NCBI RefSeq assembly: GCF_006717095.1
Contig: NZ_VFQE01000001.1
Location: forward strand, 2,480,001-2,544,000
Length of the DNA: 64,000 bases
Direction: 5' to 3'
Source: Blastococcus colisei
GTDB lineage: Bacteria; Actinomycetota; Actinomycetes; Mycobacteriales; Geodermatophilaceae
Made by a program: the position numbers and the translations under genes. Below are positions 1 to 64,000 of this stretch, in pieces. Position 1 is the first letter of the stretch. Every line of letters starts with the position of its first letter. Below the pieces are notes generated by a model that saw nothing but the letters and a program-made list of their open reading frames with translations, made no database searches and was not told the DNA's origin.

Positions 1-1
1 G

Positions 2-1039
2 CAGGCGGTCGCCCGGCTGCGGCAGGGGGCGTCCGCGGCGGAACTGCGCGCGGCGGGGTCCACGGCCGCGGTCATCGACGTCTCCTTCAGCGCCGATCCC
101 GGCGAGATCTTCGTCGTCATGGGCCTGTCCGGTTCCGGCAAGTCGACGCTGATCCGGATGCTCAACGGCCTCCTGGCCCCGACCGCGGGACGGGTGCACA
201 TCGGGGACACCGAGCTCACCGCGCTCGACCCGGCCGGCCTGCGCCGGCTCCGGCAGGAGCACATCAGCATGGTCTTCCAGCACTTCGCGCTGCTGCCGCA
301 CCGCAGCGTCGCCGAGAACGCGGCGTACGCCCTCGAGGTGCGCGGCGTCGACCGGCGCACCCGCCTGGCTGCCGCTCGGGAGGCCCTCGAGCTGGTCGGT
401 CTGCAGGGCTGGGCGGACCACCGGCCCGACCAGCTCTCCGGCGGCATGCAGCAGCGGGTCGGCCTGGCCCGAGCCCTGGCCGCCGAGACCGACGTGCTGC
501 TCATGGACGAGGCGTTCAGCGCGCTGGATCCGCTGATCCGCCGCGAGATGCAGGACCAGTTGCTCGAGCTCCAGCGGCGCTTCGGCAAGACGATCATCTT
601 CATCACCCACGACCTCAACGAGGCCATGCGGATCGGCGACCGCATCGCGGTCATGCGTGACGGCCGGATCGTGCGCACCGGAACGCCGGGGGAGATCCTG
701 GCCGAGCCGGGCGACGAGTACGTCGCGAGCTTCCTCGCCGACGTCGACCGCGCCCGCGTCTTCACCGCCTCCGACGTCATGACCCCGCTACCGGCCGACG
801 TGGATGCCACGGCGTCGACCGTCTCGGCCCGGGCACCGCTGGCCGACCTGCTGACCACGGCGGCGGGCACCGACCGGCCGCTCGTCGTCGAGGACTCCGG
901 TGGCCGGCGCCTCGGCGTCGTCACCCGCACCGCCCTGCTCGCCGCCCTCGGCGGCGAGACGCCCGACGGCGACCACCGGCCTGCCGCCGCGGCCGGGCCC
1001 CGCCAGGGGCCGCAGATCCTGGAGGGCCTTCGTGCGTGA
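2..1039 (+). CDS. proV: Glycine betaine/proline ABC transporter ATP-binding protein (5' partial)
   Basis: The reading frame is open from the first bases of the window, so the true start lies upstream; an internal ATG at 119 falls inside the Walker A region and cannot be the start. The protein energises import of a quaternary-amine osmoprotectant. Visible motifs are Walker A (GLSGSGKST), the Q-loop, the ABC signature ([16 protein letters not shown]) and Walker B ([13 protein letters not shown]), then the switch His in ITHDLNEA. After about residue 220 of the visible part a CBS-like tail follows, as in OpuAA/ProV proteins. The stop codon overlaps the GTG start of the permease gene, so the two are translationally coupled. 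Confidence 0.93.
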
Positions 1040-2015
1040 GTTCCTGCTTCTCGCCGCCACCGACGAGGAGGGCGACGGCGGCCTGCCCCGGGTGCCCGTG
1101 GGCGACTGGGTCGACGCCGGCTTCGACTGGCTGAAGGAGAACCTGGATCCGGTCTTCGACGCGATCAGCACCGTGACCGAGGGTGCGGTCGAAGGGCTCG
1201 TCGACGGGCTGCTGTTCCTGCCCCCGGTGCTCTTCGCCGTCCTGCTCGCGGCCCTGGGGCTGGCGGCGCGCTCGGTCGTCTTCGGGGTCGGCTCGCTGGC
1301 CGGACTCCTGCTCGTCCAGAGCATGCAGCTCTGGGAGCCGGCGATGGAGACACTGGCGCTGCTGCTGTTCGCCACGATCATCTCGGTGGTGATCGGCATC
1401 CCGCTCGGGATCGCCGCGGCCAAGAACGACCGCGTCAGCGCCGCGGTGCGACCGGTGCTGGACTTCATGCAGACCATGCCGGCCTTCGTCTACCTCGTCC
1501 CGGCGGTGATCTTCTTCAGCATCGGAGTGGTCCCCGGCGTCGTCACCACGATCATCTTCTCGCTGCCACCCGGGGTCCGGCTCACCGAGCTCGGCATCCG
1601 GCAGGTGGACCGGGAGACCGTCGAGGCCGGCCACGCATTCGGCAGCTCGCGCGGCCAGATCCTGCGGGGCATCGAGCTGCCCCTGGCCCGTCCCACGATC
1701 ATGGCCGGGATCAACCAGGTGATCATGCTGGGGCTGTCCATGGCGGTCATCGCCGGGCTGATCGGCGCCGGCGGGCTCGGCAGCGTGGTGGTCACCGGCA
1801 TCTCCCGGCTCGACGTCGGCCTCGGCTTCGAGGGCGGTCTCGCCGTCGTCATCCTGGCCATCTACCTCGACCGGCTCACCGCCTCGTTCGGCGAGCGCGG
1901 GCGCTCACGCGGGCTGCGGGCCCTGCTGACCCGTCGACGGGCACCCGTCGAGGCGGTCGCCGACCCCGCCGCCACTCCGGACGCGACTCCCGTCGCGGCC
2001 GGATCCAGGACCTGA
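1032..2015 (+). CDS. proW: Glycine betaine/proline ABC transporter permease
   Basis: Inner-membrane permease of the importer, 327 aa. The GTG start at 1032 overlaps the end of the ATPase gene by 8 nt; a longer frame upstream runs inside the ATPase gene and is unlikely. After an acidic N-terminal segment there are about seven hydrophobic segments, with the binding-protein-dependent transport core in the middle: the EAA-type loop reads [20 protein letters not shown], which contacts the ATPase. The C-terminal 40 residues are Pro/Ala/Arg-rich and probably unstructured. Same operon as the ATPase and the downstream binding protein. Confidence 0.92.
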
Positions 2016-2047
2016 CCGTCCGAACCACCTGACCTGCGCGGCCACCT

Positions 2048-2100
2048 GCCGTCCTTTTGGACGGCGGCTGCCGCGTGCACGGGCCCGCACGACGCGGGCC
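2048..2100 (+). other. Two intercistronic hairpins between permease and binding-protein genes
   Basis: Two perfect inverted repeats lie in the 116-nt gap: GCCGTCC-TTTT-GGACGGC (2048-2065) and GGCCCGC-ACGAC-GCGGGCC (2082-2100). Such hairpins between permease and solute-binding protein genes often allow more binding protein to be made, by partial termination or by protecting mRNA ends; that role is inferred here. Confidence 0.6.
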
Positions 2101-2131
2101 GTTCTGCACCACCGAGAGGAGCACCAGTCCG

Positions 2132-3064
2132 TTGAGCACGCACACGACACGCCGAGGTGTCCGCCTGGCCGCCGGCATGGCGGCCATCGCCCTGACCGCC
2201 ACCGCCTGCGGAGGCGGCGAGGACGAGAACACCGATGTCTCCGCGAGCGGCGGCGACTCCGCCACCTGCGACTCGGTGACGCTCGGCTTCATCCCCTCCT
2301 GGACCGACGGCCTGAGCATGGCCCACCTGTGGCAGGACGTACTCGAGTCCCGCGGCTACGAGGTGGAGTTCGAGGAGATCGCCGACGCCGCGCCGCTGTA
2401 CGCCGGCCTGGCCGGCGGTGACGTCGACGTCTACCCCTCCGCGTGGTCGGAGGTGACCCACGCCGACTACATGGCCGAGTACGGCGACCAGATCGAGGAC
2501 CTCGGCGCCTGGTACGAGGGCGCCGTCCTGACCCTCGCCGTCCCCGAGTACACCGACATCGACTCGATCGAGGATCTCGCCGGCAACGCCGACATGTTCG
2601 GCGGCCAGATCATCGGCATCGAGCCGGGTGCGGGCCTGACCCGGACGACCAAGGAGAGCGTGATGCCCGGCTACGGGCTGACCGACTCCTACACGCTGGT
2701 CGAGTCCTCGACGACGGCGATGCTGGCCGAGCTGCAGGCGGCGATCGACGCCGAGGAGGACATCGTCGTCACCCTGTGGCGGCCGTTCTGGGCCAACAGC
2801 CAGTTCCCGGTCAAGGACCTCGAGGACCCGCAGGGCACCCTCGGTGAGCCCGAGGGCCTGCACAACCTGGCCCGCGCCGGCTTCTCCGAGGACTGCGGGG
2901 AGGTCGCCGAACTGATGAGCGACTTCACGCTCACCGACGAGCAGTACGGCTCGTTGGAGAACCTCGTCGTCAACGAGTACGGCGAGGGCCAGTACGCCGA
3001 GGCCGTCGACGCGTGGTTCGAGGAGAACCCGGACGTCGCCGACACGCTGCGGGGCGAGTCCTGA
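2132..3064 (+). CDS. proX: Glycine betaine/proline-binding lipoprotein
   Basis: Extracytoplasmic substrate-binding protein of the OpuAC type, 310 aa, delivering ligand to the ProVW importer. The chosen start is TTG at 2132, preceded by GAGAGGA; it gives a compact signal sequence (Arg-Arg, hydrophobic stretch, then TATAC) in which Cys is the predicted lipidation site. The longer frame from 2057 would add an unlikely Cys/Arg-rich extension through the intercistronic hairpins. The mature part begins with a Gly/Glu/Asp linker and carries the two-lobed OpuAC fold, with tryptophans such as in PSAWSEV and TLWRPFW that could form the aromatic cage for a trimethylammonium group. The exact ligand cannot be told from sequence. 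Confidence 0.9.
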   Translation: MSTHTTRRGVRLAAGMAAIALTATACGGGEDENTDVSASGGDSATCDSVTLGFIPSWTDGLSMAHLWQDVLESRGYEVEFEEIADAAPLYAGLAGGDVDVYPSAWSEVTHADYMAEYGDQIEDLGAWYEGAVLTLAVPEYTDIDSIEDLAGNADMFGGQIIGIEPGAGLTRTTKESVMPGYGLTDSYTLVESSTTAMLAELQAAIDAEEDIVVTLWRPFWANSQFPVKDLEDPQGTLGEPEGLHNLARAGFSEDCGEVAELMSDFTLTDEQYGSLENLVVNEYGEGQYAEAVDAWFEENPDVADTLRGES

Positions 3065-3083
3065 TCGGCTGAACCACACCGGC

Positions 3084-3126
3084 ACGGGCGCGGCCCGTCG
3101 ACCCTCGGTCGGCGGGCCGCGCCCGT
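3084..3126 (+). terminator. Strong hairpin terminator after proX
   Basis: A 20-bp inverted repeat with a single G-T wobble and a 3-nt CTC loop starts 19 nt after the proX stop. It has no U-tract, which is usual in high-GC actinobacteria. It lies between convergent genes and could act in both directions. Confidence 0.8.
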
Positions 3127-3153
3127 CGGCATGCGGGTCGAGCCGCGCCGCGG

Positions 3154-3187
3154 AGCGTTGAGCCGCGTCAGCGCGCGGCTCAACGCT
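3154..3187. terminator. Second hairpin, probably the terminator of the convergent helicase gene
   Basis: Perfect 14-bp stem (AGCGTTGAGCCGCG with its complement) and 6-nt loop, located 47 nt beyond the minus-strand helicase stop codon. Together with the hairpin at 3084 it isolates the two converging transcription units. Confidence 0.75.
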
Positions 3188-3233
3188 GCCTGGCCCGGCC
3201 CGACCTACCCGTCCTGAGCACCTGCCCGATGGC

Positions 3234-5192
3234 TCAGCCGGCGAGGTCGCCCAGCTCCGCCAGCAGCGAGGCCAGGCGGGTGCGGCGGGGCCGGACGTCG
3301 ACCTCGCGAACCGCGCGGGCCAGCGCCGCGCCGGAAGCGTGCACGATCGACAGGTGCTGCTGCGCGCGGGTCAGCGCGGTGTAGATCAGCGGCCGGGAGA
3401 GCATCCCACCGGCCTCCGGCGGCACGACGACCACCACGCCCGGCCACTCGGAGCCCTGCGCGCGGTGGACGGTGATCGCCCAGCCGTGCCGCAGATCCGA
3501 CATGGCCTTGCCGGTGACGGTCACCGGACCCGAGGCGAACGTGACGTCGAGCGACCCGTCACCGGTCTTGGTCACCACGCCGACCTCGCCGTTGGCGAAC
3601 CCGGTCGGCTCGAGCTCCAGGTGGTTGGCGGTGGCGACCACGCGGTCGCCGGCGTCGAAGCCCCAGACGGTGCCGTCGCCGGGGTTGAGCACCGCCTTGA
3701 GCGCCTTGTTCAGCTCGATCGTGCCCGCCGGCCCGCGGTGCACCGGCGTCACCACCTGCACCGAGCCGGGGTCGATGCCCAGCGCCCGGGGGATGGAGTC
3801 GGTGACCAGCTGGACCACCCGCCGCGACGCCTCCGCGCTGCCGGTGGCCGGGACGACCACCACCTCGCGGTCGGGGGAGTCGACCGGCGGCAGTTCACCG
3901 CCGCGGACGGCGGTGGCCAGCCGGGCGATCGCACCGCCCTCGGCCTGCCGGTAGAGCGTCGTGAGCTCGGTGACCGGGACGGCGCCCGAGTCGATGAGGT
4001 CGCCGAGCACGTGGCCCGGGCCGATCGAGGGGAGCTGGGCCGGGTCGCCCACCAGCAGCAGGTGCGTCCCGTCGGGGCACGCCTCCAGCAGCGCCGCGGT
4101 CAGCTCGACGTCCAGCATCGATGCCTCGTCCACGACGACGACGTCGGCGTCCAGCGGCCACTCCTCGTTCCGGGCGAACCCGCCGGTCATGCCCTGGGCG
4201 CCCAGCAGCCGGTGCACCGTCGTCGCCGGGTGGTCGGTGAGTTCCTCCAGGCGCTTGGCCGCCCGGCCCGTGGGCGCGGCCAGCGCGATCTCGGTGCCCT
4301 TGGCGCGCAGCAGCTTCACCACCGCCGCCACCGTGCGGCTCTTGCCCGTGCCCGGTCCGCCGGTGAGCAGGCTGACCCCGGACCCCAGCACCTGGGCGAC
4401 GGCCTTCTTCTGCGCCTCGTCGAGGCCCTTGGCCACCGAGCGCACCGACGCCGGGTCGGCGATCCGCCCGGCCGAGGCGGCGAGCCGGGCGACGCCCTCG
4501 GCGACGGCCTCCTCGGCCATCCCGTAGCGGGCCAGGGAGAGCGAGCGCAGCGCGGGATCGGGCTCGGCTGTGTCGTCGTCCCCGCCCGCCCCCTCCGGCT
4601 CGGACGGCTCGTGCTCCAGCACGTCGCCGGACTCCACCGCCGCCACGATCGCGGCCGCGGGGTCGGCGATGCCTTCGGCCTGCAGCGCCGCGACGACCAG
4701 GTCGGCGGGCAGCACGGTGTGCCCGTCGCGGGTCGCGGTCCGCAGGGTGAGCCCGACGATGGCGCGGCCCCGCCGGCTGTCCTGCCGGTCCGCGCCCTTG
4801 AGGACGGCGATGGCCAGCCGGTCGGCGTCGCCGAGGGTGACGCCGGCGAGGCTCAGCAGCGCCCACGGGTCATCCCGCAGCCGCCGGGCGGCATCCGGCC
4901 CCAGGGTGTCGGCGACGCCCGCGGCGAGCTTGGCCTGCAGGCCCGCTCCGACGAGCAGCTCGACGACCTCGTAGGTCGGCTGCGCGGCCAGGAAGCTGGA
5001 GAACAGCCGCTCGGCGCGCTGCCGGCCGACCCGGGGAAGCTTCATCAGCCCGTCTGCGGTGACGTCGTCCGGGGCGGTGATGCCGGCCGCCGGCAGGTCG
5101 GCCGCCGTCCGCCGGCCCAGTCCGGGCCAGAGCCCGGCCGCGCAGAAGGCGGCGAAGACCGGGTCCCCGGCGGGAGCCGAGGGGACCGTCAT
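3234..5192 (-). CDS. RecD-like ATP-dependent DNA helicase
   Basis: Superfamily 1B 5'-3' DNA helicase of the RecD/RecD2 type, 652 aa. The ATG at 5192 overlaps the stop of the upstream aldo/keto reductase gene (ATGA), so the two are co-translated. The N-terminal 250 residues hold helix-hairpin-helix-like segments (the LPRVGRQRA region) as in RecD2. Walker A is GGPGTGKS near residue 275, Walker B is VVVDEASMLD, and the C-terminal UvrD-like part has WAITVHRAQGSEW and IYTALTRAQQHL. No recB or recC is nearby, so a stand-alone repair helicase is more likely than a RecBCD subunit. A long open frame on the opposite strand is only its GC-rich shadow. Confidence 0.9.
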   Translation of the reverse strand: MTVPSAPAGDPVFAAFCAAGLWPGLGRRTAADLPAAGITAPDDVTADGLMKLPRVGRQRAERLFSSFLAAQPTYEVVELLVGAGLQAKLAAGVADTLGPDAARRLRDDPWALLSLAGVTLGDADRLAIAVLKGADRQDSRRGRAIVGLTLRTATRDGHTVLPADLVVAALQAEGIADPAAAIVAAVESGDVLEHEPSEPEGAGGDDDTAEPDPALRSLSLARYGMAEEAVAEGVARLAASAGRIADPASVRSVAKGLDEAQKKAVAQVLGSGVSLLTGGPGTGKSRTVAAVVKLLRAKGTEIALAAPTGRAAKRLEELTDHPATTVHRLLGAQGMTGGFARNEEWPLDADVVVVDEASMLDVELTAALLEACPDGTHLLLVGDPAQLPSIGPGHVLGDLIDSGAVPVTELTTLYRQAEGGAIARLATAVRGGELPPVDSPDREVVVVPATGSAEASRRVVQLVTDSIPRALGIDPGSVQVVTPVHRGPAGTIELNKALKAVLNPGDGTVWGFDAGDRVVATANHLELEPTGFANGEVGVVTKTGDGSLDVTFASGPVTVTGKAMSDLRHGWAITVHRAQGSEWPGVVVVVPPEAGGMLSRPLIYTALTRAQQHLSIVHASGAALARAVREVDVRPRRTRLASLLAELGDLAG

Positions 5193-6169
5193 GCTTCCGA
5201 CCGGCGCTCGGGGTAGCTGAAGGCGGGCGCCGAGACGTCCTCCAGTGCGGTGCGGATCGCGGCCGGCAGGCGCACGCCCTCGGCGTCCAGGCTCGCCTGG
5301 AGCTGCTGTGCGCTGCGGGCGCCGACGATGGGGGCCACGACGCCGGGCCGGTCGCGCACCCACGCCAGCGCGACGGCCAGGGGAGTGGTGCCCAGCCCCT
5401 CGGCCGCGGTGATCACGGCCTCGACGATCCGGTCGGCTTTCGCCGAGCGGAGCCCGTCGATGAAGCCCTGCCACTGCGGGGAGGCGCCGCGCGACTCCGA
5501 CGGCGTGCTGTGCCGGTACTTGCCCGTGAGCAGCCCCCGCCCGAGGGGTGACCACGGCAGCACGCCGAGACCCAGGGACTCGGCCGCCGGGACCACCTCG
5601 CGCTCGACCCCGCGCTGGAGCAGCGAGTACTCGACCTGGGTGCTGATGAGCGGGGTGCGACCCGGCCACGCCCGCTGCCAGGTGGCCGCCTGCGCGGTCT
5701 GCCAGCCGGTGAAGTTGCTGATGCCCACGTAGCGGGTCCGGCCGGAGGAGACGGCGACGTCGCAGGCGGCGAGGGTCTCCTCCAGCGGGGTCGTCTCGTC
5801 CCAGGCGTGCAGCTGCCACAGGTCGACGTGGTCGAGGCCCAGGCGCTCGAGGGAGGCGTCCAGCGCGGCCAGCAGGTGACCGCGGGAGGCGCCCCGCCCC
5901 ATCGGCCCCGGCGCGGTACGCCCGACCGCCTTGGTGGCCACCAGCACCTCCGAGCGGGGGACGACGTCGGCGAGCAGGTGGCCGAGGACGCGCTCGCTCT
6001 CGCCGTCGCAGTAGACGTCCGCGGTGTCGACCAGGGTGCCGCCGGCGTCGACGAAGGCGGTCAGCTGCATCGCGGCCTCGTCCTCGTCGGTGTCCCGGCC
6101 CCACGTCATCGTGCCCAACGCCAACCGGGACACGACCAGACCACTCCGCCCCAGCGCGCGTTGCTCCAC
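5189..6169 (-). CDS. Aldo/keto reductase
   Basis: NADPH-dependent oxidoreductase of the AKR superfamily, 326 aa, with a TIM-barrel fold expected. The catalytic tetrad is visible as Asp and Tyr in [10 protein letters not shown], Lys in VLVATKAVG and His in LWQLHAWD. The C-terminal cofactor-binding segment contains [13 protein letters not shown]. The GTG start at 6169 is chosen because TAGGTT lies 8 nt upstream, giving a leaderless transcript; the open frame extends further upstream but without conserved sequence. First gene of a two-gene unit with the RecD-like helicase. The substrate is unknown. Confidence 0.88.
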
Positions 6170-6177
6170 GACCGGCC

Positions 6178-6183
6178 AACCTA
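6178..6183 (-). promoter_or_regulatory. -10 element (TAGGTT) of the aldo/keto reductase, leaderless
   Basis: On the minus strand TAGGTT is followed by 8 nt and then the GTG at 6169, placing the expected transcription start at the start codon. No -35 box is recognisable. Confidence 0.6.
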
Positions 6184-6258
6184 CCGGCGGACCGTGTCCG
6201 GCAGCGGGGAGCACCCGGCCGCCCGGAGCGGCGCGGCGGGTCGTGCGGGCGGCGCGCC

Positions 6259-6264
6259 TAGGGT
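6259..6264 (+). promoter_or_regulatory. -10 element (TAGGGT) in front of a leaderless mini-ORF and uppP
   Basis: TAGGGT is followed by 8 nt and a GTG at 6273 that opens an 18-codon ORF. No ribosome-binding site lies between, as expected for leaderless mRNA. It is 65 nt from the uppP ATG. Confidence 0.6.
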
Positions 6265-6272
6265 GACCGGTC

Positions 6273-6329
6273 GTGCCTGTACTGCCCCCGCCCCGACCTG
6301 TCCGCGCCGCCCTCGCGGGAACGCGCTGA
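6273..6329 (+). CDS. Putative 18-residue leader peptide upstream of uppP
   Basis: GTG at 6273 lies 8 nt after a TAGGGT -10 element. The frame encodes 18 residues starting VPVLPPPRP and ends in TGA at 6327-6329, sharing one base with the ATG of uppP (TGATG). The peptide contains three consecutive prolines, a known ribosome-stalling context that EF-P relieves. UppP has no convincing ribosome-binding site of its own, so its translation may depend on reinitiation after this peptide. That mechanism is inferred from layout only. Confidence 0.45.
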
Positions 6330-7159
6330 TGGGCTGGATCGAAGCGGTCGTCCTGGGTGTGGTCCAGGGGCTGACCGAGTTCCTGCCGATCTCCTCCAGC
6401 GCCCACCTGCGGGTCGTGGGGGAGGCCTTCGGCTGGGAGGATCCCGGTGCGGCGTTCACCGCGATCACCCAGATCGGCACCGAGGCCGCCGTCCTCCTGT
6501 ACTTCCGGAAGGACATCCGGCGGATCATCGTCGCCTGGCTCGGCTCCCTGGCCGGCCGGCGGAAGGGCGACCCCGACGCCCGCATGGGATGGCTGATCAT
6601 CGTCGGCAGCGTCCCGATCGTCGTCCTCGGGCTGCTGTTCCAGGACGACATCGAGACGACGCTGCGCGACCTGCGGATCGTGGCGACGGCGCTCATCGCC
6701 TTCTCGCTGGTCCTGTTCTGGGCCGACCGGGTGGGCGCCAAGAAGCGGGAGCTGGAAGACCTCACCGTGCCGCACGGCATCGGCTACGGCTTCGCCCAGG
6801 CGATGGCGCTGATCCCGGGTGTCTCCCGGTCCGGCGGCACGATCACGATGGGGCTCTTCCTCGGCTACTCCCGCTCGGCGGCGGCGCGCTACTCGTTCCT
6901 GCTCGCCGTCCCCGCCGTCCTGGGGTCGGGGTTCTTCCAGGCCTACGAGGCCCTGACCGGCGACGTCGCCGGTCGGGGAGTCTCCTGGGGGCCGACGATC
7001 CTGGCGACCGTCATCGCCTTCGGCGTCGGCCTCACCGTGATCGCCTGGCTGCTGCGCTACCTGGATCGCGGGAGCTTCACGCCGTTCGTCGTCTACCGGA
7101 TCGTGCTCGGCACGCTGGTCCTCGTCCTCGTCTGGGCCGGGGTCCTCGACCCGACGTGA
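6329..7159 (+). CDS. uppP: Undecaprenyl-diphosphatase
   Basis: Polytopic membrane enzyme (BacA/UppP), 276 aa, that dephosphorylates undecaprenyl pyrophosphate to recycle the lipid carrier for cell-wall synthesis; it is also known for bacitracin resistance. The family motifs are present: [10 protein letters not shown] near residue 20 and PGVSRSGGT near residue 165, holding the catalytic Glu, His, Ser and Arg. About eight hydrophobic segments follow. The ATG at 6329 is the first codon of the conserved [10 protein letters not shown] start and overlaps the stop of an 18-codon leader ORF. It is followed after 37 nt by an independently promoted phosphatase gene. Confidence 0.95.
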
Positions 7160-7183
7160 GCAGGTCCGCCCTGGTGGGCGGCC

Positions 7184-7189
7184 TAGGCT
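7184..7189 (+). promoter_or_regulatory. -10 element (TAGGCT), leaderless, of the histidine phosphatase gene
   Basis: TAGGCT, 7-nt spacer, GTG at 7197. Confidence 0.6.
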
Positions 7190-7196
7190 CTCCTCC

Positions 7197-7895
7197 GTGA
7201 CCACGGTGATCCTGCTCCGGCACGGCCGGACGACGGCGAACATCGGCGGCGTCCTCGCCGGCTGGACCCCGGGCGTGCACCTCGACGAGACCGGGGCGGC
7301 CCAGGTCGCGGCGGTGGTCGAGCGACTGGCGAAGGTTCCGCTCGCCGCCGTCGTGAGCAGCCCGCTGGAGCGGTGCGCGCAGACCGCCGCCGCCGTCGCG
7401 GCCGGGCGGGACGTGACCGTGCAGGCCGACGACCGGCTCGGCGAGGCGCGCTACGGCGACTGGACCGGCCGGACGATCAAGGAGCTGGTCAAGGAGCCGC
7501 TCTGGAAGGTCGTCCAGCAGCACCCGTCGGCCGCGGTCTTCCCCGGTCCCGAGGGGGAGGGGCTGGCGCAGACGCAGGCCCGCGCGGTGGCCGCCGTCCG
7601 GTCGTGGAACGCGCAACTCGGACCCGACGCGGTCTGGCTGGCCTGCAGCCACGGGGACGTGATCAAGGCGATCCTGGCCGACGCCCTCGGCCTGCACCTG
7701 GACCAGTTCCAGCGGATCGTCGTCGACCCCGCCTCGATCTCCGTGGTGACCTACACCGAGACCCGGCCATTCGTCGTCCGGGTGAACGACACCGGTGGCG
7801 ACGTCTCCGCGCTGATCCCGCCGCCTCGCCGGCGCCGCCGTACCAAGGCGTCGTCGGACGCCGTCGTCGGCGGCGGGGCGGGGACGACCGTCTGA
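7197..7895 (+). CDS. Histidine phosphatase family protein (MSMEG_4193-type putative phosphomutase)
   Basis: 232-aa member of the phosphoglycerate-mutase-like histidine phosphatase superfamily. The catalytic RHG motif is in LLRHGRTTAN at the very N-terminus, with a second Arg in SSPLERCAQT and the second catalytic His in ACSHGDVIKA. The C-terminal 30 residues are Arg/Lys-rich and look disordered. It is followed by DUF3090 and SCO1664-type genes, a trio I recall as conserved in actinobacteria. The substrate is unknown. The GTG at 7197 is the leaderless start; the catalytic motif begins six residues in, leaving no room for a later start. Confidence 0.88.
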   Translation: MTTVILLRHGRTTANIGGVLAGWTPGVHLDETGAAQVAAVVERLAKVPLAAVVSSPLERCAQTAAAVAAGRDVTVQADDRLGEARYGDWTGRTIKELVKEPLWKVVQQHPSAAVFPGPEGEGLAQTQARAVAAVRSWNAQLGPDAVWLACSHGDVIKAILADALGLHLDQFQRIVVDPASISVVTYTETRPFVVRVNDTGGDVSALIPPPRRRRRTKASSDAVVGGGAGTTV

Positions 7896-7933
7896 CCTCG
7901 GTGTCGTCGGGGCCGGACGTCGGCCACCCCGCG

Positions 7934-7939
7934 TAACCT
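7934..7939 (+). promoter_or_regulatory. -10 element (TAACCT), leaderless, of the DUF3090 gene
   Basis: TAACCT, 6-nt spacer, GTG at 7946. Confidence 0.6.
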
Positions 7940-7945
7940 GGGCGC

Positions 7946-8497
7946 GTGCCCCGTCAGGTCCATCTCTTCGAGCGTCCGATCCGTTTCGTCGCCGGCACCG
8001 TGGGCCAGCCCGGAGACCGCACGTTCTACCTGCAGGCGTCCGACGAGACCGGCCGCACGGTCAGCGTCGCCCTGGAGAAGACGCAGGTGCAGGTGCTCGC
8101 CGACCGGATGAACGAGCTGCTGGACGAGGTGGCCGGCCGCGCGAGCACCGACATCCCGGCCGAGGCCGAGGTCGACGACCTCGAACCGCTCGCCGCGCCC
8201 ATCGACGAGGAGTTCCGGGTGGCCGCGATGGGCCTGGCCTGGGACGGCTCGGCCGAGGCCGTCGTCGTCGAGGCCGTGGCCGCGGGCGAGGAGCCGATCG
8301 ACGAGGAGGCCATCCTCTCCGACAGCGACGAAGGTCCCGATGCGCTCCGGGTGACCATCACGCCGGTCGCCGCCCGAGCATTCGTCGCCCGTGCCCGGCG
8401 CGTCGTGGCGGCCGGCCGGCCGCCGTGTCCGCTGTGCTCGCTGCCGCTGGACCCGGCCGGGCACGTGTGCCCCCGGCAGAACGGCTACCGCCGCTGA
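7946..8497 (+). CDS. DUF3090 family protein
   Basis: 183 aa, cytoplasmic, no signal sequence. The N-terminus (VHLFERPIRFVAGTVG) and the C-terminal CPLCSLPLDPAGHVC segment, a CxxC...C zinc-ribbon-like knuckle, are typical of this actinobacterial family as I recall it. The function is not established. The fixed neighbourhood with the upstream phosphatase and the downstream SCO1664-type gene suggests a shared pathway. The first codon follows a TAACCT -10 box with no leader. Confidence 0.85.
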   Translation: MPRQVHLFERPIRFVAGTVGQPGDRTFYLQASDETGRTVSVALEKTQVQVLADRMNELLDEVAGRASTDIPAEAEVDDLEPLAAPIDEEFRVAAMGLAWDGSAEAVVVEAVAAGEEPIDEEAILSDSDEGPDALRVTITPVAARAFVARARRVVAAGRPPCPLCSLPLDPAGHVCPRQNGYRR

Positions 8498-8511
8498 CCG
8501 GCGGCTTCTCG

Positions 8512-9261
8512 ATGAGCGAGCAACCTGTCGAGCCGGATCTGCGCCCCCCGGCGGACGACGACGAGGCGCTCCAGCTGCTGCGCGAGGGCGTGATCGACCT
8601 CGAAGGGCGGATGCTGGACGCGTCGAACGTGACCCTCGTCGGCGCCATCCGGACCGACGAGCTGGCCGCCGAGTGCGTCTACAAGCCGGTCGCGGGCGAG
8701 CGGCCGCTGTGGGACTTCCCCGACGGCACCCTGGCCGGGCGGGAGATCGCTGCCTTCCTCGTCTCGCAGGCGACCGGCTGGCGGGTCGTGCCGCCGACCG
8801 TGCTGCGGGAGGGGCCGTTCGGTCCCGGGATGGTGCAGCTGTGGGTCGACGGCGACGAGGACGTCGACCTGGCCGCGTTCGTGCGCCGCGACGAGCCGGC
8901 CCTGCGCCGGATGGCGGTGTTGGACGCCGTCGTCAACAACGCCGACCGCAAGGGCGGGCACATCATCCCCATGCCCGACGGCCACGTGTACGGCGTCGAC
9001 CACGGCATCTGCTTCTCCGTGGACCCCAAACTGCGCACGCTGCTGTGGCGATGGGCGAACAAGCCGCTCACCTCCCACGCCGTTGCCGTGCTCGAGCGGC
9101 TGGGCGACGAGCTGCGCGGTGACCTCGGTGAGCAGTTGCACGAGCACCTGACCCGGCGCGAGGTGCGCTGCACCCAGCAGCGGGTCGCCGAGCTCCTGCG
9201 CACCGGCCGGCACCCCGAGCCCAGCGGCGAGTGGCCCGCCCTGCCCTGGCCGCCGTTTTGA
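8512..9261 (+). CDS. SCO1664 family protein, kinase-like fold
   Basis: 249 aa from the ATG at 8512; a longer frame starts at 8425 inside the DUF3090 gene but is less likely. The segment around NNADRKGGHI followed by YGVDHGICF resembles the catalytic loop (D...N) and metal-binding Asp of atypical PI3/4-kinase-like or HipA-like proteins. Function unknown. It begins 14 nt after the DUF3090 stop, so it is probably co-transcribed, and it ends just before a short terminator hairpin. Confidence 0.82.
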   Translation: MSEQPVEPDLRPPADDDEALQLLREGVIDLEGRMLDASNVTLVGAIRTDELAAECVYKPVAGERPLWDFPDGTLAGREIAAFLVSQATGWRVVPPTVLREGPFGPGMVQLWVDGDEDVDLAAFVRRDEPALRRMAVLDAVVNNADRKGGHIIPMPDGHVYGVDHGICFSVDPKLRTLLWRWANKPLTSHAVAVLERLGDELRGDLGEQLHEHLTRREVRCTQQRVAELLRTGRHPEPSGEWPALPWPPF

Positions 9262-9263
9262 TT

Positions 9264-9280
9264 GCCGTCCTCCGGACGGC
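9264..9280 (+). terminator. Short hairpin terminator
   Basis: GCCGTCC-TCC-GGACGGC, a perfect 7-bp stem starting 2 nt after the stop codon. The same stem sequence occurs at 2048-2065. Confidence 0.65.
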
Positions 9281-9331
9281 ACCGCGGCCACGTGCCGTCC
9301 CCCAGCTGCGTTGAGCCCTGCCTCGTCACGC

Positions 9332-9445
9332 CTCGGGGAGCCTCCGGCCCCCGCTCGGCGCGGCGACCTCGCGGGGCGCCACGCGTCCCAGCGTCCTCGT
9401 CCCGCGTCCCGTCCTGACTCGGGGGAGCCTCCGGCCCCCCGCTCG
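9332..9445 (+). repeat. Two copies of a GC-rich palindromic repeat
   Basis: The block GGGGAGCCTCCGGCCCCC followed by GCTCG occurs at 9332-9357 and, with one extra G and one extra C, at 9418-9445. Each can fold on itself (GGGG...CCCC). The rest of the 209-bp gap 9262-9470 holds no gene that I can support. This looks like a REP-type dispersed element. Confidence 0.55.
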
Positions 9446-9470
9446 CCACGACCCCCTCGTTCCCGGCAGC

Positions 9471-9866
9471 ATGCTTTCCGTGCCTCATCGTTCTCGGCTG
9501 TCGATCCTGCTGCTCGACCTGCCGCCGGAGCACCACGTCGCCGGCACCGACTTCTGGGCGGGGGCGACCGGCCGCTCGGCCGACCCCGACCACACCGACG
9601 AGAAGTGGGCGTCGCTGGGTTCGTTCGCCGACGGCTGGCACGTCGAGATCCAGAGGACCGGCGAGGGCACGCCGCCGCGCTGGCACGTCGACATCGAGAC
9701 CGACGACATCCCCGCCGAGGTGGCCCGCCTGGAAGCCCTCGGCGCGAAGCGGCACAAAGACATGGGCGCGTTCTGGCAGATGCTCGACCCGGCGGGGCTC
9801 ATCTTCTGCGTCGTCGGCATCCAGACCGGCGAGGCGTTCGACCGCCACGCCGTCACCTGGCCCTGA
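9471..9866 (+). CDS. VOC (glyoxalase-like) family protein
   Basis: 131 aa, single vicinal-oxygen-chelate type domain. The pattern LSILLLDLPPE, then WASLGSFADGWHVEIQ, then RWHVDIETDDIPAEV, then FWQMLDPAGLIFCVV gives the paired beta-alpha-beta-beta-beta modules with His/Glu positions for a metal. The start could be ATG 9471 or GTG 9480; neither has a strong ribosome-binding site. It converges on the neighbouring mycothiol-dependent enzyme gene with a 3-bp gap. The reaction is unknown. Confidence 0.75.
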   Translation: MLSVPHRSRLSILLLDLPPEHHVAGTDFWAGATGRSADPDHTDEKWASLGSFADGWHVEIQRTGEGTPPRWHVDIETDDIPAEVARLEALGAKRHKDMGAFWQMLDPAGLIFCVVGIQTGEAFDRHAVTWP

Positions 9867-9869
9867 GCG

Positions 9870-10586
9870 CTACTCCAGCTCGACCAGGTCGATCATCGCG
9901 GCCGCCTGGAGGCCGTCGCCGTCCACGGTGAGCACCTCGAGGGGAACCCGGCGCCACACCGCGAGCAGCAGATCGCCCGCGGTGCCGGTCAGCGCGGCGA
10001 TGGGGAAGGGCCGGCTGCCGGGAAAGAGGGTCCGCTCGGCATCGGCGTCCACGGCGTGGAAGACGACCGGGTGCGCACCCGGCGGCGGGCCGTCGGGCAG
10101 AGCGCCGGGGACCATGACCTCCAGCCACTCGTCGAGCCCGTCGAGCCCGACGTCCGTGGGGACGGGCCGCACGTCGCCGAGCACCTGCTCCACGTCGACC
10201 GTGTGGACGGTGGCCTCCTGCGCCTGGCGTCGGAGCACGAACGCGACGTCCTGCTGCGGGGCCCACGTCCAGACCCGGGTCGTGGGGTCGGCGCCGGCGA
10301 GCACGGTCTCCAGTTCGGCGTTCTGTGCGGTGAGGAAGCCGAGCAGCTCGTCGTCGGGATGCCGCCGGGGCTCCACGTACGTCGAGGGGTCCGGCGCCCG
10401 CGTCCGCACCACCCACGCCCAGAAGTGCTGGACCTCCGAGAGATGCCAGACGAGGTCGTTCAGCCGCCAGCCGGGACAGCCGGGCACCGGAGCCTGCCAA
10501 CCGTGGGCCAGCACCGCCTCGGCCGCCGCGCCGGCGAATCGCGCGTTCGCCTGCTCCAGGACCGGCAGGTACTCGTCCAGCTCCAT
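9870..10586 (-). CDS. Maleylpyruvate isomerase family mycothiol-dependent enzyme (DinB-like)
   Basis: 238 aa. The N-terminal four-helix DinB/MDMPI domain has GCPGWRLNDLVWHLSEVQHFW, and further His residues in EATVHTVDVEQ and a C-terminal AALTGTAGDLLLAVWRR segment, all typical of actinobacterial mycothiol-dependent metalloenzymes. The ATG at 10586 is preceded by GAGGAG at good distance. It sits back-to-back with mshC, the mycothiol ligase, which fits a mycothiol-using enzyme. The specific reaction is not known. A TAGCGT -10 candidate lies on the minus strand at 10629-10624. Confidence 0.83.
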   Translation of the reverse strand: MELDEYLPVLEQANARFAGAAAEAVLAHGWQAPVPGCPGWRLNDLVWHLSEVQHFWAWVVRTRAPDPSTYVEPRRHPDDELLGFLTAQNAELETVLAGADPTTRVWTWAPQQDVAFVLRRQAQEATVHTVDVEQVLGDVRPVPTDVGLDGLDEWLEVMVPGALPDGPPPGAHPVVFHAVDADAERTLFPGSRPFPIAALTGTAGDLLLAVWRRVPLEVLTVDGDGLQAAAMIDLVELE

Positions 10587-10692
10587 GGCTCCTCCTCGTG
10601 CCGCCGTCCCGCATTCGTCCTGGACGCTAGGGGAGAGGTGCGACGAACGGGGCGGTCCCGGTGTGCGGCGCAAGATCGTCGGCACCCCGCTC

Positions 10693-10698
10693 TAGGCT
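10693..10698 (+). promoter_or_regulatory. -10 element (TAGGCT), leaderless, of mshC
   Basis: TAGGCT, 6-nt spacer, GTG at 10705. Confidence 0.6.
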
Positions 10699-10704
10699 CG
10701 TGCC

Positions 10705-11985
10705 GTGCTCTCCTGGCCTGCCCCGCTGCTTCCGACCCTGCCCGGGACCGGGCCCGTGCTCAAGGTCCACGACACCTCCCGCGGCGAAGTGGTGGCCACG
10801 AGCCCCGGCCAGACGGCCCGGATGTACGTCTGCGGCATCACTCCCTACGACGCCACGCACCTCGGCCACGCGGCCACCTACCTCGCGTTCGACCTGATCA
10901 ACCGGATGTGGCGGGACGGCGGCCACGCCGTGCACTACGTCCAGAACGTCACCGACATCGACGATCCGCTGCTCGAGCGCGCCGACCGCGACAACGAGGA
11001 CTGGGTCGTCCTGGGCATGCGGGAGACCGCGCTCTTCCGCGAGGACATGACCGCGTTGCGGGTCCTCCCGCCGGAGGACTTCGTGGGAGCCGTCGAGTCG
11101 ATCCCGCGGATCGTCGCCCACGTCGAGGACCTGCTCTCCGAGGGCCTGGCCTACGTGCTGGACGACGGGACCGGCGACGTCTACCACGACGTCTCGCAGG
11201 CCCCGGGCTTCGGCAGGGAGTCGCGGTACGACGAGGACACGATGCTGCGGTTCTTCGCCGAACGCGGGGGCGACCCCGAGCGGCCGGGCAAACGCCAGCC
11301 GCTGGACCCGATGCTGTGGCGCGGGAAGCGTCCCGGCGAGCCGTCGTGGACCGGCCCGCGGGGCACCGCCGGTCGGCCCGGCTGGCACATCGAGTGCGCC
11401 ACGATCGCGCTCGACACCATCGGCATGGGCTTCGACGTCCAGGGTGGCGGCAGTGACCTGGTCTTCCCGCACCACGAGTACTCCGCCGTGCACGCCGAGG
11501 CGCTGACCGCGACCAAACCGTTCGCCCGCGCGTACGTGCACGCGGCGATGATCGGCCTCGGCGGCGAGAAGATGAGCAAGAGCCGGGGCAACCTGGTGTT
11601 CGTCTCCAAGCTCCGCGGCGAGGGCGTCGACCCCATGGCGATCCGGCTGGCGCTGCTGTCGGGCCACTACCGCACCGACCGCGCCTGGACGGCGGACCTC
11701 CTGCGGGAGGCCGAGGAGCGCCTGGACACCTGGCGCCGGGCCGTCGCGCTCGACGCCGGTGCCCCCGCCGCGCCGCTGCTGCTGGGGCTGCGGGAGCGGC
11801 TGTCCGACGACCTGGACAGCCCCGGCGCGATCGCGCTCGTGGACGCCTGGGCGGCCGAGACGCTGGCCGGGGGAGAGGACGCCGAGGAGGAGTCGCCACG
11901 GATCGTGTGCGACGCGGTCGACGCCCTGCTCGGCGTGGCGCTGGACGCGTGCGCCCGGGACAGAGCGCTGGGCGACCGCGGATGA
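10705..11985 (+). CDS. mshC: L-cysteine:1D-myo-inositol 2-amino-2-deoxy-alpha-D-glucopyranoside ligase
   Basis: ATP-dependent ligase that joins cysteine to GlcN-inositol, the penultimate step of mycothiol synthesis. At 426 aa it has the length of MshC and the class I cysteinyl-tRNA-synthetase fold. Visible are the HIGH-like signature in [13 protein letters not shown], Zn ligands (Cys in [10 protein letters not shown], then WHIECA and PHHEYS) and the KMSKS loop in EKMSKSRGN. The protein lacks the tRNA anticodon-binding C-terminus of CysRS. The GTG start follows a leaderless promoter. The stop overlaps the ATG of the dGTPase gene. Confidence 0.95.
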
Positions 11986-13028
11986 GCGTGCCCGGGCCCT
12001 TCCGGTTCACCGACCGCGCCGCGCGGGAGGCGGCGGAGGAACGACTCGCTCCCGCCGCCGTGCGTGCGGCCGCCAGCCGCGGCCGGGCCCGTCCGGAGCC
12101 CGAGGACCCCTTGCGCACGGCGTTCGAGCGCGACCGTGACCGGATCCTGCACGCCAAGGCGTTCCGCCGGCTGAAGCACAAGACGCAGGTCTTCCTGAAC
12201 CCCGACGGCGATCACTTCGTCACCCGGCTGACCCACACGCTGCAGGTCACCCAGGTCGCGCGATCGCTCGCCCGGGCTCTCGGCCTCAACGAGACGCTGG
12301 CCGAGGCGATCGCGCTGGCGCACGACGTCGGGCACTCGCCGTTCGGGCACCTCGGTGAGGACGCGCTGGAGCCCTACGTGCCCGGCGGGTGGCACCACGC
12401 CGCCCAGGGGGTGCGCATCGTGGAGGTGCTCGAGCACCTCAACCTCACCTGGGAGGTCCGCGACGGCGTCCGGTCGCACAGCTGGAAGATCGACCCGCCG
12501 CCGTCGACCCGCGAGGGCGAGTGCGTCCGCTACGCCGACCGGATCGGCTACCTGTCCCACGACGCGCTGGACGCCATCAGAGCAGGCGTGATCCGGCCGG
12601 AGGAACTTCCGGCCCGCGCCCGCGACGTGTTCGGCGCACCCGGGAGCGAGATGGTCGGCACGATGATCGACGCCGTCGTCGAGGGTTCGCTGTCCCCGGA
12701 GAACACCGCCGGTGCGGTCGTCATGGGGCGTGGCCCGCTGGAGGCCATGCACGAGCTGCGGGCGTTCATGTTCGAGCGGGTCTACATGTCGGATACGGCC
12801 GCCGGCCAGAAGCACGTCGCCATCGACGTGATCCGCCGGCTGGTCGACCACCACCTGGCCCACCCCGAGTTGATCCCCGAGTCCTACCGGGACACCGAGG
12901 CCGACGCCGTCACCCAGGTCGTCGACCACGTGTCCGGCATGACCGACCGGTTCGCCCTCGCCATGCACGACCGGCTCTTCGACGCCGACGCCACCTCGCA
13001 GATGACGCCGTTGCTCCGCGCGGACTAG
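11982..13028 (+). CDS. dgt: Deoxyguanosinetriphosphate triphosphohydrolase-like protein
   Basis: HD-domain dNTP triphosphohydrolase, 348 aa, expected to cleave dNTPs to nucleoside and triphosphate and so control the dNTP pool. The HD signature is split as RLTHTLQV and [13 protein letters not shown], with the first segment [12 protein letters not shown] typical of the type 2 (shorter) subfamily. The ATG at 11982 overlaps the mshC stop (ATGA), indicating an operon. No terminator is obvious in the 196 bp before the convergent PAC2 gene. Confidence 0.9.
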
Positions 13029-13224
13029 GAGTCAACGCGCCGTCGCGTCCCGCCCCCGTCGACCTGACGACAGATCGACACCCGGCGCCGCTCAGCGAGT
13101 GCGGAGTCGATGCCGCCGACACGCAGAGACACGCGAGGCGCAGCGACCACAACCGCACGCTCGGCCGGCGCCGGCGGCCGGCCCAGCACCGATGAGCCGA
13201 CCCGGCCGGACTCACAGTCTTCTT

Positions 13225-14088
13225 TCAGCCGCCGGAGGCGCCGCGGCGGCGGAGGTAGCGCTCGAACTCCTTGGCGATCGTGTCACCGCTGGCCTGAGAG
13301 AGGTCGAACTCGGCAGCCCGCTCCTCGAGCGAGCGCACGTACTCGACGACCTCGTCGTCCTCGTTGGCCATCTCGTCGACCGTCTTCACCCAGTCCTCGG
13401 CCTGCTGCGGCAGGGCGCCGAGCGGCACAGCGATCTCGAGGACCTCCTCGACCCGCTGCAGCAGCGCGACCGTGGCCCGCGGCGACGGCGGCTGGGAGAC
13501 GTAGTGCGGCACGGCGGCCCAGAAGCTGATCGCCGGCAGCCCGGCCTGCACGCAGGCGTCCTGGAAGACGCCCAGGATGCCGGTTGGCCCCTCGTACCGG
13601 GAGGTCTCCAGGCCGTACGTGCGGGCGGACTCCGCGTCGTACGCCGAGCCGGTGACCGGGGTGGGCCGGGTGTGCGGGGTGTCGGCCAGCAGGGCACCCA
13701 GCGCGACCACGATCGAGACGTCGAGCTCGGTCAGGATCGCGATGAGCTCGTCGCAGAACCCACGCCACCGCATGTTCGGCTCGATGCCCCGGATGAGGAC
13801 GACGTCGCGCTCGCTCCCCGGCGGCCGGGCCACGGAGATCCGGGTCGTCGGCCACTCGATGCGGCGGCTGACCCCACCGATCAGCGAGACGGTGGGCCGG
13901 TTCACCTGGAAGTCGTAGTAGTCCTCCGGGTCCAGCGCGGCCAGCGGCTTGGCGTCCCAGATCAGCTCGAGGTGCTCGACGGCCCCGGTCGCGGCGTCCC
14001 CGGCGTCGTTCCAGCCCTCGAAGGCCACCACCACCAGGGGGTCGGTCAGCCGGGGCAGGTCGTCAGCTGCGGACTGTGGATCGGTCAC
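13225..14088 (-). CDS. PAC2 family protein (proteasome assembly chaperone-like)
   Basis: 287 aa with the PAC2 fold: the N-terminus PLVVVAFEGWNDAGDAATGA and the middle segment VTGSAYDAESARTYGLE are family hallmarks. PAC2 proteins share the fold of the eukaryotic proteasome assembly chaperone PAC2, but their bacterial role is not established; a proteasome gene set lies about 9 kb away in this window. The GTG at 14088 follows TAGGCT at 7 nt, so the message is leaderless; a longer frame upstream has no support. Divergent from metH. Confidence 0.87.
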   Translation of the reverse strand: MTDPQSAADDLPRLTDPLVVVAFEGWNDAGDAATGAVEHLELIWDAKPLAALDPEDYYDFQVNRPTVSLIGGVSRRIEWPTTRISVARPPGSERDVVLIRGIEPNMRWRGFCDELIAILTELDVSIVVALGALLADTPHTRPTPVTGSAYDAESARTYGLETSRYEGPTGILGVFQDACVQAGLPAISFWAAVPHYVSQPPSPRATVALLQRVEEVLEIAVPLGALPQQAEDWVKTVDEMANEDDEVVEYVRSLEERAAEFDLSQASGDTIAKEFERYLRRRGASGG

Positions 14089-14095
14089 CTCTGCG

Positions 14096-14101
14096 AGCCT
14101 A
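14096..14101 (-). promoter_or_regulatory. -10 element (TAGGCT), leaderless, of the PAC2 gene
   Basis: On the minus strand TAGGCT, 7-nt spacer, GTG at 14088. Confidence 0.6.
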
Positions 14102-14280
14102 CGTCGATCCGGTCGCCCCGCCCGGTTCTCGACCCGTCCGCATGATGTCGACGACACCGAGGCCACAGGGAATGAGACGATGGGCGGGACATCGGGAGCG
14201 CCCAAGCCTGGGCCAGCCCGCCGGGGTGCCGGAGCATCGAAGCCCGCACACCCACAGCAGAGCACCACTGGGGATCGCCT

Positions 14281-18079
<3,799 letters not shown>

Positions 18080-18081
<2 letters not shown>

Positions 18082-18135
18082 AGGACCCCGTCCTCCCCAT
18101 CCCTCGCAAGCTCGGGCGGGCCCCTGGGCGGAGCC
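18080..18135 (+). repeat. Dispersed palindromic repeat, copy 1 (acts as metH 3' hairpin)
   Basis: Begins with GAAGGACCCCGTCCTCCCCA at the metH stop codon; the same 20 nt recur at 61005. It is followed by a CTCGCAAGCTCGGGCGGG-type inverted arm, so the element can fold into a long GC hairpin and probably ends metH transcription. Confidence 0.6.
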
Positions 18136-18263
18136 GATGGGGCCCGCCGCCCGCCGTCAAGGGTTCAGCCGTGTGGCAAGGACAACGGGCCGTCGTAAAC
18201 ATTTCGTAGTACTTTCGTTATCTGTCTGCCGGGCCCCGTTCCTCGACCGAGGACCCCGCCGGA

Positions 18264-18400
18264 CACCGCCGAACTGCGCGCGGCCCAGCGCCGCGAGCAG
18301 ACCGGGGACCCATGGTTCCTCTGGGGTGAATCCTGCGCGCATGCGCTGCAGGTAGGGCAACTTCCGGCCCGAACCCGTCAGCTAACTCGGTAGGCGGCTG
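18264..18400 (+). promoter_or_regulatory. Cyclic di-AMP riboswitch (ydaO-yuaA type)
   Basis: The leader carries the conserved ydaO blocks in order: CGCCGAACTG at the 5' helix, GGGGACCC...CTGGGGTGAATC, a variable hairpin (GCGCGCATGCGC), GTAGGGCAACTTCC, and CCGAACCCGTCAGCTAACTC, then GGCGG closing the first helix. In actinobacteria this aptamer typically sits in front of rpf and other cell-wall-hydrolase genes and turns them off when c-di-AMP is high. Here it precedes a membrane-anchored cell-wall-hydrolase-like gene by 25 nt. A TACTTT -10 candidate lies at 18210-18215. The remaining sequence 18136-18263 shows nothing else. Confidence 0.87.
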
Positions 18401-18425
18401 AGGAAGAACGGAGAGACGCCCCCCT

Positions 18426-19328
18426 GTGGCGCCCCTGAACCTGAACACCGCACAGCCCACCGACGACGTCACCGGCACGGACTCCGTCCGCCTCGCCCGC
18501 ACGAGCCGCCTGGCAGCGCCGGGCTCCCGCGTGGCCTACTCCCTCGGCATCGCCACCGTCTGCGTGCTCGCCGCCTTCGACCTGGTGGCCGGGAAGCCGG
18601 CTCCGGCCACCGCCGAGACGCAGACGGCGTCCGTCGTCGTCGCCGATGCCCTGGGTATCGACGGGGCCGGTATCGAGGCCCCCGCGCCCGAGGACTCCGA
18701 GCTGCTGGGCCAGCTGGCCGCCAGCCGGTCCGAGCGCGACGCGGAGCAGGCCGCGGCCGCCGCGGCCCAGGCGCAGGCCGAGCACGACGCTGCCGCGGCG
18801 AAGGCGGCGGAGGAGGCACGCCTCGCAGCCGAGGCCGCTGCCGCCGCTGAGGCGGCCGCTGCAGCGGAGGCGGCCGCGGCGGCGGAGGCGGCCGAGGCAG
18901 CGGAGGCGGCAGCCGCCGCCTCGCCCGCGCCGGCTGCCGCGGCGGCGTCCGTGACCGCCACGGTCATCGCGAAGATCAGCAACAGTGCGGGCGCCCTCAG
19001 GCCCGTCGCACAGGCAGCCGCCAACGCGGTCGTGTCCAACGTCCCCGGGGCCGACAGCATCACCCTCGGCGGCACCCGCGCGAGCGCCGCCGATCCGGGA
19101 GGCCACCCCTCCGGGCTGGCGGTGGACTACATGGTCGGCTCGAACGCGGCCCTCGGTGACGCGATCGTCGCCTACCACGTCGCGCACTGGGACGAGCTCG
19201 GCGTCGACTACATCATCTGGCAGCAGCGGATGCTCAGCTCGCCCGGTGGCTCCTGGAAGCAGATGGAGAACCGCGGCAGTGCCACGGCCAACCACATGGA
19301 CCATCCGCACGTGAACTACCGGGGATGA
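18426..19328 (+). CDS. Membrane-anchored protein with M15-like (VldE/ARB_07466-type) cell-wall domain
   Basis: 300 aa. The N-terminus has one transmembrane or signal-anchor segment (about residues 37-58), followed by a Glu/Ala coiled region (about 95-170) encoded by imperfect GCGGAGGCGGC repeats. The C-terminal 120 residues form a compact domain with HPSGLAVDYM and HMDHPHVNY, a His/Asp/His arrangement like that of D,D-carboxypeptidase-type M15 peptidases. It is likely exported and acts on peptidoglycan; activity is inferred. The GTG at 18426 has GGAGAG 10 nt upstream and lies directly behind a c-di-AMP riboswitch. The stop overlaps the ATG of the next gene. Confidence 0.85.
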   Translation: MAPLNLNTAQPTDDVTGTDSVRLARTSRLAAPGSRVAYSLGIATVCVLAAFDLVAGKPAPATAETQTASVVVADALGIDGAGIEAPAPEDSELLGQLAASRSERDAEQAAAAAAQAQAEHDAAAAKAAEEARLAAEAAAAAEAAAAAEAAAAAEAAEAAEAAAAASPAPAAAAASVTATVIAKISNSAGALRPVAQAAANAVVSNVPGADSITLGGTRASAADPGGHPSGLAVDYMVGSNAALGDAIVAYHVAHWDELGVDYIIWQQRMLSSPGGSWKQMENRGSATANHMDHPHVNYRG

Positions 19329-20044
19329 ACCGCGCGGCTCGAGGCGTCGGTGAGCTGCGAGCCGTGCTGTTCGACATGGACGGCACGCTGGTGGAGACGG
19401 AGCAGTACTGGGGCGAGGCGATGTTCGAGCTCGCCGCGAGCCTCGGCGGGAGGATGTCCGAGCGCGCCCGGGCGGCCACGGTGGGCTCCACCATGCGCCG
19501 GTCGATGAGCATCCTGCACGCCGACCTCGGGCTGGCCCGGACCGAGGAACAGCTGCTGGCCGACGCCCGCTGGGTCGAGGACCGGACGGCGCAGCTCCTT
19601 GGCTCCGGCATCTCCTGGTGCCCGGGTGCGCGCGAGCTGCTCATCGCGGTCCGGGCCGCGGGTCTGCGGTCGGCCCTGGTCACCACCACACCGCGGCGGC
19701 TGGCCGACATCGTCCTGACGACCATCCGTGCCGATCTGGGTGGTGATCCGTTCGACGTTACCATCTGCGGTGACGAGGTGCCGGCGCGCAAGCCCGACCC
19801 GGCGCCCTACCTGCAGGCGATGGCCGCACTCGGGGTGGAGCCCGCCGGGTGCGTCGTGGTCGAGGACTCGCAGTCCGGGGTGGCGGCGGGTCTCGCCGCA
19901 GGTGCCGCCGTCCTGGGCGTCCCGACCGTCCAGGAGATCCCCAGCGCACCCGGGCTCACCGTGCGGAACGGCCTCGGCGGCGTCGACGTGGCCGGACTGG
20001 CCGACGTCCTGGCCCGTGGCGACATGGCCGACGCGTCCGCCTGA
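19325..20044 (+). CDS. HAD family hydrolase (beta-phosphoglucomutase-like)
   Basis: 239 aa HAD-superfamily subfamily IA phosphatase/mutase. Motif I is LFDMDGTLVETE with the nucleophilic Asp, motif II is LVTTTPRR, motif III/IV is GDEVPARKPDPAPYL...VVVEDSQSGVAAG. A helical cap lies between motifs I and II. The ATG overlaps the stop of the riboswitch-controlled gene (ATGA), so c-di-AMP may also affect this gene. Substrate unknown. It converges on the amidohydrolase gene, with a small GCGGAGCTCCGC palindrome in the 14-bp gap. Confidence 0.88.
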   Translation: MNRAARGVGELRAVLFDMDGTLVETEQYWGEAMFELAASLGGRMSERARAATVGSTMRRSMSILHADLGLARTEEQLLADARWVEDRTAQLLGSGISWCPGARELLIAVRAAGLRSALVTTTPRRLADIVLTTIRADLGGDPFDVTICGDEVPARKPDPAPYLQAMAALGVEPAGCVVVEDSQSGVAAGLAAGAAVLGVPTVQEIPSAPGLTVRNGLGGVDVAGLADVLARGDMADASA

Positions 20045-20058
20045 GCGGAGCTCCGCCG

Positions 20059-21240
20059 CTACTGGCGGGGCAGCGGCACCTCGCGGCCCCGCGACACCAC
20101 CGTGCGTGGCCGCTGCAGAGCCGTCACGTCGATCAGTGGGTCGCCGTCGACCAGCAGTAGATCGGCCTCCAGGCCCACGGCCAGACGTCCGGTGCGCCGC
20201 TGCAGGCCGCACGCCCGGGCCGCCAGGCCGGTTGCCGACGCCAGCGCCTCGGTCGCGGGGGCTCCGCACGCGACGAGGTCGGCGACCGCCATGGGCACCA
20301 ACCCGTGCCTCTTGGACGGGCCGATCCCGGCGTCGGTGCCGGCGAGGAACGTGATCCCGGCGTTGACGAGCTCAACGACGTGCACGAGGTGGTCCTCGAA
20401 CGTCGACCCGATCGCCGCCAGACGTGCCTGTACGTGCGGGGGTGGAGCGACGCCGGGGACGCGCCCGACGGTCGGGCAGACGTAGGTACCGGCCTCGACC
20501 AGTCGTTCGGCCAGCGCCGGGGGCAGTCGGGCACCGGTGTGCGTCAGGCAACTGCAGTGCTCGATGCCGTCGACGCCGGACTCGACGGCGAGTTCCACCG
20601 CCGCGAGTCCGTGGGCATGGGCTGTCACGGGGAGCCCGTGGCCGTGGGCCTCGTCCACCACGGCACGCATCTCCCCGAGGCTGAACTGGCAGGCGAGGAC
20701 GTCGGTGTCCGGTGTCAGGACACCGCCACTGGTCATGATCTTCACGACGCCGGCACCGCGATCCACCCGCTCGCGGACAGCCTCGCGCAGCCCTTCCGGG
20801 CCCGTCGCGACGCCCCCCATCGACCAGCAGTGACCACCCGGGACCGTGAGCGGAGGCCCGGATGCGACGACGGTGGGCCCGTCGTCGCCCGTGCGCGACC
20901 GTTCGACGACAGCCCACCGGTCGTCCCCGAGATCGCGCACGGTCGTCACGCCTGCCTGGAGGTGCTGCTCCTCCGCGGTCGTGATGACCGCCTGCAGCTG
21001 GTCGGCGGACAGTTCGGCGAACTGGTCCAGCGCCCGCGGGCTGCTGTCGCCACAGAGGTGCACGTGCGTGTCGATGAGGCCGGGCAACAGCGCCGCGCCG
21101 TCGGTGACCGGGCAGCCGTCGGGTGTGGGGGAGGAGGCGGACTCGACCCCGACGATGACGCCGTCGTCGACGAGGACGAGCGCGCCGCCCGGCAGTCGTC
21201 GTTCGCCGTCGAAGGCGACATCGGCCCGGTAGGCGCGCAC
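20059..21240 (-). CDS. Metal-dependent amidohydrolase family protein
   Basis: 393 aa, amidohydrolase superfamily (imidazolonepropionase/prolidase-like branch). Metal and catalytic motifs are IDTHVHL (HxH), VVKIMTSGG (bridging Lys), TAHAHG, GIEHC and GTDAG, with the C-terminal beta-sandwich closing strand LEADLLLVDGDPL. The GTG at 21240 is preceded by GGGGAGG and a TACCGT -10 candidate at 21278-21273. A much longer open frame upstream is not conserved and was not used. It is cytosolic; the substrate cannot be told. Confidence 0.87.
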   Translation of the reverse strand: MRAYRADVAFDGERRLPGGALVLVDDGVIVGVESASSPTPDGCPVTDGAALLPGLIDTHVHLCGDSSPRALDQFAELSADQLQAVITTAEEQHLQAGVTTVRDLGDDRWAVVERSRTGDDGPTVVASGPPLTVPGGHCWSMGGVATGPEGLREAVRERVDRGAGVVKIMTSGGVLTPDTDVLACQFSLGEMRAVVDEAHGHGLPVTAHAHGLAAVELAVESGVDGIEHCSCLTHTGARLPPALAERLVEAGTYVCPTVGRVPGVAPPPHVQARLAAIGSTFEDHLVHVVELVNAGITFLAGTDAGIGPSKRHGLVPMAVADLVACGAPATEALASATGLAARACGLQRRTGRLAVGLEADLLLVDGDPLIDVTALQRPRTVVSRGREVPLPRQ

Positions 21241-21328
21241 GGTGCCTCCCCGGGGACCGCCTCTGCCCAGTGACGGTAGCGGCCGACGACCGGCCCGTGG
21301 GACGTCGTCGCCGCGGTGACGTCCCGGT

Positions 21329-21424
21329 TTGAACCGGGTGCGCCTCCATCTGGCCGAGCAGACCGCCTGGCACGCCGGCCACGCCGACGCCATCCGCGAG
21401 CCCCTGGACGGCGCGACCGTGTGA
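21329..21424 (+). pseudogene. Relic: C-terminus of a DinB/DUF664 family protein
   Basis: The frame ending in TGA at 21424 reads RVRLHLAEQTAWHAGHADAI and then REPLDGATV, which matches the C-terminal helix of DinB/DUF664 proteins (HLxEExARHAGHADxxRExxDG). The frame is closed by a TGA at 21317, so only the last 30 or so codons survive and no start or body is present. An 8-bp inverted repeat (GGGACGTC, 21299-21325) lies at its upstream edge. It is probably what remains after a deletion. Confidence 0.55.
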
Positions 21425-21440
21425 CGGTCTCGGCGAGCGG

Positions 21441-22382
21441 TCAGGCGCGCTCGACGACGGGCAGCACGGTCTGCCAGCCGGCGGCCGCGGCCGCTTCCGC
21501 GGGGAAGGGCGGGGGAGTGCCACCCCACTCGGGACAGACCGCCTGGTGGTCGCACCAGCCGCAGAGCCGGGTCTTGTTGGGCCGGAAGTCGCCGGTCGCC
21601 ACCGCGCGTCCGATCGCGGCCCAGATGGCCTGCAGGGTGCGCTCGAACCGGAGCAGCTCCGCCTCGTCCGGGGCGTAGGTGAGCGTGTCGCCGTCCCCGA
21701 GATAGATCAGCTTGAGCTGGGCGGCCACCACGCCACGAGTGCGCCAGAGCACCAGGGCGTAGAACTTCATCTGGAACAGCGCCTTGGCCTCGAAGGCCTC
21801 GCGGGGCATCGAGCCGGTCTTGTAGTCGACGACCCGGAGGGCGCCGTTGGGCGCGACGTCGAGCCGGTCGACGAACCCGCGCAGCAGGAGCCCGTCCGGC
21901 AAGGTCACCTCGACGAGCTGCTCGCGTCCGTCCGGCTGGATGCGGGTCGGGTCCTCCAGCGTGAAGTACTTCTCCACCAGCTTCCCGGCCGACGCCAGCC
22001 ACGCGTCCACGGACTCGGGGGCGTTCGCGTCGGTCTCCGCTCCTTCGTCCTGCGCCGTCGCGAACAGCTCGGCGATGCCCGGCTCGTCCCGCAGCTCGGC
22101 CCAGGCCGGCTCGATGAGCTCCTGCGCCGCCGCGACGGTGCGGCCGGCCGGCGGGAGGTCGTAGAGCCGCTCGAGGACGGAGTGCACCAGGGTGCCGCGG
22201 ACGGCGGCCAGGCTCTTGCGCTCGGGCAACCGGTCGATGGTGCGGAAGCGGTACAGCAGCGGGCAGGTCTTGAAGTCGGCCGCCCGGCTCGGCGACAGGG
22301 AGGGACGGCGGGGTGCGGTCGCGTCGGCAGCGCTCTCCACGGGGAGCTCGGGTGCCGGTTCCGTGTGCAGGATCGCCGTCAT
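21441..22382 (-). CDS. RecB-like PD-(D/E)XK nuclease with predicted Fe-S cluster
   Basis: 313 aa. The nuclease core has an upstream Glu/Asp-rich region, GFVDRLDV and LRVVDYKTG (the D...DxK motif II/III). One Cys in FKTCPLLYRF near the N-terminus and three in LCGWCDHQAVC near the C-terminus match the four cysteines that hold a 4Fe-4S cluster in AddB/Dna2/Cas4-like nucleases. No CRISPR or add genes are adjacent; it sits beside trmI and arc, as I recall from other actinobacteria. The ATG at 22382 is the leaderless start. Confidence 0.87.
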   Translation of the reverse strand: MTAILHTEPAPELPVESAADATAPRRPSLSPSRAADFKTCPLLYRFRTIDRLPERKSLAAVRGTLVHSVLERLYDLPPAGRTVAAAQELIEPAWAELRDEPGIAELFATAQDEGAETDANAPESVDAWLASAGKLVEKYFTLEDPTRIQPDGREQLVEVTLPDGLLLRGFVDRLDVAPNGALRVVDYKTGSMPREAFEAKALFQMKFYALVLWRTRGVVAAQLKLIYLGDGDTLTYAPDEAELLRFERTLQAIWAAIGRAVATGDFRPNKTRLCGWCDHQAVCPEWGGTPPPFPAEAAAAAGWQTVLPVVERA

Positions 22383-22389
22383 GGGTCCG

Positions 22390-22395
22390 AGGCTA
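22390..22395 (-). promoter_or_regulatory. -10 element (TAGCCT), leaderless, of the nuclease gene
   Basis: On the minus strand TAGCCT, 7-nt spacer, ATG at 22382. It is divergent from the trmI promoter 70 bp away. Confidence 0.6.
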
Positions 22396-22396
22396 G

Positions 22397-23377
<981 letters not shown>

Positions 23378-23475
23378 AACGGCCCCGCTGCAGGGGTCCG
23401 CGCCGAGCTCGCGAGGCGTGGGGGCAGCGGGGTCCTCCTACCGCGAGCCCACGGCGAATTGTCCGGGCGCGTGTA

Positions 23476-23481
23476 TAGATT
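23476..23481 (+). promoter_or_regulatory. -10 element (TAGATT) in front of a leaderless mini-ORF and arc
   Basis: TAGATT, 6-nt spacer, GTG at 23488 opening an 11-codon ORF. The overlapping TATAGA (23474-23479) is an alternative -10 box. Confidence 0.58.
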
Positions 23482-23487
23482 TGCGTC

Positions 23488-23523
23488 GTGGCTCCCTCGG
23501 ATGCCTGTGGAGGTGCGCGATGA
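23488..23523 (+). CDS. Putative 11-residue leader peptide upstream of arc
   Basis: GTG at 23488 lies 6 nt after TAGATT; the frame encodes [11 protein letters not shown] and stops at TGA 23521-23523, which overlaps the ATG of arc (ATGA). The Gly-Gly codons are the arc ribosome-binding site (GGAGG). A ribosome translating this peptide would deliver itself to the arc start. Existence of the peptide is inferred. Confidence 0.45.
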
Positions 23524-25298
23524 GTCTGGGTCCCGACGAGATTCGAGCGCGGCGTGAACGAGACGTCGCGGCACTGCTCAGCCAGATCTCCTACCTCGAG
23601 GAAGAGATCGGTCTCCTCCGGCGGAAGGTGGCCGACAGCCCCCGGCAGGTGCGGCTCCTCGAGGAGCGGATCGCGGAGGCCGAGGGGCGTGCGGCGTTCC
23701 TCTCCGAGCGCAACGACAAGCTCGCCGGCACCCTGCGCGACGCCCGCGAGCAGCTGGTGTCGCTCAAGGAGGAGGTCGACCGGCTCGGCCAGCCGCCGTC
23801 CGGCTACGGCATCTTCCTGACGCGGTTCGAGGACGGCACCGTCGACGTCTTCACCGGTGGCCGCAAGCTGCGGGTGTCGGTCTCGCCGAACGTCGAGGTC
23901 GAGAGCCTGCGCACCGGCCAGGAGGTCATGCTCAACGAGGCGATGAACGTCGTCGAGGCGCGGGACTTCGAGCGCTCCGGGGACGTCGTCATGCTCAAGG
24001 AGCTCCTCGAGCCCATCGACGGCGTGACGCCGCGGGCGCTGGTCATCGGGCACACCGACGAGGAGCGGGTCGTCTTCCTCGCCGACTCGCTCACCGGTCA
24101 GCCGCTGCGGGTCGGGGACTCGCTGCTGCTCGAGTCGCGCTCGGGCTACGTCTACGAGCGGATCCCGAAGAGCGAGGTCGAGGAGCTCGTCCTCGAAGAG
24201 GTCCCCGACATCGACTACGGCGACATCGGTGGCCTCTCGCGGCAGATCGAGCAGATCCGCGACGCCGTCGAGCTGCCGTTCCTGCACGCCGACCTGTTCC
24301 GCACCTACGAGCTGCGCCCGCCGAAGGGCATCCTGCTGTACGGCCCGCCCGGTTGCGGGAAGACGCTGATCGCCAAGGCCGTGGCGAACTCGCTGGCCAA
24401 GAAGGTCGCGGCCGTCCGCGGCGACGGCGACACGAGCCAGGGGAAGTCCTACTTCCTCAACATCAAGGGCCCGGAGCTGCTCAACAAGTACGTCGGCGAG
24501 ACCGAGCGGCACATCCGCCTGGTCTTCCAGCGGGCGCGGGAGAAGGCCAGCGAGGGCACCCCGGTCATCGTGTTCTTCGACGAGATGGACTCGATCTTCC
24601 GCACCCGCGGGTCGGGGGTCTCCTCCGACGTCGAGTCGACGATCGTGCCGCAGCTGCTCAGCGAGATCGACGGCGTGGAGGGCCTGGAGAACGTCATCGT
24701 CATCGGCGCCTCCAACCGCGAGGACATGATCGACCCGGCGATCCTGCGGCCCGGCCGGCTCGACGTGAAGATCAAGATCGAGCGGCCCGACGCCGAGGCC
24801 GCGCGCGACATCTTCAGCAAGTACCTGACGACGTCGCTGCCGATCAACCCCGACGACCTGGCCGAGCACGGCGGCAGCCGCGAGGCGACGATCGCCGGGA
24901 TGATCCAGCGGACCGTCGAGCGCATGTACACCGAGAGCGAGGAGAACCGCTTCCTCGAGGTCACCTACGCCAACGGTGACAAGGAGGTCCTGTACTTCAA
25001 GGACTTCAACTCCGGCGCCATGCTGCAGAACATCGTCGACCGGGCGAAGAAGATGGCGATCAAGGAGCACCTGGAGACCGGCACCTCCGGTCTGCGGGTC
25101 AGCCACCTGATGGCCGCCTGCCTCGACGAGTTCAAGGAGAACGAGGACCTGCCCAACACGACCAACCCCGACGACTGGGCGCGGATCTCGGGCAAGAAGG
25201 GCGAGCGGATCGTCTACATCCGCACGCTGATCAGCGGCAAGGGCAACGAGTCCGGCCGGGCCATCGACACGGCCACGAACACCGGCCAGTACCTCTAG
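23520..25298 (+). CDS. arc: Proteasome-associated AAA ATPase (ARC/Mpa)
   Basis: 592 aa ring ATPase that recognises pupylated proteins, unfolds them and feeds the 20S proteasome. Domains: N-terminal coiled coil (about 10-80) that binds Pup, double OB fold (about 90-235), AAA module with GPPGCGKT near residue 274 and [16 protein letters not shown], then the helical C-domain. The extreme C-terminus GQYL is the penultimate-Tyr tail that docks into and opens the proteasome gate. The ATG at 23520 has GGAGG at ideal spacing and overlaps the stop of an 11-codon leader ORF. Confidence 0.97.
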
Positions 25299-25304
25299 AC
25301 CACG

Positions 25305-25346
25305 CGAGGACGGCCCGGTCACCGTGCGGTGACCGGGCCGTCCTCG
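25305..25346. terminator. Strong bidirectional hairpin terminator between arc and rpf
   Basis: Perfect 19-bp stem with a 4-nt GTGC loop, starting 7 nt after the arc stop and ending 10 nt before the minus-strand rpf stop. Confidence 0.85.
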
Positions 25347-25356
25347 TTCCAGCGAC

Positions 25357-27780
<2,424 letters not shown>

Positions 27781-27849
27781 CGTCGCGTCGAGCAGACGGC
27801 TCGACCGGCCGCCTTCCCGTCAGCCGCCGGCAAACCGGCACCGCGCCCG

Positions 27850-28482
27850 CTACTGGCCGAACATCTGCTCGACGTCCTGGCGCAGGTCCGGCGGCAGGGA
27901 GGACACGAGGCTGGAGAACTGCGCGGTCCACGCCTCCACGTCGTCGCCGTAGTCGCCGCTCCGGGCCATCTGCATGATGTTCTGCAGCTGCTGCCTCCGC
28001 TCGTCGGCCGGCAGGTCCTGCAGGTCCTGCAGGTCCTGCCGCAGGTCGTCGGGCAGCCAGTCGGAGGCGTCCATCTCGGGGAGCTCGCCGACGAGGTCCT
28101 GGGCCCGCTGGCGGGCTTCCTCGAGGGCCTGCTCAGCCTCCTCGACGGCCTGCTGCGCTTCCTGGCGCGCCTCGTCGTCACCCTCGTCGACGGCCTGCTG
28201 AGCTTCCTGGCGTGCCTCGTCGGCACCCTCGTCGGCGGCCTGGCCGGCCTGCTGCGCGGCGTCGTCGAGAGCCTGCTCGACGTGCCTACGGGCTTCATCA
28301 AGGGCCTGCCGCACCTCGTCCACGGCCTGCTGGACCTGCTCCTGGACCGTGTCGGCGGCCTCCCCGACCTCGTCCGCCGGAGCGGCGGCCGCCGCCGGCG
28401 CCGCGAACACCGCCGCGGCCATCATGGCCGCGGCCCCAGCGCCGGCCAGGGCATGTCGTCGTCCTCGCGATCGCAACGTCAC
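27850..28482 (-). CDS. Secreted Ala/Glu/Gln-rich coiled-coil protein, function unknown
   Basis: 210 aa. A signal peptide (residues 1-34, ending APAAAAA) precedes a long predicted coiled coil (about 38-130) with 15-residue repeats of the form DEARQEAQQAV, then a Leu/Asp-rich C-terminal part (QDLQDLQDLPADERRQQL). I do not recognise the family. GTG start at 28482 with AAGGAGA 7 nt upstream. It lies between dop and pup on the opposite strand. Its low complexity makes homology claims unsafe. A weak GCCGG-CAAA-CCGGC hairpin lies just beyond its stop (27826-27839). Confidence 0.75.
   Translation of the reverse strand: MTLRSRGRRHALAGAGAAAMMAAAVFAAPAAAAAPADEVGEAADTVQEQVQQAVDEVRQALDEARRHVEQALDDAAQQAGQAADEGADEARQEAQQAVDEGDDEARQEAQQAVEEAEQALEEARQRAQDLVGELPEMDASDWLPDDLRQDLQDLQDLPADERRQQLQNIMQMARSGDYGDDVEAWTAQFSSLVSSLPPDLRQDVEQMFGQ
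28142..28231 (-). repeat. 45-bp tandem repeat within the coiled-coil gene (2 copies)
   Basis: Two adjacent 45-bp units with few differences encode the 15-residue repeats in the coiled coil. Confidence 0.65.
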
Positions 28483-28621
28483 GGTCGGTCTCCTTCACGT
28501 GTGGACTCTCGGCTGCTGCAGCCGTTCAGCCCGGGCCGGGCTCCGCGGCCGGGAGCCTGTCTGCGACGGTCGTGGCTCCTCGTCGTTGTGTTCCCGCCGG
28601 AGGCGCCCGCCACGAGTCCGG

Positions 28622-28675
28622 GGCGATGACAAGGCGATGACGCTGTCGCGACATTCGTCCGACAGTTCGTGCGAC
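28622..28675. promoter_or_regulatory. Tandem direct repeats upstream of pup
   Basis: GGCGATGAC occurs at 28622 and 28633 (period 11), and TTCGTCCGAC/TTCGTGCGAC at 28654 and 28666 (period 12). The rest of the 329-bp gap 28483-28811 shows only small hairpins (CGGCTG-CTG-CAGCCG at 28510, GGCTCC/GGAGCC at 28539-28557). The helical-turn spacing suggests regulator sites. Confidence 0.3.
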
Positions 28676-28766
28676 GGCGGTTTCCGGTGACCCGCCCCGG
28701 TCGCACGGAGGAGGGAACGGCGGATGTGCACTGGCCCGGCGCCGCCCGACTGTCGGCCCCGACGAG

Positions 28767-28772
28767 TACGTT
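28767..28772 (+). promoter_or_regulatory. Candidate -10 element (TACGTT) of pup
   Basis: TACGTT lies 39 nt upstream of the pup ATG, leaving a leader of about 30 nt with a GGAGGG ribosome-binding site. Confidence 0.45.
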
Positions 28773-28811
28773 TCCCCCAAGCACCGGCACGAGCACACCT
28801 GGAGGGCGGCC

Positions 28812-29021
28812 ATGGCCACGAGGGACACCGGCGGGCAGCAGAAGGCGACGCGATCGCGCGAGGAGACCGACGAGGTCGAGGCCTCGGTCGACACCGAGGT
28901 CGCCGAACGCCACAAGGAAATGACCGAGGACGTCGACTCCCTCCTGGACGAGATCGACGAGGTCCTCGAGTCCAACTCCGAGGAGTTCGTTCGCCAGTAC
29001 GTACAAAAAGGGGGCCAGTGA
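28812..29021 (+). CDS. pup: Prokaryotic ubiquitin-like protein Pup
   Basis: 69 aa, acidic, intrinsically disordered protein modifier. The C-terminal half (EVAERHKEMTEDVDSLLDEI) forms the helix that binds the Arc coiled coil, and the tail is QYVQKGGQ, so the primary product ends in Gln and must be deamidated by Dop before ligation. The ATG follows GGAGGG. The last codons contain an A5G5 run. First gene of the unit pup, endonuclease VII-like, prcB, prcA, small protein. Confidence 0.97.
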   Translation: MATRDTGGQQKATRSREETDEVEASVDTEVAERHKEMTEDVDSLLDEIDEVLESNSEEFVRQYVQKGGQ

Positions 29022-29023
29022 GT

Positions 29024-29057
29024 AACTTCGTACAAAACCGACTATGAGTACGAAGTT
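29024..29057 (+). other. Inverted repeat enclosing the start codon of the endonuclease gene
   Basis: AACTTCGTAC (29024-29033) and GTACGAAGTT (29048-29057) form a perfect 10-bp stem whose 14-nt loop contains the ATG at 29044. In mRNA this could hide or present the start; as DNA it could be an operator. Its low GC content stands out. Confidence 0.55.
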
Positions 29058-29808
29058 CTGTCGAGACTGTGCCGACTACCGCCCTGTCTCAGAATTCACC
29101 AAAAATGCGCGATCAAGAGACGGCCTGGCCTTCTATTGCCGCACGCATCTCGCCGAGCGGTCGCTGCGCAGTCGAGAAGCGCGGCGTACCAAGCCGCGCC
29201 TCTACAGGCAGCCGCCGCAGGACCTAGTCGTCCCTGTGGGGTACAAGTGGTGCGCGGACTGCGACCGCGTTCTGCCACTGGAGGACTTTGTTCGCACAGT
29301 CCGCACGCGCTCCGGCTATCACGCCTACTGCAAGCCGTGCCATAACAAGCGTGGGCAAGCGTCGCGCGAGAAGGTGGGCGGTTCACGCACCTACCACTTG
29401 AGTCGGCGGTACGGAATTACGGCCGCTGAAGCGGACTACTTGCTCTCCAAGCAAGACGGCCTGTGCGCCATCTGCAAGAATGCAGCCGCCGTGCACGTGG
29501 ACCACGACCACGCGACGGGCGCGGTGAGGGCGTTGCTGTGTTTCAACTGCAACGGCGGGCTGGGCCAGTTCAAAGACGATCCAAACGTGTTGCGTGCCGC
29601 GGCCGATTACGTTCGCTTCCACACCCTGCGCCAGCACGTGATCAATGCGTTCACGGCGGCTGGCATCGGACCGGTCCGGACCATCCGACCGGGGGAGCCG
29701 CCGGTAGGGTCGCAACGACGCCCGGGCGCTCGCAGCACCAGCACGCGGAGCACCGGGCGGAGCAGCGGTGCACGCCGGCGGACGCAGGCGGGAGAGGCGG
29801 ATGGGTGA
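29044..29808 (+). CDS. Endonuclease VII-like HNH protein within the proteasome operon
   Basis: 254 aa. Two N-terminal zinc knuckles (CRDC...YCRTH and [14 protein letters not shown]...[10 protein letters not shown]) precede an endonuclease VII core: DGLCAICKN, the catalytic [11 protein letters not shown] and [10 protein letters not shown], i.e. CxxC...DHDH...CxxC. The tail is Arg/Ser/Gly-rich. The gene starts 22 nt after pup, without a clear ribosome-binding site, inside an inverted repeat. It ends with a GTGA overlap onto prcB, so it is coupled to the proteasome genes. Its first two thirds use AT-ending codons (AAA, AAT, TCA, AGA) much more than the neighbours, suggesting acquisition. Similar genes near pup occur in other actinomycetes, as I recall; no role is established. 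Confidence 0.88.
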
Positions 29809-30662
29809 ACGAGTTCTCAACTGGCCGGAGCGGGTTCACGCCCGCCTACCTGGACCGGGTGGGCTCCTCGTTCACCGACTTCCTCTCGACGGCGGCGCCT
29901 GACCTCCTGCCCGGTCGCCGCCCCGTTCCGACCATGCCCATGGGAGATCTCGCCCCCCACGGCACGACGATCGTCGCGGTCAGCTACGAGGGCGGCGTCC
30001 TCATGGGTGGGGACCGGCGCGCCACCATGGGCAACCTGATCAGCTCGCGCGACATCGAGAAGGTCTACCCGGCCGACTCCTACAGCGTCATCGGCATCGC
30101 CGGCGCTGCGGGCATCGCCATCGAGATGGTGAAGCTCTACCAGGTCGAGCTCGAGCACTACGAGAAGATCGAGGGGCTCACGATGAGCCTCGACGGCAAG
30201 GCCAACCGCCTCGCGCAGATGATCCGCGGCAACCTCGGCGCCGCCCTGCAGGGCCTCGCCGTCGTCCCGCTGTTCGCCGGCTTCGACCTCGACGCAGCGG
30301 AAGGGACCGCCCCGGGCCGGATCTTCAGCTACGACGTCACCGGCGGGAACTACGAGGAGCGCGGCTACGCCGCCGTGGGCTCCGGCTCCCTCTTCGCCAA
30401 GAACTCGCTGAAGAAGACGTGGCGCAGCGGGCTACCCGCCGACACGGCCACCCGCACCCTCGTCGAGGCGCTCTACGACGCCGCCGACGACGACTCGGCC
30501 ACCGGTGGCCCCGACCCGGTCCGCCGGCTCTACCCGATCGTCTACCGCGTCGACGCCGACGGCGCTGTCCGCCTCACCGACGCCGAGGTCGCGGCAGTGG
30601 CCGACACGATCGTCACCGAGCGGGCCGAGGCCGACCGCCACAACGTGGACCGGGAGGCCTGA
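29805..30662 (+). CDS. prcB: Proteasome 20S beta subunit
   Basis: 285 aa including a propeptide of 53 residues. Cleavage before the Thr in [13 protein letters not shown] exposes the N-terminal nucleophile; the conserved Asp (GGDRRATMG) and the downstream Gly/Ala-rich strands follow. It forms the catalytic rings of the 20S core with PrcA. The GTG at 29805 overlaps the preceding endonuclease stop and has GGGAGAGG upstream; the longer frame from 29463 overlaps the endonuclease gene and is not the start. Confidence 0.96.
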
Positions 30663-30665
30663 GCC

Positions 30666-31520
30666 ATGACCATGCCGTACTACGCCTCGCCCGAGCAGTT
30701 GATGCGGGACCGCTCGGAGTACGCCCGCAAGGGCATCTCCCGCGGTCGCAGCGTCGCCGTCCTCACCTACGCCGACGGCGTCCTGTTCATCGCCGAGAAC
30801 CCCAGCTCGACGCTGCACAAGGTCGGCGAGCTCTACGACCGGATCGGCTTCGCCGCCGTCGGCCGCTACAGCGAGTTCGAGAGCCTGCGGGTGGCCGGTG
30901 TGCGCCTCGCCGACGTCCGCGGCTACTCCTACAACCGCCGCGACGTCACCGGCCGGGTCATCGCCAACGCCTACGCCCAGACCCTCGGCGAAATCTTCAC
31001 CCAGCAGACCAAGCCCTTCGAGGTCGAGCTGTGCGTTGCCGAGGTCGGCGACCGCCCCGAGAACGACCAGCTCTACCGGCTGACCTTCGACGGCTCGATC
31101 GTCGACGAGCCGGACTTCGTCGTCATGGGTGGTCAGGCCGAGGCGGTCACCGGCCACCTGCGGGAGCACTTCCACGCGGGCATGGGGCTGTCCGATGCGC
31201 TGGAGGTGGGCGTCCAGGCACTGTCCGCCGTCAGCCCGGTGACGGCCGGGTCCAGCAACGGCGGGCCCACCCGCCTCACGGGCGCACAGCTCGAGGTCGC
31301 CGTCCTCGACCGGCGCCGTCCCAAGCGGGCCTTCCGCCGGGTCACCGGCTCCGCCCTGCGCCGGCTGCTCGGCGACGAGCCCACGCCGGACGCGACGGCG
31401 GACGCTCCGCCCACGACCGTCCACACCCCGAGCGTGTCCGAGCCGGGGACCCCCGCGGGGCTCGGCGACCCGGCCAACCCCGACACCGCCGGCGGCCCGC
31501 CGCCGACGGAGGAGGACTGA
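30666..31520 (+). CDS. prcA: Proteasome 20S alpha subunit
   Basis: 284 aa. The N-terminal [20 protein letters not shown] segment is the gate and H0 helix typical of actinobacterial PrcA, followed by the Ntn-hydrolase-like fold lacking a catalytic Thr. The C-terminal 45 residues are Pro/Thr/Asp-rich and probably disordered. It starts 3 nt after prcB and forms the outer rings that receive the Arc ATPase tail. Confidence 0.95.
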
Positions 31521-31522
31521 CC

Positions 31523-31873
31523 GTGCCGATCTACCGCGTCAATGAGGACGCCGTGAAGCAGGCCCGGAAGCTCATCGACGACGGCAAGGTCGACGTCGAC
31601 ACCGAGTGGTCCGACGCCGCGCCGTCGGCCGACGACGGGAACGCCGAGATCGAGAAGCACGGCTACGAGGGGTACGGCGCGTGGCACCTCGCGATCGACA
31701 CCGACGCCTCCGAGGAGACCAAGGGCCGATACAAGTTTCCCTACGGCGACTTCTCCACGGTCAACCGGGCCGCGCTCATCCACGGCAAGCAGCGCGCCGC
31801 CCAGAACGACCACGACGCGATCGAGAAGGCGTTCGGCGACCTGTTGCAGCGGCTGGACGCGAAGCACTCCTGA
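31523..31873 (+). CDS. Small conserved protein of unknown function, end of proteasome operon
   Basis: 116 aa. GTG at 31523, 2 nt after the prcA stop, with GGAGG inside the end of prcA. The sequence YGAWHLAIDT...ETKGRYKFPYGDFSTVNRAAL, then an RAAQ...IEKA helix, resembles, as I recall, a widespread family of unnamed actinobacterial proteins with a YxFxYGDF core. No signal, membrane segment or catalytic motif is visible. Position suggests co-expression with the proteasome; any role as substrate, adaptor or stress protein is speculative. Confidence 0.75.
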   Translation: MPIYRVNEDAVKQARKLIDDGKVDVDTEWSDAAPSADDGNAEIEKHGYEGYGAWHLAIDTDASEETKGRYKFPYGDFSTVNRAALIHGKQRAAQNDHDAIEKAFGDLLQRLDAKHS

Positions 31874-31943
31874 CGGGGACAAGGTTCACCTGCTCGTGAC
31901 CGTTCCTGTGGCACGGGACACGCGCGCTGTCGCTCCCGGCGCC

Positions 31944-31949
31944 TAGTCT
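31944..31949 (+). promoter_or_regulatory. -10 element (TAGTCT), leaderless, of pafA
   Basis: TAGTCT, 6-nt spacer, GTG at 31956. Confidence 0.62.
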
Positions 31950-31955
31950 CGGATC

Positions 31956-33314
31956 GTGGACCGACGGATCTTCGGCATCGAGACCGAGTACGGCGTCACG
32001 TGCACCTTCAAGGGGCAGCGCCGGCTCTCCCCGGACGAGGTCGCCCGCTACCTGTTCCGGCGGGTGGTCTCGTGGGGGCGCAGCTCCAACGTCTTCCTGC
32101 GCAACGGCTCCCGGCTCTACCTCGACGTGGGCAGCCACCCCGAGTACGCCACCGCCGAGTGCGACGACCTCACCGAACTCGTCGTCCACGACAAGGCGGG
32201 CGAGCGGATCCTCGAGGGGCTCCTGGTCGACGCCGAGCAGCGCCTGGCCGAGGAAGGCGTCACCGGCGACATCTACCTGTTCAAGAACAACACCGACTCC
32301 GCGGGCAACAGCTACGGTTGCCACGAGAACTACCTGGTCGGCCGGCACGGCGAGTTCAGCCGTCTGGCCGACGTCCTGATCCCGTTCCTGGTCAGCCGGC
32401 AGATCGTGGTCGGCGCCGGCAAGGTCCTGCAGACGCCCCGCGGCGCCATCTACTGCGTCAGCCAGCGCGCCGAGCACATCTGGGAGGGCGTCTCGAGCGC
32501 CACCACGCGCTCCCGGCCGATCATCAACACCCGCGACGAGCCGCACGCCGACGCCGAGCGCTACCGCCGGCTGCACGTCATCGTCGGCGACTCGAACATG
32601 AGCGAGACGACGACGCTGCTCAAGGTCACCATGACCGACTTGGTGCTGCGGATGATCGAGGCCGGCACCCCGATCAAGGACATGACGCTGGAGAACCCGA
32701 TCCGGGCCATCCGCGAGATCAGCCACGACATGTCCGGACGCCGCAAGGTCCGCCTCGCCAACGGCAAGGAGATGTCGGCGCTGGAGATCCAGTCCGAGTA
32801 CCACTCCCGCGCCGCCGACTTCGCCGACCGCGAGGGCTGCAGTCCCGAGCACCGGCAGATGCTCGAGCTGTGGGGGCGGGTGCTCAAGGCCGTCGACACC
32901 GAGGACCTGTCCCTCATCGACCGCGAGGTCGACTGGGCGATCAAGTACAGCCTGCTCGAGCGCTACCGCGCCAAGCGCGACCTGCCGCTCAGTTCCCCCC
33001 GGATCGCCCAGATGGACCTCGCCTACCACGACATCAGCCGCCGCCGGGGCCTGTACTACCTGCTCGAGCGGGCCGGCCAGGTCGAGCGCGTCACCCACGA
33101 GCCGCGCATCTTCGAGGCCAAGAACGTGCCACCGCAGACCACCCGGGCCCGGCTGCGCGGAGAGTTCATCCGCAAGGCCCAGGAGAAGCGGCGCGACTTC
33201 ACCGTCGACTGGGTGCATCTCAAGCTCAACGACCAGGCCCAGCGCACCGTGCTGTGCAAGGACCCCTTCAAGGCCGTCGACGACCGGGTCGACAAGCTCA
33301 TCGCGAGCATGTGA
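31956..33314 (+). CDS. pafA: Pup--protein ligase
   Basis: 452 aa carboxylate-amine ligase that joins the C-terminal Glu of Pup to substrate lysines. The N-terminus [12 protein letters not shown] has the Mg/ATP glutamates; further family segments are [27 protein letters not shown] and [17 protein letters not shown]. It lacks the loop inserted in Dop. The leaderless GTG start separates it from the prcBA unit. The stop overlaps a GTG of the following lipoprotein gene. Confidence 0.96.
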
Positions 33315-34756
33315 CCGCCATGCGCGGGGCTGTGCGCAGCGGGCGGCGGATCGCCGCCGTCCTGGCGGTCACCGTCCTGAGCGGCTGCGCAACGCCCGCC
33401 GGCTCTCCCGCGGTGCCGGTCGATCCGGGCCCGGTGCGGCCGGCCGCCGGAGGCGCAGCCCTCGTAGCGGAGGCGCATGCGCCCGAGCAGCCGGTGGTGC
33501 TGGACCGCTTCCCCGATGGCCTGCTCCTGCAGGAGCTCCGTCACAACGAGGCCGTCGCCCACCCCGGCTACGAGCCCGCCCGGGCCACCTTGTACGGCGA
33601 CCCCACTCTCGCCGACACACTCGACGGGCCGGTCCTGCTCGTCGGCACCAGTTCCGGCTCGGCGTTCCTCGGCGGCCCACCGTGCTGCCTGCCCGGTGAA
33701 CGCCAGGTCGACCTCGGCGGCCGCGACGGTCTGCTGGTCCACGACGCCGATCGAACGTGGGTGAACGTCGACCCCGGCAGCTTCTCGGACCATGTCCAGT
33801 TCGTCGTCGCCCGGGGCGTCAGTGACGACGACCTGATCGCCGCGGCCGCCACTGCGGACTTCAGCACCGCCACCGCCGCGCTCGCCGCGGACGCCGTGCC
33901 CGCCGGCCTCGCGCCGCTGATCGCCGGCAGCCCCGCCGACGGGCCGTTCACCGGCTCCGTGGGCGAGGAGTTCGTGCTGGCCGGGGAATCCGGCTGGGTG
34001 ATCGTCTCGGCGGTCCGCGCCGACCCGCGGTTGGCCGCGCTCTGGGGCTTTTGGACCGATGATCCGGTCGGCACCGTCGTCCGCGGCCAGCCGGGCTCGC
34101 TGGGCGACATGCACGGCATCTACTACGGAGACGACGCGCGGGGCTACGTGTGGGCGGAGAACGGGCTGGTGCTGTCGGTGATCGGCCTGGGCGACGGCGA
34201 CCAGTTCCTCGAGCAGGTGGTGCAGGACCTCCGCTTCGGTACCGTCGCCGACCTGGAGGCCATGCGGCATGGCGCCATCGACCGGCTCGCGACCCCTGAG
34301 GGCATCGGCTGCCAGGCCGGCACGCCGATCGTGACCGGCGGAGACGGCGATCTCCGCTGGGCGATCGGGGTGGAGCCCGGCCCTGCCGGCGGCGACCAGT
34401 GGGTCAGCTGCCTGCAACTGTTCACCCTCGACGGAGTTCCTCCCAACGGCTCGGGCCCCATCGACCTGCCGCCGGTTGGGCAGATCGCCGTCACGTCGGT
34501 GGGATCGGGAGAGGGCGTAGCGACCTTTCCCAAGGACGTGCTCATCGGCGGCGTCGCTCCGCCGGAGACGGCCCGGGTCGTCATCGGTGACGCCGACGGA
34601 CGGACAGTCGACGCGGTGCTCGCCGAACCGGGGCCCCGGCCGGGGGAGGTGCTCTTCGGCACGTTCATCCAAGACGTGCCCGTCGTGATGAACGGCCCGC
34701 GCCTCGTCGTGACCGCCTACGACGCCACTGGCGCGGTTCTCGACACCGCACCCTGA
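33311..34756 (+). CDS. Predicted lipoprotein of unknown function
   Basis: 481 aa from GTG 33311, which overlaps the pafA stop (GTGA); ATG 33320 is an equally plausible start. The N-terminus ([16 protein letters not shown]) is a lipoprotein signal with Cys at the predicted lipidation site, followed by a Pro/Gly linker. The mature part is rich in beta-strand-like segments and has no motif that I recognise. Probably attached to the outer face of the membrane. It may be co-transcribed with pafA, but nothing links it to pupylation. Confidence 0.72.
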
Positions 34757-34772
34757 CCGGAACGTCGGGAGG

Positions 34773-35909
34773 TCAGGTGTCCGCGGGCTCGGCGGCCCCG
34801 GTCTCCGGGACGGGGACGCGGAGGGCGGCGTACCGGCCGGCAGCCGCGGAGGCCAGGAAGTACGCGCGCTCCTCGGGATAGCCGCGCCCCATCGTGCGCA
34901 GCGGCACGGGGGAGAGGACGAGTGCGTCGTCGAGGCCGTCGGTGTCCACCCAGACGACGGGGTTCCGGTCGGGCTGGCCCGCGAGGTCCTCGTCGACCTG
35001 CCCACCGAGCTCGGAGGAGAGCCCGCGCGGGGCGATCAGGGTGACACCGCCCAGCGCGACCCGGCCGAACGCCGTCAGCGAGTGGTGCGAGACGCCTCGG
35101 TGACGGGTCCGCGGGTCGGCGTCGGAGATCCGCAGGGCGCCGATCGCCTCACCGCCGAGCACGGTGACCGCGTTGCACGCCTCGCCGGCGGCCACCCCGG
35201 AGTAGCCCCACGGCGTCCCGGTGCCCAGGTTGCCCGGTCCCTGCGCGACGATCGCCAGGTCGGCGTTCAGCACGTGCCGGGCGGCCAGCAGGCCGGTGTG
35301 CACCGTGACCGCCTCGAGGTCGCCGCCGAACGCCTGCCCGACGGTGATCACGCCGGCGAGGGACTTCGCCAGCGCGTCGAGGGTCCGCGAGAACGCCGCG
35401 GGGAGCGCCCCGCCGTCGGTCATCACGTAGGCGACCTTCAGGTCCGGGTCGGTGGCCAGCATCCCGATGAGGATCGCCGGCAGGGCCGAGTGCAGGTCGG
35501 CGACGACCACGGGCATGCCGCCCAGGTCGTCGGCCTCGGCCAGCAGCGCGTGGTGCTCGGTCTCCTGCTCGTCCACGCCGCTCACCGTCACCTGCAGCGG
35601 CGTGTACCGGGCCTTCACCAGGTGACCCGGCCCCTCCGGGTCCGGCGGCAGCCGGTCCGGCACCGCGACGACCATCGCGAAGCCACCGGTGCCCAGCCCC
35701 TGCGCCAGCGCCGTCGTGTTGAGCAGGACGTCGTCCCCGATCTCTGGAACTCCCACCAGCGAGGGGTAGGCGAGCGCGGGCAGGGAGCCCTCGTCGGGGA
35801 CCTCGACGGTCAGCTGGAGGGTGTCGCGGCCCCGGCGTCCGGTCTCCGTGACCCGTCCCCGCCGCCAGCGGATGCGCGAGGGCAGGGGAGGAGAGGAGGA
35901 GAAGGGCAT
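34773..35909 (-). CDS. DUF3866 family protein
   Basis: 378 aa, cytoplasmic. The segments LAYPSLVGVPEIGDDVLLNTTAL, LKVAYVMTDGGALPAAFS and AQGPGNLGTGTPWGYSG are characteristic of this family in actinobacteria and firmicutes as I recall it; no activity is known. Leaderless ATG start at 35909. Its promoter and that of pafB are divergent and only about 45 bp apart, so they may share control. Confidence 0.85.
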   Translation of the reverse strand: MPFSSSPPLPSRIRWRRGRVTETGRRGRDTLQLTVEVPDEGSLPALAYPSLVGVPEIGDDVLLNTTALAQGLGTGGFAMVVAVPDRLPPDPEGPGHLVKARYTPLQVTVSGVDEQETEHHALLAEADDLGGMPVVVADLHSALPAILIGMLATDPDLKVAYVMTDGGALPAAFSRTLDALAKSLAGVITVGQAFGGDLEAVTVHTGLLAARHVLNADLAIVAQGPGNLGTGTPWGYSGVAAGEACNAVTVLGGEAIGALRISDADPRTRHRGVSHHSLTAFGRVALGGVTLIAPRGLSSELGGQVDEDLAGQPDRNPVVWVDTDGLDDALVLSPVPLRTMGRGYPEERAYFLASAAAGRYAALRVPVPETGAAEPADT

Positions 35910-35915
35910 GCAGGC

Positions 35916-35921
35916 AGGCTA
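35916..35921 (-). promoter_or_regulatory. -10 element (TAGCCT), leaderless, of the DUF3866 gene
   Basis: On the minus strand TAGCCT, 6-nt spacer, ATG at 35909. Confidence 0.6.
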
Positions 35922-35965
35922 GCCAGGGACGACGACACCGGCGCACCGGAGCCGAGCGGTCTGAC

Positions 35966-35971
35966 TAGCCT
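35966..35971 (+). promoter_or_regulatory. -10 element (TAGCCT), leaderless, of pafB
   Basis: TAGCCT, 7-nt spacer, ATG at 35979. Confidence 0.6.
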
Positions 35972-35978
35972 GGGCGCC

Positions 35979-36956
35979 ATGGCGGCCAAGCGGGCGGAAC
36001 GACTGGTGAACCTGGTCATCGCCCTGCTGAGCACCCGGCAGTACGTCACCGCCGCCAGGATCCGGGCCACCGTGCCCGGCTACGAGGCCGACGACGGCTC
36101 CGAGCGCGCCGACGAGGCGTTCAAGCGGATGTTCGAGCGGGACAAGGCCGAGTTGCGCGAGATGGGTGTGCCGTTGGAGACCGGCCGCACCAGCGCCTTC
36201 GACACCGAGGACGGCTACCGCATCGCCCGGGCCGACTACGAGCTGCCCGAGATCCGCCTGACCGGCGAGGAGGCCGCCGCCGTAGGTCTCGCCCTGCGGC
36301 TGTGGGAATCCGCCCAGCTGGCCGGCGCGGCGCACAGCGCGCTGGTCAAGCTCAAGGCGGCCGGCATCGACGTCGACAGTTCCCGCGCCATCCCGCTCCA
36401 GCCGCGCCTGGACGCCGGCGAGCCCGCCTTCGAGCCGTGCTACGCCGCCGCCCGTGACCGCCGCGGGCTCGAGTTCGGCTACCAGCGCCCCGACGAGGAC
36501 ACTCCCGCCCGTCGTCGTGTCCAGCCCTGGGGCGTCGTGGCCTGGCACGGCCGGTGGTACCTCGTCGGCCACGACCTCGACCGGCAGGCGCCGAGGGTCT
36601 TCCGGCTATCGCGCGTCGTCGGCATGCCGAAGGCGACCGGCCCCTCGGGCGCCTTCGAGCCGCCGGAGGGTCTGGACCTCGCCGAGGTCGTCGCCGGCCA
36701 GGTCACCGGCGAGGAGCAGCTCGTCGTCGTCCGGGCCCGGCCCGGGACGGCGATCGGCCTGCGCCGGCACGCCACACCGCTGGGACCGGCCGACGACGGC
36801 GACGACCGGCTCCAGCTGCGCACCACCGAGCCCGGCAGGTTGGCCGACCAGCTCGCCGCCTACGGCTCCGACGTCCTCGTGGAGGCGCCCACGGAGATGC
36901 GGGAGGCCGTGATCGTCCGGCTCACCCGGCTGGCCGCGATGGGGACGCCGGCATGA
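35979..36956 (+). CDS. pafB: WYL-domain transcriptional regulator PafB
   Basis: 325 aa: N-terminal winged helix (about 1-90, RLVNLVIALLSTRQYVTAARIRATV), middle linker, WYL domain (about 150-230; VAWHGRWYLVGHDLDRQ) and C-terminal extension. With PafC it forms a heterodimeric activator of the LexA/RecA-independent DNA-damage response in mycobacteria. The ATG overlaps no other gene and follows a leaderless promoter; the stop overlaps the pafC ATG. Confidence 0.92.
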   Translation: MAAKRAERLVNLVIALLSTRQYVTAARIRATVPGYEADDGSERADEAFKRMFERDKAELREMGVPLETGRTSAFDTEDGYRIARADYELPEIRLTGEEAAAVGLALRLWESAQLAGAAHSALVKLKAAGIDVDSSRAIPLQPRLDAGEPAFEPCYAAARDRRGLEFGYQRPDEDTPARRRVQPWGVVAWHGRWYLVGHDLDRQAPRVFRLSRVVGMPKATGPSGAFEPPEGLDLAEVVAGQVTGEEQLVVVRARPGTAIGLRRHATPLGPADDGDDRLQLRTTEPGRLADQLAAYGSDVLVEAPTEMREAVIVRLTRLAAMGTPA

Positions 36957-37930
36957 CCACCACCGGCAGCACCGACCGGATGACGCGCCTCCTCGCGCTC
37001 ATCCCGTACCTCACCGCCCGCGGGGACGGGGTCGCCGTCGCCGAGGCCGCCCGCGACTTCGGGGTCAGCGAGCGGCAGCTGCGCAGCGATCTCGAGCTGC
37101 TCTGGATGTGCGGCCTGCCCGGCTACGGGCCGGGCGACCTGATCGACCTGTCGTTCGAGGGCGACCGCGTCCGCGTCACCTTCACCGCCGGCATGGTCCG
37201 CCCGCTCCGGCTGACCACCGACGAGGCGGTCGCCCTGGTGGTCGCCCTGCGCACGCTCCTGGAGCTGCCCGGCCTGGCCGAGCGCGACGCGGTGAGCCGC
37301 GCACTGGCGAAGGTCTCCGCCGCCGCAGGGCACGCCGCCGACCGGGTGACCCCGGTCGCGGTCAGCGTGGACGCCCGCGAGGAGGCACTCGCCGTCGTCC
37401 GGGACGGGCTGGAGCGCAAGCGGGCCCTGCACCTGCACTACTACGTCCCCACTCGCGACGAGCGCACCGAGCGGACCGTCGACCCGATGCGGCTGCTGCT
37501 CGTCGATGGCAGGTGGTACCTGGAGGCGTGGTGCCGGCGCGCCGAGGGCGTGCGGCTGTTCCGCCTGGACCGGGTCGACGACGTCGTCGTCCTGGAGGAG
37601 CGCGCCGCACCGCCGCCGCAAGCGCACGAGCGCGACCTCGACAACGGGGTCTACCAGCCGGACCCGGGATCACCGGCCGTGCGGCTGCGGCTGTCCCGCA
37701 GCGCCCGCTGGGTGGCCGACTACTACCCGGTGGACTCCGTGACGCCGGTCGAGGACCCCCCGGGCGGCCTCGCGGTGACGGTGCGGACCCAGGACCTCGC
37801 GTGGGCGCGCCGGCTGGTCGCCTCCCTCGGCGGCGAGGCGCTGGTCGACGAGCCGGCCGACCTGGCGGCACAGGTGGCCGCCGGCGCCCGCGCCGCGCTG
37901 GCGCGCTACGGGGTCGGCCCCACCGGCTAG
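36953..37930 (+). CDS. pafC: WYL-domain transcriptional regulator PafC
   Basis: 325 aa, same architecture as PafB: winged helix with RDFGVSERQLRSDLELLW, WYL core with VDGRWYLEAWCRRAEGVRLFRLDRV, and a C-terminal extension. The 4-nt overlap with pafB (ATGA) supports equimolar synthesis of the two partners. Its TAG stop codon is at the same time the first three bases of the -10 element of the next gene. Confidence 0.92.
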   Translation: MTTTGSTDRMTRLLALIPYLTARGDGVAVAEAARDFGVSERQLRSDLELLWMCGLPGYGPGDLIDLSFEGDRVRVTFTAGMVRPLRLTTDEAVALVVALRTLLELPGLAERDAVSRALAKVSAAAGHAADRVTPVAVSVDAREEALAVVRDGLERKRALHLHYYVPTRDERTERTVDPMRLLLVDGRWYLEAWCRRAEGVRLFRLDRVDDVVVLEERAAPPPQAHERDLDNGVYQPDPGSPAVRLRLSRSARWVADYYPVDSVTPVEDPPGGLAVTVRTQDLAWARRLVASLGGEALVDEPADLAAQVAAGARAALARYGVGPTG

Positions 37931-37933
37931 GGT
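37928..37933 (+). promoter_or_regulatory. -10 element (TAGGGT) overlapping the pafC stop codon
   Basis: TAGGGT, 6-nt spacer, GTG at 37940. Its first three bases are the pafC stop. Confidence 0.58.
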
Positions 37934-37939
37934 CGGCCC

Positions 37940-38134
37940 GTGCTGTTCTGGATCGTGCTGGCCGTCGTCCTCGTGCTGGCGCTCGTCGTCCTCGGCGTCG
38001 TCGGCTACGGCGTGTTCGGTGCGTTCGGCCGGCTGGGCCGGGAGCTGGAGGCCGCCGAGCGCGAGGTGCGGCCGCTCCTGGAGCAGGCGCAGGCCACCGC
38101 AGCCAGGGCGCAGGAGATCGGCGACCGCAGCTGA
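37940..38134 (+). CDS. Small single-span membrane protein, function unknown
   Basis: 64 aa: one transmembrane helix (about residues 2-27, WIVLAVVLVLALVVLGVVGY) followed by a charged amphipathic helix (LEAAEREVRPLLEQAQATAARAQ). The N-out/C-in layout with an amphipathic tail is similar to TatA-like or cell-division accessory proteins, but it lacks the TatA hinge and FGxxKLP motif. Leaderless GTG start. Placed between pafBC and tatA. Confidence 0.68.
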   Translation: MLFWIVLAVVLVLALVVLGVVGYGVFGAFGRLGRELEAAEREVRPLLEQAQATAARAQEIGDRS

Positions 38135-38184
38135 CCGACAGCGGGACATCCGTGCAGACGCCCGGCTGCGAACGCCTGTCGGCG

Positions 38185-38190
38185 TAGGAT
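38185..38190 (+). promoter_or_regulatory. Candidate -10 element (TAGGAT) of tatA-tatC
   Basis: TAGGAT lies 34 nt before the tatA ATG, giving a leader of about 27 nt with GGAGG. Confidence 0.5.
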
Positions 38191-38224
38191 CGTCCGCGAA
38201 GACCCCACCTCTGGAGGACCTGTC

Positions 38225-38560
38225 ATGGGCGGACTCGGCCCGCTGGAGATCGGCCTGATCATCCTGGCCATCCTGCTGCTGTTCGGCTACAAGAAGCTGC
38301 CCGACGCCTCCCGCTCGCTCGGTCGTTCCCTGCGGATCTTCAAGGGCGAGATGAAGGGCATGAAGGACGACGACGTCCGCACCAAGGACGCCGCGCAGAC
38401 GACCACCCCGGTCCGCGGCGAGATCGTGACGCCCCCGACGTCCTCGGCCGCCAGCGACCACACCGCCCGGCTGCAGGACGAGGCGCACCAGGCGGAGCTG
38501 CGTGCGGCGGAGGCGCGTGCCCGCGTCGAGCGGGCTCGCACGGGCGACGTCCCCCGCTGA
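38225..38560 (+). CDS. tatA: Twin-arginine translocase subunit TatA
   Basis: 111 aa: N-terminal transmembrane helix (LEIGLIILAILLLFGYKKLPDA, including the FGxKKLP hinge), amphipathic helix, then a disordered Thr/Pro/Ala-rich tail and a charged C-terminal helix. It forms the protein-conducting part of the Tat export machinery. GGAGG precedes the ATG. The tatC gene follows after 25 nt; no tatB is present in the window. Confidence 0.93.
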   Translation: MGGLGPLEIGLIILAILLLFGYKKLPDASRSLGRSLRIFKGEMKGMKDDDVRTKDAAQTTTPVRGEIVTPPTSSAASDHTARLQDEAHQAELRAAEARARVERARTGDVPR

Positions 38561-38585
38561 CGCACCCGTAGCAGGCAGGTCGACG

Positions 38586-39476
38586 GTGAGCGGTCCCCGG
38601 CTGCGTCGGCGCCGCGCACCGCGCGACGCCGAGGCGACGATGACGCTCGTCGCGCACCTCACCGAGCTGCGCAACCGCATCGCCAAGGCGTTGCTCGCAC
38701 TCCTGCTCGCCACCGCGGTGTCGTTCTGGTGGTACGAGCACGGTCTGGGCGAGTTCATCCGGGCCCCGTACTGCGGCCTCGACGAAGACCTGCGCTACGA
38801 GGGCGACCGCGGCTGCGGGCTGCTGATCACCGACGTGTTCGGCGGGGTCTTCATCCGGCTGAAGGTCGCGTTCCTCGCCGGCGCGGTCCTCTCCGCACCG
38901 TTCTGGCTGTGGCAGCTCTGGGCGTTCATCACGCCCGGCCTCAAACGCAACGAGAAGCGTTACGGCGTCGGCTTCGTCGCCGCGTCCTCGGTGCTGTTCG
39001 CCCTCGGCGCGGTTCTGGCCTACGTCTCGCTGTCGGCCGGTCTCGAGCTCCTGCTGTCACTGGCCGGCGACGGCGTCGTCATCGCGCTGACCGCCCCCGA
39101 CTACATCGGGTTCGTGGTGTCGCTCCTGGTGGCCTTCGGGGTCAGCTTCGAGGTGCCGCTGATCGCCATCGCCCTCAACCTGGTCGGAGTGCTCAGCCAC
39201 GAGGTGCTGAGCAAGAGCCGGCGGTGGATCTTCTTCCTCACCATCGTCTTCGCCGCGTTCGTCACTCCCACCCAGGACCCGTTCACGATGCTCCTGATGG
39301 CCGGGCCGATGATCCTGCTGTTCGAGCTGGCCATCCAGGTCGCGCGGATCGTGGACAAGCGGCGGGCGAAGCGCGAGGCGCTGGAGCACTTCCACGACCT
39401 CGGCGACGACGAGGCGTCCCCGCTCGACCCCCGCCCGTCCGCCCTGGACGACGCGCCGTCGCCCACACACCGCTGA
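38586..39476 (+). CDS. tatC: Twin-arginine translocase subunit TatC
   Basis: 296 aa, six-helix receptor for twin-arginine signal peptides. The motif MTLVAHLTELRNRI precedes helix 1; FWLWQLWAFITPGLKRNEKRY and FVTPTQDPFTMLLMAGPM are conserved TatC segments. The GTG at 38586 lies 25 nt after tatA. The C-terminal tail is charged. Confidence 0.94.
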   Translation: MSGPRLRRRRAPRDAEATMTLVAHLTELRNRIAKALLALLLATAVSFWWYEHGLGEFIRAPYCGLDEDLRYEGDRGCGLLITDVFGGVFIRLKVAFLAGAVLSAPFWLWQLWAFITPGLKRNEKRYGVGFVAASSVLFALGAVLAYVSLSAGLELLLSLAGDGVVIALTAPDYIGFVVSLLVAFGVSFEVPLIAIALNLVGVLSHEVLSKSRRWIFFLTIVFAAFVTPTQDPFTMLLMAGPMILLFELAIQVARIVDKRRAKREALEHFHDLGDDEASPLDPRPSALDDAPSPTHR

Positions 39477-39487
39477 GCGGCCCCTCG

Positions 39488-40387
39488 ATGGGCGCGGGGG
39501 ACGTCGCCGTCCTCGTCAGTCCGGCGGCCGGCCGGGGCCGGGGTGCCCTGCTCGCGGTGGAGGTGCTCGCCGCGTTCCGCGCCGCCGGCTTCTCACCGGA
39601 CCTGCTGCCCGCCACCAGCGACGTCGAGGCGGAGCGGCAGGCGCACGACGCCGTCGCGGCCGGCATCCGTGCGGTGGTCGCCGTCGGCGGTGACGGCACC
39701 GTGCATGCCGCCCTGCAGGCGGTCGCCGGGACGGCGACGCCGCTGGCGCTGATCCCGGCGGGGACGGGCAACGACCTGGTGCGGGCCCTCGGGGGCCTCG
39801 CCGACCCGGTGGCCGCTGCCCGCGCCGCCGCGGAGGACCTCGCGGCCGGTACGACGCGGAGCGTGGACGCCGGCCGCACCGGCGACCGCTGGTGGGCGAC
39901 GGTGCTCTGCTGCGGTTTCGACTCCGCCGTCAGCGACCGCGCGAACCGGATGCGGTGGCCCCGCGGGCGGCGCCGGTACGACGTCGCCGTGCTGGCCGAG
40001 CTGGCCCGCCTCCGGCCGCGGGAGCTGACCCTCGTGCTCGACGGCGAGGCGCAGACGCTGCCGATCACGATGGTCGCCGTCGGCAACACCGCCTGGTACG
40101 GCGGCGGCATGAAGGTCTGCCCGGGGGCCGATCCGGCCGACGGGCTCTTCGACGTCACCGTCGTGGGCCCGTCGACGCGCCTGGAGCTGATGCGGCAGAA
40201 GCCCCGGCTGACCACCGGAACCCATGTCGACCACCCGTCGGTGTCGGTGTTCCGCGCGTCCCGCGTGGAACTGTCCAGCCCCGGCGTCACCGCCTACGCC
40301 GACGGGGAAGCGGTGGCGCCGCTGCCCGCCGTCGCCGACTGCGTTCCGGGCGCCCTGACCGTCATCGGCACCGCCCGCCGCCACTGA
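39488..40387 (+). CDS. Diacylglycerol kinase family lipid kinase
   Basis: 299 aa, DAGK catalytic fold as in bacterial YegS/DgkB. The nucleotide-binding segments are VLVSPAAGRGRG, VVAVGGDGTVHAAL and LIPAGTGNDLVRALG. The substrate (diacylglycerol, sphingoid base or other lipid) is not clear. ATG at 39488, 11 nt after tatC, so probably in the same transcript, which then ends at a strong palindromic terminator. Confidence 0.88.
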   Translation: MGAGDVAVLVSPAAGRGRGALLAVEVLAAFRAAGFSPDLLPATSDVEAERQAHDAVAAGIRAVVAVGGDGTVHAALQAVAGTATPLALIPAGTGNDLVRALGGLADPVAAARAAAEDLAAGTTRSVDAGRTGDRWWATVLCCGFDSAVSDRANRMRWPRGRRRYDVAVLAELARLRPRELTLVLDGEAQTLPITMVAVGNTAWYGGGMKVCPGADPADGLFDVTVVGPSTRLELMRQKPRLTTGTHVDHPSVSVFRASRVELSSPGVTAYADGEAVAPLPAVADCVPGALTVIGTARRH

Positions 40388-40402
40388 TCGATGATCAGCT
40401 TC

Positions 40403-40462
40403 CCTGATCGTTCTGGGTCCTCCCTCACCGTCGACGGTGAGGGAGGACCCTCAGCGATCAGG
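40403..40462. terminator. Nested palindromic terminator with GATC repeats
   Basis: The inner part is a perfect 36-bp palindrome (40415-40450: 16-bp arms around TCGA). It is enclosed by CCTGATCG (40403) and CGATCAGG (40455). A further CTGATCG lies on each side (40384 and 40466). It follows the lipid kinase stop by 15 nt. Confidence 0.8.
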
Positions 40463-40490
40463 TCACCTGATCGTCGCCGCGGCCAGCGCC

Positions 40491-40496
40491 TAACGT
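40491..40496 (+). promoter_or_regulatory. -10 element (TAACGT), leaderless, of the Ski2-like helicase gene
   Basis: TAACGT, 6-nt spacer, ATG at 40503. Confidence 0.6.
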
Positions 40497-40502
40497 GGGG
40501 GC

Positions 40503-43346
40503 ATGTCCAGCCCCGCTGAGCGGTACGCGGCTGCCCGGCGGCGGACCGCCCATCCCACGCTGTCGGACTTCACCGCCGAGCTGGGCTTCTCGCTGGACCC
40601 CTTCCAGGCCGAGGCCTGCGAGGCGCTGGACGCGGGCTCCGGTGTCCTGGTCTGCGCGCCCACCGGCGCCGGCAAGACCGTGGTGGGCGAGTTCGCCATC
40701 CACAAGGCGCTCTCCGAAGGCCGCAAGGCGTTCTACACGACGCCGATCAAGGCCCTCTCCAACCAGAAGTACGCCGACCTCGTCGAGCGGTACGGGCCGG
40801 ACAGCGTCGGCCTGCTGACCGGTGACAACGCCGTGAACGGCGACGCGCCCGTGGTGGTCATGACGACCGAGGTGCTGCGGAACATGCTCTACGCCGAGTC
40901 GCCGGCGATCGACGGCCTCGGCTACGTGGTCATGGACGAGGTGCACTACCTCGCCGACCGGTTCCGCGGCGCGGTCTGGGAGGAGGTGATCATCCACCTC
41001 CCGCAGTGGGTCACCCTCGTCTCGCTGTCGGCGACGGTGAGCAACGCCGAGGAGTTCGGCGAGTGGCTGGTCACCGTCCGGGGGCACACGAAGGTCGTCG
41101 TCAGCGAGGTGCGCCCGGTCCCGCTCTGGCAGCACATGCTCGTCGGCAACCGCGTGTTCGACCTGTTCTCCCTGCGGCCGGCGGCCCATGCGGGGGAGCA
41201 GGGCGAGCACCCCCGTGAGCTGTCCACCCGCGAGCGCGGTTCCTCCGTCGTCGACCCCGAGCTGGTCCGTTACGTCCGCGAGCAGGAGCGCCGGATCGAC
41301 AGCTGGGGCGGCGGCAACAGCAGCTCCCGCCGCGACTCGTGGCACAAGCCCCGCTACCGGCCGCCGGCGCGCCCCGACGTCATCACCCGGCTCGACAACG
41401 CCGGCCTGCTGCCGGCCATCACCTTCGTCTTCAGCCGGAACGGCTGCGACGCGGCCGTCCACCAGTGCCTGTTGAGCGGCCTACGACTCACCGACGAGGC
41501 CGAGCGGGCCGAGATCGCCGAGATCATCGATCGGCGGACCGGGTCCCTGCCGGAGGAGGACCTGCACGTCCTGGGCTTCTGGGAGTGGCGGGAGGGCCTG
41601 CTGGCCGGCCTCGCGGCGCACCACGCGGGACTCGTGCCCGCCTTCAAGGAGACCGTCGAGGAGTGCTTCGTCCGCGGCCTGGTGAAGGCGGTGTTCGCCA
41701 CCGAGACCCTCGCCCTGGGCATCAACATGCCCGCGCGCAGCGTCGTCCTCGAGCGGCTGGTGAAGTGGAACGGCGAGGCGCACGTCGACGTCACGCCGGG
41801 GGAGTACACGCAGCTCACCGGCCGGGCCGGTCGCCGCGGGATCGACGTCGAGGGCCATGCGGTGGTGATCTGGGCGCCCGGGATGGACCCGTCGGTGGTC
41901 GCGGGCCTCGCCAGCACCCGCACCTTCCCGCTGAAGTCGTCCTTCCGGCCGAGCTACAACATGGCGGTCAACCTGGTCAGCTCGTTCGGCCGGGCGCGGG
42001 CCCGGGAGCTGCTGGCCTCTTCCTTCGCCCAGTTCCAGGCCGACCGGTCGGTCGTGGGTCTGGCGCGGGTGGCCGCCCGGCACGAGCAGGACGCCGCGAA
42101 GTACGCCGCCGAGATGCACTCCGACCGCGGCGACGTCGGCACCTACGCCGGGATCCGGCGCGAGATCGCCGACCGGGAGAAGGAGCTGTCGCGGGACTCG
42201 CAGGCCAAGCGGCGCATGGAGGCCGCCGAGGCGCTGGCCGCCCTGCGACCGGGCGACGTCATCCGCGTGCCGTCCGGGAGGCGGCAGGGGCTGGCCGTCG
42301 TCGTCGACGCCGGCATCACCGACCTCGCGGACCCGCGGCCGCTCGTGGTCACCGAGGACAAGTGGGCCGGCCGGCTCGGATCGGTCGACTTCCCGACGCC
42401 GGTCAGCGCGCTGGCCCGCGTGAAGGTGCCCAAGAACTTCAACCACCGCAGCCCGCACGCCCGCCGCGACCTCGCCTCCACGCTCCGCAACGCCCGCGTC
42501 GAGAACGACCTCGGCGCCCGGCGGATCAAGAACCGGTCGGCGGCCGCGGACGACCCGGTGCTCGCCGACCTGCGCCAGGCGCTGCGCAACCACCCGGTGC
42601 ACCAGCTGCCCGACCGCGAGGAGCGCGTCCGGGTCGCGGAGCGGTGGCTGCGCGCGGTGCGGGAGGCCGACGCGCTGCAGCGCAAGATGACCGAGCGGAC
42701 CGGATCGCTCAGCCGCCAGTTCGACGCCACCTGCGACGTGCTGGAGGAGCTCGGCTACCTCGTGCCCGAGGTGGTTCCGCTGGTGCCGGCCGACACGGCG
42801 GTCCTGGGCGCGGCCGACGACGTCCCCGTGGTCACCGACGACGGCCGCCGGCTGGCCCGGATCTGGTCTGAGGCCGACCTGCTGGTCGCGGAGTGCCTGC
42901 GGGCGGGTGCGTGGCGCGGCCTGAACGCGGCCGAGCTCGCGGCCGCCGCGTCGACCCTGGTGTTCGAGGCCCGCCGGGACAACCCTGCTCTTCCCGCCGT
43001 CCCCTCAGGGAAGGTGGCGGCGGCGATCGGGGAGATGCGCCGGATCCGGGCGCGGCTGCACGACGTCGAGGCCGACCACGGCGTCCGGGGAACTCGCGAT
43101 CTGGATCTCGGCTTCGCGTGGGCCGCCTACCGGTGGGCCGACGGGCAGAACCTCGACCGGGTCCTGGCGGGTGCCGAGCAGGCGGGCACCGACCTCTCCG
43201 GCGGTGACTTCGTCCGGTGGGCGCGCCAGCTCATCGACCTGCTCGACCAGCTGGCCAAGGTCGCCGACGAGCCCGTGGCCGGTGTGGCCCGGGCCGCCGT
43301 GGGCCGGGTGCGCCGCGGTGTGGTGGCGGTCGCCGTCGGCGGGTGA
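40503..43346 (+). CDS. helY: Ski2/HelY-like DExH-box RNA helicase
   Basis: 947 aa superfamily 2 helicase of the Dob1/Ski2 type found in actinobacteria as HelY. Motif I is CAPTGAGKT near residue 55, motif II VVMDEVHYLADR, motif III SLSATVSN, and motif VI TGRAGRRGID. The C-terminal half contains a DSHCT-like helical domain (RLHDVEADHGVRG...) and a beta-barrel-like insertion. Probably acts in RNA turnover or RNA remodelling. Leaderless ATG start. Confidence 0.92.
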   Translation: MSSPAERYAAARRRTAHPTLSDFTAELGFSLDPFQAEACEALDAGSGVLVCAPTGAGKTVVGEFAIHKALSEGRKAFYTTPIKALSNQKYADLVERYGPDSVGLLTGDNAVNGDAPVVVMTTEVLRNMLYAESPAIDGLGYVVMDEVHYLADRFRGAVWEEVIIHLPQWVTLVSLSATVSNAEEFGEWLVTVRGHTKVVVSEVRPVPLWQHMLVGNRVFDLFSLRPAAHAGEQGEHPRELSTRERGSSVVDPELVRYVREQERRIDSWGGGNSSSRRDSWHKPRYRPPARPDVITRLDNAGLLPAITFVFSRNGCDAAVHQCLLSGLRLTDEAERAEIAEIIDRRTGSLPEEDLHVLGFWEWREGLLAGLAAHHAGLVPAFKETVEECFVRGLVKAVFATETLALGINMPARSVVLERLVKWNGEAHVDVTPGEYTQLTGRAGRRGIDVEGHAVVIWAPGMDPSVVAGLASTRTFPLKSSFRPSYNMAVNLVSSFGRARARELLASSFAQFQADRSVVGLARVAARHEQDAAKYAAEMHSDRGDVGTYAGIRREIADREKELSRDSQAKRRMEAAEALAALRPGDVIRVPSGRRQGLAVVVDAGITDLADPRPLVVTEDKWAGRLGSVDFPTPVSALARVKVPKNFNHRSPHARRDLASTLRNARVENDLGARRIKNRSAAADDPVLADLRQALRNHPVHQLPDREERVRVAERWLRAVREADALQRKMTERTGSLSRQFDATCDVLEELGYLVPEVVPLVPADTAVLGAADDVPVVTDDGRRLARIWSEADLLVAECLRAGAWRGLNAAELAAAASTLVFEARRDNPALPAVPSGKVAAAIGEMRRIRARLHDVEADHGVRGTRDLDLGFAWAAYRWADGQNLDRVLAGAEQAGTDLSGGDFVRWARQLIDLLDQLAKVADEPVAGVARAAVGRVRRGVVAVAVGG

Positions 43347-43360
43347 GGTGACGTTCCACC

Positions 43361-43378
43361 GGGGGCCGGGGCGCCCCC
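43361..43378 (+). terminator. GC hairpin after the helicase gene
   Basis: GGGGGC, 6-nt loop, GCCCCC, beginning 15 nt after the stop codon. Confidence 0.5.
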
Positions 43379-43447
43379 TCGTAGGGCATCATTCGACCGC
43401 CCGCGTTCGGCGACGACGCGGGGAGGACGCCGGACCGGGGAGCGACC

Positions 43448-44092
43448 ATGACCAACCCGCCGCAGGGCAGCGACGAGCCGGGCCCCATCGGTCCCGGACA
43501 GAACCCGGGAGAGCTGCCCGATCCCGACCGCCACCCCACCCAGCCGGTGCCGCCGGTCGGTCCCCCGCAACAGCCCTACGGCGACTACGGGCAGCCCCGG
43601 CCAGGGCCGGGCGGCGCCTACGGCCAGCCCTACGGCCAGCCGCCGTCCCAGCCCTACGGCCAGTACGGCCACCAGCCCTACGGGCAGGCGCCGCAGCACG
43701 GACCGGCGCCCTACGGGCAGCCCCAGTACGGGCAGCCCCAGTACGGCGCCGCGCCCGAACCGCACGGTCAGCCGGCGGCCTCGCCGAAGTCACGGGTCGG
43801 CCTGATCGCCGCGGTGACGGCCGGCATCCTCCTGCTCATCGCCGTCGGCGTCGTCCTGGCACTGAACATGTCCTCGACGGTGCTGGACCGGACCGCCGTC
43901 CAGCAGGACGTGGCGGTCCAGTTCGAGGAGCGCGAGGGCGTGGCCGTCGATCTCGAGTGCGCGGAGGAGATGAAGGTGACCTCGGGGGCGACCTACGAGT
44001 GCACCGGGACCACCGCGGACGGCGAGGACGTGACCCTGCAGATCGCGATCACCGACGAGCAGACCGCGGCCTACACGTGGACCGAGCCCTGA
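43448..44092 (+). CDS. DUF4333 domain membrane protein with Pro/Gly/Tyr/Gln repeats
   Basis: 214 aa. The N-terminal 110 residues are cytoplasmic low-complexity repeats of PYGQ type (YGQPYGQPPSQPYGQ). One transmembrane helix (about 119-143, VGLIAAVTAGILLLIAVGVVLAL) is followed by an external DUF4333 domain with two cysteines (DLECAEEM and TYECTGT) able to form a disulfide. Common in actinobacteria; function unknown. ATG at 43448 with GGGGAG upstream. Its stop abuts the convergent exonuclease stop with no gap. Confidence 0.85.
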   Translation: MTNPPQGSDEPGPIGPGQNPGELPDPDRHPTQPVPPVGPPQQPYGDYGQPRPGPGGAYGQPYGQPPSQPYGQYGHQPYGQAPQHGPAPYGQPQYGQPQYGAAPEPHGQPAASPKSRVGLIAAVTAGILLLIAVGVVLALNMSSTVLDRTAVQQDVAVQFEEREGVAVDLECAEEMKVTSGATYECTGTTADGEDVTLQIAITDEQTAAYTWTEP

Positions 44093-45022
44093 TCATCGGC
44101 CGACGGCGTCGGCGGGCCACCCCAGGGCCGCGCCCAGCCGCTTTACCGAGTTCTCGATGCCGTGGCGGGCCGCCAGCTCCGCCAGCGCCTCCGGGTCGGC
44201 GGGGGAGCGGGGCAGGGCTCCCTCGATCGGCGAGAGGTCGATGGTCGTCGCGACCGCCACGACCACCGGGGCGGCGTCGAGGTAGTCCGCCGCGGCGTGC
44301 ATCTTCCTGAGGACGGCGGCGGTCAGCGGCGGCCTGGGGACGACGGTCCGCCCGACGGCCGCCCGGATGCCGGCGAGATCGCCGAACTCGTTGATCAGCG
44401 CGGCCGCGGTCTTCGCGCCGACTCCGGCCACGCCGGGGAGCCCGTCGCTGGGATCGCCGCGCAGGACGGCGAAGTCGGCGTACGCGCGCCCGGGGATGCC
44501 GTACTTCGCCGTCACCCCGGCCTCGTCGACGAATTCGATGTCGGTGATGCCGCGGGCGGTGTACAGCACCCGGACGCCCCGCGCGTCGTCGACCAGCTGG
44601 AAGAGGTCGCGGTCACCGGTGACGACGTCGACCGGTCCGCGGGCGCGCGTGGCCAGGGTGCCGATGACGTCGTCGGCCTCGTAGCCGGAGGCGCCGATGC
44701 GGTCGATGCCCGCCGCGGCCAGGACGTCGATCAGCACCGGAACCTGCGGGCCCAGCTCGTCGGGCACCTCCTCGCCGCCCTCGGGAGCCACGCGGTGCGC
44801 CTTGTAGGAGGGGAGGGCCTCCACGCGGAAGGCCGGCCGCCAGTCGTCGTCCCAGCAGGCGACCAGCCGGTGGGGGGCGTGCGTGGTCAGCAGCCGCGCG
44901 GTCATGTCGAGGAAGCCGCGGACGGCGTTGATCGGTCGGCCGTCGGGCGTCGTCACGCTGGTGGGCACGCCGTAGAAGGCCCGGAAGTAGAGGCTGGCCG
45001 CGTCCAGCAGCATCGTGGTCAC
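44093..45022 (-). CDS. 5'-3' exonuclease (PolA-type FEN domain, stand-alone)
   Basis: 309 aa flap-endonuclease-like protein without polymerase domain. Metal-binding and catalytic segments: LLDAASLYFRAFYG, YEADDVIGTLA, DVVTGDRDLFQLVDD, then the helix-3-turn region GDPSDGLPGVAGVGAKTAAALI. Likely removes RNA primers or flaps. Start chosen at GTG 45022 with AGGAGA at 4 nt; ATG 45013 is an alternative. Convergent with the DUF4333 gene without intervening terminator, so the two messages can overlap. Confidence 0.9.
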   Translation of the reverse strand: MTTMLLDAASLYFRAFYGVPTSVTTPDGRPINAVRGFLDMTARLLTTHAPHRLVACWDDDWRPAFRVEALPSYKAHRVAPEGGEEVPDELGPQVPVLIDVLAAAGIDRIGASGYEADDVIGTLATRARGPVDVVTGDRDLFQLVDDARGVRVLYTARGITDIEFVDEAGVTAKYGIPGRAYADFAVLRGDPSDGLPGVAGVGAKTAAALINEFGDLAGIRAAVGRTVVPRPPLTAAVLRKMHAAADYLDAAPVVVAVATTIDLSPIEGALPRSPADPEALAELAARHGIENSVKRLGAALGWPADAVGR

Positions 45023-45040
45023 GAGTTCTCCTCGCCGTCC

Positions 45041-45070
45041 CCCGCAAGCGGGAGGTGCCCCCAGCGGGGC
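45041..45070. repeat. Double-hairpin repeat-like element
   Basis: CCCGC-AA-GCGGG followed by GCCCC-CAGC-GGGGC. Similar in style to the GC palindromes at 9332 and 18080 and probably another dispersed element; only one copy is in the window. Confidence 0.4.
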
Positions 45071-45178
45071 GTCCTCGTGCCCGTTGGTGCTGTGTTCCTG
45101 GCTGAACTCGCACGTTCGATCACGATGGCGGACGGTAGCGGTCCGGCAACGATTGCGGAAAACGGCGGTGCCCGTGGC

Positions 45179-45184
45179 TACTCT
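45179..45184 (+). promoter_or_regulatory. -10 element (TACTCT), leaderless, of the M24 peptidase gene
   Basis: TACTCT, 6-nt spacer, GTG at 45191. Confidence 0.55.
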
Positions 45185-45190
45185 GCGCTG

Positions 45191-46345
45191 GTGGGAACCG
45201 CGACTGCACCGGCCGGAGCCGGCCCCCTGGTGACGATCGACCGGGTGCACGCCGCCCGGGACATCGCGGCCGAGACCGGCGTCGACCTCCTGGTGCTGAC
45301 GCCCGGGTCGGATCTGCGGTACCTGTGCGGCTACGACGCGCACGCGATGGAGCGGCTGACGGCCCTGGTCGTGCCGCGCTGCGGGGATCCGTTCCTCGTC
45401 GTCCCGCGGCTCGAGGCGCCGATGGTGGACGCGAGCCCCGCCGGGAGTCTCGGCCTGGAACTGCTGGCCTGGGACGAGACCGACGACCCGTTCGCCCTGC
45501 TGGCGCGCGCGGCCGGTGCCCGCCTCGGGGCGGCGCCCGCACGGGTCGCGGTCGGTGCCCGGACCTGGGCGGAACACGCGCTCGGCGTCCAGCGGGCGCT
45601 GGCCGGCTCGGCGCTGGAGATCGCGAGCCCGGTCGTGGACCGGCTGCGGATGGTCAAGTCCGCGGCGGAGATCGAGGAGCTCGCGCTGGCCGGCGCAGCC
45701 ATCGATCGCGTGCACGCCCGGATGGCCGAGTGGCTCCGCGTCGGGCGGACGGAGGCCGAGGTCGGCGCCGACATCGCGGCGGCGATCATCGCCGAGGGGC
45801 ACACCGGCGTCGACTTCACCATCGTCGGGTCCGGGCCGAACGGCGCCAGCCCGCATCACGAGCTCTCCGGTCGGACCGTCCAGGCCCGCGATCTCGTCGT
45901 CGTGGACATCGGGGGCGAGACGGTGACCGGCTACCGGTCCGACTGCACCCGTACCTACGTCGTCGGCGGCTCGCCGGACGCCGAGGTGGCCGAGTGGTAC
46001 GCCGTCCTGCAGGCCGCGCAGGAGACCTCCACGGCGGCGGTCCGCCCGGGCGTGACCGCCGAGGAGGTCGACGCCGCGGCCCGCCGGGTGATCGACGACG
46101 CCGGGTGGGGGGAGCACTTCATCCACCGCACCGGCCACGGCATCGGTCTGGACACCCACGAGGCGCCCTACATCGTGGCCGGCAACGACCTGCCGCTGGT
46201 GCCGGGGATGGCCTTCTCGGTCGAGCCGGGCATCTACCTCCCGGGACGGTGCGGCGCCCGCATCGAGGACATCGTCGTCTGCACCGAGGACGGCGTCCGC
46301 ACGCTGAACGAGGGCCGGCGTGAACTCGTCGAACTCCCCGGCTGA
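45191..46345 (+). CDS. M24 family metallopeptidase (Xaa-Pro aminopeptidase-like)
   Basis: 384 aa: N-terminal creatinase-like domain (about 1-150) and C-terminal pita-bread peptidase domain. The five metal ligands are present: Asp in VVVDIGGE and RSDCTRTY, His in IHRTGHGIGLDTHE, Glu in FSVEPGIYLP and ARIEDIV. Probably cleaves Xaa-Pro dipeptides or N-terminal residues. Leaderless GTG start. Its last 26 nt overlap the start of an Lrp/AsnC regulator gene. Confidence 0.9.
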   Translation: MGTATAPAGAGPLVTIDRVHAARDIAAETGVDLLVLTPGSDLRYLCGYDAHAMERLTALVVPRCGDPFLVVPRLEAPMVDASPAGSLGLELLAWDETDDPFALLARAAGARLGAAPARVAVGARTWAEHALGVQRALAGSALEIASPVVDRLRMVKSAAEIEELALAGAAIDRVHARMAEWLRVGRTEAEVGADIAAAIIAEGHTGVDFTIVGSGPNGASPHHELSGRTVQARDLVVVDIGGETVTGYRSDCTRTYVVGGSPDAEVAEWYAVLQAAQETSTAAVRPGVTAEEVDAAARRVIDDAGWGEHFIHRTGHGIGLDTHEAPYIVAGNDLPLVPGMAFSVEPGIYLPGRCGARIEDIVVCTEDGVRTLNEGRRELVELPG

Positions 46346-46802
46346 GCCGGGCGCGGCAGTGCCCGCCGTGGACGTCGACCGTGCCCTGCTCGCCGCCCTG
46401 GCCCGTGACGGGCGGGCCAGCTACACCGAGCTCGCCGAGAAGGTCGGCCTGTCGGTGTCCGCGGTGCACCAGCGGGTGCGGCGGCTCGAGCAGCGCGGGC
46501 TGATCACGGGGTACCACGCATCCCTCGACGCGAAGACGCTGGGACTGCCGCTGACCGCCTTCGTCTCGATCACGCCGATCGACGTCGCCCAGCCCGACGA
46601 CGCCCCCGCCCGGCTGGCCCATCTGAGCGCCATCGAGGCGTGCCACTCGGTCGCCGGCGTGGAGAGCTACGTCCTCAAGGTGCGGGTCGCCTCACCCGAC
46701 GCCCTGGAGCACCTGCTCCACGACATCCGGGTCGCCGCGAACGTCACCACGCGGACGACGGTCGTGCTCTCCACCTTCTACGAGGACCGCCCACCCATCT
46801 GA
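46320..46802 (+). CDS. Lrp/AsnC family transcriptional regulator
   Basis: 160 aa: N-terminal helix-turn-helix (about 20-75; LLAALARDGRASYTELAEKVGLSVSAVHQRVRRLEQRGLI) and C-terminal RAM/AsnC ligand domain (SYVLKVRVASPDALEHLL). Such regulators sense amino acids. The GTG at 46320 has GAGGG upstream and is coupled to the M24 peptidase gene, so the effector may be a product of peptide turnover. Targets are unknown. Confidence 0.9.
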   Translation: MNSSNSPAEPGAAVPAVDVDRALLAALARDGRASYTELAEKVGLSVSAVHQRVRRLEQRGLITGYHASLDAKTLGLPLTAFVSITPIDVAQPDDAPARLAHLSAIEACHSVAGVESYVLKVRVASPDALEHLLHDIRVAANVTTRTTVVLSTFYEDRPPI

Positions 46803-46844
46803 CGCCGGACTGGACAGGCGTTCGAACATGTGTTCGCATGAGGC

Positions 46845-49022
46845 ATGAGATGGGACGCGCAGCGGCTCGACCTCGAGGACCCGACCACGCTGCCCGGCAT
46901 GCCGAGCATCCGCGGACTGCTGCGCAGCGTCCAGGTGCCGGAGTTCCCCGGGCTGACGTTCCACGAGGTGCGCGCGAAGAGCGCCCTCAACCACGTGCCG
47001 GGCGAATCGGCCATGCCGTTCCCCTGGACGATCAATCCTTATCGGGGCTGCAGCCATTCCTGTGTGTACTGCATATCGGGGGATACGCAGGTTCTCATGG
47101 CCGACGGCAGCCAGCGACCCATTGCGGAGCTACGCGTGGGGGACCGCATCGTCGGCACCGAAAAGCGGGGCACATACCGCCACTACGTGATGACCGACGT
47201 TCTCGCGCACTGGTCCACGGTCAAACCGGCGCACCGGGTATCGCTGGCCGACGGAACGCAGATCGTCGCAAGCGGCGACCATCAATTCCTCACCGGTCGC
47301 GGATGGAAGCACGTCACCGGTTCGATGAGTGGTGCAGACCAGCGCCCCTATCTCACGACGAATGACAGCCTGCTCGGTTTCGGCAGGACCGTGGACACGC
47401 TCGCCGCATGTCACGAATACCGGCGCGGTTACCTGACCGGCATGGTCCGCGGTGACGCCGATCTCGGGGTCTACCGCTACGAGCGTCCGGGACGGGCGCC
47501 CGGGGACGTCCACCGGTTTCGGCTGGCCTTGGCCGACGTCGACGGGCTGCACCGCACGCGGGCCTACCTGGCGCAGGAGGGTGTCGTGACCGACTGGTTC
47601 GACTTCACCCTGGCTACCGAGAAGCGGCGCGCGATGACCGCCATCCGCACGTCCGCCGCAGCCAAGGTCGCTCGGATCCGCAGTCTGGTCGAATGGCCCC
47701 AGGACCCTGGGGAAGCGTGGCAGCGGGGCTTCCTCGCCGGCATCTTCGATGCGGAGGGATCCCGCAGCAAAGGCGTCCTGCGGATCAGCAACTCCGACGA
47801 CGAGATGCTCCGTCGGACGGAGAAGGCATTCGCGACGCTCGGCTTCGACGCCGTGCTGGAGGACCGGCGTCTGCCCGATCGCGTACGGAACGTCCGTCTT
47901 CGCGGCGGTCTACGGGAACACATGCGTTTCGCGCACCTCGTCGATCCGGCGATCCGGAGGAAGTGTTCCGTCGACGGCATCGCGGTCAAGAGCGACGCGG
48001 ATCTGCGAGTGGTCAGCATCCAGGCACTCGGCCTCGAGGTGCCGATGTTCGACATCACGACCGGTACGGGCGACTTCATCGCCAACGGGGTGATCAGCCA
48101 CAACTGCTTCGCTCGAAAGACGCATGAATGGCTCGAACTGGATTCCGGGCGGGACTTCGACACGCAGGTCGTGGTCAAGACGAATCTGGTCGACGTCCTC
48201 CGGAGGGAACTGGCCCGGCCGTCCTGGAAGCGCGAACACGTCGCCCTCGGGACGAACACCGACCCCTATCAGCGGGCCGAGGGGCGGTACCGGTTGATGC
48301 CCGGCGTCATCCGGGCGCTGGCAACTTCCGGGACGCCCTTCTCCATCCTGACCAAGGGCACGCTGCTGCGCCGGGACATCCCGCTGCTGGCCGAGGCGGC
48401 AGAGCGGGTCCCGCTCGGCTTGGGCGTCTCCATGGCGATCTGGGACGACGAGCTGCACGCCGGCCTGGAACCCGGTGTCCCGACGCCGCGGGCCCGCCTC
48501 GACCTGGTGAGAGCACTCGCCGATGCAGGTCTGCCCTGCGGGGTGTTCCTCGCTCCGGTGCTGCCAGGGCTGACGGACGGCGTGGTGGAGCTGGACGCCG
48601 CTCTGGAAGCCGTCGCCGCCGCCGGGGCCTCCGGCGTCACCGTCATCCCGCTGCACCTGCGTCCCGGTGCGCGGGAGTGGTTCATGGCCTGGCTGTCCCG
48701 GGAGCACCCCGAACTCGTCCCGCGCTACCAGCAGCTGTACGCGCGGCGGGCGTACGTGCCGGCCGACTACCGCACGTGGCTGGCTCAGCGCGTGGCGCCC
48801 CTGCTCGCGAAGCACGGCCTGGACCGGCAGAGCGGGGGAGCGGCGCGCGGAGCCGACCCGGCCGTGGCCAGCGGCGTCCCCGGTGACGCCGAGGTGGGGT
48901 TTCCGGACGGCAGCCTGCCGACCGGCGGCCTGCCCGGAGCCCGGCCCGGGAGCACGTCGCCGGTGCCCCCGGTGCGCGCAAGCGCTCCGGCCACAGCAGC
49001 AGAACAGCTTCCCCTCCTGTGA
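46845..49022 (+). CDS. Rv2578c-type radical SAM protein interrupted by an intein
   Basis: 725-aa precursor. The mature radical SAM protein (about 380 aa) is made of residues 1-75 plus 421-725. The 4Fe-4S motif CxxxCxxC is C69SHSC73VY followed by the Cys at the junction (CFARKTHEW). The intein occupies residues 76-420 and interrupts the motif before its third Cys, so no cluster can form until splicing. Downstream, TNTDPYQRAEG and VIPLHLRPG are typical of the Rv2578c family. The C-terminal 60 residues are Pro/Gly-rich. The reaction of the family is unknown to me. The Lrp-type gene ends 42 nt upstream. Confidence 0.93.
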   Translation: MRWDAQRLDLEDPTTLPGMPSIRGLLRSVQVPEFPGLTFHEVRAKSALNHVPGESAMPFPWTINPYRGCSHSCVYCISGDTQVLMADGSQRPIAELRVGDRIVGTEKRGTYRHYVMTDVLAHWSTVKPAHRVSLADGTQIVASGDHQFLTGRGWKHVTGSMSGADQRPYLTTNDSLLGFGRTVDTLAACHEYRRGYLTGMVRGDADLGVYRYERPGRAPGDVHRFRLALADVDGLHRTRAYLAQEGVVTDWFDFTLATEKRRAMTAIRTSAAAKVARIRSLVEWPQDPGEAWQRGFLAGIFDAEGSRSKGVLRISNSDDEMLRRTEKAFATLGFDAVLEDRRLPDRVRNVRLRGGLREHMRFAHLVDPAIRRKCSVDGIAVKSDADLRVVSIQALGLEVPMFDITTGTGDFIANGVISHNCFARKTHEWLELDSGRDFDTQVVVKTNLVDVLRRELARPSWKREHVALGTNTDPYQRAEGRYRLMPGVIRALATSGTPFSILTKGTLLRRDIPLLAEAAERVPLGLGVSMAIWDDELHAGLEPGVPTPRARLDLVRALADAGLPCGVFLAPVLPGLTDGVVELDAALEAVAAAGASGVTVIPLHLRPGAREWFMAWLSREHPELVPRYQQLYARRAYVPADYRTWLAQRVAPLLAKHGLDRQSGGAARGADPAVASGVPGDAEVGFPDGSLPTGGLPGARPGSTSPVPPVRASAPATAAEQLPLL
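47070..48104 (+). mobile_element. Intein with LAGLIDADG homing endonuclease
   Basis: 345 residues. Block A is CISGDTQVLMADGS with Cys1; block B has the TxxH-like SGDHQFLTG; the endonuclease carries two LAGLIDADG-type helices, GYLTGMVRGDADLG and GFLAGIFDAEGS; blocks F/G end in VPMFDITTGTGDFIANGVISHN, with terminal His-Asn and Cys as +1 extein residue. All residues needed for splicing are present. The acidic residues of both LAGLIDADG motifs are retained, so the endonuclease may still be active and mobile. Confidence 0.93.
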
Positions 49023-49023
49023 T

Positions 49024-49518
49024 CTACGGAGCGTCCCCATCGTCGGCGATGAACAGTCCACGGCGGCAGTCCTTGATCGTCGTGCCGGCGGGGAAGACCC
49101 GGCCGCTCATCGCGATGAAGATGCCGGCGGGAAGGAGCTGCAGGGCGCCGACGGCCAGACCCACGTTGAAGGATGCGTCGCTGTCGATCATCCGGGCCGG
49201 TTGCATGGCGCCGGTGAGCACGACGACCTTTCCGTGAACGCCCTGGAGGTGCGCTGCGGTGGTCGTCATCGAGTCGGTGCCGTGGGTGATGAGGACGTGT
49301 TCGGTGTCGGAGGTCTCGGCGCGGTGACGGATGAGGTCGCGGTCGTCGTCGTCGAGGTCGCGGCTGTCCTTGCGGCAGACGCTGTCGATGGTGACCTCGA
49401 GGTCGGTCCGAATCCGTTGGAGCAGGGTGCCGATCATCGGTGGTCCGGTGACCATCGTCCCCTGGAGGGAGTACTCGACATCGATGGTGCCGCCGGTCGT
49501 GATCACGTGCAGGCGCAT
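49024..49518 (-). CDS. Short asparaginase-domain protein
   Basis: 164 aa, only the N-terminal domain of the asparaginase/glutaminase family (normally about 330 aa). The catalytic threonines are present in TTGGTID and in ITHGTDSM, with the Lys of VVVLTGAMQP one strand on. The C-terminal domain, which completes the active site from the neighbouring subunit, is missing; comparable short proteins exist as I recall. The ATG overlaps the TGA of the upstream PLP-enzyme/RidA gene by one base, so the two are coupled. Activity is uncertain. Confidence 0.8.
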   Translation of the reverse strand: MRLHVITTGGTIDVEYSLQGTMVTGPPMIGTLLQRIRTDLEVTIDSVCRKDSRDLDDDDRDLIRHRAETSDTEHVLITHGTDSMTTTAAHLQGVHGKVVVLTGAMQPARMIDSDASFNVGLAVGALQLLPAGIFIAMSGRVFPAGTTIKDCRRGLFIADDGDAP

Positions 49519-51050
49519 CAGCCGGCCCGGGAGGCGATGACGTCGAGTTCGACCCGCGCACCGAAGGGAAGCTCGCCGACAGCGAAACAGGTGCGGGCCG
49601 GCAGGGGCTCGGGAAGGGTGGCCAGGTAGACCTCGTCCATTGCATGTCGGTCGGTCATGCTGGCGAGGTAGACGGTGATCTTGACGATGTCGGGGAACCC
49701 GAGGCCCGCCGTCGACAGGGTTGCGGCGAGGTTGGCGAAGGCCTGCCGGGTCTCGGCGAGGATGCCGCCGCGAACGATCTCGCCGTCGGCCACGCCGAGT
49801 TGACCGGAGACGAAGACGACGTCACCGGCGACGCGGAGCGGGCTGTAGGGGTGGGCGGCGTCGGAGAAGCGTTTGGGCGCGGACGGGGCAGTCGCGGTCA
49901 CGCTGGTTCCGGCCTCGCGCAGCGGCAGTTCGTCCTCGGTCACGCCGAACACCTGACCCATGGCAACGGCGGCCTTCAGGCCGGTGCCGGTCAGGACGAC
50001 CACGGTCGTCTCACCGGGGCGGATCGCCCCGCGGGCGGCGAAGACGTCGATCGCGGCGGCTGCCGACGCGCAGGTGGGTTCGGCGTAGAGGCCGATGCCG
50101 GCCAGGCGGCGGGTGGCGGCGACGATGTCCTCTTCGGGGATGGCGGCGGTGTCCCCGTCCGAGCGCCGGATCGCCTCGACGACCTCCGGTAGCCGGATCG
50201 GCGTCCTGATCGCGGTGCCTTCGGCGATCGTCGGTCCGAAGTCGACATCCGTGTGCCCCTGGAACGCCGCGTGGATCGGCGCGCACCGCTCGGGCTGAGC
50301 GACCAGCAGCCGGGGGAGGCGGTCGATGTGGCCGGCGGCGAGCAGCTCGCCGAAGCCGAGGTCGCAGCCCAGGACGATGCTGCCGGCTCCGGCCACGGTG
50401 ACGATCGCGTCGGGGGCGGAGAACCCGAGGTCCTCCCACAGCTCGTAGGCGAGGGTCTTCACGCCCTGCAGGAACAGGGGGTGCCAGTTGTGGCTCGCGT
50501 AGCAGGTGGTGGCGGCCTCGCGGACGGCCTGGGCGCCGGTGGCATCCCGGTCGCCGGGCACGAGGGCGACCTCGGCACCGTAGGCGCGGGCCTGCAGCAC
50601 CTTGGTTGGCGACGTCGATTCGGGGGCGAGGATGCGGGCGGCGATGCCGGCGGCGGCGCAGTAGCCGGCGACCGAGGAACCGCCGTTGCCGGAGCTGTCC
50701 TCGATGACGGCCTCGACGCCGACCTGGGACAGGGCCGAGATCATGACACTGGTGCCGCGGTCCTTGAAGCTGCCGGTGGGGTTGAACCACTCCAGCTTGA
50801 ACCGCACGTCCTGCTGACCCCAGCGCGCTGCGACCAGCGGGGTGCACCCCTCGCCGAGAGTCACCGGCGCGGCGATCTCGCCGGGGAGGGCCCCCCGATA
50901 GCGCCACAGCGACCGCTCGACGGTGTCGATCTGCGCTGGTCCGATGCCTGTCCTGGGCGTCATCGTGAGCGGAGCGCCGTCCTCGCCACGCCAGCGCACC
51001 GGGTCGTAGGTGTAGGTCCGACCCGACCGAGGGTCGAGGAGAGCGTCCAT
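49518..51050 (-). CDS. Threonine-synthase-like PLP enzyme fused to a RidA domain
   Basis: 510 aa. Residues 1-375 form a fold-type II PLP enzyme of the threonine synthase branch: FNPTGSFKDRG with the Schiff-base Lys96, SSGNGGSSVAGYCA as phosphate cup, and the C-terminal VVLTGTGLK. Residues about 390-510 are a complete RidA (YjgF) domain with HPYSPLRVAGDVVFVSGQ, the substrate-binding Arg486 (PARTC) and Glu501 (VELDVIA), equivalent to Arg105 and Glu120 of E. coli RidA. RidA hydrolyses reactive enamines such as 2-aminoacrylate released by PLP dehydratases. The first half therefore probably performs a beta- or beta,gamma-elimination; true threonine synthase cannot be excluded. Coupled to the asparaginase-like gene. 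Confidence 0.9.
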   Translation of the reverse strand: MDALLDPRSGRTYTYDPVRWRGEDGAPLTMTPRTGIGPAQIDTVERSLWRYRGALPGEIAAPVTLGEGCTPLVAARWGQQDVRFKLEWFNPTGSFKDRGTSVMISALSQVGVEAVIEDSSGNGGSSVAGYCAAAGIAARILAPESTSPTKVLQARAYGAEVALVPGDRDATGAQAVREAATTCYASHNWHPLFLQGVKTLAYELWEDLGFSAPDAIVTVAGAGSIVLGCDLGFGELLAAGHIDRLPRLLVAQPERCAPIHAAFQGHTDVDFGPTIAEGTAIRTPIRLPEVVEAIRRSDGDTAAIPEEDIVAATRRLAGIGLYAEPTCASAAAAIDVFAARGAIRPGETTVVVLTGTGLKAAVAMGQVFGVTEDELPLREAGTSVTATAPSAPKRFSDAAHPYSPLRVAGDVVFVSGQLGVADGEIVRGGILAETRQAFANLAATLSTAGLGFPDIVKITVYLASMTDRHAMDEVYLATLPEPLPARTCFAVGELPFGARVELDVIASRAG

Positions 51051-51162
51051 GGACGCCTTCCTATCATCGGCCGGACGAGCGGTTCACCGTCGACGGTCTG
51101 TGCGCGTCGGCACGATCACCGGCACTACCTCGGCGCTGTCCCGGGGCAGGCGCGGTCCAGGT

Positions 51163-51185
51163 GTCAGCCCGCCAGGCGGGCTGAC
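51163..51185 (-). terminator. Hairpin overlapping the stop codon of the unknown gene
   Basis: Perfect 10-bp stem (GTCAGCCCGC) with a 3-nt loop; the TGA stop at 51166-51164 is inside the stem. It separates this gene from the PLP-enzyme gene that follows on the same strand. Confidence 0.65.
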
Positions 51186-52009
51186 CGACCGGCTGCCCGT
51201 GCTGCGCGCACCACGCCCCGCGGCGAGACCGGCGGTGCCCCGGCGGCGAGGGCGAGACGCCGGTAGGAGTCGTAGGACAGCTCCCGGTACGCCACGGCCA
51301 GCTCCTCGGCCCACGCCTCGCGTGACGGGGCAGCGGTCGCCCGCAGGTGCTGCGCGGTCCGGACGGCGTGCTTGGTGAAGGTGGCTTGCAGCGCCTGGTT
51401 GGACAGCCGCCCGCCGATGCGCGAATCCAGTCCCGGACCGCGCCGCAGTGCGGGCAGCACCCAGGGGCTCTCCGCCAGCGCAGGGAAGCGCGAGCGCACC
51501 GACTCCCACGCGTGCCACGCGGTCGACGCACCCGAGAGCGACCACTCACCCTCGTCGGTCGACACGAGCAACCGCCGGCCACTCGGTCGCACCTGCTCGC
51601 GGCGCAGCGAGCGGAACGCCGCCACCGGCGCCGGCCAGCCGAGCGCGAGGGCGCACCAGGTCACCGATCGCAGATGCTCGGGGTCCTCGTTGCGGATCTG
51701 GGTCAGGGGGCGCAGGTCGAGCTCGGGCGGATCGGGCTCCGGTGTCGCGACCCGCGGCAGGGCCACACCGCCGTACCGGGCGACCTTGGTGTACAGCGCC
51801 ACCGTCGCCGGCTTCCAGCCCCGGGCCGCCGTCAGCGGCTCGAGCCCTGTCTCGCCGAGCTGATCCGGGCCGAGCCCGAGTTCCAAGGCGGCGTCGGCCA
51901 GCCGGCGCCACTGCGCCTCGTACCCCGGGGGCGCGTCCAGTCGGCGCCAGGCGCGCGCCGGGGGAGGGGCCGGCATGTCGGGCAGCGGCTGCTGCCATCC
52001 ACCTCGCAT
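51164..52009 (-). CDS. Protein of unknown function, faintly tyrosine-recombinase-like
   Basis: 281 aa, basic, no signal or membrane segment. Residues 110-165 (LRSVTWCALALGWPAPVAAFRSLRREQV...) look like the first helices of a tyrosine-recombinase catalytic domain, and the late segment ELSYDSYRRLALAAG could correspond to its end, but the Arg-His-x-x-Arg box is not clear. It could be a degenerate integrase or simply an alpha-helical actinobacterial protein. Leaderless ATG start; the promoter is interlaced with one arm of an inverted repeat. Confidence 0.55.
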   Translation of the reverse strand: MRGGWQQPLPDMPAPPPARAWRRLDAPPGYEAQWRRLADAALELGLGPDQLGETGLEPLTAARGWKPATVALYTKVARYGGVALPRVATPEPDPPELDLRPLTQIRNEDPEHLRSVTWCALALGWPAPVAAFRSLRREQVRPSGRRLLVSTDEGEWSLSGASTAWHAWESVRSRFPALAESPWVLPALRRGPGLDSRIGGRLSNQALQATFTKHAVRTAQHLRATAAPSREAWAEELAVAYRELSYDSYRRLALAAGAPPVSPRGVVRAARAAGRSARLAG

Positions 52010-52015
52010 GACGGA

Positions 52016-52021
52016 ACACTA
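52016..52021 (-). promoter_or_regulatory. -10 element (TAGTGT), leaderless, of the unknown gene
   Basis: On the minus strand TAGTGT, 6-nt spacer, ATG at 52009. It is directly adjacent to the left arm of the 15-bp inverted repeat, which would sit in the promoter spacer. Confidence 0.58.
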
Positions 52022-52200
52022 CCGTTATCCCCAACAAAAATGCATCTCTGTTTTGTGGTCACCTGCCGAACCCGAGGAACGACGCCCTCCGGGCGCCGCA
52101 GCAGCAATCGCTGGGGCGTCGGGGCCGGTTGCAGGGTGACCAGGAGGGATGGGGACCAGAGGTCCCCACGAATTGTCGTGACTGATGTTGGGGATAACGG
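52022..52200. repeat. 179-bp element bounded by perfect 15-bp inverted repeats
   Basis: CCGTTATCCCCAACA (52022-52036) and TGTTGGGGATAACGG (52186-52200) are exact inverted copies 149 bp apart. Between them lie an AT-richer strip, an 8-bp stem (CGACGCCC, 52080-52121) and a perfect hairpin (TGGGGACC-AGA-GGTCCCCA, 52150-52168). No convincing ORF is inside. Candidates are a paired operator, a small mobile element, or a structured RNA. The remaining gap 52201-52325 contains three tandem ATGTCG units (52201-52218) and nothing else obvious. Confidence 0.7.
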
Positions 52201-52325
52201 ATGTCGATGTCGATGTCGGATACGGGCTCATCGATGTGCTCTCGGCCGTGCCGGCTGAGCCGACGTCGCTATTCGCACCGGTCTCCCCGCGGGGCACCGC
52301 CCGGGCGGCACACAGCCGAACGGGC

Positions 52326-52331
52326 TAGATT
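52326..52331 (+). promoter_or_regulatory. -10 element (TAGATT), leaderless, of the acyltransferase gene
   Basis: TAGATT, 6-nt spacer, ATG at 52338. Confidence 0.6.
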
Positions 52332-52337
52332 CCGGCC

Positions 52338-53198
52338 ATGTACACGGCGAGCTGGCGCGACGTCGTCCGCGGCAACCTGTTCGGCGCACTGCCTCCGCGA
52401 AGGGACCGGCCCTACCGGTTCATCATCCGGCTCTGCCTGGTCGTCTTCCGGCTCTTCCGCTTCCGCTTCGACGTCCGCGGCTCCGAGCACGTGCCCACCA
52501 CGGGCGGCGCGATCATCTGCAGCAACCACGTCAGTTTCTTCGACTTCACCTTCCTCGGCCTGGGCGCGCTGCCCCAGCACCGGATGGTGCGCTTCATGGC
52601 GAAGGCCGCCGTCTTCCACCACTGGTTCTCCGGTCCCTTCATGCGCGCCATGCAGCACATCCCGGTCGACCGGAAGGCCGGTGCCGCCGCCTTCGAGTCC
52701 GCCGTCCGGGCCCTCAAGGACGGCGAGGTCGTCGGCGTCTTCCCCGAGGCCACGATCAGCACCAGCTTCACCGTGAAGGACCTCAAGGCCGGTGCCGCCC
52801 GGATGGCCGTCGACGCCGGCGTGCCGATCATCCCGGCAGCGGTCTGGGGCGGGCACCGCGTCGCCACCAAGGGCCACAAGGTCGACCTGCGCCGCGGCGT
52901 GGCGGTCACGGTCATCCTGGGCGAGCCCCTGGTGCCGGAACCGGGGGAGAAGCCACAGGCGCTCCTGCGCCGCACCCGCGCAGCCATGGAGGCCCTGCTG
53001 GACCAGGCGCAGCGGACCTATCCGCAGCAGCCGGCCGGGCCGGAGGACCGCTGGTGGCTTCCGGCGCACCTGGGCGGCACCGCCCCGACGCCCGAGGAGG
53101 CCGCGGTCAAGGACTCGCTCCGTGCCGCAGGCAAGGAGGTCACGGCCGAGCGGCCGCACCCGATCAAGCGGCTGCTGGTCCGGGTCCGCCGCCGCTGA
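52338..53198 (+). CDS. plsC: 1-acyl-sn-glycerol-3-phosphate acyltransferase family protein
   Basis: 286 aa, PlsC-type membrane-associated acyltransferase of phospholipid synthesis. The HX4D motif is NHVSFFD, the second motif FPEATIS replaces the usual FPEGTR, and a hydrophobic segment (about 25-45) anchors the N-terminus. The C-terminal 60 residues are Pro/Glu-rich then basic. Leaderless ATG start. Ends 1 bp from the convergent GNAT gene. Confidence 0.88.
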   Translation: MYTASWRDVVRGNLFGALPPRRDRPYRFIIRLCLVVFRLFRFRFDVRGSEHVPTTGGAIICSNHVSFFDFTFLGLGALPQHRMVRFMAKAAVFHHWFSGPFMRAMQHIPVDRKAGAAAFESAVRALKDGEVVGVFPEATISTSFTVKDLKAGAARMAVDAGVPIIPAAVWGGHRVATKGHKVDLRRGVAVTVILGEPLVPEPGEKPQALLRRTRAAMEALLDQAQRTYPQQPAGPEDRWWLPAHLGGTAPTPEEAAVKDSLRAAGKEVTAERPHPIKRLLVRVRRR

Positions 53199-53199
53199 C

Positions 53200-53733
53200 T
53201 CACACCACGACGACGGGTGCCATCAGCCGGAACGTCTCCAGCTCCACCTCGTACCACCGGCGGAACCGGCCGATCGGCGCCATGCCCAGCCGGGCGCACA
53301 CCGCCATGGAGGCCCGGTTTCCAGGCCGGACGACGGCGTAGACCTCGGGCACCCCGTCGCCGAACCCCCGGTCGATGACCGCGCGGGCCGCCTCGGTCGC
53401 GTAACCGTGGCCCCAGGAGTCGGGATGGAGGTGCCACCCCACCTCGACCTCCCCGACACCGTTGGGCAAGGGCTTGAACAGCACCGTGCCGGCGACGGTG
53501 GGGGAGTTGCGGATCTCGATGGCCCAGCACCCGTAACGCTCGTCGAGCGCGCTCACCGCGGCCCAACGGGACACCAGCTCCTCCGGCGGGATCGACGGCG
53601 TCCCGCCGATCCCGCGGATGATCTCCTCCCGGGAGTAGATGTCGGTCAGCCGGGCGATGTCCGCGGACGACGTGGTCCACGGACGCAGCCGCAGGCGCTG
53701 GGTCCGCAGTAGCACCTCATGCGTCGTCCCCAC
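53200..53733 (-). CDS. GNAT family N-acetyltransferase
   Basis: 177 aa RimJ/RimL-like acetyltransferase. The N-terminal strand RTQRLRLRPW and the acetyl-CoA segment VGWHLHPDSWGHGYATEAARAV with Gly-rich loop, then RPGNRASMAVCARLGM, are typical. GTG start at 53733; TAGCCA, an imperfect -10 box, lies 6 nt upstream. Substrate unknown. Confidence 0.87.
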   Translation of the reverse strand: MGTTHEVLLRTQRLRLRPWTTSSADIARLTDIYSREEIIRGIGGTPSIPPEELVSRWAAVSALDERYGCWAIEIRNSPTVAGTVLFKPLPNGVGEVEVGWHLHPDSWGHGYATEAARAVIDRGFGDGVPEVYAVVRPGNRASMAVCARLGMAPIGRFRRWYEVELETFRLMAPVVVV

Positions 53734-53781
53734 GGACGGTGGCTACCCGGGGCGGCCTCCCGGACACCCGGCGAGTGACGT

Positions 53782-55191
53782 TCAGCCGAGCAGGTCGGCC
53801 GCCGAGGCCGCCCGCGAGCTCGCGGCGCGCCGTTCGGCCGCAACCGGGTCCTGCTCCCGCTCCGCCCACCACGCCTGCCCGCTCGCGGGCAGGGTGCTGA
53901 TCGGGTCGTAGTACGTGTAGCGGCGGTCCAGCGCCGCCTCGTCGCTGCGCTCGATGCCGGTGCGGTAGTTCTTCGTCCAGTAGCTGATGCCGCGCTCGCG
54001 GTCGTACTCGGCCACCTGGTGCACCCAGCGCTTGCCGACATAGGGCACGTCGCAGACGATCCGCGGCGTCGCGAAGCCGGGCAGGTACCCCATGATGTCG
54101 TGCTGCAGCGTCTGCGCCTGCGCCAGCGAGACCCGCCAGTGCTCGGCGCTGGGGATCATGTCGCACATGTAGAAGTAGTACGGCGTGATCGAGGCGCCGT
54201 CCTGGAGCGCGAAGCACAGGTCCAGCAGCTGGGTCGCCGTGGCGTTGACGCCCTTCAGCAGGACGCCCTGGTTTCGCACGTCCCGCACGCCGGCGTCCAG
54301 CATCGCCCGCGCCGCCTCGGCGACGAGCGGTGTCACCGACTGCGCGGCGTTCACGTGCGTGTGCACGGCGAGGGAGACCCCGCGCGCACGGGCGGTCGAC
54401 GCCAACCGGCCCATGCCCTCGACCACGTCGTCCTGCAGCCAGTGCTGGGGGAGGCCCATCAGCGCCTTGGACGCCAGCCGGATGTCGCGCACCGACTCGA
54501 TCTCGAGCAGCCCCGCCACGAACGCCTCGAGGTTCTTGAACGGCAGGTTGGCGACGTCGCCGCCGGACACCACGACATCCCGGACGCCGGGGGTCGCGCG
54601 CAGGTAGTCGAGCATCGCCGTCTGGCGGTCGACCGGCTTCAGCTCGAACTTCAGCTTCGGGACGGCGGGCGTCGAGTTGCCCACCAGGTCCATGCGGGTG
54701 CAGTGGCCGCAGTACTGCGGGCAGGTGGACAGCAGCTCGGCGAGCACCTTGGTGGGGTAGCGGTGGGTGAGCCCCTCGACCGCCCACATCTCGTGCTCGT
54801 GCAGCGAGTCCCGGGCCGCGTACGGATGGCTGGCCGCCGCACCGGGCAGCCGGTCGGAGGCCACGGGGAGCATGTAGCGGCGCACCGGGTCGGCCAGCAT
54901 GGCCTCGGTGGACGGCACCGCACCCGGCACCATGGTGTTGAGCATCTGCGGCGGGAGGAGCAGCGACATCGTCGCCCGGCCGGCCTGGTCGGTCTCGACG
55001 TCGGCGTAGAAGGACTCGTCGAGCAGGTCGCCGTACACCGCGCGCAGCTGCCGCAGGTTCTTCACGCAGTTGACCCGCTGCCACTGGGCGCTCCGCCACT
55101 GCGCCGGCGTGATGTCGGCGAAACCGGGCAGCCGCCGCCAGTCCGGCTCGACGAGCTCGCGCGCCGAGTAGTCATAGGGCTGTTCGAGCAC
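53782..55191 (-). CDS. kamA: Lysine 2,3-aminomutase (KamA family radical SAM/PLP enzyme)
   Basis: 469 aa. Converts L-lysine to L-beta-lysine, the first step of the lysine fermentation route, using SAM, a 4Fe-4S cluster and PLP. The cluster motif is STCPQYCGHCTR (CxxxCxxC) near residue 157; VVVSGGDVANLP and the Lys-containing GVLLKGVN segment for PLP follow. About 50 residues longer than the clostridial enzyme. The GTG at 55191 has AGGAGG 7 nt upstream. It diverges from kdd and the other lysine genes, which supports lysine rather than glutamate as substrate. Confidence 0.92.
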   Translation of the reverse strand: MLEQPYDYSARELVEPDWRRLPGFADITPAQWRSAQWQRVNCVKNLRQLRAVYGDLLDESFYADVETDQAGRATMSLLLPPQMLNTMVPGAVPSTEAMLADPVRRYMLPVASDRLPGAAASHPYAARDSLHEHEMWAVEGLTHRYPTKVLAELLSTCPQYCGHCTRMDLVGNSTPAVPKLKFELKPVDRQTAMLDYLRATPGVRDVVVSGGDVANLPFKNLEAFVAGLLEIESVRDIRLASKALMGLPQHWLQDDVVEGMGRLASTARARGVSLAVHTHVNAAQSVTPLVAEAARAMLDAGVRDVRNQGVLLKGVNATATQLLDLCFALQDGASITPYYFYMCDMIPSAEHWRVSLAQAQTLQHDIMGYLPGFATPRIVCDVPYVGKRWVHQVAEYDRERGISYWTKNYRTGIERSDEAALDRRYTYYDPISTLPASGQAWWAEREQDPVAAERRAASSRAASAADLLG

Positions 55192-55234
55192 GGTGCCGCC
55201 TCCTGTCCCGCCACGGGGTTCCGCAACACGGGTG

Positions 55235-55240
55235 AGCCTA
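55235..55240 (-). promoter_or_regulatory. -10 element (TAGGCT) of kamA
   Basis: On the minus strand TAGGCT lies 43 nt before the GTG start, giving a leader of about 37 nt with AGGAGG. Confidence 0.55.
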
Positions 55241-55274
55241 CGGGAGAATCTTCGGCAGAACACTTGAGACGCGA

Positions 55275-55280
55275 TAGGTT
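55275..55280 (+). promoter_or_regulatory. -10 element (TAGGTT) of the kdd operon
   Basis: TAGGTT lies 34 nt before the kdd GTG. The space between the two divergent -10 boxes holds GCAGAA (55255) with its complement TTCTGC (55282), a weak candidate operator. Confidence 0.5.
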
Positions 55281-55314
55281 CTTCTGCGACAGACGGGTGA
55301 GGCGGGAGGGTCGC

Positions 55315-56343
55315 GTGCTGGAGACGATCGAACGGGCGCTCGGGGCGCACCGGGTACTCGAACCCCGCGGTGCGCTCCCGCAGGCGGCCCTCCGCCTGGA
55401 CGCCGACCCGGCCATCGGGCCCGACGAGGTCCGGATCGCCGTCGAGCGGCTCAACCTCGACGCCGCCTCCTTCCGGCAGCTGTCGGAGTCCTGCGGCGGG
55501 GACGGCGAAGCCGTCCGGGCAGCGGTCCTCGAGATCGTCGAGGCGCGCGGCAAGATGCAGAACCCGGTCACCGGCTCGGGCGGCATGCTCATCGGGGTCG
55601 TGGACGCTGTCGGATCCGGATCACCGCTCGGTCTCACCGTCGGCCAGCGGGTCGCGACGCTCGTATCGCTCACGCTCACCCCGCTGCGCCTCACCGACGG
55701 CCTCACCGCCTGGGACGGCCGCAGCGAGCAGGTGCCGGCCGCCGGCACCGCCATCCTGTTCGCCCGGTCGATCGCCGCCGTCCTGCCCGACGACCTGCCG
55801 GATCCGGTGTCCCTCGCCGTCCTCGACGTGTGCGGGGCGCCCGCCGCGACGGCACGGGTGGTGGAGCGGACCGGTGCGCGTCGCGTCGCCGTCCTCGGGG
55901 CCGCGGGGAAGTCGGGCTCGCTCTCCCTCGCCGCCGCCCGGGCCGCCGGGGCAGCCGATCTCGTCGGGTTGGTCCGGAACGACGCCGAGGCTGCCGCGCT
56001 CGGTGCCTCCGGTCTCGCCGACCGCGTGGTGGTCGCCGACGCGACCGACCCCCTCGCCGTCGCGGCCGCCGCGGGAACCCCCGCCGACGTCACGGTCGTC
56101 TGCGTCGACGTGCCGGGCGCCGAACACGGGGCCGTGCTGGCCACGGCCGAAGGCGGCACCGTGGTCTTCTTCTCCATGGCCACGTCCTTCTCGGCGGCGG
56201 CCCTGGGCGCGGAGGGGATGGCGGCGGACGTGACGATGCTGGTCGGGAACGGCTACACACCGGGGCACGCGGCCCTGGCCCTGGACCTCTACCGGTCGAA
56301 CGCCGGCGTGCGTTCGCTCATCGACCCCCGCGTCGAGGCATGA
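55315..56343 (+). CDS. kdd: L-erythro-3,5-diaminohexanoate dehydrogenase
   Basis: 342 aa NAD(P)-dependent medium-chain-like dehydrogenase. It oxidatively deaminates 3,5-diaminohexanoate to 3-keto-5-aminohexanoate in lysine degradation. Family features are GKMQNPVTGSGGMLIG, the nucleotide-binding AVLGAAGKSGSLSL and VVFFSMATSFSAAALGAEG. The GTG at 55315 follows GGGAGGG. First gene of the kdd, amidohydrolase, kamD, kamE, kal unit. Identity rests on these motifs and on the neighbours. Confidence 0.9.
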   Translation: MLETIERALGAHRVLEPRGALPQAALRLDADPAIGPDEVRIAVERLNLDAASFRQLSESCGGDGEAVRAAVLEIVEARGKMQNPVTGSGGMLIGVVDAVGSGSPLGLTVGQRVATLVSLTLTPLRLTDGLTAWDGRSEQVPAAGTAILFARSIAAVLPDDLPDPVSLAVLDVCGAPAATARVVERTGARRVAVLGAAGKSGSLSLAAARAAGAADLVGLVRNDAEAAALGASGLADRVVVADATDPLAVAAAAGTPADVTVVCVDVPGAEHGAVLATAEGGTVVFFSMATSFSAAALGAEGMAADVTMLVGNGYTPGHAALALDLYRSNAGVRSLIDPRVEA

Positions 56344-57866
56344 ACCTCCTGCTGACCGACGTCACCGTCGGCGACCGACCGGGCCGCGCCGTCTCCGTCG
56401 TCGACGGCCGGATCGCCTGGCTGGGCTCCGCGACCGACGCTGCCACGGACGCCCCGCCCGCCGGCCGCGTCATCGCGGGGGAGGGCGCGCTGCTGACGCC
56501 GGCCTTCGTGGATGCGCACGTGCACGCGACCGCGACCGGTCTGGCGCTGAGCGGCCTCGACCTCCACTCGAGCCTGAGCCTCACCGATGCGACCGCAGCC
56601 ATCCGTACCCACGTCGACCGCACGCCCGACGGCATCCTCCTGGGCACCGGCTGGGACGAGACCGGCTGGCCGGAGGGCCGTGGGCTGACCCGGCACGACC
56701 TCGACGCGCTCGTCGGAGACCGGCCCGCCTACCTCGCGCGGGTCGACGTCCACTCGGCGACCGTCTCGACCGCGATGCTCGACCGCATCCCCGGCATCAC
56801 CGACCTGCCCGGTTACGACCCGGACGGGCAGCTGCGGCTGGACGCCCACCACGCCGCCCGGCAGGCCGCCTACGGCGCCGTCGGTCCTGCGCAGCGCCGG
56901 GCCGCCCAGCGGGCCACCCTCGACGCCGCGGCGAGGCTGGGCATCGGCAGCCTCCACGAGATGGCCGGGCCCGAGGTGTCCGGCGCCGACGACCTGGCCG
57001 GACTGCTGGCCCTGGCAGTGGAAGAGCCCGGTCCCCTCGTGGTCGGCTACTGGGGCGAGCTCGCGGAGCGCGGCGGGCTGGAGCTCGTCCGGGAACTGGG
57101 GTTGACAGGCGCCGGGGGCGACCTCTTCTGCGACGGCGCGTTCGGATCGCACACCGCCGCGCTGTCGCAGCCCTACACCGACCGCCCGGAGACCAACGGC
57201 GCCCTGCGCTTCGAGACGGCGTCCCTGGTCCACCACGTGCGCGCCTGCACGGAGGCATCGATCCAGGCCGGGTTCCACTGCATCGGCGACGCCGCGGTGA
57301 ACCAGGTGCTCGAGGCCGTCGGCGTGGTCGTCGAGGAGCTGGGCGCCGCGGCCGTCCGCGCCTGCCGGCACCGGCTCGAGCACCTGGAGATGTGCGACGA
57401 CGCGGTCATGGAGCGCATGCGTGCCTGGGGAATGGTGGCCAGCGTGCAACCGGCCTTCGACGCGGCCTGGGGCGGCGACGGGGGCATGTACGCCGAGCGG
57501 CTCGGTGTCCGGCGCGCCGCGGCCACCAACCCGTTCGCCGACCTGGCCGACGCCGGCGTGGCCCTCGCTCTCGGCAGCGACGCGCCGGTCACCCCGCTGG
57601 ACCCGTGGGGCGGCGTGCACGCCGCCGTCGACCACCGCACGCCCGGCTCGGGACTGCGCCCGTTCGACGCCTTCGATGCCGCCACCCACGGCGGCTGGCA
57701 CGCCGTCCGGGCCGAGCACGCCGCCGGCCCGCTCGCCGTGGGCGCCCCGGCCCACCTGGCCCTCTGGGCCACCGGGCAGACCCTCTCCGCCGTCCTGTCC
57801 GAGCGCGCCCGGCCCACGTGCCGGCTGCTATTCGTCGGCGGCGAGCCGATCGGAGACCTGCCGTGA
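56340..57866 (+). CDS. YtcJ-like amidohydrolase in the lysine cluster
   Basis: 508 aa amidohydrolase_3 family protein. Metal motifs: FVDAHVHA (HxH), GFHCIGDAAVNQ, HRLEHLEM and ALGSDAPVTPLDPW. ATG at 56340 overlaps the kdd stop. It is not a step of the classical lysine fermentation route; it might open a lactam or hydrolyse an acylated diamino acid formed from pathway intermediates, but that is a guess from position only. Confidence 0.85.
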   Translation: MNLLLTDVTVGDRPGRAVSVVDGRIAWLGSATDAATDAPPAGRVIAGEGALLTPAFVDAHVHATATGLALSGLDLHSSLSLTDATAAIRTHVDRTPDGILLGTGWDETGWPEGRGLTRHDLDALVGDRPAYLARVDVHSATVSTAMLDRIPGITDLPGYDPDGQLRLDAHHAARQAAYGAVGPAQRRAAQRATLDAAARLGIGSLHEMAGPEVSGADDLAGLLALAVEEPGPLVVGYWGELAERGGLELVRELGLTGAGGDLFCDGAFGSHTAALSQPYTDRPETNGALRFETASLVHHVRACTEASIQAGFHCIGDAAVNQVLEAVGVVVEELGAAAVRACRHRLEHLEMCDDAVMERMRAWGMVASVQPAFDAAWGGDGGMYAERLGVRRAAATNPFADLADAGVALALGSDAPVTPLDPWGGVHAAVDHRTPGSGLRPFDAFDAATHGGWHAVRAEHAAGPLAVGAPAHLALWATGQTLSAVLSERARPTCRLLFVGGEPIGDLP

Positions 57867-57869
57867 CAG

Positions 57870-57881
57870 TTATGGCCATAA
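57870..57881. promoter_or_regulatory. 12-bp palindrome TTATGGCCATAA, copy 1, before kamD
   Basis: Perfect palindrome in the 34-bp gap between the amidohydrolase stop and kamD, ending exactly 19 nt before the kamD ATG. Followed by ACGC as in copy 2. It also contains an ATG opening a 10-codon frame (MAINAPGGRR) whose stop overlaps the kamD start. Confidence 0.6.
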
Positions 57882-57900
57882 ACGCACCTGGGGGACGCCG

Positions 57901-59496
57901 ATGACCGCGCTCGGCCTGGACCCCACGCTGGTGGCGGGGGCCCGGGAACTCGCGGCACGAGCGGCGCAGCCGGTGATCGACCTGGCCCACCGGCACACCA
58001 CCGTCTCCGTCGAGCGGGCGGTGCTCCGGCTCGCCGGCCTCACCGGCACCGATCCGGTGACGGGGGAGGGGAGGCTGGAGGACCGGGTGCCCTGGGCGAA
58101 CCGGATCGTCGACGCCGTCCGCGACCAGGTCGGCCTGGAGTCCGGCGTCTCCCTGCCCGTCTGGCACGCCCTGGCGTCCGGCCAGGCCCGCGACCTCCAG
58201 GACCTGGCCGAGCAGGTCGGCGCCGGGACGGCGCGCTTCGCCGTCCCCACCGGTGCCGACGCCGAACAAGCCCGGGCCGCGGCGCGGGAGGCTGCGGGCG
58301 CGGGCATCGCCCGCATCGACGCCAACCGGCGGCGCCGCGAGGAACTGGTCGCCACCCATGGGGACCCGCCGCGCCGGCCCTGGATCTACCTGATCGTGGC
58401 CACCGGCGACATCCACGAGGACATCCCGCAGGCCCAGGCCGCCGCCCGCGCCGGCGCCGACGTCATCGCCGTCATCCGCTCGACCGGGCAGTCGCTGCTG
58501 GACTACGTGCCCGAGGGCGCCACCCGCACCGGGTACGCCGGCACGTACGCCACCCAGGAGAACTTCCGGCTGATGCGGGCCGCCCTGGACGACGTCAGCG
58601 CCGAGCTCGGCCGCTACGTGCGGCTGACCAACTACGCGTCCGGGCTGTGCATGCCGGAGATCGCCGTCCTGGCCGGTCTGGAGCGGCTGGACATGATGCT
58701 CAACGACGCGATGTACGGGATCCTCTTCCGCGACATCAACCCGCGCCGCACCTTCGTCGACCAGCGGTTCAGCCGGATGGTGCACGCCCGCGCCGGGATC
58801 ATCATCAACACCGGCGAGGACAACTACCTCACCACCGCGGACGCCGTCGACGAGGCGCACACGGTCACGGTCAGCCAGCTGCTCAACGAGACCCTGGCCA
58901 AGGAGGCCGGGCTCGAGGACTGGCAGCTCGGCCTCGGGCACGCGTTCGAGATCGACCCCGACGTCCCCGAGTCATTCCGCCTGGAGCTGGCCCACGCCCT
59001 GCTGGCCCGCAGCCTCTTCCCCGACGCGCCGCTGAAGTGGATGCCGCCGACCAAGCACATGACCGGCGACGTCTTCCGCGGCTACCTGCTCGACGGCTTC
59101 TTCAACCTGGCCGGGGCGCTCACCGGCCAGGGCATCCTGCTGGTGGGGATGATGACCGAGGCCGTCGTCACCCCGTGGCTGTCCGACCGCGATCTCGCGC
59201 TGCGCAACGTCGGCTACGTGCTGAACGCCGCCGGCAACCTGGCCGAGGACTTCGCCCCGCCGCCCGGGGGCTTCATCGACCGCCGCGCCGACACGGTGCT
59301 GCGCGAGGCGGTCGACCTGCTCGGCCGCATCGCCGACCACCCCGAGGGCCTGATCCAGGCCATCGCCGACGGCACGTTCGGCATCACCAGGCGCCCGGCG
59401 GACGGCGGCAAGGGCCTGGACGGCGTCGTCGTGACCGGCCCGGACGCCTACAACCCGGCGCTGGAGCTCCTGGAGAAGGAGGTCTCCCGTGCCTGA
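57901..59496 (+). CDS. kamD: Lysine 5,6-aminomutase alpha subunit
   Basis: 531 aa TIM-barrel subunit of the adenosylcobalamin- and PLP-dependent mutase that converts beta-lysine to 3,5-diaminohexanoate. Conserved blocks include IYLIVATGDIHEDIPQ, DVIAVIRSTGQSLLDYVPEG, TYATQENFRLMR, RLTNYASGLCMPEIA and MPPTKHMTGD. Length agrees with the family. The ATG at 57901 has GGGGGA upstream. Partner kamE follows with an 8-nt overlap or a 40-nt gap, depending on the start used. Confidence 0.95.
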   Translation: MTALGLDPTLVAGARELAARAAQPVIDLAHRHTTVSVERAVLRLAGLTGTDPVTGEGRLEDRVPWANRIVDAVRDQVGLESGVSLPVWHALASGQARDLQDLAEQVGAGTARFAVPTGADAEQARAAAREAAGAGIARIDANRRRREELVATHGDPPRRPWIYLIVATGDIHEDIPQAQAAARAGADVIAVIRSTGQSLLDYVPEGATRTGYAGTYATQENFRLMRAALDDVSAELGRYVRLTNYASGLCMPEIAVLAGLERLDMMLNDAMYGILFRDINPRRTFVDQRFSRMVHARAGIIINTGEDNYLTTADAVDEAHTVTVSQLLNETLAKEAGLEDWQLGLGHAFEIDPDVPESFRLELAHALLARSLFPDAPLKWMPPTKHMTGDVFRGYLLDGFFNLAGALTGQGILLVGMMTEAVVTPWLSDRDLALRNVGYVLNAAGNLAEDFAPPPGGFIDRRADTVLREAVDLLGRIADHPEGLIQAIADGTFGITRRPADGGKGLDGVVVTGPDAYNPALELLEKEVSRA

Positions 59497-60283
59497 GAAC
59501 GGCGATTATGGCCATAAACGCCCTGACGGCGGGAGCGTGATCCGGCCGTACGGCGACACGACCGGCGACGGGATGGTGCAGACGTCGTTCACCCTGCCCG
59601 TGCCAGCCGGACCGAAGGCCGAGGGCGCGGCGCTGCAGCTCGCGAACAGGATGGGCATCGAGCCGGCGATGGTCGTGCACAGCCACGCGATCGACAGCGG
59701 TTACACGTTCTTCGTCGTCTACGGCAGCGTGCGGCACCTGGTGGATCTGGACGCCGTCGTGGTGGAGGAGCGCGCCTACCCGCTGCTGTCGTCGTCAGAG
59801 ATCAACGCCGCCATCCGCACCGGCCTGAACCGAAAGATGGTGGTCCTCGGCGCGTGCATCGGCACCGACGCGCACACCGTGGGCATCGACGCCATCCTGA
59901 ACGTCAAGGGCTTCGCGGGGGAGAAGGGCCTGGAGTACCTCCGCGAGATGGCCGTGACGAATCTCGGCGCCCAGGTCACGGTGCCCGAGCTGGTCACCAG
60001 GGCGCGGGACACCCGGGCCGACGCCGTCCTGGTGTCGCAGGTCGTCACGCAGAAGGACGCCCACCTGCGCAACACCCGGGAGCTCGCCGCCGCCTTCCGT
60101 GAGGCGATGGGGGAGTCCCGCCCGCTCCTGGTGGTCGGCGGACCGCGGTTCGACCCGGCCATGGCCGCCGACCTCGGCGTCGACAAGGTCTTCGGCCGGG
60201 GGACGACGCCCGGCGAGGTCGCCAGCTACCTCATCCACGCACTCACCCCTGCCCGCCAGACCTCCGAGGAGAGCCCCGCATGA
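59489..60283 (+). CDS. kamE: Lysine 5,6-aminomutase beta subunit
   Basis: 264 aa from GTG 59489, which has AAGGAGG 6 nt upstream; GTG 59537 would give 248 aa and keep the conserved IRPYGDTTGDGMVQ start. The Rossmann B12 domain has GTDAHTVGID with the cobalt-coordinating His129, and Lys140 in NVKGFAG is the position of the PLP-binding Lys (compare His133 and Lys144 in the clostridial subunit). GGPRFDPAMAADLG and the terminal GEVASYLI match family ends. Works with KamD. Confidence 0.93.
   Translation: MPENGDYGHKRPDGGSVIRPYGDTTGDGMVQTSFTLPVPAGPKAEGAALQLANRMGIEPAMVVHSHAIDSGYTFFVVYGSVRHLVDLDAVVVEERAYPLLSSSEINAAIRTGLNRKMVVLGACIGTDAHTVGIDAILNVKGFAGEKGLEYLREMAVTNLGAQVTVPELVTRARDTRADAVLVSQVVTQKDAHLRNTRELAAAFREAMGESRPLLVVGGPRFDPAMAADLGVDKVFGRGTTPGEVASYLIHALTPARQTSEESPA
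59506..59517. promoter_or_regulatory. 12-bp palindrome TTATGGCCATAA, copy 2, at the kamD-kamE junction
   Basis: Identical to copy 1, also followed by ACGC, and ending exactly 19 nt before the GTG at 59537, the second possible kamE start. It also opens a 10-codon frame (MAINALTAGA) whose TGA overlaps that GTG. Confidence 0.6.
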
Positions 60284-60669
60284 CCGACCCACGGCTCGGC
60301 CTGACCGTCACCCACCGCCGCTACGTGCCGCACGCACACGCTCACTACGGCGGCGCCCTGGTCGACGGGGCCTACACCCTCGGCCTGTTCGGCGACGTCG
60401 CCACCGAGGTCGCCATCGTCATGGACGGCGACGAGGGCCTGCTGGCCGGCTACTCGGAGGTGTCCTTCCTGGGGCCGGTGCGCGCGGGCGACGTGCTGGA
60501 GGCGACCTGCGAGGTGGTTCGCATCGGCCGCCGCAGCCGGGAACTGCGGTGCACCGCCCAGGTCGTGGCCCGGGCCGAGCCGGAGCGCGGCCCGTCTGCC
60601 GCCGGCGTGCTCGACCCGCCACTCCCGGTCGTGGAGGCGACGGCGACGCTCGTCGTCCCGGGCTCTTGA
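60280..60669 (+). CDS. kal: 3-aminobutyryl-CoA ammonia-lyase
   Basis: 129 aa hot-dog-fold protein that removes ammonia from 3-aminobutyryl-CoA to give crotonyl-CoA, late in lysine degradation. The N-terminus LTVTHRRYVPHAHAHYGGALVDGAY and AGYSEVSFLGPVRAGDVLEATCEV are typical. The ATG overlaps the kamE stop (ATGA). The cleavage enzyme Kce and the CoA transferase are not in this window. Confidence 0.88.
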   Translation: MTDPRLGLTVTHRRYVPHAHAHYGGALVDGAYTLGLFGDVATEVAIVMDGDEGLLAGYSEVSFLGPVRAGDVLEATCEVVRIGRRSRELRCTAQVVARAEPERGPSAAGVLDPPLPVVEATATLVVPGS

Positions 60670-60706
60670 CGACGGGATAACGATTCAGCCACAGTAGCTC
60701 CCGCAG

Positions 60707-60901
60707 TCACCGTAAGTACGCGCACGGACGCGCGCAGTTCTTACAGTCGCTGCAGTTCCATCCGGGAGCACCGTGATGCGCTCCTCCGGGTCGAGCCGCG
60801 AAGCCCTCCGACCATGCCGGGTCGAGGGAGCGCGCGGCCTCGCGGAGTTGCGCGGACCGGCCACCCCGGCGGGGCCCACTCGGATCCGCGTCATCAGACA
60901 A
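60707..60901 (-). CDS. Possible small Cys-rich ORF (CxxCxxCxxxC)
   Basis: 64 codons from TTG 60901 on the minus strand, ending in GWNCSDCKNCARPCAYLR. The cysteine spacing is that of a 4Fe-4S ferredoxin-type motif. A second overlapping minus-strand frame (60685-60894) ends in YGDCGSYCG. No clear ribosome-binding site or -10 box is seen, and GC-rich DNA gives such frames by chance. Treat as doubtful. If real it could be a small redox protein or peptide precursor. Confidence 0.2.
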   Translation of the reverse strand: MSDDADPSGPRRGGRSAQLREAARSLDPAWSEGFAARPGGAHHGAPGWNCSDCKNCARPCAYLR

Positions 60902-61194
60902 CGGTCGCGCCGCTCGCTGCCAGCGAACGGCCGTCCGGCCCGAAGACGCGGAGCCCGCGCGGCGCGCCTGCCGGCCGCTGAACCCTGATGGGGGAACGAC
61001 CGGAGAAGGACCCCGTCCTCCCCACCCTTGGCGAAGTCAGGGTGGGACCCGGGACGGGGCCGTACCGGGATGGGATGCTGGGTCAGGACCGCGGCGACGG
61101 CGCGGCGGTCCGGACCCCGTCCGACCGGCTCGGGGTGCCAGGCCGGTACACGGGTGGACCACCCGGGCACCGGAGCGGTTCCGGGAGGCTGTGG
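60902..61194. other. Gap before lnt
   Basis: Together with 60670-60901 this makes 525 bp between kal and lnt. It contains a small TCGCT-GCC-AGCGA hairpin near 60914 and one dispersed palindromic repeat at 61005. The lnt reading frame is open back to 60988, but that extension encodes no conserved sequence. Nothing else is seen. Confidence 0.4.
61005..61059. repeat. Dispersed palindromic repeat, copy 2
   Basis: Starts with the same 20 nt as copy 1 (GAAGGACCCCGTCCTCCCCA). The arms CCCCGTCC and CCCACCC pair with GGGTGGG and GGACGGGG farther on, forming a hairpin of about 55 nt. Confidence 0.62.
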
Positions 61195-62847
61195 GTGCCG
61201 GCAGGAGCAGGACGGCCGGCGGTCGGCACGCTGACGCGACCGGTCCCGCCGTCCGAGGAGCCGACGGAGCGCAGCGGACGCTCCCCGTGGCCCTGGCGCA
61301 CCCTGCTCGCGGTCGCCGGCGGTCTGGTCCTCGTGCTCGCCTATCCCGGCTACGACCTCGTGGCCCTCGCGGTCCTCGGTCCGGCCGCCCTCGCCCTCGC
61401 CGTGCACGGACAGCGCGTGCGCTCCGGCCTCTGGCTCGGGCTGATCTTCGGGCTCGCCTTCTTCGTCCCGCTGCTCTCCTGGACCGGCATCTACGTCGGC
61501 GCCTTCCCCTGGCTCGCCCTGGCCGTCTGGGAGGCCGTGCACCTGGCCCTGCTGGGCGGTGCCACCGCGCTGACCTCCCGGCTGCGGTTCTGGCCGGTCT
61601 GGACCGCCGCCCTGTGGGTCGCCGACGAAGCCCTCCGGGGCCGGTTCGTCCTGGACGGCTTTCCCTGGGGCCGGCTGGGCTTCAGCCAGATCGAGGGGCC
61701 GCTGCTCGCGCTGGCCGCCTACGGCGGCGTGCCGCTGGTCAGCTTCGCCGTCGCGCTCACCGGTGCACTGCTGGCCGCGGCGACGCTCGCCCTGATCCGT
61801 GCCAGGCGGAAGGCGGCGGACACGGGGGAGCGGGGACCGGCGCTCCGGACGGCGGTCCTCCTCGTCGTCGCCGCGCTCGCCGTCCCGCTGGCCGGTGCCG
61901 TGGCCTGGCTGCCGCTGGCCGGGTCCTCCCTGACCGCGGGCGGCCCGACGTCAACGGTCGCCGTCATCCAGGGCGACGTGCCCCGAGCCGGGCTGGACTT
62001 CAACGCCCAGCGGCGCGCGGTCCTCGACAACCACGTGCAGCGGACCCTCGAGCTCGCCGAGGCGGTGGCAGCGGGGGAGGAGCCGCAGCCCGACGTCGTC
62101 ATCTGGCCGGAGAACAGCTCCGACATCGACCCCTACACCAACGCCGACGCCGCGCGGCAGATCGACCGGGCGGCGACGGCCATCGACGCGCCGATCCTGG
62201 TCGGCGCGGTCGTCCAGGGCCCGGGGGAGTACCTCAGCAACACCGCGATCGTGTGGGACCCCGAGGACGGGCCGGGGGACACCTACGTCAAGCGGCATCC
62301 GGTCCCGCTGGCCGAGTACGTGCCGGCGCGGAACTTCTTCCGGTTCTTCAGCGACAAGGTCGACCTCGTGCGCCGCGACTTCATCGCCGGCGACGAGGTC
62401 GGCGTGCTGGATGTCGGGGGCATGCGGCTGGGCGACCTCATCTGCTTCGAGGTCGTCTACGACGGGCTGGTGCACGACGTCGTCGACGCCGGGGCCGGGA
62501 TAATCGTCGTCCAGACCAACAACGCCACCTTCGGTCACACCGACGAGAGCGCGCAGCAGCTGGCCATGAGCCGGCTCCGGGCCGTCGAGTTCGGCCGCAC
62601 CGTCGTGGTGGCGGCCACCAGCGGGATCTCCGCGATCGTCGCCCCCGACGGCTCGATCGTGCGCTCCTCCGAGCTGTTCACGCCCGACGTCTTCGTCGAG
62701 GACATCGCTCAGCGGAGCTCCGCCACCGTCGCCCTGCGGCTGGGTGCGGCCCCCGAGTGGGTGCTGACCGCCGTCGGCGTCGGCGCCCTGCTGGCCGCCG
62801 CCTGGCCGGGGCTGCGCCGGCGCCGGCAGCGGAGGACCGCACGGTGA
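61195..62847 (+). CDS. lnt: Apolipoprotein N-acyltransferase
   Basis: 550 aa from GTG 61195, chosen because GGGAGG lies 6 nt upstream and the first membrane helix follows about 30 residues in; earlier starts (for example ATG 61075 or 60988) would translate the dispersed repeat. Six to seven N-terminal membrane helices are followed by a nitrilase-like domain with catalytic Glu in VIWPENSSDID, Lys in VKRHPVPLAEYVP and Cys in GDLICFEVVYD. It N-acylates the Cys of lipoproteins; several predicted lipoproteins are encoded in this window. Overlaps ppm1 by GTGA. Confidence 0.92.
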   Translation: MPAGAGRPAVGTLTRPVPPSEEPTERSGRSPWPWRTLLAVAGGLVLVLAYPGYDLVALAVLGPAALALAVHGQRVRSGLWLGLIFGLAFFVPLLSWTGIYVGAFPWLALAVWEAVHLALLGGATALTSRLRFWPVWTAALWVADEALRGRFVLDGFPWGRLGFSQIEGPLLALAAYGGVPLVSFAVALTGALLAAATLALIRARRKAADTGERGPALRTAVLLVVAALAVPLAGAVAWLPLAGSSLTAGGPTSTVAVIQGDVPRAGLDFNAQRRAVLDNHVQRTLELAEAVAAGEEPQPDVVIWPENSSDIDPYTNADAARQIDRAATAIDAPILVGAVVQGPGEYLSNTAIVWDPEDGPGDTYVKRHPVPLAEYVPARNFFRFFSDKVDLVRRDFIAGDEVGVLDVGGMRLGDLICFEVVYDGLVHDVVDAGAGIIVVQTNNATFGHTDESAQQLAMSRLRAVEFGRTVVVAATSGISAIVAPDGSIVRSSELFTPDVFVEDIAQRSSATVALRLGAAPEWVLTAVGVGALLAAAWPGLRRRRQRRTAR

Positions 62848-63629
62848 GCGACCGGGTCCTGGTCATCGTCCCCACGTACGACGAGGTCGAGAACCTCGAG
62901 CCCGTCCTGGACCGGCTGCGCGCCAGCGTGCCCGGGGCGCACGCCCTCGTGGTCGACGACGGATCGCCCGACGGCACCGGCGAGCTCGCCGAGAAGCTGG
63001 CCGCGCTCGACGACCGCGTCCACGTGCTGCACCGCACCGCCAAGCAGGGGCTGGGCCAGGCCTACATGGCCGGGTTCCGGTGGGCACTGGAGCGCGGCTA
63101 CGACGTGCTCGTGGAGATGGACGCCGACGGCTCGCACGCCCCCGAGCAGCTGCCCGACCTGCTCGCCGCCCTCCGGACGGCGGACCTCGTGCTGGGCTCG
63201 CGGTACGTGCCCGGCGGAGCGGTGACCGACTGGCCGGTGCACCGCCTGCTGCTCTCCCGGGCGGGCAACCGCTACACCCGCTGGGCCCTGCGACTGCCGC
63301 TCAACGACGCGACGGGTGGCTACCGCGCGGTCCGGGCGGAGCTGATCGACCGGTTGCCTTTCGACGACGTGTCCAGCCACGGCTACTGCTTCCAGGTCGA
63401 CTGGGCCTGGCGCGCGGTGCGGGCCGGGGCCCGCGTCGCGGAGGTGCCGATCACCTTCACCGAACGGACCTCCGGCAGGAGCAAGATGAGCGGCTCGATC
63501 GTTAGGGAGGCATTGGTACGCGTCACCCTGTGGGGCCTGCAGGACCGGCTGGCCGACTGGCTGCCGGGTCGCGTGCGCCGTCCGGTGCCGGCGCGAGCCG
63601 GAGGCAGAGAGGCAGGACAGCATGAGTGA
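62844..63629 (+). CDS. ppm1: Polyprenol monophosphomannose synthase
   Basis: 261 aa GT2 glycosyltransferase transferring mannose from GDP-mannose to polyprenol phosphate, the mannosyl donor for lipoglycans and protein mannosylation. VIVPTYDEVENL, ALVVDDGSPDGT, DVLVEMDADGSHAPEQ and GRSKMSGSIVREAL are present. Actinobacterial Ppm1 is often fused to or coupled with Lnt; here they are separate but overlap. The C-terminal tail overlaps fxsA by 8 nt. Confidence 0.94.
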   Translation: MSDRVLVIVPTYDEVENLEPVLDRLRASVPGAHALVVDDGSPDGTGELAEKLAALDDRVHVLHRTAKQGLGQAYMAGFRWALERGYDVLVEMDADGSHAPEQLPDLLAALRTADLVLGSRYVPGGAVTDWPVHRLLLSRAGNRYTRWALRLPLNDATGGYRAVRAELIDRLPFDDVSSHGYCFQVDWAWRAVRAGARVAEVPITFTERTSGRSKMSGSIVREALVRVTLWGLQDRLADWLPGRVRRPVPARAGGREAGQHE

Positions 63630-64000
63630 CGCCGTCGGACGACGGGTCCGGATGGTCGCCGGCCTGCTGGTGCTGGCCGAGCTGGTCGTCTACGTCCTCG
63701 TGGCGCAGTGGATCGGGCTCGGCTGGACGATCCTGGCCACGCTCGCCACGACCGTGCTCGGCTGGATGCTGCTGGCCCGCCAGGGCACCCGTGCGCTGGC
63801 CGACCTGCGCGAACGCGCCCGCACCCGTCGGTCGCCCGGGGCCGAGCTGGGCAACGCCGGGCTGGTGGCCGCGGGTGGGCTGCTCATGGTCCTGCCGGGC
63901 TTCATCGGGGACGTCGTCGGCCTGCTCTGCCTCCTGCCCGGGACACGCTCCCTGGTCCGCGGCATCCTGACGCGGCTGGTGCTGGCACGGCTGCCGGCCG
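63622..64000 (+). CDS. fxsA: FxsA family membrane protein (3' partial)
   Basis: At least 126 aa; the gene continues beyond the window. ATG at 63622, overlapping the ppm1 stop. The sequence RMVAGLLVLAELVVYVLVAQW, WTILATLATTVLGWMLLARQG and GLLMVLPGFIGDVVGLLCLLPGTR shows the paired hydrophobic segments and the LPGFIGD motif of FxsA. Function poorly known (in E. coli overexpression affects phage T7 exclusion). Gene order lnt-ppm1-fxsA is usual in actinobacteria. Confidence 0.9.
   Translation, partial: MSDAVGRRVRMVAGLLVLAELVVYVLVAQWIGLGWTILATLATTVLGWMLLARQGTRALADLRERARTRRSPGAELGNAGLVAAGGLLMVLPGFIGDVVGLLCLLPGTRSLVRGILTRLVLARLPA

Follow-up and report, generated by a model that had tools for sequence, protein, structure and literature searches.

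A threonine-synthase-like PLP enzyme fused to a Rid domain in a small, probably horizontally acquired operon of Blastococcus colisei

The window analyzed here, a stretch of 64,000 nucleotides of the Blastococcus colisei genome, carries on its minus strand, at 49518-51050, a single open reading frame (ORF) of 510 amino acids plus stop, which starts with ATG and has no internal stop codon. Two Pfam domains were found in it: PF00291 (PALP) at residues 63-355 (E 1.5e-65; 221.9 bits against a cut-off of 35) and PF01042 (Rid) at residues 397-506 (E 1.1e-27; 96.8 bits against a gathering cut-off of 27.3). Both matches are far beyond chance, and with two such domains in the frame, an accidental long ORF in GC-rich DNA was rejected. 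The original prediction, that one polypeptide combines a PLP enzyme with a Rid domain, was borne out by these data, and the residues that it had numbered were found at those positions, with K96 in the motif PTGSFKDRG, R486 in PARTC and E501 in RVELD. A structure model of the fusion was usable for approximately residues 30-365; pLDDT was below 50 over residues 365-510, and the model carries no information on the Rid half or on the arrangement of the domains. The parts of the gene and of the operon are listed in Table 1.

Table 1. Parts of the fusion gene and its operon (window positions).
Feature	Position	Strand	Basis
PLP domain, PALP fold-type II, threonine-synthase-like, residues 1-368, Schiff-base Lys96	49947..51050	-	Pfam PF00291, 23-sequence alignment, Foldseek
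Codon G369, site of the extra base, old PLP stop/regulator start overlap	49944..49946	-	Pairwise DNA alignments
Linker, residues 370-387, VTEDELPLREAGTSVTAT, N-terminal remnant of a YheO-like PAS_6/HTH_22 regulator	49890..49943	-	DNA alignment to L008, L130
Rid (imine deaminase-like) domain, residues 388-510; Y402, S415, R486, E501 kept; D472	49521..49889	-	PF01042, solved-Rid alignment
Short-chain (RrA-type) asparaginase, 164 aa	49024..49518	-	Pfam PF00710; best solved relatives 8up6, 8uoo
Operon-bearing stretch, probable horizontally acquired insertion	48944..51163	.	blastn synteny vs G002, G012

Both its sequence and its fold place the PLP half closest to threonine synthases. The protein alone scored 125 bits to threonine synthase versus 50 bits to threonine dehydratase, while a 23-row profile, one row of which is the genome's own threonine synthase, scored 235 versus 100 bits. 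Foldseek ranks 1-17 were all threonine synthase, with target-normalized TM-scores of 0.80-0.85 (2d1f, 1uin, 1uim, 2zsj, 3aey and 6cgq), and the Schiff-base lysine was invariant in 23/23 aligned rows. Like threonine synthase (thrC; 2d1f, 1uim, 2zsj), the PLP half has a fold-type II PLP core, this lysine within its PTGSFKDRG motif and an S/T-GN loop. However, it scored under the cut-offs of all six threonine synthase models listed (best NF005035, 225.9 versus 301 bits) and missed TIGR00260 (117.5 versus 167.1 bits), a model that the genome's separate 433-aa threonine synthase, serving as a positive control, passed with 240.6 bits. The orthologue of the PLP half in a congener (genome G012) was likewise below the threonine synthase cut-offs. 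Scores under cut-off were also obtained with the dehydratase models (best among those listed NF006094, 85 versus 331 bits) and with the BhcB model NF045641 (60.6 versus 550 bits).

The family of the PLP half has the consensus YASHNWHPxF, whose Y, A, H, P and F positions each reach 90% conservation or more in the 23-row alignment. It also occurs in proteins of Haloterrigena, Priestia and, apart from the Ser, Selenomonas. At this place an NP-x-R motif is present in three solved threonine synthases, whereas the window protein has HNWHPxF there and, in addition, the appended Rid domain. The motif NSxNPxR, which we take to hold the substrate-phosphate-binding residues of threonine synthase, was absent from the PLP family; thrC types differ, and the exact motif was also missing from the genome's own thrC. 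Unlike this thrC and the Priestia homologue, the window PLP half has no N-terminal Cys pairs.

Aligned with solved Rid proteins, the C-terminal half kept the equivalents of TdcF Tyr17, Ser30, Arg105 and Glu120 and had Asp472 where TdcF has Asn88, all five of these TdcF residues being named as Rid signature residues in the available excerpts of PMC5979572. According to excerpts of PMC4433059, plant and Salmonella RidA lose nearly all imine hydrolysis when the Arg is changed, while replacing the equivalent of the Tyr or the Glu has little effect on the Salmonella protein; the same excerpts describe Rid proteins as typically trimeric, RidA genes as clustering with threonine dehydratase genes and Rid-Rid fusions in tandem. 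The domain thus shares its Pfam family and four of the signature residues with the RidA/TdcF/UK114 imine deaminases, and it differs from them in the Asp, in its attachment C-terminal to a PLP enzyme and in its score against the RidA subfamily model TIGR00004, which the isolated domain missed (87.6 bits against a cut-off of 106.25). It was the best TIGR00004 scorer among the genome's five PF01042 matches. The catalytic Arg was kept in 8/8 context-associated Rid rows aligned, a set that leaves out the broken Modestobacter copy described below (Pro at this place) and the fragments at locus L193, and in 1/3 other Rid proteins of the genome; a fourth, read separately by eye, appears to have it.

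The TGA of the fusion gene shares one base with the ATG of the asparaginase gene. The product of the latter matched the N-terminal asparaginase domain only, and its closest relative was RrA of Rhodospirillum rubrum, of which it keeps the equivalents of Thr16, Tyr21, Thr87-Asp88 and Lys158 in alignment. At the place of RrA Lys19 the window protein has Val14, whereas the short-chain asparaginases of genome G115 and of Streptomyces NBC_00846 have Lys. Since the K19A change in RrA leaves about 1% activity, as given in the available excerpts of PMC10949315, the window asparaginase may be weak or altered. Unlike RrA, it shares an operon with the PLP-Rid fusion.

The origin of the fusion can be followed in related loci. 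On a plasmid of Streptomyces sp. NBC_00846, the annotated gene order is PLP enzyme, PAS-domain regulator, RidA and asparaginase. Modestobacter sp. DSM 44400 (locus L006), which is 86% identical to the window in the PLP part, has the PLP gene followed by a frameshifted regulator, a broken Rid gene and an asparaginase gene; the breakage of regulator and Rid lies at L006:1340-2180, and the Rid copy has an in-frame stop and the Pro in place of the catalytic Arg. In Umezawaea (L008), the PLP stop codon and the start of the following regulator gene overlap; this regulator, which has PAS_6 (YheO-like) and HTH_22 domains, is intact (L008:7095-7712) and matches PF08348 and PF13309. DNA alignment to the Umezawaea locus and to Embleya (L130) identified the window linker, VTEDELPLREAGTSVTAT, as the first ~18 codons of the regulator, the remainder of which is gone, and the window frame enters Rid sequence just past the site of the former Rid start codon; the end of the remnant is good to a few codons, and the Modestobacter alignment put a short linker piece elsewhere. 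The linker as a designed tether was rejected, since the DNA alignment makes it the leftover N-terminus of a deleted regulator.

In pairwise DNA alignments, three relatives (L006, L008 and L130) had one base fewer than the window at the stop/start overlap, and by eye the ends of three more (L007, L191 and L200) also appear one base shorter. By these alignments, the window frame runs on across the junction only through a single additional base where stop and start once overlapped. Since the relatives are one base shorter and the regulator is missing, at least two changes are needed, the extra base and a deletion; comparing region lengths in L006 and L008 puts the latter at an estimated 0.4-0.6 kb. 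From an ancestral order of PLP, regulator, Rid and asparaginase, the extra base within the 4-base overlap would have cost the PLP gene its stop codon, and a frame-preserving deletion would have taken nearly the whole regulator together with the Rid start codon; the two enzymes were thus apparently joined because the intervening regulator gene was almost wholly deleted. In L007 and L200, where the regulator was undetected, only its start appears by eye to be left after the PLP gene, and regulator loss may therefore be recurrent. The junction also illustrates how enzymes can be joined stepwise, through loss of a stop codon at an overlap and deletion of an intervening gene whose leftover becomes the linker.

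No second PLP-Rid fusion was found among the matches listed for 146 relatives and 396 genomes of the phylum, nor, at an E threshold of 1e-45, in 112 family and 394 class genomes; these genome sets overlap and few candidates were scored per genome, so that a distant fusion could be missed. Among 72,556 plasmid records, two contained a single place that matched 80% or more of the fusion query. Plasmid match H7 was rejected as a fusion because it consists of two separate annotated genes, and match H3, aligned in one piece at 8-437, because it consists of a PLP gene and an opposite-strand DUF1877 gene. In the best 80 of 164 related contig places, retrieved by a search that finds only relatives sharing an exact peptide word, the Modestobacter locus alone matched both halves, as separate, partly broken ORFs, and besides it only L010 had any Rid match. 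With no second example in the sets searched, PLP-Rid fusion as a common architecture was rejected; the fusion is rare and probably recent. The predicted pairing of PALP and RidA domains therefore holds within one ORF, but in one genome only. The accompanying statement that no characterized enzyme of this architecture is known agrees with the open-licence literature, in which no description of a Rid domain fused to a PLP enzyme was found among the matches listed; a search of the same literature for the window PLP family found nothing.

We then considered whether the two halves are associated where they are separate genes. A PLP gene was present in 93 of the 94 loci examined, a sample made up mostly of Bradyrhizobium in which some loci end at contig ends; within 4.5 kb of it lay a Rid gene in 7/93 and a regulator in 20/93, with none of the partners sought in 71/93. 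Among 21 actinobacterial orthologues with context (23 loci minus the more distant homologues L197 and L198), the regulator was adjacent in nine, Rid in five and asparaginase in three; the five include the broken Modestobacter copy and the two-fragment Rid of L193, while a weak Rid match ~4 kb upstream in L201 was not counted. The congener G012 has a PLP, Rid and asparaginase cluster on another contig, with no regulator match. Selenomonas and Priestia have the order regulator, Rid, PLP, and Haloterrigena has PLP then Rid, upstream of which lies a gene belonging to the D-threonine-aldolase-like family. In G115, a window-type Rid (67% identity) and a short-chain asparaginase form one ORF (L116:8125-9000, minus strand), with no PLP gene in the 18 kb around it. 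The functional tie implied by the original prediction thus gains support from Rid genes beside PLP relatives in actinobacteria, Bacillota and a haloarchaeon, although Rid is absent near most loci; gene neighborhood supports a PLP-Rid partnership in which Rid stands beside a minority of the related PLP genes.

Selective constraint was assessed by pN/pS. Between the window and Modestobacter, the values were 0.19 (bootstrap 0.14-0.26) for the PLP part, 0.26 (0.16-0.40) for the Rid part and 0.39 (0.27-0.55) for the asparaginase; since the Modestobacter Rid copy is broken, perhaps recently, 0.26 is compatible with constraint on the window Rid but is no proof of it. The corresponding values against Streptomyces NBC_00846 were 0.64, 1.23 (0.96-1.62) and 0.76, and these carry no information on constraint because the comparison is saturated and the two Rid proteins are only 29% identical. 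This low identity points to more than one recruitment or replacement of Rid.

The genomic setting points to acquisition from elsewhere. Genomes G002 and G012 have synteny on either side of the operon and no DNA matching the operon-bearing stretch in blastn, the syntenic place being occupied by ~1.5 kb and ~0.2 kb of other DNA, respectively. The 2.2-kb operon is therefore a probable horizontally acquired insertion. PLP relatives at E 1e-45 or better were present in 6/112 genomes of the family including the window, five of them at 57% identity or more. Since the operon is missing from the syntenic place and the G012 cluster lies on another contig, the operon appears to be mobile on an evolutionary scale. 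A DNA search of 16 genomes of the genus with the junction DNA returned only short matches beyond the window.

What reaction the PLP half performs can be approached through its partners. The recurrence of Rid genes beside PLP relatives and the conservation of the Rid Arg make it plausible that the PLP half is an elimination enzyme, as originally predicted, while its nearness to threonine synthases, which perform a replacement reaction, counts against this. For neighbors of related PLP genes, the best NCBIfam matches were the iminosuccinate reductase BhcD (229 and 215 bits, cut-off 500) and, for another, the 3-hydroxyaspartate aldolase BhcC (117 bits, cut-off 690), scores that, lying under cut-off, indicate distant kinship only. 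An imine reductase, an imine hydrolase, a hydroxyaspartate-type aldolase and an asparaginase would suit a C4 amino acid deaminated via an imine, and elimination is favored on this ground; as for the substrate, our first guess would be C4 amino acids, for example aspartate or asparagine in 3-substituted form. The beta-hydroxyaspartate cycle (BhcB, BhcC, BhcD) likewise combines a PLP enzyme, an aldolase and an imine reductase, for which similar genes stand beside the PLP relatives. Unlike that cycle, the window operon has neither aldolase nor reductase gene, and Rid stands there instead.

Taken as a whole, the evidence leads us to favor, with modest confidence, a two-domain enzyme combining PLP-dependent elimination with Rid imine hydrolysis and made from the leading gene of a small catabolic operon that was gained by horizontal transfer. 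An ammonia-lyase-type elimination in the PLP half would release an enamine/imine, which the Rid half would hydrolyze to a keto acid and ammonia; a C4 substrate would give 2-aminofumarate/iminosuccinate or its amide, a pool that the short-chain asparaginase encoded next in the operon would supply or convert further. The ORF, its two domains, the regulator remnant, the gene order in relatives and the insertion are observed, whereas we infer the elimination chemistry, the substrate class and the activity of both halves in one bifunctional protein; channeling of the enamine, which the original prediction also drew from the fusion, would be a further, hypothetical property. Threonine synthases are dimers, and if the Rid part forms trimers, the fusion would need to assemble in multiples, for example three dimers with two trimers.

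Since the join rests on one base, a sequencing error stays a minor rival. The PLP gene would then end at the overlap, and the GTG of residue 370 would open a separate ORF of regulator stub plus Rid, coupled to it in translation but not fused. That the three aligned relatives, and three more by eye, lack a base at exactly this overlap fits such an error, as does the 4-base stop/start overlap of the ancestral arrangement. However, 21 of the 45 predicted window genes of at least 120 aa align to a congener without a break in frame at an identity of 75% or above, over 8,603 codons, the other 24 being uninformative in this check; second matches in another frame occurred only at lower identity and at 5' ends, where the gene caller probably chose starts too early. 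Moreover, a base-calling error would not account for the regulator, which was lost by a large deletion. The outcome foreseen as fatal to the fusion, two adjacent ORFs joined by an error, is thus weakened by the intact frames, although the junction does hang on a single base; an error at precisely that base is unlikely, and we consider this reading quite improbable. Were the base miscalled, Rid and the regulator remnant would still share an ORF with translational coupling to the PLP gene. Unlikely, too, but less so, is that the fusion gene is decaying and will in time disappear, its operon having lost the regulator and its Rid half being a passenger, as in Modestobacter sp. DSM 44400. There the regulator and Rid are both broken, in the window the regulator is nearly gone, L007 and L200 by eye retain only its start, Rid is in two fragments in L193, and the operon is patchy across the family. 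Against decay, all window parts are open, R486 and E501 are kept, and the Rid pN/pS against Modestobacter is 0.26 although one of the copies is broken.

The remaining rivals concern the reaction. The PLP half could be a true threonine synthase or another replacement enzyme, its Rid half mopping up occasional leakage of aminocrotonate or aminoacrylate. The closest fold and profile are indeed those of threonine synthases, but the failure against the six models listed, when the genome's own enzyme passes TIGR00260, and YASHNWHPxF in the place of NP-x-R make this the least probable of the readings weighed here. The fused enzyme might instead act on D-amino acids, a reading that we hold to be about as improbable as the sequencing error. 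It draws on the D-threonine-aldolase-like gene (PF14031/PF01168) in L011, on similar genes in L008 and eight Bradyrhizobium-type loci, and on the HTH_22/PAS_6 regulator beside PLP relatives, which presumably belongs to the family of DauR; nothing relevant linking DauR with RidA was found among the matches listed from the open-licence literature. Yet the aldolase family includes 3-hydroxyaspartate aldolase, the only NCBIfam match of the neighbor aldolase, and no D-threonine-aldolase-like gene was seen in the window operon.

Returning to the favored reading of a PLP elimination enzyme with its own Rid hydrolase, its broadest form is that of a new self-cleaning PLP lyase, threonine-synthase-like, active in C4 amino acid catabolism, equipped with its own imine deaminase and part of a recurrent, undescribed module; this form we regard as possible and put forward tentatively. 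If it is true, the module would consist of a YheO-like regulator, the PLP lyase and alternative partners, namely either a Rid hydrolase or a reductase resembling BhcD to deal with the imine, and a BhcC-like aldolase on the substrate side; Rid would have entered two fusions in this module, one with the lyase and one with the asparaginase. RidA is viewed as a free-standing catcher of leaked enamines, and a natural fusion offers a test of whether attachment lowers leakage. The operon also ties an unassigned threonine-synthase-like branch to imine chemistry, and probably to the catabolism of the aspartate family.

At three related loci (L008:7718-9707, L011:7751-8911 and L079:7801-8772), the PLP gene and regulator stand beside distant BhcC/BhcD relatives, the L008 aldolase being identified by similarity only; this suggests an undescribed variant of hydroxyaspartate-type metabolism. 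In the window itself, a 281-residue protein encoded at 51164-52009 (minus strand), adjoining the insertion, has no Pfam match and is 81-90% identical in two congeners. On the other side of the operon, a radical SAM gene at 46845-49022 (plus strand) contains an intein-like insert at about 47073-48100, in which LAGLIDADG_3 scored over its cut-off and the splicing and Hint domains below theirs; G002 and G012 have no matching DNA over much of this insert, in the case of G012 for ~1 kb.
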